Positions 1 to 43,761 of a stretch of 43,761 nucleotides of DNA are shown one piece after another (position 1 is the stretch's first letter; each line of letters begins with the position of its first letter). The stretch covers positions 1-43,761 of the forward strand of contig NZ_SAXY01000011.1 of NCBI RefSeq assembly GCF_008016535.1, read 5' to 3'. The notes beneath the pieces are model-generated. The model was not told where the DNA came from. It made no database searches and was given only the letters and a program-made list of their open reading frames with translations. The translations under genes and the position numbers were made by a program. Origin of the DNA: Brachyspira pilosicoli (GTDB lineage: Bacteria > Spirochaetota > Brachyspiria > Brachyspirales > Brachyspiraceae).

Positions 1-204
1 AAGAGTACACGGCATAGACGAAAGAGAATTTTATTCACGATTAAATAAAAATATAACTGTAGAATTATTAAGAGAAAAATTAAAAGAATATACACATTTT
101 TATAACAATCAAAGATTGATTTCTTCGCTAGGTTATATTACAATCAAAGAAAGAATCAAAAATATTATAGCAAGTAAAAGTACAATATCTATGGCTCCAT
201 GACA
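1..204 (+). mobile_element. IS481-family element, right-end fragment
   Basis: This is the 3' end of the same insertion sequence seen complete at 14463-15498. It matches about 15295-15498 of that copy with a handful of substitutions, for example around 54-58 and 130-137. It ends in TGACA, the terminus shared with the complete copy, and the sequences diverge immediately after position 204. The rest of the element lies outside the window. Confidence 0.9.
2..202 (+). CDS. IS481-family transposase, C-terminal 66 residues (partial)
   Basis: The reading frame is open from the first full codon and ends in ATG-GCT-CCA-TGA, as in the complete copy at 14561-15496. It begins just after the catalytic glutamate region (residues R-V-H-G-I-D-E-R-E-F) and covers the helical tail of the DDE transposase. 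It is partial only because the window starts here. Relative to the complete copy it has L-G-Y-I in place of L-L-Y-I near the end, so it is an independent copy. No frameshift is visible in this part. Confidence 0.85.
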   Translation, partial: RVHGIDEREFYSRLNKNITVELLREKLKEYTHFYNNQRLISSLGYITIKERIKNIIASKSTISMAP

Positions 205-210
205 ATTATT

Positions 211-325
211 TTCGGGGACTAGCCCCCGAACCCCAACTTCTTTTGCGACCAAAGGGAGTCCTTCAGGGCGACCGAAGGAAGTGCCCTTGGGCGTGCCACA
301 AAGAAGCAAAAAGGCTATATTTTTA
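211..325. repeat. GC-rich intergenic repeat, long variant
   Basis: This is a strikingly GC-rich block in an AT-rich intergenic region. It starts with a 7-bp hairpin (TTCGGGG, 211-217, with CCCCGAA, 224-230). ACCCCAACTTCTTTT follows, then a 50-60 nt core rich in GGG/CCC, then AAAGAAGCAAAAAGG and a T-run. A shorter element with the same frame lies at 9751-9817. The remaining gene-free sequence to 413 is plain AT-rich DNA with nothing recognisable. Confidence 0.6.
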
Positions 326-413
326 GTTTAAATATATATTTATATTTTATACCATTATAAATTATAATTCTATTCACAAATAATTAAAAAATTATAATAT
401 ATATTAAATAAAA

Positions 414-1220
414 TTAATTAGCAAAATAGTAAGCATCTTCACAAAATGAAACTATTGCACAAGTACTTAGTTCAGGCTCCATCATATAGCTTTCTGTAAG
501 TATTACATTAAACTCTTCTGGTTTTAATTTATCAAATATTATTTTGTTGCCGTACATATTGCTAAGTGCCTTATAACCAAAAGAATATCTGCAGCCTACA
601 TGCTTTCTTTTACCTTTATTATTTAAATTAAGTAAATTGTCCATATGGCTTTGAAGTATATCAACGTAATTTTCTATAATATGTATTCCTAATGCATTAT
701 AAAAATAATATTCTTTATAATCATTATTATCATATAAACAATTTAAGAATTTATGATACTTCTCTCCAAGACTAACAAGAGTAAAACCAATAGTATCTTC
801 ATCTCTGTCAAAAAAATCAACTATAGAATTATAAGGCTCATTTTCCATACGCTCTAAAGGAATTTCTATTTTTTCATTTTTTAATTTATTAGTTTCAACA
901 TCATATATATAAAGTTTATCATTCTCTGTAACAGTTTTATAAAACCCATAAATCATTACAGGCTCAAGCAAATTATTTTCTATAATATTTTTCTTCATCT
1001 CTTCGTATTTTGGCTCTACTTTTGTTTTAATCATTTCATTATATTTTTCAATATCCTGATTTTTTGCAGAATAACCAAAACCAACCCTAAAAAGCCTAAT
1101 TTTATTAATCATATCAAAGGCTTCCTGTTCTATTTGCTTATTAAACTCAAAAACTTTTCTTCCATAGAAAGGAGGTTTATTTATATGATGTTCATGATTT
1201 TTATGATTTATTTCTGGCAT
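414..1220 (-). CDS. Stand-alone methionine synthase reactivation-domain protein
   Basis: The 268-residue protein resembles the C-terminal AdoMet-binding reactivation domain of cobalamin-dependent methionine synthase (Met_synt_B12 family). That domain remethylates oxidised cob(II)alamin using AdoMet and a reduced flavoprotein. Visible family marks are R-Y-S-F-G-Y at about residue 210, corresponding to the RxxxGY AdoMet-binding segment, and L-T-E-S-Y-M-M-E-P at about 242. It starts 29 bp downstream of metH on the same strand, with AAGGA before the ATG, so it is probably co-transcribed. The neighbouring MetH lacks exactly this domain, so the two proteins should form one split enzyme. An N-terminal His/Asn-rich stretch (residues 4-14) is unusual. 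Confidence 0.85.
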   Translation of the reverse strand: MPEINHKNHEHHINKPPFYGRKVFEFNKQIEQEAFDMINKIRLFRVGFGYSAKNQDIEKYNEMIKTKVEPKYEEMKKNIIENNLLEPVMIYGFYKTVTENDKLYIYDVETNKLKNEKIEIPLERMENEPYNSIVDFFDRDEDTIGFTLVSLGEKYHKFLNCLYDNNDYKEYYFYNALGIHIIENYVDILQSHMDNLLNLNNKGKRKHVGCRYSFGYKALSNMYGNKIIFDKLKPEEFNVILTESYMMEPELSTCAIVSFCEDAYYFAN

Positions 1221-1249
1221 TGGTAGTTGGTATCCTTTAATTATTATTT

Positions 1250-3862
1250 TTATTTATCTCTGTCAGCTATTATCTCTTTTATAGCTACAATATCATCAAA
1301 ACCGTCTTTACAGTAAAATATTTTGCCGCTATCTCCATAAACTTTTTTGCAAGTGTTTTCAACAAAATCTTTAGTTAAAGCAGCACCGCCTAAAAGTATA
1401 GGTATTTTTAAGCCCTTGTCTCTAATATATGCTAAATTATCTTTCATCACTTCTGTAGATTTTACCAAAAGCCCAGACATTCCTATGCAGTCAGCATTAT
1501 GCTCATGATACGCCTCTATAAATTTTTCTATAGGCACTTTTGTACCAAGATTAACAGTTTCAAATCCATTGTTTTTTATTATTATTTCAACTAAATTTTT
1601 ACCCACATCATGCACATCCCCTGCAACAGTGCCAAGTATTATTTTAGCAGTTTTCTCCTGTTTCTTTTTCTCTAAAAACCCAGATAAAAAATCCACACTC
1701 TTTTTCATCACCTCAGCAGAACCCAAAACAAAAGGAAGCTGTATACTGCCCTCCCCAAACTTTACACCAATATCTGCCATAGTAGGAAGAAGTATCTCAT
1801 CAATTATAGCCTGTGCAAACTTTTTCTCTCCTCCAAACTCTTCACTATTTTCTTTAGCCTCAGTAAGTAAGTTTTGCATATCCTTCCATTCACCATCAAG
1901 CATAGCATCTCTTATAGCTTCCCTTATAGGCTTTTTTATTTTTTCTTCATCAGTTAATTCTTTCTTTTCTTTTTTGTCAGAGAAATAATTAATATAATTT
2001 ATAAGAGGTTCTTTAGTTTTGTTTTTATTATAAATTAATTCTCTTGCTAATTCTATTTCTTTCTCACCTATCTTTGAAATAGGAAGAATTTGAGCCACAT
2101 TAACAATAGCAGCACTAAGTCCATTATTGACAGCCTCATACAAAAACACAGAGTTCATAACCTTTCTTGCCTCTTCTTTAAGCCCAAAAGATATATTTGA
2201 TACCCCCAAACTTATAGAGCTTTCAGGATACATTTTTGATAACTTTTTTATAGCATTTAAAGTTTCAACACCAGCTAAAAAACTATTTTCATCACCGCTT
2301 GCAAGTGTAAATGTTAAAGGGTCAAATATAATATCATGCGGAAGTATTTTATGCACATTAACAGCTCTATCATACATACGACCGCACATTCTTAATTTAT
2401 CCTCACAAGTTAATGCCATAGCTTTTTCATCTATAGTAAGAAGCATAATAGAAGCTCCATATCTTTTTGCAAGTGAACATATAGCATCAAACTTCTCTTC
2501 CCCCTGCTCCATATTGGCAGAGTTTATTATTGGCTTTCCTCCATATACTTTTAAAGCCTCCTCTATAACATCAGGTTTTATTGCATCAATAACCAAAGGC
2601 AGAGAAATCTGTTTAACATAAGCAGAAATAATTTTTGTAATATCTTCTATTTCATTACGCCCCGCCCAAGCAGCATTAACATCTATAGCATGACTTCCTG
2701 ACTTAACTTGCTTTATACCAACATCAAGCATACCGTCCATGTCACCCGATATCATAAGCTCTCTAAATATTTTACTTCCTGTTGCATTGCTTCTCTCCCC
2801 TATCATTAAAGGTGCCGGCTCTTGCTTAATGCTGACAGAATTAAATAAACTAGCTATATAAGCTCTTTGTTTTTCTAATGCAGGTTTTTTAGGTTTTACT
2901 CCTTTAACTTTTTTTGCTAATGCCTCTATATGTTTAGGAGTAGTTCCGCAACATCCTCCAATAAAAGTAAGCCCATTTAAATCAAAAAACTTACTGTTAA
3001 TCTCAGCAAACTCTTCTGCAGTCATACTATAATATGCTTTTCCATCTCTATTTTCTGGAAGACCAGCATTGCTGTGTATGGATATTGGAAGGCATGATAT
3101 TTCTGAAAGTTTTTTAATGTGCTGCATTGCCATATCCGGACCTGTACCGCAATTCATACCTATAGAAAATATATCCAAATTTGAAAGTATTGTGTATGCT
3201 GTTTCTATATCTGTACCCAAAAGCATAGTGCCTTCTTTTTCTATTGTTACAGAAACCATTATTGGAATATCTTTATTTAATTTTTTAGCCGTATCATTAA
3301 CTGCTAATATCGCAGCTTTTAACTGCAAAACATCTTGTGCCGTTTCAAGAAGTATTATATCAACTCCGCCTTCTATTAAACCTCTTGCAGCTAAAGTATA
3401 ACCGCTATACATCTCATCAAAACTAATCTGACCTAAACTAGGTAATTTTACTCCCGGTCCTAAACTGCCTGCAATAAATATATCTCTATTCAAATCCCCT
3501 TTAGAATTAGGATTTTTTAAATACTCTTCCTTTGCCTCATTTGCTATAACTGCCGCTTGTTTTGCTAGTTCATAAGCCTTATCAGCAATATCATATTCGC
3601 TTAAAACCCAAGGTATAGCCCCAAAACTATTAGTCTTTGTTATATTCGCATTGGCATTCAAATAATCTATATGTATCTCTTTCATTATATGTGGAGCTGT
3701 TATATTTAATATCTCATTACAGCCTTCTATATTATTGCCGTTTATAATCCAAGACTCTTTTTTAATTTCTTTCTTTTGAAGTTCCGTACCTGTGGCACCG
3801 TCTATTATTAAATACCTTTCTTTTATTAATTCTCTTAACCTATCCTTAACACCATTAAACAT
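1250..3862 (-). CDS. metH: Cobalamin-dependent methionine synthase lacking the reactivation domain
   Basis: The enzyme transfers a methyl group from 5-methyl-THF through cobalamin to homocysteine. Its domains, in order, are: homocysteine-binding barrel (about 1-320, with G-G-C-C-G-T-T-P near 304 supplying zinc cysteines); pterin-binding barrel (about 345-610, containing I-G-E-R-S-N); cobalamin cap (about 640-735); and B12-binding Rossmann domain with G-D-V-H-D-V-G-K-N near 750, whose His is the lower cobalt ligand. The protein ends at residue 870, where about 300 more residues would be expected in the E. coli type. The missing domain is encoded by the next gene. GGAG lies 10 nt before the ATG. 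No SAM or cobalamin riboswitch is recognisable in the 140-bp upstream gap. Confidence 0.95.
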   Translation of the reverse strand: MFNGVKDRLRELIKERYLIIDGATGTELQKKEIKKESWIINGNNIEGCNEILNITAPHIMKEIHIDYLNANANITKTNSFGAIPWVLSEYDIADKAYELAKQAAVIANEAKEEYLKNPNSKGDLNRDIFIAGSLGPGVKLPSLGQISFDEMYSGYTLAARGLIEGGVDIILLETAQDVLQLKAAILAVNDTAKKLNKDIPIMVSVTIEKEGTMLLGTDIETAYTILSNLDIFSIGMNCGTGPDMAMQHIKKLSEISCLPISIHSNAGLPENRDGKAYYSMTAEEFAEINSKFFDLNGLTFIGGCCGTTPKHIEALAKKVKGVKPKKPALEKQRAYIASLFNSVSIKQEPAPLMIGERSNATGSKIFRELMISGDMDGMLDVGIKQVKSGSHAIDVNAAWAGRNEIEDITKIISAYVKQISLPLVIDAIKPDVIEEALKVYGGKPIINSANMEQGEEKFDAICSLAKRYGASIMLLTIDEKAMALTCEDKLRMCGRMYDRAVNVHKILPHDIIFDPLTFTLASGDENSFLAGVETLNAIKKLSKMYPESSISLGVSNISFGLKEEARKVMNSVFLYEAVNNGLSAAIVNVAQILPISKIGEKEIELARELIYNKNKTKEPLINYINYFSDKKEKKELTDEEKIKKPIREAIRDAMLDGEWKDMQNLLTEAKENSEEFGGEKKFAQAIIDEILLPTMADIGVKFGEGSIQLPFVLGSAEVMKKSVDFLSGFLEKKKQEKTAKIILGTVAGDVHDVGKNLVEIIIKNNGFETVNLGTKVPIEKFIEAYHEHNADCIGMSGLLVKSTEVMKDNLAYIRDKGLKIPILLGGAALTKDFVENTCKKVYGDSGKIFYCKDGFDDIVAIKEIIADRDK

Positions 3863-3970
3863 ATAGAAAAAACTCCAATATTTTTATGAGTAGTATTTTA
3901 ATATAAAAGCTCAAATAAGCAAGTATATGAAACATAATAATATTTTATTATATTATAGTAGAAAATATGC

Positions 3971-3998
3971 TTGAAGTTTAATATTATTGATATATAAT
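3971..3998 (+). promoter_or_regulatory. Sigma-70-like promoter upstream of 4007
   Basis: TTGAAG (3971-3976), 16-bp spacer, TATAAT (3993-3998). The -10 box ends 8 nt before the ATG at 4007, so the transcript would begin almost at the start codon. A second TATAAT at 4001-4006 abuts the ATG. Confidence 0.55.
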
Positions 3999-4006
3999 TG
4001 TATAAT

Positions 4007-4528
4007 ATGAGTATAGATGATAAAACTAAAAGTGCCTTGATTAGAAAAGGTAATGAACTTTTTAATGAAAGAAAAATAGAAGAAGCGTATAGATGTTATC
4101 TTACAGCTTCATACTTCGGCGGAATAGAAAAGATTGCTGACTATTATAACTTTGAAACTAAAAATTTTATAAAAGCTATGCAATTATATAAGTTTATACT
4201 CAAAGAAGATTCAAACCTAGGCGGCAATATAAGAGCTAAGCAAAAATTAGATACTCTCTCGCAATCTGTAGCAAAAGTATTGCAAAAATGGTTAAACGAT
4301 GATGAAACATTTAATAATTCTAAAACAAACAAATTATCCTTAGATTCAAAAAATACTTATCTTCCTAATAATTATTATAAAAAAAATAGCTTAGAAGATA
4401 TTCTAAATGCCAAAGAAAAACTTGATAAAGAAAAATTGAGTAAAGAGCAATTAAATAATGAAAAAATAAATAATAAAATTATAAAAAAGCCTGTATTTGA
4501 ACAAATCTATAAAAGTAAAAATAAATAA
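4007..4528 (+). CDS. TPR-like protein with charged repetitive tail, function unknown
   Basis: I do not recognise a specific family. Residues 1-90 look helical and TPR-like (K-G-N-E-L-F-N-E-R-K-I-E-E-A-Y-R-C-Y, then K-A-M-Q-L-Y-K-F-I-L). Residues 125-170 are a low-complexity Lys/Glu/Asn coiled-coil-like tail with repeats of the type K-E-K-L-D / K-E-Q-L-N. There is no signal peptide, so it is probably cytoplasmic. I chose ATG 4007 over TTG 3998, which lies within the -10 box. No Shine-Dalgarno sequence is present. It is followed after 25 bp by the glmU-like gene and probably heads that transcription unit. Confidence 0.7.
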   Translation: MSIDDKTKSALIRKGNELFNERKIEEAYRCYLTASYFGGIEKIADYYNFETKNFIKAMQLYKFILKEDSNLGGNIRAKQKLDTLSQSVAKVLQKWLNDDETFNNSKTNKLSLDSKNTYLPNNYYKKNSLEDILNAKEKLDKEKLSKEQLNNEKINNKIIKKPVFEQIYKSKNK

Positions 4529-4553
4529 AGTATAAAAAATGAGGAGCTAGTTT

Positions 4554-6110
4554 ATGACAAAAGGAGAAGAAGAAAATAATATCAAAAATATAGAAGAAAG
4601 ATTAGAGCAATTATCATCTAAATTTTCTAAAAATGATAGTTTAGTAATAATATTAGCAGCAGGACATGGTAAAAGAATAAGAAGTTCAACATCAAAAATG
4701 CTTCATACTATTTGGGGAGTACCTAGCATAGAGAGAGTTAGACTTGCTGTAAAAAATGGTATAAATAAAAGTAATATTACTATAGTTGTTGGAATAAAGG
4801 CTTTAGAAGTGGCTAATGCAGTAGGAAAGCAGGCTAATACTAATTTTGCTTATCAGGAACAGCAATTAGGAACTGGGCATGCTGTAAAAGTGGGACTTGA
4901 AAAGAGTGATTTAAAAAATATTAAATATTGCTATGTTATATATGCTGATATGGGACTAATAGACTCTAACACTATGAAAGAGTTTCATGATGAGTTTATG
5001 AAAGCAAAAACTGATATGATATTGATGACTGCTATGTATGATGGTCCTAAGGGTAGTAATTATTATGGAAGGGTATTAAGAACAAGAGGATTAACTAAAG
5101 ACCATAAAAAAAGTCAATATAGAGAAGGAAATAAGGGGCAGGTAATGGGAGTAATAGAATACAAAGATATACTTGCTCTTAAAGATGATGAGGATTTAGT
5201 AAAGGCTTATAAAGATGAAAAATTTGAATACGGAAAAGATGAGCTTTTAGACAGTATGCATGAATATGTTGCTGGTATATATGGTTTTAAAATAGAGCCT
5301 CTTTTAAATTTAATAAAAGAATTAAAAGCAAATAATGCTCAAAATGAACTTTATCTAACAGACTTAATAGAGATGTTTGTTAATAATAATTTATCAATAT
5401 CAACATATATGCCGAAAGACAATAGAGTTGTTTTAGGCTTTAATGATAAAACTGTACTTAAAGAAATGGAGTCTATTGCTAGAAATAATGTTTACAATAA
5501 ATTAAAAAACATTATTACAATATATGACGGAGAAGATTTCTTTATTGATAACAGTGTAGTTGAGCAGATATTAGAAATTGATAAAGATGAAAAGCCGCTT
5601 GATATATATATAGGAAAAGGTGCTTATATTGGTAAGGGTGTGAAAATTAATTATGGTGTTTATATAGACCATGGTGCAAGACTTGAAGGTAATATTGAAC
5701 TTGGAGAGCATACTTATATAGGAGATAATGCATTAGTATCTTGCCTAGATAATCAAAAAATGGTACTTTCTAACAATGTACAAATATATGCTGGAAATCA
5801 AATAAGAGGAAATGTATATATTGGTGAGAACACTGTATTAGAGAGAGGTGTTAATGTTACAGGAAGTGATAAACATCCGCTTAGCATAGGTAAAAATGTA
5901 CTTATTAAAGGAGTAAGCTATATATACGGCTCTATTGTAGATGATAATGCATATATAGAGCATTGTATATTCTACTACTCTCATATAAAAGCTGTTCTTG
6001 ATGAAAATGGAAAAGTTATTAAGTGCAGATTTATAAGACCAAAAGAAGAAGGAATAGAATCTGTTGTTAAATTAAAAGATGAAAATACTAAAAAAACTAA
6101 AAAGAAATAA
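4554..6110 (+). CDS. glmU: GlmU-like UDP-N-acetylglucosamine pyrophosphorylase with beta-helix
   Basis: The N-terminal nucleotidyltransferase domain (about 30-310) has L-A-A-G-H-G-K-R, K-M-L-H, Q-E-Q-Q-L-G-T-G-H-A, Y-A-D-M and Y-L-T-D-L-I, matching the uridylyltransferase half of GlmU, which makes UDP-GlcNAc from GlcNAc-1-P and UTP. Residues about 350-490 carry hexapeptide repeats (I-G-K-G, I-G-E-N, I-G-D-N) forming a left-handed beta-helix. I cannot find the acetyltransferase signatures of bifunctional GlmU (the N-Y-D-G and NKH-type catalytic segment), so acetyl transfer is doubtful. At 518 residues it is longer than the usual roughly 455, with an acidic insertion near 220-240. GAGGAG lies 7 nt before the start codon. 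Confidence 0.8.
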   Translation: MTKGEEENNIKNIEERLEQLSSKFSKNDSLVIILAAGHGKRIRSSTSKMLHTIWGVPSIERVRLAVKNGINKSNITIVVGIKALEVANAVGKQANTNFAYQEQQLGTGHAVKVGLEKSDLKNIKYCYVIYADMGLIDSNTMKEFHDEFMKAKTDMILMTAMYDGPKGSNYYGRVLRTRGLTKDHKKSQYREGNKGQVMGVIEYKDILALKDDEDLVKAYKDEKFEYGKDELLDSMHEYVAGIYGFKIEPLLNLIKELKANNAQNELYLTDLIEMFVNNNLSISTYMPKDNRVVLGFNDKTVLKEMESIARNNVYNKLKNIITIYDGEDFFIDNSVVEQILEIDKDEKPLDIYIGKGAYIGKGVKINYGVYIDHGARLEGNIELGEHTYIGDNALVSCLDNQKMVLSNNVQIYAGNQIRGNVYIGENTVLERGVNVTGSDKHPLSIGKNVLIKGVSYIYGSIVDDNAYIEHCIFYYSHIKAVLDENGKVIKCRFIRPKEEGIESVVKLKDENTKKTKKK

Positions 6111-7212
6111 AATCTTTTTAATATTAATTGCTATTATTATTTTCTACTCGAATATAAATGCTCAATATGAAAAAGATATTAATAAAGATGCACCGCCATT
6201 ATCAAAACAATATTATAGAATAAGCAGTTTTGAATCTATTTTAACTTGGTCGGTAGCATCTTTAAATAGCGAACCTTATATTAGTGAATTATTAATAGAC
6301 CCAAATGATAATTTGCATATAGCTTACTATGATAATACAATTAATTCTCCTGTTTATATGTTTGGAAAAGATGGAAATTTCAAAAGAGAAATATTAGACA
6401 AAAACAGAGAACTAGGAAGTTTAATAAGCATAGCAAGTAATTCAGATAATATTCATATATCATATTTAAAAAATAATAAAATATGGTATGCAAATAATAA
6501 TTCGGGTGCTTTTAATAATTATGCTATGGATTTAAGAAATAACAGCAAAATTATAGATTTAAAATTAGTAGTTTCTACATTTAATTCTCCTATATTATTT
6601 TTTATAAACAGCAAAGGTGTATTATCTGTATCAAGATTTTATAGAGATAATTTCTTTTCGGATTTAGTATATACAAATAAAATAATAGAAAAAGTATATC
6701 CAGTAGCAGAAAATGACGGATATGCCGTATATATGAAAGAATATTCTACAGGAAATTTATTTTATGCTTCAAGAAAAACAAATACAGCTTTTAGATTTTT
6801 TGACAATAATCCTATATTAAATAATGTAAATCAATATACAGTAGAGCACGAGGCACATAACAGATTTAATATTATATATAATATTAAAGACAATATAAAA
6901 GAAATAAGATACAAGAAGTTCTATGATGGCACTTTTATAGATGGAATAATATCTGCAGAAGACCAAAATATTATATCATTTGACTCTACTCTAGATTATG
7001 CATCGCAGCCTGTGGTGTTGTATACAAAAGAAGATGGAAACAAATATATATATATTGATGGTCAGATTATAGATTTATCAATTCTTGGGAAAAGTGTTGG
7101 GGAAGTGAGAATTAGTGCAGCAAGATATCCTGAATTTTATATAGCATATTATAATACTCTGTTTAAAGAGCTTAGAATAAGTAAGCTTAATATAAGTGAT
7201 ATTGAAAAATAA
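6079..7212 (+). CDS. Exported protein, probable beta-propeller-like repeats
   Basis: The N-terminus (basic stretch, hydrophobic residues about 11-24, then N-I-N-A-Q) is a clear signal peptide with likely cleavage near residue 28. The mature part repeats a pattern of Asp/Asn-rich turn plus beta-strand: D-N-L-H-I-A-Y-Y-D, D-N-I-H-I-S-Y-L, F-N-I-I-Y-N and P-E-F-Y-I-A-Y-Y. This is typical of sialidase-like or other beta-propellers, although no catalytic signature is visible. The start codon lies inside the glmU-like gene (32-bp overlap, different frame). The signal peptide begins at this ATG, and no later start would preserve it. Function unknown. Confidence 0.7.
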   Translation: MKILKKLKRNKIFLILIAIIIFYSNINAQYEKDINKDAPPLSKQYYRISSFESILTWSVASLNSEPYISELLIDPNDNLHIAYYDNTINSPVYMFGKDGNFKREILDKNRELGSLISIASNSDNIHISYLKNNKIWYANNNSGAFNNYAMDLRNNSKIIDLKLVVSTFNSPILFFINSKGVLSVSRFYRDNFFSDLVYTNKIIEKVYPVAENDGYAVYMKEYSTGNLFYASRKTNTAFRFFDNNPILNNVNQYTVEHEAHNRFNIIYNIKDNIKEIRYKKFYDGTFIDGIISAEDQNIISFDSTLDYASQPVVLYTKEDGNKYIYIDGQIIDLSILGKSVGEVRISAARYPEFYIAYYNTLFKELRISKLNISDIEK

Positions 7213-7275
7213 AAATAAACCGATAATTAATTTAACATTTGAAGTGTTTATAAAGTTATATAAATAGGAATTTTT

Positions 7276-8154
7276 ATGGCTGAAGAATTAAAAATATCAT
7301 ACTTTGAAAAAAACCCAAGAACTTGTCCTGTATGTAATAAAGAGTTCTATCATGAGATGCTTCTTACTGGAGGCGGCAGGTTAATTGCCGGTAATTTAAG
7401 AGATGATTTAAGAAGGACTTATGAAAAGAGTAAGAAATATGGCACAGTGTACCCTCTTATATATGTTGTAGCTGTTTGTCCGCATTGTTTATATGCTGCT
7501 TTTCAAGATGAGTTTAGCTTAATTGATAATAAAAAAATTAATGAGGCACTTGATAGCTATGAGCAGAGATCAAAATATATGCATGAGTTTTTTGGCATAG
7601 ATTTAGATTTTAAGAAAAATAGAGATTTGATTTCAGGTGCTGCAAGCTATTTTCTAGCATTAGACGGTTATCGTTATCATACAAAAGATTCTGCTCCCAC
7701 TCTTAAAAAGGCTTTATGTTCTTTAAGGCTCAGTTGGACTTTAGAAGATTTGGCAAATGTTTATCCGAATAATAATTACGATAAATTAATACCATTCTTC
7801 CAATATAAAGCCAGCGAATTTTATACTGAGGCTATAGAATATATGCAAAATGGAAAAGAAAGTTTTGATAAATTAAAAAGCTTTGGTCCTGATATAGATA
7901 ATAATTTCGGATATGAGGGAATGCTTTATATGGGGGCTTTACTTGGCACAGATGCTGCTAAATTTATTCCAGACCCTAATGTTAAAGCTAGAACATTAGT
8001 GCAGGCTAAAAGAAAAATCAGTAAAATATTTGGTTCTGGTAAAAGTAGTAAATCAAAACCTTCTGCATTGCTTGAAAAATTAAAAGAGTTGCATACTCGT
8101 ATAAATGAAGAATTAGCTTATTTAAATGAAAACTATGGAATAAATGTGGATTAA
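7276..8154 (+). CDS. DUF2225 family protein, zinc-ribbon-like
   Basis: Two cysteine pairs, C17-P-V-C20 and C68-P-H-C71, flank a T-G-G-G-R-L segment. This is the pattern of the DUF2225 (COG1655) family found in Firmicutes and spirochaetes, and suggests a structural metal site. The remainder is helical, with TPR-like stretches, and contains no signal peptide or membrane segment, so a cytoplasmic location is likely. GGAA lies 5 nt before the ATG. It stands 63 bp after the exported protein gene and 9 bp before the LptF/G gene, in an envelope-related group. The biochemical role of the family is not known to me. Confidence 0.8.
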   Translation: MAEELKISYFEKNPRTCPVCNKEFYHEMLLTGGGRLIAGNLRDDLRRTYEKSKKYGTVYPLIYVVAVCPHCLYAAFQDEFSLIDNKKINEALDSYEQRSKYMHEFFGIDLDFKKNRDLISGAASYFLALDGYRYHTKDSAPTLKKALCSLRLSWTLEDLANVYPNNNYDKLIPFFQYKASEFYTEAIEYMQNGKESFDKLKSFGPDIDNNFGYEGMLYMGALLGTDAAKFIPDPNVKARTLVQAKRKISKIFGSGKSSKSKPSALLEKLKELHTRINEELAYLNENYGINVD

Positions 8155-8163
8155 TTTACTTAA

Positions 8164-9234
8164 ATGAAAAAACTTAACTTATATTTATTAAAAGAATTTT
8201 TATCTATGTTTATAGGTTCTCTAATACTATTTGTTATATTAGTTACTATAGCGGATTTAAGCAGTAAATTGTCTTATTATACAGAACATCCAGAAAATAT
8301 GAAGTATTTTATTACATATCATTTAGCAAGAACGCCGCATAATTTATATTATTTATTTCCAATAGCTTTAATGTTTTCTTCTACTTATGTACTTGGTACT
8401 TTTGTAAAAAATAAAGAGATGCTTGCTGTACAAAATTCTGGTATAAGTTTGTTTAAATTTTCTTCTCCAATATTTATTATAGTAATAGCATTATGTTTAG
8501 GACTTATTGCATTTTGGCAGTTTGTAGCTGCTCCCATGAATAAAATATCTTTTGAAGCTAATGATTTAGGGCGAGGGAATAAAAAAGCAGAATATACTGG
8601 AGCATTAAATATATTCGGAGCTAATAATTATATATATTTTATAGAAAACTTTAATTTTAATGATAATTATCTTACAAATACTATTATTGTAAAATTAAAA
8701 AAAGACGGTGCTATAGATATGAGAATATCATCACCGAGTGTGAGATGGAATGATAACGAAAGAAAATGGTATGTTGAAAATGGAATATTGGCTGAGTTTG
8801 ATGATGAAAAAAATATATCTGTCAAAGAAATAACTAATTATCCAATCAATGTTCTTGAAAGACCAGAACATTTTATGAATAGACCGCCATTGGATTCTAT
8901 GAGTTTAAGTGAAGAGATGCATTGGATTAAATTAAGAAAAGAAGTAAATTTAAATACTAACACACTTGAAACAGATTTTCATTATAGAATATCATATTGT
9001 TTTTCTGGATTTATCATTGTTTTACTTGCTTCATTGTTTTCAAAATTTTCTACTCAAAGTGTATTGGTGGTAAGTTTGGTAATGGTTATAATGGTTGCTT
9101 TATTATATTATTCTATACTTATGATGTTTCGCTCTTTGGGAGATGGAGGAAACATGAACCCATTTATAGCTGCTTGGATGCCTAATATTATTTTTGCTGG
9201 ACTTTGTTTCTTGGCATTTAAAAAATTCTATTAA
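8164..9234 (+). CDS. LptF/LptG (YjgP/YjgQ) family export permease
   Basis: The 356-residue membrane protein has the LptF/G layout: N-terminal helices at about 14-37, 58-82 and 97-125; a soluble periplasmic beta-jellyroll-type region at about 130-270; and three C-terminal helices at about 278-298, 300-325 and 332-352. Family members form the inner-membrane permease of the lipopolysaccharide/lipooligosaccharide transport complex with the LptB ATPase. The P-M-N-K segment at about 122 sits where the jellyroll joins the third helix. F and G cannot be told apart from sequence alone. No Shine-Dalgarno sequence is seen, but the gene follows DUF2225 by 9 bp, so translational coupling is likely. Confidence 0.88.
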   Translation: MKKLNLYLLKEFLSMFIGSLILFVILVTIADLSSKLSYYTEHPENMKYFITYHLARTPHNLYYLFPIALMFSSTYVLGTFVKNKEMLAVQNSGISLFKFSSPIFIIVIALCLGLIAFWQFVAAPMNKISFEANDLGRGNKKAEYTGALNIFGANNYIYFIENFNFNDNYLTNTIIVKLKKDGAIDMRISSPSVRWNDNERKWYVENGILAEFDDEKNISVKEITNYPINVLERPEHFMNRPPLDSMSLSEEMHWIKLRKEVNLNTNTLETDFHYRISYCFSGFIIVLLASLFSKFSTQSVLVVSLVMVIMVALLYYSILMMFRSLGDGGNMNPFIAAWMPNIIFAGLCFLAFKKFY

Positions 9235-9242
9235 TTTTGTTT

Positions 9243-9680
9243 TTATAATTTTCTCTCTAAAATTAAAGCATTATATTTATTGTTATAATATTTTTTTCTA
9301 ATGCCTATGCACTCAAAACCATGCTTTGTATAAAACTCTTTTGCATTAATATTGTTCTCATGCAAATCTAATTTGATGCTATCTACATTATTTTTTTTAG
9401 CATCATCAAATAAATATGATAATAATTTTTTTCCGTAACCTTTATTATTAGGATATGTTGCTATAAATAAAATATCAATCTCTGGAGGAAGTAAAAAATA
9501 TATGATAAACCCTACTATTTTTTCATTATCTTTTATTATAACTACTTTATGATTTTTATCTTCTATATACTCTTTTATATAATTTTTAGATAAAGTAATA
9601 TATTCGCTTTTTGATGATATAAAAAAAATATTTTCAATTATATTTTCATTGATATTATTTACAATTTCTATATTTTCCAT
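9243..9680 (-). CDS. GNAT-family N-acetyltransferase
   Basis: The sequence has the GNAT fold order, with strands ending in I-V-G-F-I-I-Y, then I-A-T-Y-P-N-N-K-G-Y-G-K-K-L-L (acetyl-CoA pyrophosphate-binding loop, Q/RxxGxG/A type) and a C-terminal N-A-K-E-F-Y-T-K-H-G-F-E-C-I-G. These are also features of RimI-like enzymes. The substrate cannot be read from sequence. I chose the ATG at 9680, because the alternative start 17 codons upstream (9731) falls inside the -35 box of a good promoter and adds a non-conserved hydrophobic extension. The gene is convergent with the LptF/G gene, 8 bp away. Confidence 0.85.
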   Translation of the reverse strand: MENIEIVNNINENIIENIFFISSKSEYITLSKNYIKEYIEDKNHKVVIIKDNEKIVGFIIYFLLPPEIDILFIATYPNNKGYGKKLLSYLFDDAKKNNVDSIKLDLHENNINAKEFYTKHGFECIGIRKKYYNNKYNALILERKL

Positions 9681-9702
9681 ATTAAAAATAAACAATAATT
9701 TA

Positions 9703-9731
9703 TATATACTAAAAATTTTGCATTTTATCAA
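9703..9731 (-). promoter_or_regulatory. Promoter of the GNAT gene at 9680
   Basis: On the minus strand: TTGATA (9726-9731), 17-bp spacer, TATATA (9703-9708). The predicted start of transcription is about 15-20 nt before the ATG at 9680, which supports that start over the one at 9731. Confidence 0.55.
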
Positions 9732-9750
9732 AATATTATTTAATTTTTTT

Positions 9751-9817
9751 GTGGTGGCTTTGCCCCCACACCCCCACTTCTTTTATTGATATAAAAGAAG
9801 CAAAAAAACTGCATTTT
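9751..9817. repeat. GC-rich intergenic repeat, short variant
   Basis: The element has the same architecture as 211-325 but without the long core. A GC hairpin (GTGGTGGC / GCCCCCAC, 9751-9768) is followed by CACCCCCACTTCTTTT, then ATTGAT, then ATAAAAGAAGCAAAAAAACTGC. CTTCTTTTA and TAAAAGAAG themselves form a second hairpin. It lies between the GNAT and proS genes. Confidence 0.6.
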
Positions 9818-9910
9818 TAAACAAAATATAAGTATTATCTTATATTTTATAGATATTTTTTAAATATAAAATTTTAGTAATTGCGTTTTTAATGAAACGT
9901 ATCCAAAGGA

Positions 9911-9941
9911 TATCAACTTTTTTATGTGAAAAAAGTTGATA
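9911..9941. repeat. Perfect 13-bp inverted repeat hairpin
   Basis: TATCAACTTTTTT (9911-9923), 5-nt loop, AAAAAAGTTGATA (9929-9941). It lies downstream of proS but has no T-run in the proS direction, so it is not an obvious proS terminator. It shares the CAACTTTTT core with the hairpin at 11816-11841. The rest of the gap from 9818 to 10003 is featureless AT-rich sequence. Confidence 0.6.
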
Positions 9942-10003
9942 ATATTTTTATACAAATATAAAAAATTACAAAACATAGTTGTTTAGGTATATACTTATAA
10001 TAT

Positions 10004-11740
10004 TCATAATTTAGAGTTTATCTCATCGAATAATTCTTTCTTTTTTGCCTTTACATATTCAACTATATCTTCAAGCTTAACTTCAACACTCTCTGAATCT
10101 CTTCTTAACTTAAACTCAACAACCCCGCGTTCAAGAGATTTCTTTCCTACTATTATTCTCATAGGCACACCAATCAAATCGCAGTCATTAAGTTTAACAC
10201 CAAGTCTTGCCTTTCTGTCATCAAACATAGTTTCAACACCAATAGAGCTTAAAGCATTATATATCTCTTCTGCTTTTTTGAATGACTCTTCAGTTTCTTT
10301 ATCAATAGCAACAACTATAGCTTCATAAGGAGCAACACTTATAGGAAATATGATACCCTTGTCATCATAATTCTGCTCTATTACAGAAGCTAAAGCCCTA
10401 TTAACACCAATACCATAACATCCCATTATAGGTGTAACTGCTTTATTGTTTTCATCTAATACAGTGAAATTAAATGCCTGAGTATATTTGTCTCCTAGCT
10501 TAAATATGTGCCCAAGCTCTAAACCTTTTTTCTGATACAACTTCTCACCGCATTCTGGACATCTATCACCCTCTTTGGCAACTCTAAAATCTCCCCAAAC
10601 ATCAACATTAAAATCTCTGTTTATATTGACATTTTTTATATGCGTGTCATCTTTATTTCCGCCTACTATTGCATCAGCTACTGTTTTTATAGACTTATCT
10701 GCAAATATTCTTATCTTTTTCTTTAATCCAACAGGAGAAGCAAAACCAACCCTAGCCCCAGTAACTTCTTTTATAATATCCTCAGAAGCTAGCTCAATAT
10801 CAAGACCTCCTAAAGCATTTGAAAGTTTTGTTTCGTTTATCTCTAAATCGCCTCTAATAGCAACTAATATTACCTCATCTTCTTCTGTTTTGTATATTAT
10901 GCTTTTAATAAAATTCTTTGAAGAAGTATTAAAGAATTTCTCTAAATCTTCGATTGTTTTTATATCTGGAGTATACACTTCTTCTAATGGCTTATCAGTA
11001 TAAGATTTAGCCTCTTCATCTTCCATTACATTAGCCTTTTCAACATTAGCCCTATAATTACACTTTGAGCAGAAAATAATAGTTTCTTCCCCTACTTCAC
11101 TGAGCACCATAAACTCTTCGCTTCCTTCTCCACCCATTGCTCCGCTGTCTGCCTTTACGCTTACAGTATCAAGCCCCATTCTTTTAAATATTTTTGTATA
11201 AGCACCGCTCATATCATTATAAGTTTTGTCAAGACATTCTTTAGTGATATGAAATGAATAAGCATCTTTCATTGTAAACTCTTTAGAGCGAATCACCCCA
11301 AATCTTGGACGAATCTCATCTCTAAATTTTGTATGTATTTGATATAATGTAACAGGCAAATCTTTATAAGACTGTATTTCATTTTGAGCTGTAATAGTGA
11401 AAGCCTCTTCGTGAGTAGGCCCCATTGCCATATCAACATCATTTCTGTCTTTTAATATAAATAATTCTTTTTTAAATCTCTCCCATCTTCCAGAAGGAGT
11501 TAATAATTCTTTTGAAACAAGTATAGGCATTATGCATTCATTAGAGCCTATTGCATCCATCTCTTCGCGTATTATGTTGGATATTTTATTTAATACCCTC
11601 ACACCTAAAGGCAAATAAGAATAAAGACCGTTTGATATTTTTCTTGCAAGTGCTGCTCTTATCATTAATTTATTAGAAGCTATTATAGCATCATTTGGAG
11701 CTTCTTTTAGTGTTGGCATAAATAATTTCGATAAACGCAT
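10004..11740 (-). CDS. proS: Prolyl-tRNA synthetase, bacterial type with editing insert
   Basis: This class II aminoacyl-tRNA synthetase charges tRNA-Pro. Visible marks are the N-terminal M-R-L-S-K-L-F-M-P-T-L-K-E-A-P, G-P-T-H-E-E-A-F-T (near 108), R-P-R-F-G-V-I-R and T-M-K-D-A-Y-S-F-H in the catalytic core. An insertion at about 225-385 is the INS deacylase typical of long bacterial ProS. C-Y-G-I-G-V-N-R (motif 3) lies near 440, and an anticodon-binding domain fills about 475-578. The length is normal (578). AAGGA sits before the ATG. It appears to be transcribed alone; a repeat-containing gap of 243 bp separates it from hflX. Confidence 0.97.
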   Translation of the reverse strand: MRLSKLFMPTLKEAPNDAIIASNKLMIRAALARKISNGLYSYLPLGVRVLNKISNIIREEMDAIGSNECIMPILVSKELLTPSGRWERFKKELFILKDRNDVDMAMGPTHEEAFTITAQNEIQSYKDLPVTLYQIHTKFRDEIRPRFGVIRSKEFTMKDAYSFHITKECLDKTYNDMSGAYTKIFKRMGLDTVSVKADSGAMGGEGSEEFMVLSEVGEETIIFCSKCNYRANVEKANVMEDEEAKSYTDKPLEEVYTPDIKTIEDLEKFFNTSSKNFIKSIIYKTEEDEVILVAIRGDLEINETKLSNALGGLDIELASEDIIKEVTGARVGFASPVGLKKKIRIFADKSIKTVADAIVGGNKDDTHIKNVNINRDFNVDVWGDFRVAKEGDRCPECGEKLYQKKGLELGHIFKLGDKYTQAFNFTVLDENNKAVTPIMGCYGIGVNRALASVIEQNYDDKGIIFPISVAPYEAIVVAIDKETEESFKKAEEIYNALSSIGVETMFDDRKARLGVKLNDCDLIGVPMRIIVGKKSLERGVVEFKLRRDSESVEVKLEDIVEYVKAKKKELFDEINSKL

Positions 11741-11815
11741 AATTTGTTTTCCTTAAAAAAATTTGTATTAATGATGTATTAAAAAATTTGCTTTTTATGT
11801 AAGTCTTATTTTATT

Positions 11816-11841
11816 CAACTTTTTCCCGCAGCAAAAAGTTG
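11816..11841. repeat. 9-bp inverted repeat with GC loop
   Basis: CAACTTTTT (11816-11824), loop CCCGCAGC, AAAAAGTTG (11833-11841), followed by CAAAAAGTAC. It shares its stem core with 9911-9941 and is probably one of a dispersed family. It lies between hflX and proS, where nothing else is recognisable (11741-11983). Confidence 0.5.
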
Positions 11842-11983
11842 CAAAAAGTACAAGTATATTAGCTTTAATAGTTGGGTATTGCAAAGCATGTACAATGTGG
11901 TAAAGTCCCAGATATCAAAACAAAATATAATTTTATTTTTTACAAAAAATTACGCTTTCAGTATATACTAAAAATATAAATTA

Positions 11984-13084
11984 TCAACCGTTATTAAAAG
12001 ACTCCAAAATTATTTTTAATATTTTTTCTCTCAATATATCTATATTTATATTGTTTTTGGCACTAATAAAAATTGCATCATCATACATAGTAAGTATTTT
12101 GTTTTTTTGATTTTCTTCCAAACTGTCAACTTTGTTAAATACCATTATACGTTTTATATTTGAGGCTTCTATCTCTTTTATTGTAGCTTCAACATTGATA
12201 AGTTTCTCTTCAATATATTCATCTGTAGAATCAACCAAATGCAAAAGCAAATCAGCCTCTACCACTTCAGATAATGTAGACTTAAAAGAAGCTATTAAAG
12301 TATGCGGAAGCCTATCTATAAAACCAACAGTGTCGCTAATAATAGCCTCTACAGGTGCATCATCAGATAAATAAAGTTTTCTTGTATGAGTGTCTAATGT
12401 GGCAAAAAGTTTATCTTCTACATAAGTGTCTTCCTTACATAAAAGATTAAATAAAGTGCTTTTTCCAGCATTTGTATAACCTACAATAGCTATTCTAAAA
12501 GTAGCCCCTCTTCCCTTTCTTTCTGTGCTTGCAGATTTTTCTACTTTGCTTAATTGAGTTTTAAGTTTATGTATTCTCTCTCTTGCTCTTCTTCTGTCGT
12601 ACTCAAGTTGTTTCTCTCCTGCTCCACCTCTTAAACCTATTACACCTCTCACTTGGCTTAAATTGCTTCTCTTACCTTTTAATCTTGGATATTCAAACTC
12701 CAAAAATGCTAATTCTACCTGCATTCTAGCTGTAAGAGTTTTGGCACGCATTGCAAATATCTCTAATATAATCTCTGTTCTAGTTAATGCTTTTATATTA
12801 GAGCCTTCTTCTATAGCATTCACCTGCGAACCGCTAAGCTCATTGTCAAAAACAAAATATTCTACATTGTCAGCTATAGCACTCTCTTTTAAAGATTCAA
12901 GTTTACCTGTACCTATATAAGTGCCTGCTACTATTTTCTGCTGTATAAAAGAAAATCTATCAGCTACCTCATAACCCGCAGTATCACATAGCATTGATAA
13001 CTCTGTTAAAATATTGTCTATATTAATCTTTTTGCTTCTATATTCTCTGGAATCTGCTACAAATATTATATACGCTCTTTTCAT
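11984..13084 (-). CDS. hflX: GTPase HflX
   Basis: HflX binds ribosomes and can split stalled or heat-damaged ones. The N-terminal HflX domain (about 1-160) includes G-T-Y-I-G-T-G-K and the R-G-G-A-G-E-K-Q-L-E linker. A helical R-R-R-A-R-E-R-I segment and a GTPase domain follow, with G1 G-Y-T-N-A-G-K-S-T (about 201-209), G3 D-T-V-G-F (about 252) and G4 N-K-V-D (about 317). The length (366) is normal for forms without a long C-terminal extension. AAGG lies before the ATG. The gene starts 11 bp after yqeK, so the two form an operon read from the yqeK promoter. Confidence 0.95.
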   Translation of the reverse strand: MKRAYIIFVADSREYRSKKINIDNILTELSMLCDTAGYEVADRFSFIQQKIVAGTYIGTGKLESLKESAIADNVEYFVFDNELSGSQVNAIEEGSNIKALTRTEIILEIFAMRAKTLTARMQVELAFLEFEYPRLKGKRSNLSQVRGVIGLRGGAGEKQLEYDRRRARERIHKLKTQLSKVEKSASTERKGRGATFRIAIVGYTNAGKSTLFNLLCKEDTYVEDKLFATLDTHTRKLYLSDDAPVEAIISDTVGFIDRLPHTLIASFKSTLSEVVEADLLLHLVDSTDEYIEEKLINVEATIKEIEASNIKRIMVFNKVDSLEENQKNKILTMYDDAIFISAKNNINIDILREKILKIILESFNNG

Positions 13085-13095
13085 AAATACCTTAA

Positions 13096-13662
13096 TTATT
13101 TAATCACTAATGAATTATATAGCTCTATAGTTTTATCAGATAAATACTGTTTTTTTGAAAGTACAAAATATATTGATTCTAACACAACTTTCAAAAATGC
13201 TTCATCAAAATTAATAAAAATCTCTTCTCTTAATTTATCAGCAGTTTCTAATTTACGCGTAGGTTCAAGATAATCTGATGCATATATAATCTTTTCAAGC
13301 ATACTCATATTAGCATGCCCCACTGTATGGCTTTCTATGGCAGATATTATATCATCATCTTTTATATGAAACTCTTCTATTGTTATTATGGCACTTACCC
13401 TCGCATGAAGTAAAGCAGAAGTGATATGTTTAGGGTATTCTATTTTATCATACTCTAATAATATTTTTCTAATCTCTTCTTCTTTGTATCTCTTGCCCAA
13501 ATCATGACACAATGCTGCAATAGATGCCTTACTAACATCAATATTATAATGCTTTGCAAGTTCTACAGATAAATCTCTAGTTGAAAGTATATGCTCTTCT
13601 CTAAATGGAAGATATTTTTTTATATAATCTAATATAGGCTTTTCATCAAAATTATTATTCAT
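13096..13662 (-). CDS. yqeK: YqeK-type HD-domain hydrolase (Ap4A hydrolase family)
   Basis: The HD phosphohydrolase motifs are visible: an early H near residue 19 (E-E-H-I-L-S-T-R), A-A-L-C-H-D-L-G-K (HD pair near 48), H-A-R near 83, H-T-V-G-H near 113 and Y-A-S-D-Y-L-E-P-T-R near 128, the latter typical of YqeK. Characterised members hydrolyse diadenosine tetraphosphate symmetrically to ADP. At 188 residues the length is normal. There is no Shine-Dalgarno sequence. The promoter -10 ends 7 nt upstream of the ATG, so the mRNA may be leaderless. It is the first gene of a yqeK-hflX operon. Confidence 0.92.
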   Translation of the reverse strand: MNNNFDEKPILDYIKKYLPFREEHILSTRDLSVELAKHYNIDVSKASIAALCHDLGKRYKEEEIRKILLEYDKIEYPKHITSALLHARVSAIITIEEFHIKDDDIISAIESHTVGHANMSMLEKIIYASDYLEPTRKLETADKLREEIFINFDEAFLKVVLESIYFVLSKKQYLSDKTIELYNSLVIK

Positions 13663-13669
13663 AATGCAA

Positions 13670-13699
13670 ATATTATGATATATTTTTAAATAATGTCAA
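13670..13699 (-). promoter_or_regulatory. Promoter of yqeK-hflX
   Basis: On the minus strand: TTGACA (13694-13699), 18-bp spacer, TAATAT (13670-13675). The -10 box is only 7 nt from the yqeK ATG. The -35 begins directly after the stop codon of the upstream gene. Confidence 0.65.
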
Positions 13700-14377
13700 T
13701 TATCTGTATATAGATTTATGGTTAAATACAGGTTTATAGCGTTTTTCTTTGTCTAAAAAAGACTCTTTATATTGATCATAAAGTTCAACGCTCCCATCTT
13801 CATTAACATGTCCTACAGGGTCATACATATAAAAAGGCATAAAATCTTTTCCAGCAGTCATATTAGTATCAGCCGCTCCCCATTCTAAAGGTAAATCAAC
13901 ACCAAAAGTACTTTTCTCTCTTATAGGCATACCATATATATAAACGTATTTTGAATAAGTATCAATTGCAACAAGTGAATTATCTAATGAAATTAATCCA
14001 GCACCCTTGCCACTAAATCTGTAAAAATAAAAACGTTTAAGCATCTTAGAATATTTACTATTTAGTTGTTTTGTATAAAGCGGATTATATCCTCTATATT
14101 GATAATATCTCATGTTATATATAGCAAATATTCCAGCTTTACTATTAGCACCTTTATAAGAATATTCTTTTTTGCTTGAATCTAAACTCTCCCAATCTTT
14201 ATCATCATATTTATCTACAAACTTAAAAGAAGGAACATTATCAGAATTAAAAGCAGCAATTAAAAGCCAATCATTAAATTTAGAAGAACTAAAAGAACCC
14301 TCTCTATCAATATCTCTAAATCCAAACAATGCTGTTGAATATGTTAATAATATTATATAAAACAATAGTCTTTTCAT
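13700..14377 (-). CDS. Exported protein of unknown function
   Basis: The first 18 residues (M-K-R-L-L-F-Y-I-I-L-L-T-Y-S-T-A-L-F) form a signal peptide, with cleavage likely around G19-F-R. I do not recognise the mature protein. It is rich in Tyr, Lys and Asp, with a Y-Y-Q-Y-R-G-Y-N-P segment near 95 and a strand-rich middle (K-Y-V-Y-I-Y-G-M-P). It has no lipobox cysteine and no later transmembrane helix, so a periplasmic or surface location is likely. A weak GGA lies 7 nt before the ATG. The upstream region now carries a terminator-like hairpin and the complete IS copy. Confidence 0.65.
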   Translation of the reverse strand: MKRLLFYIILLTYSTALFGFRDIDREGSFSSSKFNDWLLIAAFNSDNVPSFKFVDKYDDKDWESLDSSKKEYSYKGANSKAGIFAIYNMRYYQYRGYNPLYTKQLNSKYSKMLKRFYFYRFSGKGAGLISLDNSLVAIDTYSKYVYIYGMPIREKSTFGVDLPLEWGAADTNMTAGKDFMPFYMYDPVGHVNEDGSVELYDQYKESFLDKEKRYKPVFNHKSIYR

Positions 14378-14422
14378 AATAATTCCAAAATAAACACTTT
14401 TAAATATTTGTAGATATTATAT

Positions 14423-14455
14423 AAAAAAAAGACAAAAAGTAAATAATGTCTTTTT
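14423..14455 (-). terminator. Rho-independent terminator, minus strand
   Basis: Read on the minus strand, AAAAAGACA and TGTCTTTTT pair (14447-14455 with 14426-14434, 12-nt loop), and the T-run extends to 14423. It is oriented to end transcription of the rny-ymdB-membrane protein operon, from which the IS at 14463-15498 now separates it. Confidence 0.55.
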
Positions 14456-14462
14456 GAAAAAA
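14448..14462. repeat. Left copy of probable target-site duplication
   Basis: GTCTTTTTGAAAAA, plus one A, lies directly against the left end of the IS. The same 14 bases lie directly against the right end at 15499-15512. Confidence 0.7.
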
Positions 14463-15498
14463 TGTTAAGGAGTGTGAGATATTGGACATTTTTTAGTATA
14501 AAAAAAGCAGTATCCTTGTTATAATATTTTGAACATAAAACAAATAAAAAGGATGCTACTATGAAAAAAGATTATAGCACAGAATTTAAATTATTTATAG
14601 TGGATGAAGCATTAAAAACTAAAAATATTAAAAGATTTTTAAAGATAGAAGAAATACCCAAATCCACTTTTTATGCTTGGCTTAAAAAATATAAAGAAAC
14701 TGGAACTGTCGACAATTTTAGCACTAGACCGAAAACTTCTCCCAATATCTTTGATAATCAAGAAGCGATTAATTTAATTATTAAACTCTATACTAAAGAA
14801 TATCGAGGTAAGCATTATATTAAAGCATATTTAAATCGTGAAGGCATTAAGATAGGTGTTACAGCTATAGAGAATGTACTAAAAAGAAATAATCTTTGGA
14901 GATATAAAATAAAAAAGAAAAAGAAGCGATATGATAAGCGTAAATTTGTCTCTAAAATACAAAAAGAAGGCAAAATAGTTCAAATAGACACTAAATATAT
15001 CAAATTAGGCAGAAAAACAGTTTATCAATTCACAGCTGTAGATTTAGCTACTCGTTATAGTTGGAGGCAAATCTATGAGGATAAAACACCTTATAGTGCT
15101 TTATCTTTCTTAAAATATGTCTTAAAAACTTCACCTTTTAAGATACAATCTATACAGACCGATAATGGTATGGAATATACTTATCGCTGTATTAATACTC
15201 CTAAAATCAATATTTTTGATGAATACTGCTTAAAAAATAAATTAGAGAGGAGATATATTCCTATAGCAACACCAAGATACAATGGCGTAGTAGAAAGAGT
15301 ACACGGCATAGACGAAAGAGAATTTTATTCACGATTAAATAAAAATATCACAGTAGAATTATTAAGAGAAAAATTAAAAGAATATACACATTTTTATAAC
15401 AATCAAAGATTGATTTCTTCTTTATTGTATATTACAATCAAAGAAAGAATCAAAAATATTATAGCAAGTAAAAGTACAATATCTATGGCTCCATGACA
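14463..15498 (+). mobile_element. Complete IS481-family insertion sequence, 1036 bp
   Basis: The element begins TGTTAAGGAG and ends CTCCATGACA. The left end and the reverse complement of the right end share an imperfect terminal inverted repeat of about 25 bp (TGT-A-GGAG, then AGATATTG-AC). The boundaries agree with the points where the three copies in the window diverge. One transposase gene fills it, and its stop codon lies inside the right repeat. TGT termini, about 1 kb length and a direct repeat of up to 15 bp fit IS481. The flanking 14-bp direct repeats (14448 and 15499) are the likely target duplication. Confidence 0.88.
14561..15496 (+). CDS. IS481-family DDE transposase
   Basis: The protein has 311 residues. 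An N-terminal helix-turn-helix (about 8-45, with S-T-F-Y-A-W-L-K-K-Y) recognises the ends. A second winged-helix-like region spans about 65-115, with a basic stretch K-I-K-K-K-K-K-R at about 116-123. The integrase core follows, with catalytic D143 (V-Q-I-D-T), D201 (Q-T-D-N-G) and E245 (N-G-V-V-E-R). AGGAT lies before the ATG. The frame is intact with all three acidic residues, so this copy is potentially active. It is near-identical to the partial copies at both window ends. Confidence 0.93.
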   Translation: MKKDYSTEFKLFIVDEALKTKNIKRFLKIEEIPKSTFYAWLKKYKETGTVDNFSTRPKTSPNIFDNQEAINLIIKLYTKEYRGKHYIKAYLNREGIKIGVTAIENVLKRNNLWRYKIKKKKKRYDKRKFVSKIQKEGKIVQIDTKYIKLGRKTVYQFTAVDLATRYSWRQIYEDKTPYSALSFLKYVLKTSPFKIQSIQTDNGMEYTYRCINTPKINIFDEYCLKNKLERRYIPIATPRYNGVVERVHGIDEREFYSRLNKNITVELLREKLKEYTHFYNNQRLISSLLYITIKERIKNIIASKSTISMAP

Positions 15499-15512
15499 GT
15501 CTTTTTGAAAAA
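15499..15512. repeat. Right copy of probable target-site duplication
   Basis: GTCTTTTTGAAAAA repeats the 14 bases found at 14448-14461 on the other side of the IS. Confidence 0.7.
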
Positions 15513-15623
15513 CCCTTCTAAATATTCATAAAAATAGAAATAAATATAAAAATATCAATTATTAATATACATTTTATACATTTTTTAGGACATTAATTAT
15601 AATATGTCTTAATAAAAATAGAG

Positions 15624-16631
15624 TTATTGATTATCTTCTTTATTTTGAGCATCTAATGAAATGTTGTTTGTATCTTCATCGTTTTTAGTTTCTTCATTAG
15701 TTTCAATGTTTTTAATTTCTAAAGTTTTATCATCATTTTTAATATTTTTATTTTTCACTATGCGTCCATAAAATAAAGCAAATAAAACATAGTATATAAA
15801 AGACATTAAAACAGAACTTGAAGCATAAGGAATTAAAGCAATTTTTGTGTTGTAAGCTGTGTTAAAAAAATAATTATAAAAATAAGGCAAAGCTAAATAT
15901 ATAATAAAAATTAAAGGAATAATTAGTAAAAGCCATATTTTCTTTTTGGCAACTTTATTAGCAAAACCATAAGAAACTATTATAGTTAATATTAATATAG
16001 CAGTTAAATATGAAATAGTTTCTTTGTCTAATTTAATATTCATATAATCAATTTCTAAAAAATTTATTATAATTAGTCCAGAAACAGAAGTTAAAAATAT
16101 TCCAAATAATGCAAAAATTAGAGAGAAAATTATTTTTAATAAGAATAGCCTATTAGAAAAGTCTTTATTTTTATGTGGAAATAGTTCTAAAGCCCATAGT
16201 AAAATAGAGAAAGTTAATGTTTGAAGTAAAAGCTCTGGAAGTGATATAAGATGATATTCAAGAGGAAGCTGAGTATATATTATGCCTTCCAAAGATGAAG
16301 GAGAAGCTGCTGGGGTTGCTATAATTCCAATGAATACTAATATTATCCATAATTTCAAAAAACCCAATTTGGTAGCAATAGTATTTCTTATAGGGTATAA
16401 AGCAATAGCAATAAATATAGCCCTTATAGGCTGTAAAAAAGGACCTAATAATATTAAAGGCGAATCAAAATTACGCATAAAATTATTGACAACATTATAA
16501 CTATAAACTGTAGAATAATCGAAAATATTTGAAAATAATAATCCAAAGATAAAATATGTTAATGTGTGTATTAGAGCTACTTTTATATAAAAGATGAAAA
16601 AATGTCTAAAAAAAATGCTAGTATTAGGCAT
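15624..16631 (-). CDS. Multi-pass membrane protein, function unknown
   Basis: The 335-residue protein is hydrophobic, with about eight probable membrane segments (near 12-34, 58-80, 90-110, 128-150, 165-192, 205-222, 230-250 and 265-288). A highly charged Glu/Asn/Asp-rich cytoplasmic-type tail occupies the last 45 residues. I do not recognise the family, and no transporter or enzyme motif stands out. It starts 8 bp after ymdB with no Shine-Dalgarno sequence, so it is probably translated by coupling as the last gene of the rny operon. A role near the RNase Y membrane site is possible but unsupported. An IS lies just downstream. Confidence 0.7.
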   Translation of the reverse strand: MPNTSIFFRHFFIFYIKVALIHTLTYFIFGLLFSNIFDYSTVYSYNVVNNFMRNFDSPLILLGPFLQPIRAIFIAIALYPIRNTIATKLGFLKLWIILVFIGIIATPAASPSSLEGIIYTQLPLEYHLISLPELLLQTLTFSILLWALELFPHKNKDFSNRLFLLKIIFSLIFALFGIFLTSVSGLIIINFLEIDYMNIKLDKETISYLTAILILTIIVSYGFANKVAKKKIWLLLIIPLIFIIYLALPYFYNYFFNTAYNTKIALIPYASSSVLMSFIYYVLFALFYGRIVKNKNIKNDDKTLEIKNIETNEETKNDEDTNNISLDAQNKEDNQ

Positions 16632-16639
16632 AATATTAT

Positions 16640-17455
16640 TTACTTCTCAAGTCTTTCAACTTGATCATTATTATATACTATATTAATTCTTTTAATAGAA
16701 GCAGCTTTTCCAGTTTGAGTATCCACCTGCACTATTATACCATTAATCATAGGGTTGGTAGTTTCAACTTCAAATCTATGAGGTATTTTAGTAACAAACC
16801 TTGCAATAGCTGCCTCTTTTTTCATACCAATAACAGAATCATAGCTTCCGCACATACCAATATCAGATATATAAGCAGTATGAGAAGAAATTATTTTTTC
16901 ATCAGCAGTTTGAACATGAGTATGAGTGCCAAAAATACAAGTTACTTGTCCTTCAAGATAATAAGAGAAGGCAATTTTTTCAGCAGTAGCCTCGGCATGA
17001 AAATCTATAAATATAACATTAGTTTTTTCTTTTAGATGTTTAATAGCAATATTAGCTTTTTTGAAAGGACAATCCAAAGGGTCTAAAAAAGTTCTGCCCA
17101 TGAGGTTAAGAACACCTATTTTACAATCATCACAGTCATATATATAATAACCAAGCCCGGGAGATTCATTAGGATAATTGTATGGACGAAGAAGTCTGTT
17201 CTCATTACCAATCAATGCAAATACATCTCTATTATTCCAAACATGGTTTCCAGTAGTAAGTACATCTATACCAGAATTAAACAGCTCTGCGGCAGTATCT
17301 CTAGTGATACCAACCCCATTAGCCGCGTTTTCTCCATTCGCTATAACAAAATCTATATTATGCTCTAATTTAATCTCTTCCAAATGCCTTCTTACAGCAT
17401 ATCTGCCCGTAACTCCAACAATATCCCCAAGACATAATATATTTTTAATAGCCAT
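16640..17455 (-). CDS. ymdB: YmdB-family metallophosphoesterase
   Basis: The calcineurin-like core shows C-L-G-D-I-V-G (metal ligand Asp near 8), A-N-G-E-N-A-A-N-G-V-G-I (near 39-50), T-T-G-N-H-V-W-N (near 66-73) and D-F-H-A-E-A-T, then G-T-H-T-H-V-Q-T-A-D. These are the hallmarks of the TIGR00282/YmdB family, whose B. subtilis member hydrolyses 2',3'-cAMP and affects biofilm and motility decisions. The length (271) is normal. AAAGG lies before the ATG. It follows rny by 17 bp, the conserved rny-ymdB order seen in Firmicutes, which supports co-transcription and an RNA-turnover link. Confidence 0.93.
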   Translation of the reverse strand: MAIKNILCLGDIVGVTGRYAVRRHLEEIKLEHNIDFVIANGENAANGVGITRDTAAELFNSGIDVLTTGNHVWNNRDVFALIGNENRLLRPYNYPNESPGLGYYIYDCDDCKIGVLNLMGRTFLDPLDCPFKKANIAIKHLKEKTNVIFIDFHAEATAEKIAFSYYLEGQVTCIFGTHTHVQTADEKIISSHTAYISDIGMCGSYDSVIGMKKEAAIARFVTKIPHRFEVETTNPMINGIIVQVDTQTGKAASIKRINIVYNNDQVERLEK

Positions 17456-17472
17456 AAAATAAACCTTTATTA

Positions 17473-19002
17473 TTATCTAGCAACTTCTACTGCCCTAGTT
17501 TCTCTAATAACAGTAACTCTAATAATACCCGGATATTTAAGTTCATCTTCTATTCTTTTAGCAATATCTCTTGCAATCTGTTTAGCCTTAACATCATCAA
17601 CCACATCACTCTTAGTCATAACTCTAATCTCTCTTCCAGCCTGTATAGCGAAAGATTTCTCAACACCCTCAACACTATCAGCAATCTTTTCCAAATCATC
17701 AAGTCTTTTAATATAATTTTCAAAAGATTCCATTCTAGCACCCGGACGAGCAGCACTAATAGCATCAGCCGCCTTCACTATAACAGCCTCAACAGTTTGA
17801 GTTTCTACATCATTATGATGTGCCCTTATAGCATTAACAATTTCCTCTCTCTCACCGCATCTTTTAGCTAAATCAGCCCCGCTAATAGCATGAGAATCTT
17901 CACCCTCAATCTCTATAGCCTTTCCAACATCATGCAAAAACGCACTTCTCTTAGCCATTTCAACATTTGCACCAATTTCTGCCGCAATCATACCAGCAAT
18001 ATTTGCTACTTCCTTACTATGAAGAAGCATATTCTGCCCATAACTAGTTCTATATTGAAGCCTACCCATATGTCTAATAAGCTCATGATGCATAGTAGTG
18101 AGATTTAAATCAGCAATAGCATTCTCTCCAGCAGTCATAATAGAATCTTCCACTTCTCTTCTAGTTTTTTCAACAATTTCTTCTATTCTTGCAGGATGAA
18201 TACGTCCGTCTAATATAAGTTTTTCTAATGAAACTTTAGCAATATGCTTTCTTACAGGATCAAAACAAGATATAACAACAGCCTCAGGAGTATCATCTAT
18301 AATAATATCAACTCCAGTGAGTGTTTCAAGCATTCTTATATTTCTTCCCTCTCTGCCTATAATTCTTCCTTTCATCTCTTCACTAGGCAAAGAAACAGAA
18401 GTAACTGAAGATTCTTGAGTTACATCGCTAGATATTCTCTGTATAGTTTGAACAATTATCTCTCTAGCTTTTTTCTCCCCTGCTTCTATAGCATTCTTTT
18501 CTATATTATCTACTATCTTTGAAGCTGCTTTTTTAGCATCTTCTTCTATTTCTATCATTAGAGCATTTTTAGCCTCTTCACGAGTAAAGCCTGCAATTTT
18601 TTCAAGCTCTTTTTTCTCTTCTTCCAATAAGGAATCTAATTTTTCTTCCTGCTCTTTTATTTTTTTCAGTTTATTTTCAATATTATGTTCTTTATTTTCT
18701 AAATATTGAGTTTTTTTGTCTAAATTCGCCTCTCGTTGTAGTACTCTATTCTCTAATTTTTGAACTTCTAATCTTCTTTCTTTATTTTCATTTTCTAATC
18801 TATTACGTTCTTTTTGTAATTCTAAATTAGCTTCTGAAATAATATTTTTTCTTTCATTTTCCGCCTGCTCTTTAGCATCGCGAAGCATATTTTGTCTTAT
18901 TATCTCCGCTGAATTAAGATTAATTTTAGCTATTACCCAGCGGGTTATATATCCAAAAACAAACGCAACTACAACAGAGGTGATTATTATAACTACATTC
19001 AT
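17473..19002 (-). CDS. rny: Ribonuclease Y
   Basis: Rny is a membrane-anchored endoribonuclease that initiates mRNA decay. It has an N-terminal transmembrane helix (about 2-22), a long Lys/Glu coiled coil (about 30-150), a KH domain with G-R-I-I-G-R-E-G-R-N-I (about 211-221) and an HD domain with H-D-V-G-K-A (about 355) and A-H-H-N-D-V-E. The length (509) is normal. GAGGTG lies 5 nt before the ATG. It is the first gene of the rny-ymdB-membrane protein operon. The 269-bp gap upstream (19003-19271) is AT-rich and contains no recognisable gene. Confidence 0.97.
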   Translation of the reverse strand: MNVVIIITSVVVAFVFGYITRWVIAKINLNSAEIIRQNMLRDAKEQAENERKNIISEANLELQKERNRLENENKERRLEVQKLENRVLQREANLDKKTQYLENKEHNIENKLKKIKEQEEKLDSLLEEEKKELEKIAGFTREEAKNALMIEIEEDAKKAASKIVDNIEKNAIEAGEKKAREIIVQTIQRISSDVTQESSVTSVSLPSEEMKGRIIGREGRNIRMLETLTGVDIIIDDTPEAVVISCFDPVRKHIAKVSLEKLILDGRIHPARIEEIVEKTRREVEDSIMTAGENAIADLNLTTMHHELIRHMGRLQYRTSYGQNMLLHSKEVANIAGMIAAEIGANVEMAKRSAFLHDVGKAIEIEGEDSHAISGADLAKRCGEREEIVNAIRAHHNDVETQTVEAVIVKAADAISAARPGARMESFENYIKRLDDLEKIADSVEGVEKSFAIQAGREIRVMTKSDVVDDVKAKQIARDIAKRIEDELKYPGIIRVTVIRETRAVEVAR

Positions 19003-19271
19003 ACCTTCACCTCATTTATTTTTTATACTTTAATTCTTATTTTCTATCTATCAACGGTTATAAAATAACATAATTTCAGTATAAAGTCAATATTATCTTT
19101 TACAATAAAATATTTATTTTACAGAAAATTGAAAAAATTATTATTATTACATATTTGAATAAGATATTTATTAATATTAATTCTTATTTTTTAGATTGCA
19201 GTAAATGCAAAGAAAATTCACATTATTAATATAATAATTTTATAAAATATATTTTTAAAAATTATAAAAAA

Positions 19272-19754
19272 TTATTTGTTTTTAGAGAATTCTTTTAAAG
19301 AATTATGACTTAATCTATAAGTATACCAATCTTCCATTTTAAGTGCATTGATAGATAAATAAAAATCAATACTCCCCTTATTCCAATCCAAACACTGCCA
19401 ATCAAGCCTCTCGCACCCTCTATCAACAGCAATCTTAGCAAGCTCTTTTAATAATCTCTTACCATATCCTAAACCTCTAAAACTCTCTCTAATATACAAA
19501 TCCTCTAAATATATACCAGCCTTACCCAAAAAAGTAGAAAAATTGTGAAAAAATAAAGCATATCCAATAGGAGCATCATTCTCTAAAGCAATCAAAACTT
19601 CAGCCTTCTTTTTCTCAAATATCCATTCTTTTAATATATCCTCAGTAGCTACAACCTCATTTTCAAGCTTTTCATAAGAAGCTAACTCTCTAATAAACTT
19701 TAATATAGTAGAAACATCGTCCACATTGGCAAATCTAATACTAAAATCTTTCAT
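19272..19754 (-). CDS. GNAT-family N-acetyltransferase, SSAT-like
   Basis: The sequence has a GNAT core with Y-L-E-D-L-Y-I-R-E-S-F-R-G-L-G-Y-G-K-R-L-L (acetyl-CoA-binding loop) and C-E-R-L-D-W-Q-C-L-D-W-N-K-G-S-I-D-F-Y. These resemble spermidine/spermine and other diamine acetyltransferases, so a polyamine or thialysine substrate is plausible but unproven. The start at 19754 has GGGAG 8 nt upstream and begins at the conserved fold (M-K-D-F-S-I-R-F-A). The in-frame ATG 14 codons upstream adds a non-conserved segment. It lies directly downstream of groL, separated by a terminator-like hairpin. Confidence 0.88.
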   Translation of the reverse strand: MKDFSIRFANVDDVSTILKFIRELASYEKLENEVVATEDILKEWIFEKKKAEVLIALENDAPIGYALFFHNFSTFLGKAGIYLEDLYIRESFRGLGYGKRLLKELAKIAVDRGCERLDWQCLDWNKGSIDFYLSINALKMEDWYTYRLSHNSLKEFSKNK

Positions 19755-19781
19755 AAAAAACACTCCCAAAAACTCCATATA

Positions 19782-19823
19782 AAAAATAAAGCCCAAGCGA
19801 CTAACAAATAATCGCTAAGGCTT
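19782..19823 (-). terminator. Probable groL terminator
   Basis: On the minus strand, AAGCCTTAGCGA (19812-19823) pairs with TCGCTTGGGCTT (19789-19800; two internal mismatches, 11-nt loop), followed by TATTTTTT. It lies 40 bp beyond the groL stop codon. Confidence 0.6.
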
Positions 19824-19863
19824 TTATATTTAAAAAAATTATTTTTTAAGCTAATGGTAATTA

Positions 19864-21507
<1,644 letters not shown>

Positions 21508-21554
21508 TTACAAATATTTTAATTTTAATTATTTTCTTAATTTTTATTGAAAAC

Positions 21555-21582
21555 ATTATACAATCAATATATTTTTTTTCAA
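21555..21582 (-). promoter_or_regulatory. groL promoter
   Basis: On the minus strand: TTGAAA (21577-21582), 16-bp spacer, TATAAT (21555-21560), about 60 nt before the groL ATG. The near-consensus -10 box suits a highly expressed gene. Confidence 0.7.
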
Positions 21583-21639
21583 GTATTAATAATAAATATT
21601 GTAAAGTTATTTTATTTATAAAAAAACCACTAAATACAG

Positions 21640-21672
21640 TTGTAAAAATTTTATATTTATATTATTTTACAA
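21640..21672. repeat. Inverted repeat in the groL-aldB divergent region
   Basis: TTGTAAAA (21640-21647) and TTTTACAA (21665-21672) are perfect 8-bp arms with a 17-bp spacer. The repeat lies between the two divergent promoters. It may be a pair of regulator half-sites, but AT-rich DNA yields such repeats by chance. Confidence 0.35.
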
Positions 21673-21738
21673 ACACAATAACAAAACATTATTTTTAAAA
21701 ATAAAATAATTAAATACTCAATTATTTTTTATTTTTTT

Positions 21739-21761
21739 AACATTAAATTAAAAATAATGTT
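21739..21761. promoter_or_regulatory. Inverted repeat just upstream of the aldB promoter
   Basis: AACATTA (21739-21745) and TAATGTT (21755-21761) are separated by 9 bp and end 9 bp before the -35 box at 21771, a usual position for an activator site. No regulator is identified. Confidence 0.35.
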
Positions 21762-21770
21762 CAAATTATC

Positions 21771-21798
21771 TTGAATATATGTATTTTTTTTATATACT
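21771..21798 (+). promoter_or_regulatory. aldB promoter
   Basis: TTGAAT (21771-21776), 16-bp spacer, TATACT (21793-21798). Transcription from here excludes the in-frame ATG at 21779 and supports the start at 21842. Confidence 0.55.
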
Positions 21799-21841
21799 AA
21801 TAGTTATATTAAACAAAAAAAGTTTGGGGAGATATAGTAAT

Positions 21842-23350
21842 ATGAGTAAATACAAAGATTTTTCAAAAGTTTTTAAAAAACAATATGAAAATTATATAGG
21901 AGGAGAATGGGTACCACCTAAAAGCGGAAAATATATTGATAATATTAGCCCTATAAACGGTGTAGTTATCAATAAAGTACCTTTTTCTAACGATGAAGAT
22001 ATTGATTTTGCTCTTGATGCCGCTCACGCCGCAAAGGATGCTTGGGCTAAAACTTCGCCTACAGAAAGAGCTAATATTCTTATAAAAATAGCTGAAAGAA
22101 TTGAAGAAAACCTAGAATTATTAGCATATGCTGAAACTTGGGATAATGGAAAACCTATAAGAGAGACTTTGAATGCGGATATACCTTTATCTGCAGATAA
22201 TTTTAGATATTTTGCCGGTGCGATTAGAACACAAGAGGGAACTATAAGCGAAATAGATGATGATACTATAGCTTACCACTTTCATGAACCATTAGGCGTT
22301 GTAGGACAAATTATACCTTGGAATTTCCCTTTGCTTATGGCAGCTTGGAAAATAGCACCTGCAATGGCTGCTGGAAACTGTATAGTATTAAAACCTGCAA
22401 GCCCTACTTCTGCAAGCATACTTGTACTTATGGAAGTAATAGGAGATTTGATACCTAAAGGAGTATTAAATGTTATTAATGGAAGCGGCGGAAGAATAGG
22501 TAAAAAATTGGCAACTAGCCCTAGAATTTCTAAAGTGGCATTTACAGGATCAACAAGCGTAGGAAGACAGATAATGCAATTTGCTACAGAGAACATTATA
22601 CCTGTAACATTGGAGCTTGGAGGAAAATCCCCTAATATATTCTTTGAAGATATTATGGATGCTGATGATGACTTTTTGGATAAAGCTATTGAAGGACTTG
22701 TTTTGTTTGCATTCAATCAGGGAGAGGTTTGTACTTGCCCTTCAAGAGCATTAATACATGAGAAAATATATGATAAGTTTATGGCTAGGGTTTTAGAAAG
22801 AGTAAAAGCTATAAAGATAGGAAATCCTCTTGATATAGAAACTATGATGGGAGCTCAGGCTAGTGAAGATCAAATAAATAAAATTACAGAATATTTAAAA
22901 ATAGGAAAAGAGGAAGGTGCTGAAGTATTAATAGGAGGAGAAAGAAACATATTAGAAGGCAAATTAGCTAATGGATTCTATGTACAGCCTACAATATTTA
23001 AAGGCAATAACAGTATGAGAATCTTTAGAGAAGAGATATTCGGACCTGTTTTATCTGTAACTACATTTAAAAATGATGAAGAGGCTTTAGAAATAGCTAA
23101 TGACACTATGTATGGACTTGGTGCTGGTGTTTGGACTCGCAATATAAATAAAGCATATCGTTTTGGAAGAGGCATTAAAGCTGGAAGAGTTTGGACTAAT
23201 TGCTATCATGCTTATCCTGCTCATGCTGCATTCGGAGGATATAAGCAATCAGGCATAGGAAGAGAAACTCATAAAATGATGCTTGATCATTATCAGCAGA
23301 CAAAAAATATTTTGGTAAGTTATTCTCCTAAAAAACTAGGCTTCTTTTAA
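21842..23350 (+). CDS. aldB: NAD(P)-dependent aldehyde dehydrogenase, AldB type
   Basis: The enzyme oxidises aldehydes, probably acetaldehyde or similar, to acids. Family marks are the N-terminal [28 protein letters not shown] in the cofactor domain, L-E-L-G-G-K-S-P with the general-base Glu near 257, and catalytic Cys297 in [11 protein letters not shown]. The C-T-C-P-S-R form is characteristic of the AldB subgroup. The start at 21842 has GGGGAG about 10 nt upstream, and the 21-codon extension to 21779 overlaps the promoter. The gene is followed by a DUF779 gene, a pairing often seen with this subgroup. Confidence 0.92.
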
Positions 23351-23367
23351 TATATATTAATCATCAT

Positions 23368-23396
23368 AGGGATTGCATTATAAAAATGCAGTCCCT
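23368..23396 (+). other. Intercistronic hairpin between aldB and the DUF779 gene
   Basis: AGGGATTGCAT (23368-23378) pairs with ATGCAGTCCCT (23386-23396), one G-U pair, 7-nt loop. There is no T-run after it, so it may be an mRNA-stability or attenuation element rather than a full terminator. Confidence 0.5.
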
Positions 23397-23417
23397 TAAT
23401 TAAATGGGAGTATATTT

Positions 23418-23762
23418 ATGAATAATAATAAAATTATAGCAGATGATAATGCTATAGAATTAATAAAAGAACTTCAAGAAGAGAATGGAAATATAATATT
23501 TCATATATCATGCGGATGCTGTGACGGCACTATGCTTTTATGTGCTGAAGAAAAAGATTTTCAGATTGGGGAAAATGATGTTTTTTTGGGTGTTATAGAA
23601 AATGCTAAAATATATACCCATAAAAACAATTACAGCAACTTTGAAAACTCAGAAATTTTTATAAAAGCTCTCAATGGAAATGGAAGCGAATTTTCTTTAG
23701 AATATGGAAGCGTCAAAAAATTCGTACTTGAATCCACTTTAAAATGCAGCAATAATATTTAA
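23418..23762 (+). CDS. DUF779 family protein
   Basis: The small (114-residue) protein has the DUF779 signature: S-C-G-C-C-D-G-T near residues 31-38, followed by a cysteine at 42 and G-E-N-D-V-F-L-G near 54. The cysteine cluster suggests metal or redox chemistry. The family typically sits beside AldB-type aldehyde dehydrogenases, as here, so it may serve the enzyme's activity or maturation; this is inference. GGGAG lies before the ATG. It is convergent with the antiporter gene 20 bp away. Confidence 0.85.
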   Translation: MNNNKIIADDNAIELIKELQEENGNIIFHISCGCCDGTMLLCAEEKDFQIGENDVFLGVIENAKIYTHKNNYSNFENSEIFIKALNGNGSEFSLEYGSVKKFVLESTLKCSNNI

Positions 23763-23782
23763 TATTTTTTTAAAACATATTA

Positions 23783-25381
23783 TTAATCATTATTTCTCAT
23801 AAGTATAGTATCTCTATGTTTTATAATAGTATTTCCACGCGGTATAATAGTGCCGCCGTCTCTTTTTATCATTACTATTAAATTATCCTTTGGCAATTTC
23901 AAATCTTTTAATTCTTTATTTTTCCAAGGATGATTCATATTAATATTTATTTCTTTTAATGTTATATCATAATATTTTGTTCTTTTAGCATTAAGTATAA
24001 TTGTGTCGCCGCTATTTATAACAGTGCTTCCATTTGGAATAATAGTTTCATCACCACGCTCTATTGTTATAATAATTGAATTTTCTGGAAGCTCTATATC
24101 TTTAATTTCTCTGCCAACCCAATGATGATTTTTAGTAATGTTAACTTGTATAAGTTCCATATCATCATCATCCACATAATCGTTGAAAGTTTTTAATACA
24201 TTTTCTTCAGAATCGACAAGGTCAAATTTTTTAGCAATAATAGGAAGCAAAGTACCCTGAAAAGATACAGATATAATCGCTAAGAAAAATACAATATGAA
24301 ATATATCATAACTAATAGCTTCACCATTTACTATAACAAATATAGCAAAAACGATGGAAGCAGCCCCTCTAAGCCCCGCCCACATAATTAAAAGCTGTTT
24401 TTTTAAAGATACCTTAAAAGGAGTTAATATTGCTAACACTGCTATAGGTCTAGATACAAATGTTATAAATAATGCTGCAAATATCGCAGTAGGAGCCACA
24501 TTAGATATTCTTGAAGGGAAAGAAAGAAGCCCTAACAAGAAAAACAACACCATCTGCATAAGCCCTGTAACACCATCAAAGAAATTAACCAAAGCAACTT
24601 TATTTTTAATATTAGTGTTTCCAAGAACTATACCAACCAAATAAACAGCTAAATATCCATTGCCCCCAACTATAGAAGATAATGAATATGAAAGCAAAGC
24701 AACAGCAAGCACAAATATAGTATCAAGTCCGCTTACAGGAAACTTAAATTTTCTTAAAACATTATAAGCCATAAAAGATATTAAAGCTGCCACTGCAACA
24801 GCAAATACTATCTGAGCAAATACCATATAAACTATTGAAAGAGGACTGTTTAATGTTTTTCCAACAAGCCCCAAAAATATAACCGTAAGCATATAAGACA
24901 TAGGGTCATTACTTCCGCTTTCAAGCTCTAAAAGAGAAGCAAGCCCATCTTTTAAGTTTAAATTCTTTGAACGAAGTATAGAAAACACAGAAGCAGCATC
25001 CGTAGAACCAATAACCGAAGCTATTAAAAAACTCTCAAATAACTCAAACTTTAATACAAAATAGCATAACACCCCCGTAACCATAGAAGTGATAAAAGTA
25101 CCAACAAATGATAGTAAAAAAGCTTTTTTTGCTACTGGTTTAGCAACTTTCCAATTAGTACCAAAACCACCGTAAAACATTATAAATATTAAGGTTATAG
25201 TGCATATCTGCTCTGCCACAACATAATTATCAAACTCTATTTTTAAAATGCCGTCAGAGCCAAATAACATTCCCAAAACTAAAAAAAGCAAAAGCGAAGG
25301 CACTCCCACTTTCATAGATATTTTACTAGCTACTATACAAATTATAATTATTAAAGATGATATTAATATATATGTATTCAT
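23783..25381 (-). CDS. K+/H+ (NhaP2/CvrA-type) antiporter with two RCK_C domains
   Basis: The first roughly 390 residues form about 12 membrane helices of the CPA1 family, with G-S-T-D-A-A-S-V-F (about 125-133) and E-S-G-S-N-D-P-M (about 153-160), the transport-site region of NhaP antiporters. Two tandem RCK_C/TrkA_C-like modules follow, at about 410-475 and 480-532. Each has the pattern H-x-W-x-x-K/R-E, a central I-x-x-I-x-R-x-x, I-I-P-x-G and G/H-D-T-I. These regulate K+/H+ exchange in NhaP2 by ligand binding. The length (532) is close to the usual 560-580. No strong Shine-Dalgarno sequence is seen before the ATG. Confidence 0.88.
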   Translation of the reverse strand: MNTYILISSLIIIICIVASKISMKVGVPSLLLFLVLGMLFGSDGILKIEFDNYVVAEQICTITLIFIMFYGGFGTNWKVAKPVAKKAFLLSFVGTFITSMVTGVLCYFVLKFELFESFLIASVIGSTDAASVFSILRSKNLNLKDGLASLLELESGSNDPMSYMLTVIFLGLVGKTLNSPLSIVYMVFAQIVFAVAVAALISFMAYNVLRKFKFPVSGLDTIFVLAVALLSYSLSSIVGGNGYLAVYLVGIVLGNTNIKNKVALVNFFDGVTGLMQMVLFFLLGLLSFPSRISNVAPTAIFAALFITFVSRPIAVLAILTPFKVSLKKQLLIMWAGLRGAASIVFAIFVIVNGEAISYDIFHIVFFLAIISVSFQGTLLPIIAKKFDLVDSEENVLKTFNDYVDDDDMELIQVNITKNHHWVGREIKDIELPENSIIITIERGDETIIPNGSTVINSGDTIILNAKRTKYYDITLKEININMNHPWKNKELKDLKLPKDNLIVMIKRDGGTIIPRGNTIIKHRDTILMRNND

Positions 25382-25430
25382 ATTAAAGTATTACAATCCT
25401 TATTAATTTTCTTATTATTTATTTTTTTAT

Positions 25431-25796
25431 TTATTTTTCTTTAGGTTTAAATATTAATGAAATAGAGTTTACACAGTGCCTTGTATTTTTATCTGTTAAA
25501 CGCTCACCCTCAAACACATGCCCCAAATGAGCCCCGCAATTATTACATGTAATTTCTATTCTATAACCGTCTTCATCTAATGATCTTCTAACAGCTCCTT
25601 TTATTTCATCATCAAATGAAGGCCAACCGCATTTTGATTTAAACTTATCTTCAGAGCGGTATAATTCAGCCCCGCATTGTTTGCAGCAATAAACGCCCTC
25701 CTCAAAAAAATCATTATATTCGCCTGTAAAAGGATATTCAGTACCCTTAAATATTATTACATTTCTTTCTTCTTCTGTTAATTTTCTTAACTCCAT
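25431..25796 (-). CDS. msrB: Peptide methionine-(R)-S-oxide reductase
   Basis: MsrB reduces the R-epimer of methionine sulfoxide in proteins. The zinc ligands are C38/C41 and C84/C87. K-C-G-W-P-S-F with Cys56 is the usual resolving position, G-A-H-L-G-H-V-F lies near 88-95, and the catalytic Cys108 lies in R-H-C-V-N-S. The length of 121 is slightly short of the typical 130-140 but all core motifs are present. GAGG lies 5 nt before the ATG. It stands alone, without msrA. Confidence 0.96.
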   Translation of the reverse strand: MELRKLTEEERNVIIFKGTEYPFTGEYNDFFEEGVYCCKQCGAELYRSEDKFKSKCGWPSFDDEIKGAVRRSLDEDGYRIEITCNNCGAHLGHVFEGERLTDKNTRHCVNSISLIFKPKEK

Positions 25797-25927
25797 AAAA
25801 ACCTCAATACAATAATAGTATAATAAAAGATTGTATATTAAAACTTTAAATAAAACTATACTTTTATTATTTTTTTATAATTAAAAAAATATTTATAATA
25901 AATTTATATAAAAAATATTTTTAATAC

Positions 25928-25956
25928 TTGACAAAAATAAAATAATATAGTAATAT
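25928..25956 (+). promoter_or_regulatory. tRNA promoter
   Basis: TTGACA (25928-25933), 17-bp spacer, TAATAT (25951-25956), about 31 nt before tRNA-Lys. This is the closest match to consensus in the window. The gap from 25797 holds nothing else recognisable. Confidence 0.75.
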
Positions 25957-25987
25957 AGCGAAACATTAATTGATAAATAAAAGAAAC

Positions 25988-26060
25988 GGGCCAATAGCTC
26001 AGTCGGTAGAGCATCGCCCTTTTAAGGCGGTTGTCGAAGGTTCGAACCCTTCTTGGCTCA
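25988..26060 (+). tRNA. tRNA-Lys (anticodon TTT)
   Basis: The 73-nt cloverleaf has acceptor stem GGGCCAA/TTGGCTC (one G-U), D-stem GCTC/GAGC, anticodon loop CTTTTAA with TTT at positions 34-36, and T-arm GAAGG-TTCGAAC-CCTTC. The discriminator is A, and CCA is not encoded. Confidence 0.97.
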
Positions 26061-26096
26061 TATAGGTTTTATATTACCTACAATTACATTATATAC

Positions 26097-26170
26097 GCCG
26101 GTGTGGTGAAGAGGTTTAACACACAGGATTTTCATTCCTGCATTCGCGGGTTCGAAACCCGTCACCGGTT
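26097..26170 (+). tRNA. tRNA-Glu (anticodon TTC)
   Basis: Acceptor stem GCCGGTG/CACCGGT (terminal G-U pair), a short 3-bp D-stem GTG/CAC, anticodon stem CAGGA/TCCTG with loop TTTTCAT giving TTC, and T-arm GCGGG/CCCGT. The terminal G-U pair makes the exact ends uncertain by a base. CCA is not encoded. It follows tRNA-Lys by 36 nt and is probably co-transcribed. Confidence 0.93.
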
Positions 26171-26180
26171 CATCTGCTTG

Positions 26181-26208
26181 CCATATCTGTAAATGATATG
26201 GTTTTTTT
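26181..26208 (+). terminator. Terminator of the tRNA unit
   Basis: CCATATC (26181-26187) and GATATGG (26195-26201), 7-nt loop, followed by seven T (26202-26208). Confidence 0.75.
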
Positions 26209-26213
26209 ATAGC

Positions 26214-26219
26214 TATAAT
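26214..26219 (+). promoter_or_regulatory. -10 box directly before the LCP gene
   Basis: TATAAT lies 6 nt before the ATG at 26226. No convincing -35 box is present (the tRNA terminator occupies that position), and no Shine-Dalgarno sequence precedes the ATG. Confidence 0.4.
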
Positions 26220-26225
26220 ATTTTT

Positions 26226-27443
26226 ATGAAAATTAAAAAAAACGATAATAATACTAAAGCACTAAAAACTATAAGCAATGCCAATAAAAAAGCTGTAATT
26301 ATATTAATATCTTCATTTGCTTTCATTATTATTCTAGTAGCTTTTATCTTATATTATTTTCTATATAGCAAAATAGATTCAGCAATAAAAAATGATGAAG
26401 AATTATATTTTTCTATACTATTTATAGATGAAAAAGAGGAGCCTTATGGGGCATATGTGGGAGTATTATCAAGTTTACACAATAGAATCGGTTTAATAGG
26501 GCTTCCCAGAAATGCAGCTCTTTGGAAAAACAAAAAAGATGACTCTATACCTCTAAAAGAATTATATAAAGAAGGAGGCGATTCTGCGGTATTTAATGCT
26601 ATAGAAAACACTGTTAATAAAAAAATAACATATAAAATAACATTAGACAATAACAGCATATCAGACATAATAGATTTGATTGGCGGAGTGAAGATGTATG
26701 TAGAAGAGCCTATTCATTATGTAGAAAATAACAGTATTTATAATATTAATTTTGATATTGGAGAATGGATTTTTCAGGGAAATAAAGTAGTATCATATCT
26801 ACATTATATCACTATGAAGCAATATGAGGATATAGAAACATTATATAGACTTGAAGATGTTATTATTAATTTAATGATTAGTTTTATACAAAGTCCTGAG
26901 CTTAAATCTATGATAGTTAGAAAAGATATGAGAAATGCTATATATTCTAAGATAAAAAGCAATTTAAGACCTCCTGATATTAAAGCTATATTAAAAATAA
27001 TATCAAACAGCAATGAAAAAAGCTTAATAGTACAAAATATTGATGGAAGAGTTGATGATAATGGAATAATTAATCCGTTACTTGGAGGAAGTGCTTTTGT
27101 AAAACAGATGGAAGATTTGTCATTATATGTGGGATTAAAAACAGAGAGAAGCGAATTAAATAATGAAGATGTTAGTTTAATAATTTTGAATGGCACTGAT
27201 GTTTCTGGGCTTGCGGATAGGATAAATATTAGGATGCGTTATAGGGGCTTTGCGGCTGGGGAATATGGAAATTTTCCTGCTAAAGTGTATAATAGCATTA
27301 TTCTTATAAGAAACGGAGAGATAGAAAAGTCTTTTATGGTTGCTAATGAATGTAGAATTAGCAGAATATATGCCAAAACCGATAGAAGGCTTTTAAATAA
27401 TGCAGTATTAATTTTGGGGTATGATTACTATGAAATTCAATGA
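26226..27443 (+). CDS. LytR-CpsA-Psr (LCP) family protein with LytR_C domain
   Basis: A short cytoplasmic N-terminus and one membrane helix (about 22-45) are followed by an LCP-like extracytoplasmic domain (about 55-270). The visible LCP-type features are L-P-R-N-A, I-I-D-L-I-G-G-V-K-M-Y-V and R-L-E-D-V-I. The C-terminal LytR_C domain (about 310-405) starts V-S-L-I-I-L-N-G-T-D-V-S-G-L-A and ends I-L-G-Y-D-Y. LCP enzymes ligate glycopolymers to peptidoglycan. Some conserved LCP arginines are not obvious here, so activity is uncertain. I used ATG 26226 because the earlier in-frame start lies inside the tRNA terminator. It overlaps rsfS by 14 bp. Confidence 0.82.
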   Translation: MKIKKNDNNTKALKTISNANKKAVIILISSFAFIIILVAFILYYFLYSKIDSAIKNDEELYFSILFIDEKEEPYGAYVGVLSSLHNRIGLIGLPRNAALWKNKKDDSIPLKELYKEGGDSAVFNAIENTVNKKITYKITLDNNSISDIIDLIGGVKMYVEEPIHYVENNSIYNINFDIGEWIFQGNKVVSYLHYITMKQYEDIETLYRLEDVIINLMISFIQSPELKSMIVRKDMRNAIYSKIKSNLRPPDIKAILKIISNSNEKSLIVQNIDGRVDDNGIINPLLGGSAFVKQMEDLSLYVGLKTERSELNNEDVSLIILNGTDVSGLADRINIRMRYRGFAAGEYGNFPAKVYNSIILIRNGEIEKSFMVANECRISRIYAKTDRRLLNNAVLILGYDYYEIQ

Positions 27444-27819
27444 TTCAAACAAAACAAAAAAAATGATAGACAGAGAAATGGCTAAAAGCCTAACTCTAAA
27501 AGCAGCAAAAGCCTTAGACGATAAAAAACTTGAAGACATAGTAATATTAGATTTAGACGGTGTTACTACCCTTTCAGATTTTTTTATTATAGCAACAGCT
27601 TCTTCTGCTCCGCAAATGAAGGCTGGTTCTGATGCTGTTTATAAAGAATTAAAGGAAGAGGGTATTACTCCTTATGCAGAAAATGATAACAATTCTGATT
27701 CTTTGTGGTATTTAACGGATTACGGATTTTTGGTGATACATTTGTTTACACAAGAAGGAAGAGAGTATTATGATTTGGATAAATTATGGCATGAAGCTAA
27801 AAAAATAGATATGAATTAA
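27430..27819 (+). CDS. rsfS: Ribosomal silencing factor RsfS
   Basis: RsfS binds L14 and prevents subunit joining in starvation. Family marks are A-A-K-A-L-D-D-K-K-L-E-D-I-V-I-L-D-L near 17-34, S-D-F-F-I-I-A-T-A (about 41-49), W-Y-L-T-D-Y-G-F-L-V-I-H-L-F (about 92-105) and E-G-R-E-Y-Y-D-L-D-K-L-W near the end. The ATG at 27430 has GGGG about 10 nt upstream, while the ATG at 27421 abuts that GGGG and is less likely. The overlap with the LCP gene (TGA at 27441) indicates translational coupling. Confidence 0.93.
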   Translation: MKFNDSNKTKKMIDREMAKSLTLKAAKALDDKKLEDIVILDLDGVTTLSDFFIIATASSAPQMKAGSDAVYKELKEEGITPYAENDNNSDSLWYLTDYGFLVIHLFTQEGREYYDLDKLWHEAKKIDMN

Positions 27820-27855
27820 ATTTTTTAAAAATAAAGTTATTTTATGGAGAGTGTT

Positions 27856-28596
27856 ATGAAAAAAATTGTTATTTTATCTTTTTTATTTTTATTTGCTAAA
27901 TTATCATTTGCAGAAAGCGGCTGGCAATTTGGTGCTACTATACCTATTGGGGCTAGTTTTAGCTTTTATAATGTTTATTTTTCTCAAGATGCTCCGCAAA
28001 GCTACAAAGATGCTTATAAAAAAAATAGCGGTACTGTTGGATTTGATGCGGGTATAAGTTTTCAGGCTGGTTATTTAGTAACTGATGAAGATAAAGGAAT
28101 AAGTTTATTAGTAGATATAGGTTATTCTCATGACTCTTTTGGACTTAAAAGCTCTTACAAAGACGGAGTTACTCAGCAAGATGTAAATGTAAGAGAGTAT
28201 TATACTTTTGAAAATATGCAAATTGGCATACTTCCTAAGTTCCATTATAATAATTTTGCTTTAGGACTTGGTATTGGAGTAAAAGTGCCTTTATACCTTA
28301 CACATTCTGCAGAGTTTTTTAGCGGAAATACAAGCACTAAAACTTTTAGTTATTATGATGCATTAAAAATAGATGATGTAATGAAAAATGCAGTTATGAC
28401 ATATATTAAACTTACTTTTGATTATTCTTTTAACATTAAAGATAATGTTGCATTATTAGTTGGTGCATATGTCGGCACTGATTTTGGGATAGATTTAAGA
28501 GGTGCAGAAAAAGTTCTTGTTGAAAGCAGAAACTTAGCTTCTTTGGATATAGGTGCACAAGTGGGAATGAAATTCGGCACTACTATAGGCTATTAA
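27856..28596 (+). CDS. Probable outer-membrane beta-barrel protein
   Basis: The signal peptide (M-K-K-I-V-I-L-S-F-L-F-L-F-A-K-L-S-F-A) is cleaved before E-S-G-W. The mature protein alternates short amphipathic strands with glycine-rich turns (G-A-T-I-P-I-G-A-S-F-S-F-Y, F-A-L-G-L-G-I-G-V-K-V-P-L-Y, L-L-V-G-A-Y-V-G-T-D-F-G). It ends in a strand G-A-Q-V-G-M-K-F-G, consistent with an 8-10 strand barrel. I do not recognise a named family. ATG 27856 has GGAGAG about 5 nt upstream, and the ATG at 27844 would overlap that site. It follows rsfS by 36 bp. Confidence 0.75.
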   Translation: MKKIVILSFLFLFAKLSFAESGWQFGATIPIGASFSFYNVYFSQDAPQSYKDAYKKNSGTVGFDAGISFQAGYLVTDEDKGISLLVDIGYSHDSFGLKSSYKDGVTQQDVNVREYYTFENMQIGILPKFHYNNFALGLGIGVKVPLYLTHSAEFFSGNTSTKTFSYYDALKIDDVMKNAVMTYIKLTFDYSFNIKDNVALLVGAYVGTDFGIDLRGAEKVLVESRNLASLDIGAQVGMKFGTTIGY

Positions 28597-28603
28597 AAAT
28601 AAT

Positions 28604-29524
28604 ATGATATTTATAATAATATTATTACTTTTAGTTATTATTATTATTATTATTATATCAAATTATTATGTGCAGCTAGTTTTAATTAAAGGCAAAAAAA
28701 GAGTACTTGAAATCAAAAAAAACAGTAAAGAAGAAACTGAAGAAGAACTATTAGAAAAAGAAAAAAGAAGAGAATGGTTTGAAAAATCTCAAATAGATGT
28801 ATATACCAAAACTTCTGATAATTTAAAACTGCATGCTCATTTTATAGAGAATAAAAACTCTAATATTTACACCATAATAGTTCACGGATACGAGAGTAAA
28901 GGCTCTAATATGAGATATTATGCTGAGAAGTTTTTTAATATGGGGTATAATGCTCTTCTTGTAGATTTGAGAACTCATGGATTAAGCGAGGGTAATTCTT
29001 ATGGTATGGGTTATTTAGAAAAAGAGGATATTCTCTCTTGGATTAAATACATATTATCAATTAATAGTAATGCTGATATTATTTTATTTGGCATTTCTAT
29101 GGGAGCAGAGGCTATAATGATTGCTTTAGCTGAAAATCTCCCTTCAAATGTTAAACTTGCTATAGAAGATTCTGGATTTACTAATGCTAATGAACAGCTT
29201 GGAAATAGATTAAAAATAAGCTATCATCTGCCCTATTTTCCTTTTATACCCATAATATCATTAATAACAAAATTAAGAATAGGATATTTCTTTTCACAGG
29301 CTAATGCTTTAAAATCTGTATCAAAAACAAAAACTCCTATACTATTTATTCACGGCAGTAAAGATGATTTAGTGCCTTTAGAAATGATGGATAGGCTATA
29401 TAATGCTTGTTCATCAAAAAAGGATAAATTAATTGTAGAAGGTGCTTATCATATAAGTTCTGCAAAACATAATGAAAAATTATATTGGGAAAAAATAAAA
29501 GAGTTTACAGCACAGTATTTATAA
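28604..29524 (+). CDS. Membrane-anchored alpha/beta hydrolase
   Basis: An N-terminal membrane helix (about 1-22) precedes a serine-hydrolase fold. It has V-H-G-Y-E-S near 94 (oxyanion region), nucleophile Ser in G-I-S-M-G-A near 166, an Asp in G-S-K-D-D-L-V-P near 257 and a His in G-A-Y-H-I-S-S-A near 284. It resembles YqkD/BAAT-like hydrolases, and the substrate is unknown. It starts 7 bp after the barrel protein with no Shine-Dalgarno sequence, so it is probably translationally coupled. It is convergent with the lipoprotein gene. Confidence 0.88.
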   Translation: MIFIIILLLLVIIIIIIISNYYVQLVLIKGKKRVLEIKKNSKEETEEELLEKEKRREWFEKSQIDVYTKTSDNLKLHAHFIENKNSNIYTIIVHGYESKGSNMRYYAEKFFNMGYNALLVDLRTHGLSEGNSYGMGYLEKEDILSWIKYILSINSNADIILFGISMGAEAIMIALAENLPSNVKLAIEDSGFTNANEQLGNRLKISYHLPYFPFIPIISLITKLRIGYFFSQANALKSVSKTKTPILFIHGSKDDLVPLEMMDRLYNACSSKKDKLIVEGAYHISSAKHNEKLYWEKIKEFTAQYL

Positions 29525-29550
29525 TTTTATTACTAATAGAAAATCATATA

Positions 29551-30009
29551 TTAATTTGTTGCTGTATTAGTCTCTACAATATGGTTTGTATAGAGAGAAT
29601 ATAATCTATACGAAGCTCTATCTGTAGTATATGCCTTATTATTCATCTCAAAAGCGTATAGCTCCCAATTATAATGGTCAAGTATTTTAAATTGAAAAAT
29701 ATATTTATTTGTATCTATTGTACCTATGATATCTACATAACGCATATAATCATCTTCTGCTATAAAATCTTCCCATTCAACAGTATTAAAAGATGATATC
29801 AAATCCTCTATTTTTATATCAGGGTACATTGTAAAAGAACTTTTTTTTATTAAGCCTATAGCATCAAATTTTCTGCTTCTAACATCTATATCATTGGTAT
29901 ATACATTATTTGTCATATTAGCAGTATATTGTTTACTTTCATAAACTATATTTTTTTCACAAGATATGATAAAAACAAACAATAATGAAATAATTAATAA
30001 TTTATTCAT
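29551..30009 (-). CDS. Lipoprotein of unknown function
   Basis: The N-terminus M-N-K-L-L-I-I-S-L-L-F-V-F-I-I-S-C has a lipobox ending at Cys17, so signal peptidase II processing and lipid anchoring are predicted. The mature 136 residues are Tyr/Asp/Asn-rich. A W-E-D-F-I-A-E-D-D-Y region and I-G-T-I-D-T-N-K-Y-I-F-Q-F-K-I-L suggest a small strand-rich domain I do not recognise. AGGG lies about 10 nt before the ATG. It is divergent from gap across a 224-bp gap in which only the gap promoter is evident. Confidence 0.75.
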   Translation of the reverse strand: MNKLLIISLLFVFIISCEKNIVYESKQYTANMTNNVYTNDIDVRSRKFDAIGLIKKSSFTMYPDIKIEDLISSFNTVEWEDFIAEDDYMRYVDIIGTIDTNKYIFQFKILDHYNWELYAFEMNNKAYTTDRASYRLYSLYTNHIVETNTATN

Positions 30010-30153
30010 TACTTAAAAACCCTACCATTTTTAATATATAATTAAAACAATAAATTTCAATTATATTTTTTTACTAAATAATATAATTTAACTATGTCGG
30101 AAAATAAAACAAATAAAATTATGTTAGATAAAATTAAAAATATTAAATTATCC

Positions 30154-30182
30154 TTGACTTAAATTTTTATTTATGATAGCAT
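30154..30182 (+). promoter_or_regulatory. gap promoter
   Basis: TTGACT (30154-30159), 17-bp spacer, TAGCAT (30177-30182), about 50 nt before the gap ATG. The -35 is good and the -10 weak. Confidence 0.45.
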
Positions 30183-30218
30183 AGATTTTATATGTTCGTA
30201 TATAGAATATTATTTTAA

Positions 30219-31277
<1,059 letters not shown>

Positions 31278-31313
31278 TAATAAGTTATAATAATTAATTT
31301 ATTAGGCTATAAT

Positions 31314-31356
31314 AAGGGTGCATAATATTATAAATTATAGCACCCTTTAAATTTTT
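31314..31356 (+). terminator. Terminator or attenuator between gap and pgk
   Basis: AAGGGTGC (31314-31321) pairs with GCACCCTT (31340-31347) across an 18-nt AT-rich loop, followed by TAAATTTTT. It may stop part of the gap transcripts and so set the gap:pgk ratio. No separate pgk promoter is obvious. Confidence 0.55.
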
Positions 31357-31387
31357 AATAAGTATAAAAAATTTAAAGGATATAAAA

Positions 31388-32587
31388 ATGAAAAAATCAG
31401 TAAAAGATATAGACATTAAAGGTAAAAAAGTCATAATGAGAGTTGATTTCAATGTACCTCTTGATAAAGAAACAAGCTCTAAAATTACAGATACTACAAG
31501 AGTAGATGCTGCTATGCCTACTATAGAATACATTCTCTCTCAGGGTGCTTCTCTCATACTTATGAGCCATTTAGGAAGACCAAAAGGTGAAGCTAATCCT
31601 AAATATTCTTTGAAACCTGTTTATGATTATTTGAAAACTAAACTTCCTAACAATAAAGTTATTTTTGCTAATGATTGTATAGGTGAAGAAGTAAAAAAAC
31701 TTGCTGCTGAATTAAAGTCAGGAGACGTACTTTTACTTGAAAACTTAAGATATCATGCTGAAGAAGAGAAAAATGATGCAGCATTCTCTAAACAATTAGC
31801 TGATTTAGCTGATGTTTATGTTAATGATGCTTTCGGTACTGCTCACAGAGCACATGCTTCTACTGCTGGAATAGTATCTGCTAAAGCTGGAATGCCTGCT
31901 GTTGCTGGTTTCTTGATGGAGAAAGAGATACAATATTTAGGAGATGCTGTTGCTAACCCTGCTCGTCCTTTTGTTGCTATAATCGGCGGAGCTAAAGTTT
32001 CTTCTAAAATATCTGTACTTAAAAACTTGCTTAACAAAGTTGATACTTTAATTGTTGTAGGCGGTATGGCTTATACTTTCTTTAAGGCTAAAGGATTAGA
32101 AATAGGTACTTCTTTATGTGAAGATGATTATATTGCTACTGCTAAAGAGATTATGGATAAAGCTAAAGAATTAAATAAAACTTTATATTTACCTGTTGAC
32201 AATGTTATAGCTGACAAATTTGATAATGATGCTGCTATAAAAGTTGTAGATTCTAATGCTATACCTGCTGGTTGGATGGGTATGGATGTTGGTCCTAAAA
32301 CTTTAACAGAAATTGAAAACATACTAAAAAATGCTAAAACTGTTGTTTGGAATGGACCATTAGGTGTATTTGAAATGGCTAATTTTGCTAAGGGTACTTT
32401 CGAGGTAGCTAAATTTATTGCTAATTCTGGTGCTGTAAGCATTATCGGAGGCGGAGACAGTGTATCTGCTGTTAATAAATCTGGTGTTGCTGACAAGATG
32501 ACTCACGTATCTACAGGTGGTGGTGCTTCTTTAGAGTTCCTTGAAGGAATAGAATTACCTGGTATAGCTGTATTACAAGATAAGTAA
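31388..32587 (+). CDS. pgk: Phosphoglycerate kinase
   Basis: Pgk makes ATP and 3-phosphoglycerate from 1,3-bisphosphoglycerate. Family marks are R-V-D-F-N-V-P-L (about 18-25), S-H-L-G-R-P-K-G (about 59-66), G-G-A-K-V-S-S-K (about 199-206) and the C-terminal nucleotide loop G-G-G-D-S-V-S-A-V. The length (399) is normal. AAAGGA lies before the ATG. It follows gap, forming a glycolytic pair, and ends at a strong bidirectional terminator. Confidence 0.98.
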   Translation: MKKSVKDIDIKGKKVIMRVDFNVPLDKETSSKITDTTRVDAAMPTIEYILSQGASLILMSHLGRPKGEANPKYSLKPVYDYLKTKLPNNKVIFANDCIGEEVKKLAAELKSGDVLLLENLRYHAEEEKNDAAFSKQLADLADVYVNDAFGTAHRAHASTAGIVSAKAGMPAVAGFLMEKEIQYLGDAVANPARPFVAIIGGAKVSSKISVLKNLLNKVDTLIVVGGMAYTFFKAKGLEIGTSLCEDDYIATAKEIMDKAKELNKTLYLPVDNVIADKFDNDAAIKVVDSNAIPAGWMGMDVGPKTLTEIENILKNAKTVVWNGPLGVFEMANFAKGTFEVAKFIANSGAVSIIGGGDSVSAVNKSGVADKMTHVSTGGGASLEFLEGIELPGIAVLQDK

Positions 32588-32614
32588 TATATTTATTTAG
32601 TTTTCAATAAACAA

Positions 32615-32652
32615 AAAGCCTTTGGTAGTTTTTAGCTATCAAAGGCTTTTTT
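32615..32652. terminator. Bidirectional terminator between pgk and the PTS operon
   Basis: A 14-bp stem, AAAGCCTTTGGTAG (32615-32628) with CTATCAAAGGCTTT (32636-32649; one G-U pair), has T-runs on both strands. It serves pgk on the plus strand and the convergent PTS/mur operon on the minus strand. Confidence 0.85.
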
Positions 32653-32665
32653 ATTATTAATATAA

Positions 32666-33097
32666 TTAATCTAAATCTATATCATCATCATCTTCTTCAT
32701 TTAAAGATGGTTCTAAAATTGCATCTTTACCTGTACTAATTATATCATTTACTAATTCATTAATATCTTCTTTATCAGAAGAAAAATATTCTAATAACAT
32801 AGCAAAATTCATTCCTGCTATTAATCTTATATTAAAATTATCTTTTTCTTTTTTTGAAAATATATTTCCTATATTAAAAGGAGTTCCGCCGTATAAATCC
32901 GCTAATATTATAATATCTTTTACATCATTCATTTCATTCAAACAGCTTTGTAATTTTTTAGAAGTTCCTTCAAATCCGTCATCAGCAGTCATACATACTG
33001 TATGATATCCTGAAACTTCTCCTAATATCATTTTGGCAGATTCCATTATTTCATGAGCAAAATTACCATGACTCATAAGTATTAAACTAGGTTTCAT
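32666..33097 (-). CDS. PTS mannose-family EIIA component
   Basis: This cytoplasmic phosphocarrier receives phosphate from HPr. M-S-H-G-N-F-A places the phosphorylated histidine at His10, as in the EIIA-Man domain. A-D-L-Y-G-G-T-P-F-N (about 67-76) is the second family signature. The length (143) fits a stand-alone EIIA, with an acidic tail (E-E-D-D-D-D-I-D). GGAG lies 7 nt before the ATG. It is the last gene of the operon, 3 bp after the hydrolase gene, and should supply IIB at 35897-36373. Confidence 0.93.
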   Translation of the reverse strand: MKPSLILMSHGNFAHEIMESAKMILGEVSGYHTVCMTADDGFEGTSKKLQSCLNEMNDVKDIIILADLYGGTPFNIGNIFSKKEKDNFNIRLIAGMNFAMLLEYFSSDKEDINELVNDIISTGKDAILEPSLNEEDDDDIDLD

Positions 33098-33100
33098 TTA

Positions 33101-34060
33101 TTACTCCATAAATATTTTATTAATTTCTTCTCTTAATTCTAAATAAGTATTATTATCTCTATTTGGATGAATTCTGTTTGTAAGAATTATCATAGCCTCT
33201 TTAGAGTTTAAATTTATTAATATAGAAGTTCCTGTAAAACCTGTATGATATAAAGTATATTTTCCATATCTTTTATCCCAACCTAAAGTTCTCTCTCCAA
33301 AATTAATATCTATTAATTTTTTTATTGAATTATGAGATAAAATTTTTTCATCATCATTTGATATAGAACAAACAAAAATATTTAAATCTTCAAGCGTAGA
33401 AAATAACCCCGCACTTCCTATCTCTCCTAAAGCATAAGATTTAGAATCATGAACCTCTCCGCAAATTATTCCTCTCTTATCTGTAATTTCAGTTGGTATG
33501 CAGCAATCTTTATTTAAAGGATGATATGAAGTATTATTCATATTAGCAGAATTAAAAATATAATCTTTAAATGATTTATCTAAATTTGAATTTGTAATAT
33601 TTTCTATTATAAATCCAAGTATAATAAAACCTATATCAGAATATATTGTTTTATGATAGTTTTCTTTATTTATAATAGTGCTATCAAATATTTTATTTTT
33701 ATCTATATTAGTTTTATTATCTAAATCTGCTTTAACTCCTGAATTATGAAGCAGAAGTTCTTCTATAGTAATATTTTCATCTTTAAAATTACTGCAAAAT
33801 TTGACAGCTTTATCATCTAAATTGATTTTACCAAAATCTAATAATTTGAGCATCATTGAAGTAGTACCTATCACTTTTGTAAGAGAAGCTAAATCATAAA
33901 TACTGTTATTATCAACTCTCTTTAAATTATTAGTTCCATAAATACCTATATAATTATTTTTAACATCATTATCTTTAATAAAACTATATGAAACATTATA
34001 TATAATGTTGTTTTCTATAGCTTTATTTAATATAGATGATATAGTATCAAATTTATTCAC
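33101..34060 (-). CDS. Beta-lactamase-fold serine hydrolase (possible muropeptide amidase)
   Basis: The protein belongs to the class C beta-lactamase/penicillin-binding family. S59-L-T-K62 is the SxxK nucleophile motif, Y140-S-D takes the YxN place, and H-T-G near 271 takes the K/HTG place. It has no signal peptide, so it is probably cytoplasmic. In B. subtilis a member of this superfamily (AmiE/YbbE, exported) removes peptide from N-acetylmuramyl-L-alanine and is encoded with murQ-murR. By context this gene may do similar work inside the cell; that is inference. GTG start with AAGGAAA 5 nt upstream. It lies between murQ and EIIA. Confidence 0.85.
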   Translation of the reverse strand: MNKFDTISSILNKAIENNIIYNVSYSFIKDNDVKNNYIGIYGTNNLKRVDNNSIYDLASLTKVIGTTSMMLKLLDFGKINLDDKAVKFCSNFKDENITIEELLLHNSGVKADLDNKTNIDKNKIFDSTIINKENYHKTIYSDIGFIILGFIIENITNSNLDKSFKDYIFNSANMNNTSYHPLNKDCCIPTEITDKRGIICGEVHDSKSYALGEIGSAGLFSTLEDLNIFVCSISNDDEKILSHNSIKKLIDINFGERTLGWDKRYGKYTLYHTGFTGTSILINLNSKEAMIILTNRIHPNRDNNTYLELREEINKIFME

Positions 34061-34091
34061 AGTAATTTCCTTAAGTATAAATTATAATTTT

Positions 34092-35000
34092 TTAGGCACT
34101 TTTAGCTTTTTCTATAGCTATTCTTACCATATTATTAGATTCTTTTAAAAGTTTCTGAGCTTTATCCTTATCTATGGAAGCCTTATTCATTATAATTGAT
34201 ACAGCAACAGATTTTCCTGATTCTTCAAATAATTTAGAAGATTTTTCTATATCAACTCCTGTTATTGAAGATATCATTCTTATAGCTCTAGTTTCCAACT
34301 TTTTATTTGTAGGAAGCACATTAACCATATAGTTTCCATATACCATTCCTGATTTTATCATAACCCCTGTTGAAATACTGTTTACAACCATCTTAGCAGC
34401 TGTTCCTGATTTCATTCTAGTAGAACCTGATATTACTTCAGCCCCCACTATAGGAGTAATTACTATATCAGCAGATTTTTCAACATTTTCATTTCTGTTT
34501 GATGATATCATCACAGTTAATGCCCCTATTTCTTTTGCATAATCCAATCCTCCTAATACATAAGGAGTTCTTCCGCTTGCAGCTATACCTACAACACAAT
34601 CCAAATTAGAAAGTTTGCAATTTACTAAATCTTCTCTTCCTAATTCTCTTGAATCTTCCGCACCTTCTACAGCTCTATACATAGCTTCTTTGCCTCCTGC
34701 TATTAGTCCGAAAGCTCTTTCAGGTGAAACATTATATGTAGGAGTAAGCTCTACTGCATCTAAAGTACCCATTCTTCCAGATGAACCAGCACCTATATAT
34801 ATCAATCTCCCACCTTTTATATATCTTTTTGCTATTTCATCTATAGCTTTTGCAATATTTTCACTTTCTTTTCCTACAGCATCAGCAACTTTAGAATCTT
34901 CTGTATTAATTATTTTAACCATTTCTATAGTACTTAAAGCATCTATATTCTTGGAATTTTCATTTACAGATTCTGTTACAAGATTATCTAAATTTTCCAT
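34092..35000 (-). CDS. murQ: N-acetylmuramic acid 6-phosphate etherase
   Basis: MurQ cleaves the lactyl ether of MurNAc-6-P to give GlcNAc-6-P and D-lactate. With the start at 35000 the protein has 302 residues, the family norm, and opens M-E-N-L-D-N-L-V-T-E-S. S-T-I-E-M-V-K-I-I-N, the SIS core Y-I-G-A-G-S-S-G-R-M-G-T-L-D (about 66-79) and A-E-V-I-S-G-S-T-R-M-K-S-G-T-A follow, with the catalytic Glu expected in the D-A-V-E-L-T-P stretch. GGAG lies 10 nt before 35000. The upstream ATG at 35036 has no Shine-Dalgarno sequence and overlaps the regulator gene. It follows the MurR-like gene by 22 bp. Confidence 0.95.
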   Translation of the reverse strand: MENLDNLVTESVNENSKNIDALSTIEMVKIINTEDSKVADAVGKESENIAKAIDEIAKRYIKGGRLIYIGAGSSGRMGTLDAVELTPTYNVSPERAFGLIAGGKEAMYRAVEGAEDSRELGREDLVNCKLSNLDCVVGIAASGRTPYVLGGLDYAKEIGALTVMISSNRNENVEKSADIVITPIVGAEVISGSTRMKSGTAAKMVVNSISTGVMIKSGMVYGNYMVNVLPTNKKLETRAIRMISSITGVDIEKSSKLFEESGKSVAVSIIMNKASIDKDKAQKLLKESNNMVRIAIEKAKSA

Positions 35001-35022
35001 AATTTTATAACTCCATATATCT

Positions 35023-35880
35023 TTATTCTTCATCATCTAATTTTAATTCTCTAGTCAGAATGCTAGTCTTTATAAGATTTTCTTTTATATTTTCAAAATC
35101 TTTTTGTATAGCTCCGAAATATAAAAGATCACTCACGATAAGAGATGAATACTTAGAAGTAATAGCTCCAATTCTAGTAAGTTCTTCATTATTAGGTACC
35201 GTAATTAGAACATCAGCCATTTTAGAGAGATAATTCGTTTTTTTTCTTGTTACAGCTATTATCGAAGCATTTTTTGAAGAAGCTATTTTTACAGGATAAA
35301 TTACTTCATTGCTTCTTCCGCTATATGAAAAAGCTATAACTACATCTTCTTCTGTAAGATAATTAAAAAACTCAGCATTTAAATGGGCATCTTCATAAAA
35401 GAAAGCATTAAAATTTGCTCTCTTAAGTTTATGAAATAAATCATAAGCAGATAAAGAAGAAGCACCTATACCAAGCATATATATATTTCTTGCTTTTCTT
35501 ATTAATTTAAAAGCCCTCTCCAAAGCATCTTTATCTAGCTGATAGAAAAAATCTTCATTAGATGATTTAATCAAAAGCATAATTTTATCGCATAATTCTT
35601 CTACATTATCATCAGCTGATATTATAGTATTAATATTATATTTATTATCATCATCGCTATTTTTACTTGCTATTGATATTTTAAGCTCATCTAATCCCTT
35701 AAATCCAATATCCTTTGCAAATCTTACCACAGAAGCTGAAGATACCCCGCAATTTTTTGAAATATCCAAAGCAGTTAATTTAATAACCTCTTTGGGATTG
35801 GACAAGATATAATTAGATATTTTCTTGTATGCTTTACTAAAATCTTCGTATTTATCTCTTATTACTAAATATGCATTCAT
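35023..35880 (-). CDS. murR: MurR/RpiR-family transcriptional regulator
   Basis: An N-terminal RpiR helix-turn-helix (about 1-77, with L-T-A-L-D-I-S-K-N-C-G-V-S-S-A-S-V-V-R-F) is joined to a sugar-phosphate-binding SIS domain (about 120-255, with L-G-I-G-A-S-S-L-S-A and A-F-S-Y-S-G-R-S-N-E). Such proteins sense phosphosugars. Placed directly before murQ, the likely ligand is MurNAc-6-P. It probably controls its own operon through the two palindromes at 38095-38109 and 38130-38156. AGAG is a weak ribosome-binding site. Assignment as MurR rests on context rather than on specificity residues. Confidence 0.88.
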   Translation of the reverse strand: MNAYLVIRDKYEDFSKAYKKISNYILSNPKEVIKLTALDISKNCGVSSASVVRFAKDIGFKGLDELKISIASKNSDDDNKYNINTIISADDNVEELCDKIMLLIKSSNEDFFYQLDKDALERAFKLIRKARNIYMLGIGASSLSAYDLFHKLKRANFNAFFYEDAHLNAEFFNYLTEEDVVIAFSYSGRSNEVIYPVKIASSKNASIIAVTRKKTNYLSKMADVLITVPNNEELTRIGAITSKYSSLIVSDLLYFGAIQKDFENIKENLIKTSILTRELKLDDEE

Positions 35881-35896
35881 TTAATTACTCTGCTCA

Positions 35897-36373
35897 TTAT
35901 TTTAAATATGCTTCTATAGATTGATCAGATTCATTAGGAAGCATTTGAGCTGTTATATTTATACCATCAGCTATCATACTTTTTATTAATGCAATATCAT
36001 CTTCTGTAAGATTCACAGATTTCTTTATTTGCACAGAACCTTCCTTTTTTGCTACATTACCAATATTAACTGTTTTTATAGGTACTCCATTTTTTATTAT
36101 CTCATTCATATCTTCTATATTTTTAGTTATTAAAAATATTTTATCTTCATCATAAGTTCCTTCTTTGAACTTTTCTGCTGCTTTAGCTTTTGATAATATT
36201 GATAATTTTACTCCAGCAGGCTTTGATATTTTTAAAGCAGCTATTATAGTTTCATCTTTTACAGCCTGATCATTAACCACAGCTATTCTTGTAGCTCCTA
36301 CAGTATTTGTCCATACCATAGCAACCTGTCCATGTATTAATCTTTCATCTACTCTAGCATTTACTATACTCAT
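35897..36373 (-). CDS. PTS mannose-family EIIB component
   Basis: The domain accepts phosphate from EIIA and passes it to the incoming sugar. V-D-E-R-L-I-H14-G-Q places the phospho-histidine at residue 14 in the classical context. V-N-D-Q-A-V-K-D and K-P-A-G-V-K-L-S are also family features. The length (158) is normal for a separate IIB. GGAGG lies 7 nt before the ATG. It lies between IID and the MurR-like gene. Confidence 0.95.
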   Translation of the reverse strand: MSIVNARVDERLIHGQVAMVWTNTVGATRIAVVNDQAVKDETIIAALKISKPAGVKLSILSKAKAAEKFKEGTYDEDKIFLITKNIEDMNEIIKNGVPIKTVNIGNVAKKEGSVQIKKSVNLTEDDIALIKSMIADGINITAQMLPNESDQSIEAYLK

Positions 36374-36402
36374 ATTATTGCCTCCTTATATGTATTTTTA
36401 AA

Positions 36403-37230
36403 TTATTTACTGAATAAACTAATAATAAAGTCAAGCATTCCTTGAGAATTACCCAATACCATTCCTATTGCTATTATTACTATAATCAAATGTGTAGAGT
36501 TAAATTTTTTCTTACCTAACAACCAATATGAAAATAATACTACAACAAGAGGTATCAAAGAAGGCATTATTTTATCAAGCATTGACTGTATATCTAAAGA
36601 AACTTCTCCTAAATTAAAAGTAAGATTTAATTTATAAGTTATAACAGATGCTATTAATCCACCTACAACTGTTAATCCTAAAATTGCAGCTCCTTCTGTT
36701 ATAGGTGCTATAGAATTGGCAAAACCTACGGCTAATTTCTTACTTTCATTATATCCCACATAAGTAAATTTATATCTTACGAAAAGTACGGCTAAACATG
36801 CCAATACAGGAACTATTAATCCTACAGCATTACCATCTAATGCTATATAAGAAGCAATAGAGAACACTATAGCTCTGTATATTGCAATAAATAAAGTATC
36901 ACCTACACCAGCAAAAGGTCCCATTAATCCAGTTTTTAAACTAGATACAGCCTCTTCAGATTTTTCACCTAAACTCTCTTCCAAAGCCATATCAGCACCT
37001 ATTATAAGATGAGACATTGCTGGAGTAGTATTAAAATATCCTAATTGCATTTTTAAAGCTTTTTTCATTCCTTCAGGATTATTTTTATATATTCTTTTTA
37101 AAGCAGGCATTATTACCCAAGCATATCCTAACCCCTGCATTTTCTCATAATTCCAACCCCATTGAAATCCGAATAAATTTCTAACATATACTTTATTAAT
37201 ATCACTTTTAGTTAATTTATTATTTTCCAT
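36403..37230 (-). CDS. PTS mannose-family EIID membrane component
   Basis: IID pairs with IIC to form the sugar channel. Typical features are the N-terminal R-N-L-F-G-F-Q-W-G-W-N-Y-E-K-M-Q-G-L-G-Y, N-T-T-P-A-M-S-H-L-I-I-G-A and G-P-F-A-G-V-G-D-T-L-F (about 108-118), followed by several membrane helices in the C-terminal half. The length (275) is normal. GGAG lies 8 nt before the ATG. Confidence 0.95.
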   Translation of the reverse strand: MENNKLTKSDINKVYVRNLFGFQWGWNYEKMQGLGYAWVIMPALKRIYKNNPEGMKKALKMQLGYFNTTPAMSHLIIGADMALEESLGEKSEEAVSSLKTGLMGPFAGVGDTLFIAIYRAIVFSIASYIALDGNAVGLIVPVLACLAVLFVRYKFTYVGYNESKKLAVGFANSIAPITEGAAILGLTVVGGLIASVITYKLNLTFNLGEVSLDIQSMLDKIMPSLIPLVVVLFSYWLLGKKKFNSTHLIIVIIAIGMVLGNSQGMLDFIISLFSK

Positions 37231-37261
37231 TTATTAACTCCTATATAATTAAAATAAATTA

Positions 37262-38068
37262 TTATCCATCTATTTCTATTTCATCATCATCAGAAACAGA
37301 AGTTCCAGCAGTTTCTTTTACAGTTCCTTTCTCCATTGTTCTGTAATAATTAAGAGAGGCAAAAGCAAATCCTAATAAAGCTACAGCTAATACACTCATG
37401 TTTCCACCGCTGAATGCTATAGCAACAAATCCTATGATAAAATAATAAAAATATTTTTTAAGTGGTAAATATCTCATAAGTATAGCAATACCCATTGCAG
37501 GAAGTAAAGCCCCAGCTGCTTTTAATCCGTTCATAAACCAGTCTGGTATGAAATTATTGATAGTTTGTATCACTGTTTCTCCAAAAAACAATCCTATAAA
37601 TACGGGTATAACCCTTGATAATACCCATGGCAAAGTACCAAGTACATTGCACATCTCTACGCCTTTATAATTACCTTCCTCGGCATATCTATCTGCTTTA
37701 TGCTGGAATATTACATTTGTCATTCTTCCTAAAATATCTAACTGTGTTAATAAAAGCCCTATAGGAACCGCTATAGCAATTCCATATTCAGCACCCATTT
37801 GAGATAATATAGCATAAGAAGTACCTATTATTGCCCCAGATAAATAATCAGGAACTGTAGCTCCTCCATAAGTGGCTACACCTAATGTAGCTAATTGCAA
37901 AGTTGCACCTATAAATAGACCAGATTTTATATCTCCCAATAAAAAACCTGTAAAAGTGGCAGCAAATAATGGTGTATATACCCCAATTTGTATGGAAATT
38001 TGATCTAATACGCCTATGACTGTGTATACACATAGTATTAGAATTACTATAGAAGATAATTCTTGCAT
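37262..38068 (-). CDS. PTS mannose-family EIIC membrane component
   Basis: This is the substrate-translocating subunit and the first gene of the operon. It has multiple membrane helices and the N-terminal family pattern Q-I-S-I-Q-I-G-V-Y-T-P-L-F-A-A-T-F-T-G-F-L-L-G-D, then G-A-T-L-Q-L-A-T-L-G-V-A-T-Y-G-G and P-D-Y-L-S-G-A-I-I-G-T. The length (268) is normal, with an acidic soluble tail (D-D-D-E-I-E-I-D-G). GGAG lies 8 nt before the ATG. Substrate specificity within the mannose family cannot be read directly. The linked murQ points to MurNAc or a derivative. Confidence 0.95.
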   Translation of the reverse strand: MQELSSIVILILCVYTVIGVLDQISIQIGVYTPLFAATFTGFLLGDIKSGLFIGATLQLATLGVATYGGATVPDYLSGAIIGTSYAILSQMGAEYGIAIAVPIGLLLTQLDILGRMTNVIFQHKADRYAEEGNYKGVEMCNVLGTLPWVLSRVIPVFIGLFFGETVIQTINNFIPDWFMNGLKAAGALLPAMGIAILMRYLPLKKYFYYFIIGFVAIAFSGGNMSVLAVALLGFAFASLNYYRTMEKGTVKETAGTSVSDDDEIEIDG

Positions 38069-38094
38069 AAAACATACTCCTAAAAATATTTTTT

Positions 38095-38109
38095 TGTAAT
38101 TTTATTACA
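38095..38109. promoter_or_regulatory. Operator palindrome O2 (leader of the PTS/mur operon)
   Basis: TGTAAT-TTT-ATTACA, a perfect 6-bp-arm palindrome, 26 bp before the IIC start codon. It is the same as the core of the site at 38130-38156 apart from one spacer base. The centres are 41 bp apart, about four helical turns. Confidence 0.65.
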
Positions 38110-38129
38110 TTTATTATTTTTATTTTATT

Positions 38130-38156
38130 TTAAAATGTAATTTCATTACATTTTAA
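38130..38156. promoter_or_regulatory. Operator palindrome O1 over the transcription start
   Basis: The core TGTAAT-TTC-ATTACA (38136-38150) lies within a longer perfect inverted repeat with 12-bp arms (38130-38141 and 38145-38156). It begins 1 bp beyond the -10 box, so it covers the predicted +1, as expected for a repressor site. Confidence 0.72.
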
Positions 38157-38157
38157 T

Positions 38158-38185
38158 AGTATATATAAAAAATTTGCTATTGCAA
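38158..38185 (-). promoter_or_regulatory. Promoter of the PTS/mur operon
   Basis: On the minus strand: TTGCAA (38180-38185), 16-bp spacer, TATACT (38158-38163). The predicted start near 38151 falls inside operator O1. The rest of the gap to 38548 holds an inverted repeat and a probable copA terminator. Confidence 0.62.
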
Positions 38186-38353
38186 GTTTTTTTATAAAAA
38201 ATTCTCAAGTTATTAGTATAATTTTTATAATTTATTATATATTCCCCCACCTTTTATATTTTATGTTTAATTTTAAATTATTATTTTAATTTATTTTACT
38301 GCCAAATAAAAAATTATAGTCCCACACAAGTATTAATCAAATTTACACATCAA

Positions 38354-38441
38354 TTAACGCACGATAAATAAAATTTTGTTTTTTTATAAAATTTAAATAG
38401 TAATTTATTATTATTTGTTAGCTTCACACTGCGTGCGTTAA
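38354..38441. repeat. Intergenic element bounded by a 10-bp inverted repeat
   Basis: TTAACGCACG (38354-38363) and CGTGCGTTAA (38432-38441) are perfect complements enclosing 68 nt of AT-rich sequence. The GC-rich arms stand out in this region. It may be a dispersed non-autonomous repeat or a long hairpin. No coding sequence is inside. Confidence 0.5.
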
Positions 38442-38470
38442 AAGATATAAAAAATATAAAAAAATAATAT

Positions 38471-38500
38471 ATGTAAATTAAAATTAATTCTAATTTACAT
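38471..38500 (-). terminator. Possible copA terminator
   Basis: ATGTAAATTA (38471-38480) and TAATTTACAT (38491-38500) form a 10-bp stem with a 10-nt loop. On the minus strand it is followed by a T-rich stretch, about 50 bp after the copA stop. The stem is AT-only apart from two pairs, so termination would be weak. An operator is an alternative. Confidence 0.4.
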
Positions 38501-38548
38501 AGATTTTGGAGTAAAGTATGAATAAAAAAACTAAGTAGTTATTAAAAG

Positions 38549-40825
38549 TTATTTGCTAGGTTTAAAAAAGTTTAATCTTAAAGCATTAGTAACAACAGAA
38601 ACAGAACTTAAACTCATAGCAAGAGCAGCAAATATAGGATTGAGAAGTAAATCCTTACCCATAATAGCAGTCAAAAATCCTCCCATAGAAGAAGCTATTA
38701 AAGGCTCTCTAAATACATGCAAAACTCCTGCCGCAATTGGTATGCCTATTACATTATAGCAAAAAGCCCAAAACAAGTTCTGTTTTATATCTCTCATAGT
38801 AGCTTTGCTTAATTCTATGGCAGTAACAACATCATTAGTGTTTGATTTTACTAATACTATATCAGCACTTTCAATAGCAACATCAGTACCGCTCCCAATG
38901 GCAATACCAACATTAGCTTGAGTTAAAGCAGGGGCATCATTTATACCATCGCCTACCATAGCAACAGTAAAACCTTCATCTTGAAGTTTTTTCACTTCAT
39001 TAGATTTTTCTTCAGGCAGTACCTCAGCAAATACAATATCAATACCCGCTTCTTTTGCAACTGAGTTAGCTGTGTTTTTATTGTCACCTGTAATCATTGC
39101 AGTTTTTATTCCAAGTTTATGAAGTCTATTTATTGCTTCTATGCTTTCTTTTTTTAATTTATCAGCAACTGCTATTATTCCTAAAAGTTTATTATCGTAT
39201 ACAACATACATAGGAGTCTTACCTTCTTTTGAAAGTTTATCCATATCAGAATTATAATTTTCTATATTGATATTTTCTTTATTCATTAGTTTGTCATTGC
39301 CCATTAAAACTTTTTTATTATCAATATATGTTTCTATACCAAAACCTGCTATTGCTTTGAAATTTTCTATATTTAGAAGTTTAATATTTTTTTCTTTAGC
39401 CTCTCTTACTATAGCTTCACCTAATGGGTGCTCACTTCCATTTTCAGCACTTGCTGCTATTAAAAGAAGTTTATCTTTATCATCAGAAATAATATCTGTA
39501 ACATAAGGCTTGCCCTCAGTAAGAGTTCCTGTTTTGTCAAACATTACAGCATTTATTTTTTGAGAAATCTCTAAAGCCTCAGCATTTTTAAAAAGTATTC
39601 CAAGCTCAGCACCTTTTCCAGTACCAACCATTATTGCAGTAGGTGTAGCAAGCCCTAAAGCACAAGGACAAGCTATAACAAGCACAGATACAAATACTGT
39701 TAAAGAAAATACAAAATTATGAAGAGCTATAAACCAAATTATACCAGATATCAAAGCTATAGTTATTACAGCAGGCACAAAGTATGAAGAAACCACATCG
39801 GCAATATGTGCTATTGGAGCTTTTGAACCCTGAGCATCTTCTACAAGTTTTATAATTTGTGCTAATGCAGTGTCAGCTCCTACTTTTTGAGCTTTAAATT
39901 TGAAACTTCCTGTTTTATTTATAGAAGCCCCAACTACTTTATCTCCTACGCTCTTTTCAACAGGTATACTCTCCCCTGTAAGCATTGATTCATCAACACT
40001 GCTGTATCCTTCTATAATTTCTCCGTCAACAGGAATCTTCTCTCCCGGACGAACTAATACTATATCATCAACTTTTACATCTGAAATCTTTATCTCTTTT
40101 TCTTCACCGTCTTTTATTATAGTTGCAGTTTTAGGCTGAAGTCCCATAAGTTTCTTTATAGCCTCTCCTGTTTTTCCTTTGCTTCTAGCCTCTAAATATT
40201 TTCCAAACTGTACTAATGTTATTATAACTGCAGCTGACTCATAATAGAGATTATCTCCATGAGGATTAAGTCCCATAAATGATAAAACAGTAGAATAAAT
40301 ACTATAACTAAATGCCGCTGTTGTTCCTATTGCCACAAGTGAATCCATATTAGGACTTCCTCTAAAAAGTGCAGGAAAACCTAATGTATAAAATTTATAG
40401 CCTGATATCATAACAGGTACACATAAAAATATTGCTACTATAGAAAAAATTTGCGGATTTAAATGATGCACTAAAAAACTAGGTATTGGAAACTTAACAA
40501 AACTTACCATAGGTGCCATTGATATATAAAATAAAGGTATGGAAAATATTGCTGATACTATGAGTCTTATTTTCTGCTCTTTTATTTCTCTTGCTTTTAC
40601 TAAGGCAGGGTCTTCTTCTTTACCCAAAACTTGATACCCCGCCTTTACAACAACATTAACTATATCATCATATTTAAGCTTTTTTTCATCATAGTTAAAT
40701 ACAGCTTTTTCTGTAGCTATATTAACATTAGCCTCTTCAATACCTTCTGTTTTTTTCAAAGCTCTCTCTACTGCTCTTGAACATGCCGCACAGTGCATGC
40801 CTCCTATTTTTAAAGTCATTTTCAT
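38549..40825 (-). CDS. copA: Copper-exporting P1B-type ATPase
   Basis: CopA pumps Cu(I) out of the cytoplasm. One N-terminal heavy-metal domain carries G-M-H-C12-A-A-C15. Eight membrane helices follow, with the transport motif C-P-C near 386 in [11 protein letters not shown], phosphorylation site D-K-T-G-T near 431, S-E-H-P-L-G near 466 in the N-domain, and V-G-D-G-I-N-D-A-P near 626. The length (758) is normal for a one-HMA enzyme. AGGGG lies 7 nt before the ATG at 40825, favouring it over the next ATG two codons later. No copZ or csoR is adjacent, but a G-rich motif sits beside its promoter. Confidence 0.95.
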
Positions 40826-40894
40826 ATATATAAACCCCTGTATAAAAAGTATTTTACTATTTTTTATAAAATGTTACAATAGTCTAACAATGTT

Positions 40895-40922
40895 ATTATA
40901 ATATATTTTCAATAAAATTCAA
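40895..40922 (-). promoter_or_regulatory. copA promoter
   Basis: On the minus strand: TTGAAT (40917-40922), 16-bp spacer, TATAAT (40895-40900), about 70 nt before the copA ATG. An inverted repeat TGTTA/TAACA (40872-40889) covers the predicted transcription start. Confidence 0.6.
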
Positions 40923-40941
40923 GTAGGGGGTATAGGTATAC
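40923..40941. promoter_or_regulatory. G-rich candidate metal-regulator site next to copA promoter
   Basis: GTAGGGGGTATAGGTATAC abuts the copA -35 box. The run of five G and the GGTATA-GGTATA direct repeat stand out in AT-rich DNA and resemble CsoR-type copper operators, although the match is not palindromic. The assignment is tentative. Confidence 0.4.
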
Positions 40942-41037
40942 TAAAGAAAATTGATTTGAATTTATTTTTTATAGCAAATAATATGTTTCCAAACTAAAAA
41001 GATTTAAATTACTAAAATATGTCAATGTATATATTCA

Positions 41038-41066
41038 TTGACTTTTTAATAAAAACATAATAAAAT
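41038..41066 (+). promoter_or_regulatory. cheW promoter
   Basis: TTGACT (41038-41043), 17-bp spacer, TAAAAT (41061-41066), about 92 nt before the cheW ATG. Apart from the copA control region, nothing else is recognisable between 40826 and 41157. Confidence 0.5.
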
Positions 41067-41157
41067 ACGTTACTAATAATAAAAACAATATTTATTAATT
41101 TTGCAAATATATTTCCGATAATCTAATAACTGCAAAAATTATATGGAGGCATTATAT

Positions 41158-41658
41158 ATGGCTGAAATAGAGCAACAACCTATTGAAAATAAGGTTGATG
41201 TAGAAAATAGTATTAACCTAGTTACTTTTAAATTAGGAAACAATGAATATGCTATAGACATTATGCAGGCTAAAGAAATTATTAAAATGGAAAAAATTAC
41301 GCTCATACCTAATGCTCCAGATTATGTTGAAGGCGTTATTAATCTTAGAGGAAATATTATTCCAATAGTTGATCTTAAAAAAAGATTTAATTTAGAAGAA
41401 AATGACGGTGAAAAAAATACAGGTATCATTATTGTAAAAATAGATGATGTAGATATGGGTATTATTATAGATGCTATTTCTAAAGTAGTATCCATTGTCA
41501 CTTCTAATATACAGCCACCTCCACCTATGTTATCTGGAATAGGTCAAAAATATATTAAAGGTGTTGCTAAATTAGAAGATAAATTATTAGTTGTTCTTGA
41601 CTTAGAAAAATTGATAGTCGGCGATGATGACGATATAGAAGAAAATATAGAAAATTAA
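41158..41658 (+). CDS. cheW: Chemotaxis coupling protein CheW
   Basis: CheW links chemoreceptors to the CheA kinase at the cell pole. The 166-residue protein has the CheW fold: L-V-T-F-K-L-G-N-N-E-Y-A-I-D-I near 23-37, I-P-N-A-P-D-Y-V-E-G-V-I-N-L-R-G-N-I-I-P-I-V-D-L in the middle, and Y-I-K-G-V-A-K-L-E-D-K-L-L-V-V-L-D-L-E-K near the end. The C-terminus is acidic. I chose ATG 41158 because GGAGG lies 8 nt upstream, and the ATG at 41143 overlaps that site. The gene stands alone and overlaps the next, convergent gene by 4 bp. Confidence 0.96.
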   Translation: MAEIEQQPIENKVDVENSINLVTFKLGNNEYAIDIMQAKEIIKMEKITLIPNAPDYVEGVINLRGNIIPIVDLKKRFNLEENDGEKNTGIIIVKIDDVDMGIIIDAISKVVSIVTSNIQPPPPMLSGIGQKYIKGVAKLEDKLLVVLDLEKLIVGDDDDIEENIEN

Positions 41659-42236
41659 AATATTGCTGTTATTACTTTATTTTCACTTATTATAATATCT
41701 AATATTTCATCATTATCATCTTTAGGTAGTATTGGAAGTATCTGATAATCATATGAAATCCCTATTCTTAAAGCATTTTTATTTTCTTTTAGAATATTAT
41801 CATAATAACCTCTTCCAAAGCCTATTCTATTGCAATGTTCATCAAAACCTAAAGCTGGTATTATAAACATTGTTATATTTTCTACATTACAATCTTTGCA
41901 ATGTTCAAATGGTTCACCATTACCAAACTTAGTATTAAAATTAATATCCTTGTCATAATCTTCTATATATTTTAATATCATATTATGATCATCTATTATA
42001 TATGGAGCAGATACTTTAATGTTTTTATTTAAAAGTTTCTCTATGATATTTTTTGTAGGAACTTCATTAGCAAAATCTATATATAAACAAACTTCTCTAA
42101 ATTTATTTATGTCTACTATATTAAAGAATTTATTAGTAATTATACTAGCCCTACTCTCTATAAAATTACTATCTAACTTACTTCGTATAAGTTTTAATGA
42201 TTTTCTTAAAATTTGTTTCTCTTCTTTTGTATGCAC
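41655..42236 (-). CDS. 5-formyltetrahydrofolate cyclo-ligase
   Basis: The enzyme converts 5-formyl-THF and ATP to 5,10-methenyl-THF, returning a storage folate to the one-carbon pool. Family marks are the basic N-terminal K-Q-I-L-R-K-S-L-K-L-I-R and the ATP/folate signature I-P-A-L-G-F-D-E-H-C-N-R-I-G-F-G-R-G-Y-Y-D near 125-145. The length (193) is normal. It starts 14 bp after the PilZ gene and is probably co-transcribed with it, though the functions look unrelated. Confidence 0.93.
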   Translation of the reverse strand: MHTKEEKQILRKSLKLIRSKLDSNFIESRASIITNKFFNIVDINKFREVCLYIDFANEVPTKNIIEKLLNKNIKVSAPYIIDDHNMILKYIEDYDKDINFNTKFGNGEPFEHCKDCNVENITMFIIPALGFDEHCNRIGFGRGYYDNILKENKNALRIGISYDYQILPILPKDDNDEILDIIISENKVITAIF

Positions 42237-42250
42237 TTTAATTTTAATTA

Positions 42251-42994
42251 TTATGATGAGAAATTTTCATCTTCATATTCTATCAATATTTCTTGTAATA
42301 ACTTATCTCTTATAATCTGATCAATAATCTTTTGAGAAGCCACACCTATATCAATAAATTGCACCGCAAAACCTTTAGGAAAATTAGGTCTTTCTGAGCC
42401 ATTATTTATAAAAACAACTTTAGCTTCTGTAAATAATTTAAAATCTCTAAAAGAAATAGTAAGCCCAAGCATCTCACCCTTGTTTGGAATATTAATATCA
42501 GAGCGAATATAAGCACCATTACCGCTAATAGATAATATATTTCTTTCCATAGTGCCACGCATTTTATCTTTATAAGCTATTATAACATTCAAAGGCCAAT
42601 TTACTCTTGAATATTGTCTTCTCTGAGAACTTTCATTATTATTAACATACTGTAAAAGCATATTATTGATATAACTCATATCAGATTTCTTATTAAATAT
42701 TATAGCATAAGGATATTTATCATTATTAAAATCATCTTCTGCTTCTATAATAACTAATTTTATTTGCGGATTTATATCTTTTATTTTATCAGCAAAAAAA
42801 CTAATACTATTTTCATCTTTTTCATTATATCTAATCATATAAAAATAAACGTCTATATTATTTTTTATAATAAATGACATAGATGAATGAGTGTCTTTAA
42901 AAGTAGTTATATCAAAAGATGCTGAAAGTCCATTTTTATATTTTCCTATAATATTAGAGTCATTTTCTATTAATACGGCCTTTACTTTATCCAT
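42251..42994 (-). CDS. PilZ-domain protein with degenerate receiver-like domain
   Basis: Residues 1-115 resemble a response-regulator receiver (A-V-L-I-E-N-D at the acidic pocket, then I-D-V-Y-F-Y-M-I-R-Y-N). The phospho-acceptor Asp expected after the D-V-Y-F strand appears replaced by Tyr. Residues about 125-235 form a PilZ domain with R-Q-Y-S-R (RxxxR) and S-I-S-G-N-G where D/N-x-S-x-x-G is expected, so the first position is Ser. PilZ domains bind cyclic di-GMP and often control flagellar motility. Binding here is plausible because the arginines remain, but is not certain. GGAG lies 7 nt before the ATG. Confidence 0.8.
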   Translation of the reverse strand: MDKVKAVLIENDSNIIGKYKNGLSASFDITTFKDTHSSMSFIIKNNIDVYFYMIRYNEKDENSISFFADKIKDINPQIKLVIIEAEDDFNNDKYPYAIIFNKKSDMSYINNMLLQYVNNNESSQRRQYSRVNWPLNVIIAYKDKMRGTMERNILSISGNGAYIRSDINIPNKGEMLGLTISFRDFKLFTEAKVVFINNGSERPNFPKGFAVQFIDIGVASQKIIDQIIRDKLLQEILIEYEDENFSS

Positions 42995-43069
42995 TAATTT
43001 CTCCTTATATATAACTGCATTAACTATAACATATTTAAATATTTATACAATACTATTATAGTAAAATAT

Positions 43070-43761
43070 TGTTTAGGAGTATGAGATATTGGACATTTTT
43101 TAGTATAAAAAAAGCAGTATACTTGTTATAATATTTTGATATAGAAAATAAATAAAGGATACTACTATGAAAAAAGATTATAGCACAGAATTTAAATTAT
43201 TTATAGTGGATGAAGCATTAGAAACTAAAAATATTAAAAGATTTTTAAAGATAGAAGAAATACCCAAATCTACTTTTTATGCTTGGCTTAAGAAATATAA
43301 AGACACTGGAACTGTCGCTAATTTTAGCACTAAACCAAAAACTTCTCCAAATATCTTTAATAATCAAGAAGCTATTAATTTAATTATTGAACTCTATACT
43401 AAAGAATATCGAGGTAAGCATTATATTAAAGCATATTTAAATCGTGAAGGCATTAAGATAGGTGTTACAGCTATAGAGAATGTACTAAAAAGAAATAATC
43501 TTTGGAGATATAAAACAAAAAAGAAAAAGAAGCGATATGATAAGCGTAAATTTGTCTCTAAAATACAAAAAGAAGGCAAAATAGTTCAAATAGACACTAA
43601 ATATATCAAATTAGGCAGAAAAACAGTTTATCAATTTACTGCTGTAGATTTAGCTACTCGTTATAGTTGGAGGCAAATCTATGAGGATAAAACACCTTCT
43701 AGTGCTTTATCTTTCTTAAAATATGTCTTAAAAACTTCACCTTTTAGGATACAAGCTATAC
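43070..43761 (+). mobile_element. IS481-family element, left part (cut by window end)
   Basis: It begins TGTTTAGGAG, equivalent to the left end of the complete copy at 14463, and runs past the window end. Scattered single-base differences from the complete copy show it is a separate copy. Preceding sequences are unrelated, which supports the boundary. Confidence 0.9.
43167..43761 (+). CDS. IS481-family transposase, N-terminal 198 residues (partial)
   Basis: The frame is open from ATG 43167 (AAGGAT upstream) to the window end without a stop. It covers the helix-turn-helix, the basic linker and the first catalytic Asp (V-Q-I-D-T, residue 143), and is cut before the second (T-D-N-G). It differs from the complete copy by a few residues, for example E for K at 19 and S for Y at 178. 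It is partial only because of the window edge. Confidence 0.9.
   Translation, partial: MKKDYSTEFKLFIVDEALETKNIKRFLKIEEIPKSTFYAWLKKYKDTGTVANFSTKPKTSPNIFNNQEAINLIIELYTKEYRGKHYIKAYLNREGIKIGVTAIENVLKRNNLWRYKTKKKKKRYDKRKFVSKIQKEGKIVQIDTKYIKLGRKTVYQFTAVDLATRYSWRQIYEDKTPSSALSFLKYVLKTSPFRIQAI

Follow-up and report, generated by a model that had tools for sequence, protein, structure and literature searches.

The MurQ pathway of this Brachyspira pilosicoli operon most likely works with a PTS that, judged by sequence, is not homologous to the known MurNAc importer and belongs to another family. Within the window (the whole stretch of 43,761 nucleotides that was analysed), the operon is probably a self-contained unit for MurNAc uptake and catabolism, with MurR repression and a peptide-trimming hydrolase. 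A PTS cargo of the MurNAc type is very likely, and the case for a cargo bearing peptide appears evenly balanced. An earlier sequence-only reading had a permease of the mannose family supplying MurQ with MurNAc-6-P; this core survives every genomic test run, and the part of that interpretation that fell is its casting of the system as a spirochaete speciality.

To our knowledge, the importers of peptidoglycan sugars in MurQ-containing bacteria without MurP are mostly not known. In the open-licence literature we found no report assigning MurNAc to a mannose-family PTS; papers on murQ with EIID, on MurR regulons and on EF0454-EF0461 yielded none either. The cluster offers a concrete candidate importer family, with a diagnostic MurQ clade, IID clade and operator, and it is carried by Enterococcus faecalis, in which laboratory genetics exists. 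Should it carry a muramyl peptide, gut bacteria would have in it a PTS for cell-wall fragments that are immunologically active.

The operon, its promoter and its regulator

Seven minus-strand genes with gaps of 3–31 bp lie at positions 32666–38068 under a single promoter, as first described from the letters alone and now confirmed with Pfam and NCBIfam, which call the domains EIIA-man, Beta-lactamase (PF00144), MurQ (TIGR00274), HTH_6+SIS, PTSIIB_sorb, EIID-AGA and EII-Sor. The gene order is IIC-IID-IIB-MurR-MurQ-SxxK hydrolase-IIA:

38158–38185, minus: promoter-like element TTGCAA-16-TATACT, a consensus match conserved in L040 and L041
38136–38150, minus: predicted operator 1, TGTAATGAAATTACA, core of a 27-bp perfect palindrome directly downstream of the -10
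38095–38109, minus: predicted operator 2, TGTAATAAAATTACA, 41 bp from operator 1
37262–38068, minus: PTS IIC, mannose family (PF03609, 247.8 bits; best NCBIfam model AgaW, 171.5 bits, under the AgaW cutoff)
36403–37230, minus: PTS IID, mannose family (PF03613, 282 bits), the sole IID in the genome
35897–36373, minus: PTS IIB, mannose/sorbose family, with a DERLIHGQV phospho-His motif (PF03830, 163.9 bits)
35023–35880, minus: RpiR/MurR-type regulator, HTH_6 + SIS (PF01418, PF01380), with operators conserved alongside
34092–35000, minus: MurQ (TIGR00274, above cutoff; PDB 4s12, 253 bits), start moved from 35036
33101–34060, minus: SxxK serine hydrolase of class C beta-lactamase fold without hydrophobic leader (PF00144; AF2 pLDDT 90.8 and fold matches)
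32666–33097, minus: PTS IIA, mannose family, with an SHG phospho-His motif (PF03610, 68 bits)
32613–32651, no strand assigned: terminator-like hairpin between convergent pgk (plus) and IIA (minus), closing the operon

The permease has separate IIA (PF03610), IIB (PF03830), IIC (PF03609) and IID (PF03613) subunits, all above gathering score. Candidate phospho-accepting histidines lie in the SHG motif of IIA and the LIHGQ motif of IIB, which we take to be the active residues. RefSeq gives the PTS subunits of the cluster generic names only. MurQ scores 357.7 bits against a TIGR00274 equivalog cutoff of 302 and matches solved MurQ structures along its length. Its start was placed at 35000 (MENLDNL), where both of its closest homologues begin in the alignment; this does away with the apparent overlap with murR.

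The regulator combines HTH_6 and SIS domains with a predicted operator at the murQ promoter, as expected for a MurR-type protein; since it scores 106.5 bits against the 408 of NF012026, the E. coli-type MurR equivalog, we make no claim of orthology to E. coli MurR. Taken alone, TTGCAA-16-TATACT is at chance level (43 promoter-like sites found, 43.1 expected); it is kept in the two sister genomes and adjoins the operator. Its position, up to 38185, agrees with the right-hand boundary given in the earlier reading. The exact motif TGTAAT-N3-ATTACA occurs twice in the 2.76-Mb genome, both times at the operon promoter, in tandem. Of 32 loci, 20 have the 40-bp operator pair, against 0.05 expected, with a spacing of 39–42 bp, and the motif is missing from all three loci without MurR in the cluster (L042, L082 and L142).

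Spread of the cluster and comparison with known systems

Two more Brachyspira genomes (L040, L041) have this operon with an unchanged gene order, which rules out an artefact of assembly. A real MurQ is present in 3 of the roughly 27 Brachyspira genomes searched, and most lack the operon; such a patchy distribution points to gene transfer as its origin in the genus. Many Bacillota also have the cluster (Enterococcus, including E. faecalis, Vagococcus, Lactobacillaceae, Lachnospiraceae and Breznakia), and its gene order is shared with enterococci and other Gram-positive bacteria; the ecological framing as something special to spirochaetes is wrong. A spirochaete invention is likewise rejected by the Bacillota loci together with the MurQ tree, in which the remaining spirochaete MurQs fall outside the PTS-linked clade. 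No mannose-family PTS of this type lies beside the other spirochaete MurQs whose neighbourhood was read; one of them (L046) has an ABC-type binding protein nearby.

Linkage to MurQ has a sharp boundary. Where the IID is at least 57% identical, MurQ lies in the same operon in 24 of 26 loci; where the identity is at most 41%, it does so in none of 23. The two exceptions are L080, where the contig ends early, and L082, which lacks MurQ; L082 and G453 keep the PTS plus hydrolase with no linked MurQ. Among 246 Lactobacillales genomes, nine carry a clade IID (at least 425 bits; next best 305), and in eight of the nine it adjoins MurQ. The one clear clade member among 246 sampled Lachnospirales genomes is the centre genome itself. 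Seven Bacillota genomes carry, besides this cluster, a classical mupG-murQ-murP type cluster. Because of these seven, the system may serve a cargo other than free MurNAc or MurNAc-GlcNAc.

Three characterised arrangements provide a frame for comparison. First: E. coli has a murQ-murP-yfeW operon with murR divergent (PMC5061867). Both gene clusters set MurQ beside a regulator of the MurR type, a PTS importer and a serine hydrolase of the PBP4B/class C type. The importers differ, MurP being a glucose-superfamily IIBC that needs an external IIA, whereas the Brachyspira importer, a mannose-family PTS of four subunits, brings its own IIA and is not homologous to MurP. Unlike E. coli PBP4B, the Brachyspira hydrolase is leaderless and falls far under the PBP4B equivalog cutoff (NF002968, 86.2 bits against 385). 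Second: the B. subtilis cluster reads murQ-murR-murP-amiE-nagZ-ybbC (PMC5061867). It too groups MurQ, MurR and a PTS with a hydrolase gene, AmiE being a MurNAc-L-Ala amidase; however, AmiE and NagZ work outside the cell, whereas the Brachyspira hydrolase is leaderless, NagZ is lacking and the importer family differs. AmiE also belongs to the beta-lactamase superfamily. Third: S. aureus has mupG-murQ-murP-murR, with MurNAc-GlcNAc as cargo, trimmed by the glycosidase MupG (PMC6262408). The proposed likeness is one of logic, in that a MurNAc compound would be imported as a 6-phosphate and trimmed by a cytoplasmic hydrolase before MurQ acts; unlike S. aureus, the Brachyspira operon lacks MupG and has a serine hydrolase instead.

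The hydrolase and the peptide question

Gene content and order, conservation, the operator and the lack of alternatives are seen in the genomes; for substrate, phosphorylation, hydrolase reaction and inducer we infer the following course. Phosphate would pass from HPr via IIA and IIB to the sugar, and IIC and IID would import this sugar as the 6-phosphate. The natural cargo would most likely include MurNAc with a short peptide, for example L-Ala-D-Glu, and the leaderless SxxK hydrolase would strip this peptide in the cytoplasm. MurQ would cleave the lactyl ether to GlcNAc-6-P and D-lactate, and NagA, encoded elsewhere in the genome, would then carry the breakdown onward. MurR would repress the operon through the two promoter operators until MurNAc-6-P is present.

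The hydrolase carries an SxxK motif (SLTK at 59) and a class C beta-lactamase fold by AF2 model and PDB matches. By simple hydropathy, neither it nor most of its homologues has a hydrophobic N-terminal stretch that could act as an export signal or anchor. Homologues adjoin MR_MLE enzymes in four other loci; the best named model for these enzymes is L-Ala-D/L-Glu epimerase in L142, L046 and L055, with DgcA as an alternative to it in L056. The L055 homologue also adjoins AnmK and MurQ. Such neighbours of a leaderless hydrolase hint at peptide-bearing MurNAc.

Import of free MurNAc only, with the hydrolase acting separately, for example as an esterase or D-amino acid hydrolase on cell wall decorations, is somewhat unlikely. 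It would accommodate the clusters without hydrolase (L042, L061, L067, L075, L078, L079, L081, L083 and L084), from which we conclude that the hydrolase is not essential for the core function, and the failure to find an L-Ala-D/L-Glu epimerase in Brachyspira; the fold comparison also reaches only the general class C/esterase/D-peptidase fold, which fits esterases, D-peptidases and acyltransferases equally. The first two of these points also count against the cytoplasmic peptide trimming put forward earlier, which the epimerase neighbours independently support. Against free MurNAc alone stand those neighbours, the rank of the leaderless hydrolase as the commonest non-PTS partner after MurQ and MurR, and the seven genomes that keep the system beside a complete MurP-type one, suggesting different cargo.

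The peptide-bearing cargo admits a stronger version: a second, independently evolved PTS route in which the mannose-family permease takes up stem-peptide MurNAc, resembling muramyl dipeptide, as the 6-phosphate, and in which a cytoplasmic serine amidase and a subfamily of MurQ are specialised for this cargo. We hold this to be slightly short of an even chance. If true, this route would clear the gut of NOD2-type ligands, and in some enterococci it would work alongside MurP.

Sources of MurNAc-6-P and the MurQ clade

The earlier reading would have been overturned by a murP homologue elsewhere in the genome; we looked and found none. Neither the operon nor the genome has MurP: none of eight PTS_EIIC genes checked fits, and the best NF007152 (MurP) match, at 160.8 bits against a cutoff of 516, is a sucrose-type IIBC beside GH32. 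AnmK (anhydro-MurNAc kinase) is absent from all 10 genomes tested, this one included, and is rejected as a source of MurNAc-6-P. With no MurP, no AnmK and no second mannose-family IID found in the genome, the operon PTS is the only source of MurNAc-6-P for MurQ that we could identify. A MupG homologue (DUF871) on another contig (C49) lies beside a PTS of cellobiose type. Since 15 of 19 Brachyspira genomes searched have a member of this family, some of them without MurQ, against 3 of about 27 for MurQ itself, the homologue was rejected as a MurQ-specific MurNAc route.

Uptake of some other N-acetylhexosamine, or of a HexNAc disaccharide with a 3-O linkage, by the PTS is improbable; MurQ would then be merely co-regulated and recycle MurNAc-6-P from elsewhere. 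The idea draws on the permease's nearest relatives outside the clade, mannose-family PTS of streptococci and staphylococci (L085-L107, about 40% identity), which are linked to a GH35 beta-galactosidase plus AgaS or NagA, an N-acetylhexosamine context. This context and the best model match of IIC, AgaW (GalNAc), though under cutoff, also count in favour of the MurNAc-type cargo. Those loci lack MurQ, MurR and hydrolase and run IIB-IIC-IID-IIA, unlike Brachyspira. The operon has no glycosidase, MurQ would be left without an identified substrate source, and MurQ and permease co-occur with a sharp boundary under an operator dedicated to the operon.

PTS-linked MurQs form one clade (support 100/100) on a long, fully supported stem branch, apart from the MurQs linked to MurP also where both kinds share a genome, and clade-specific residues (L85, T86, Y89, A96 and F97) beside the presumed catalytic Glu84 could reflect a changed substrate. 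That this clade acts on another 3-O-carboxyalkyl sugar phosphate, or directly on peptide-bearing MurNAc-6-P, with a permease to match, is very improbable despite these features and the classical MurQ coexisting in seven genomes, given the score above the MurNAc-6-P etherase equivalog cutoff, the full-length structural matches and the fact that we know of no common 3-O-carboxyalkyl sugar other than MurNAc.

Operon organization and the probable source of MurNAc-6-P

The window spans contig G000:C13 in full; the draft genome it belongs to totals 2.76 Mb. The sequence-only reading correctly recognized a seven-gene operon, with every gene read on the minus strand:

38068 to 32666, minus strand: IIC, IID, IIB, RpiR/MurR-type regulator, MurQ, SxxK serine hydrolase, IIA
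38185-38158: promoter-like TTGCAA-16-TATACT
38136-38150 and 38095-38109: two copies of TGTAAT-N3-ATTACA, just downstream of the -10 element
32613-32651: terminator-like hairpin

MurQ scores 357.7 bits, above the TIGR00274 equivalog cutoff of 302, and its start codon is best placed at 35000, where its two closest homologues begin. A conserved acidic tail, DD(E/D)E(V/I)EID, closes the IIC proteins of this clade (37262-37290 in the window, and in homologues). IIA finishes in a similar tail (32666-32700, and homologues), and the IIA of other mannose-family PTS also has an acidic one.

The sequence-only reading named a MurP elsewhere in the genome as the main evidence that could count against it. 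None of the eight PTS_EIIC genes genome-wide comes near the MurP cutoff; NCBIfam scores and neighbours assign them to glucose/GlcNAc, sucrose (beside GH32), beta-glucoside, lactose/cellobiose, and fructose types. AnmK was not found in this genome nor in nine relatives; a kinase-based supply of MurNAc-6-P is a less likely alternative. With neither MurP nor AnmK found, and with the genome's one mannose-family IID in this operon, no source of MurNAc-6-P for MurQ other than its PTS was identified. NagA is encoded in the genome.

A MupG (DUF871) homologue beside a cellobiose-type PTS IIC (L005:166-1248, on contig G000:C49) was judged not to be tied to the MurQ pathway, since 15 of the 19 genus genomes searched carry the family regardless of MurQ, whereas true MurQ occurs in 3 of ~27. 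It probably acts on something other than MurNAc-6-P-GlcNAc.

Outside the clade, the most closely related permeases neighbour GH35 beta-galactosidases together with AgaS/tagatose-bisphosphate aldolase or NagA, so the surrounding branch would handle N-acetylhexosamines, including by analogy those with a 3-O substituent. In MurNAc, GlcNAc bears a 3-O-lactyl group. The best NCBIfam model for IIC is AgaW (GalNAc), with a score below cutoff; this match and the permease neighbours fit a MurNAc cargo.

Linkage of the permease to MurQ

An IID alignment scan of one genome per species returned 49 loci, each checked by tblastn. MurQ lies within the operon in 24 of the 26 loci whose IID shows 57.6-74% identity, the exceptions being L080 (cut by the contig end) and L082 (without MurQ), and in 0 of the 23 loci at 36-41% identity, a sharp split. 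The higher-identity group includes Enterococcus, Vagococcus, Lactococcus garvieae, Companilactobacillus, Lacticaseibacillus, Loigolactobacillus, Bacillus chungangensis, Lachnospiraceae, Hungatella, an Oscillospiraceae bacterium and Breznakia, and several members keep the Brachyspira gene order exactly. E. faecalis NZ_CP143580 carries the complete seven-gene order under generic annotation only, with glucosamine-6-phosphate deaminase ~4 kb away.

In an unbiased sample of 246 Lactobacillales genomes, MurQ occurs in 167 and an IID of this clade in nine (at least 425 bits; next, 305). Eight of these nine are MurQ-linked by listed coordinates or fetched loci; the exception, G453, retains the PTS and hydrolase, and its MurQ lies apart from them, clustered with an RpiR-type gene, an IIBC-type PTS gene and a MupG homologue. 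Among the MurQ matches listed, none lies close to a lower-scoring IID, by an approximate by-eye comparison of coordinates.

In a MurQ tree of 49 rows, a branch with support of 100/100 separates the 26 mannose-PTS-linked sequences from all others. Seven Bacillota genomes have, in addition to this cluster, one of classical type that includes MupG and MurP-like genes, and in genomes with both systems the MurQs adjacent to MurP-like IIBC fall elsewhere. The mannose-PTS-linked clade has fixed residues adjacent to Glu84, the presumed equivalent of catalytic Glu83 in the E. coli enzyme.

MurNAc uptake via a mannose-family PTS, as the sequence-only reading proposed, is well supported by comparative genomics, with substrate and phosphorylation as predictions. 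The operon would be mechanistically like the MurP/MurQ/MurR system, but its importer belongs to the mannose family and is no MurP. In the open-access literature we came across no paper that assigns MurNAc to a mannose-family PTS, although a subscription paper could exist.

Within the genus the operon is patchy, with three carriers: the window's genome, and G078 and G098, where its neighbourhood is unlike that of the window. G043, from the same family, lacks MurR and hydrolase and keeps IIC-IID-IIB-MurQ-IIA. Taken with this patchiness, the grouping (100/97) of Brachyspiraceae MurQ rows with those of Lachnospiraceae and Breznakia suggests that genes were transferred from gut Bacillota, the direction depending on rooting.

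A TauE/SafE-type (TSUP) permease recurs beside or divergent from Bacillota clusters (L063, L070, L073-L079, L081, L083, L108, L144, L159); a possible role is the export of D-lactate or some other organic anion produced by MurQ. A secreted endonuclease/exonuclease/phosphatase-fold protein with carbohydrate-binding domains adjoins the cluster at L064, L065, L066, L068, L071, L083 and L108; at L083 the gene is inserted between IID and IIB.

Paired operator-like sites

An exact whole-genome search found TGTAAT-N3-ATTACA only at the two promoter sites, and 100 of 100 shuffles of the window lacked it. Upstream of IIC, pairs of TGWAAT-N3-ATTWCA-like sites (up to 2 mismatches per site) spaced 39-42 bp occur in 20 of 32 related clusters, from E. 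faecalis through Lachnospiraceae to Brachyspira, against a mean of 0.045 paired-site loci (maximum 1) in shuffled sequences. No pair was found in the three loci without MurR in the cluster (L042, L082, L142). Nine more loci lack a recognisable pair, including L080, whose contig ends before the expected MurR position; some Lactobacillales have therefore lost the motif or carry a diverged form. From this pattern, we infer that the MurR-like protein binds these sites. In Bacillota (L061-L064, L068, L108), cre-like sequences (e.g. ATAAGCGCTTAT, AAACGCTAGCAA) sit downstream of the promoter and ahead of IIC, and none was seen by eye in Brachyspira promoters.

The SxxK hydrolase

The hydrolase carries SLTK, YSD and HTG motifs on a class C fold (confident model, pLDDT 90.8) and, in agreement with the first reading, simple hydropathy shows no leader. 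Among NCBIfam models PBP4B fits it best, with a score far under cutoff. Serine hydrolases of such type also occur in the MurQ operons of E. coli (PBP4B) and B. subtilis (AmiE) (PMC5061867).

The proposal that it trims peptide is partly upheld. Genes in G453 run PTS-hydrolase-MR_MLE enzyme-class A beta-lactamase-like protein, and at three MurQ loci of spirochaetes (L046, L055, L056) MR_MLE enzymes likewise adjoin homologues of the hydrolase, with L055 also encoding AnmK; such neighbourhoods point to cytoplasmic muropeptide breakdown as the predicted activity. The best named models for the MR_MLE enzymes, all below cutoff, are L-Ala-D/L-Glu epimerase (G453, L046, L055) and DgcA (L056). The hydrolase is missing from nine clusters and no L-Ala-D/L-Glu-type epimerase was found in Brachyspira, which argues against its being strictly required.

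An FAD-linked oxidase adjoining the hydrolase homologue in one spirochaete MurQ locus (L056:8205-9638) is possibly a D-lactate dehydrogenase. Leaderless class A beta-lactamase-like proteins (PF13354) stand at the ends of two Lactobacillales clusters (L142:11818-12588 and L145:4745-5530).
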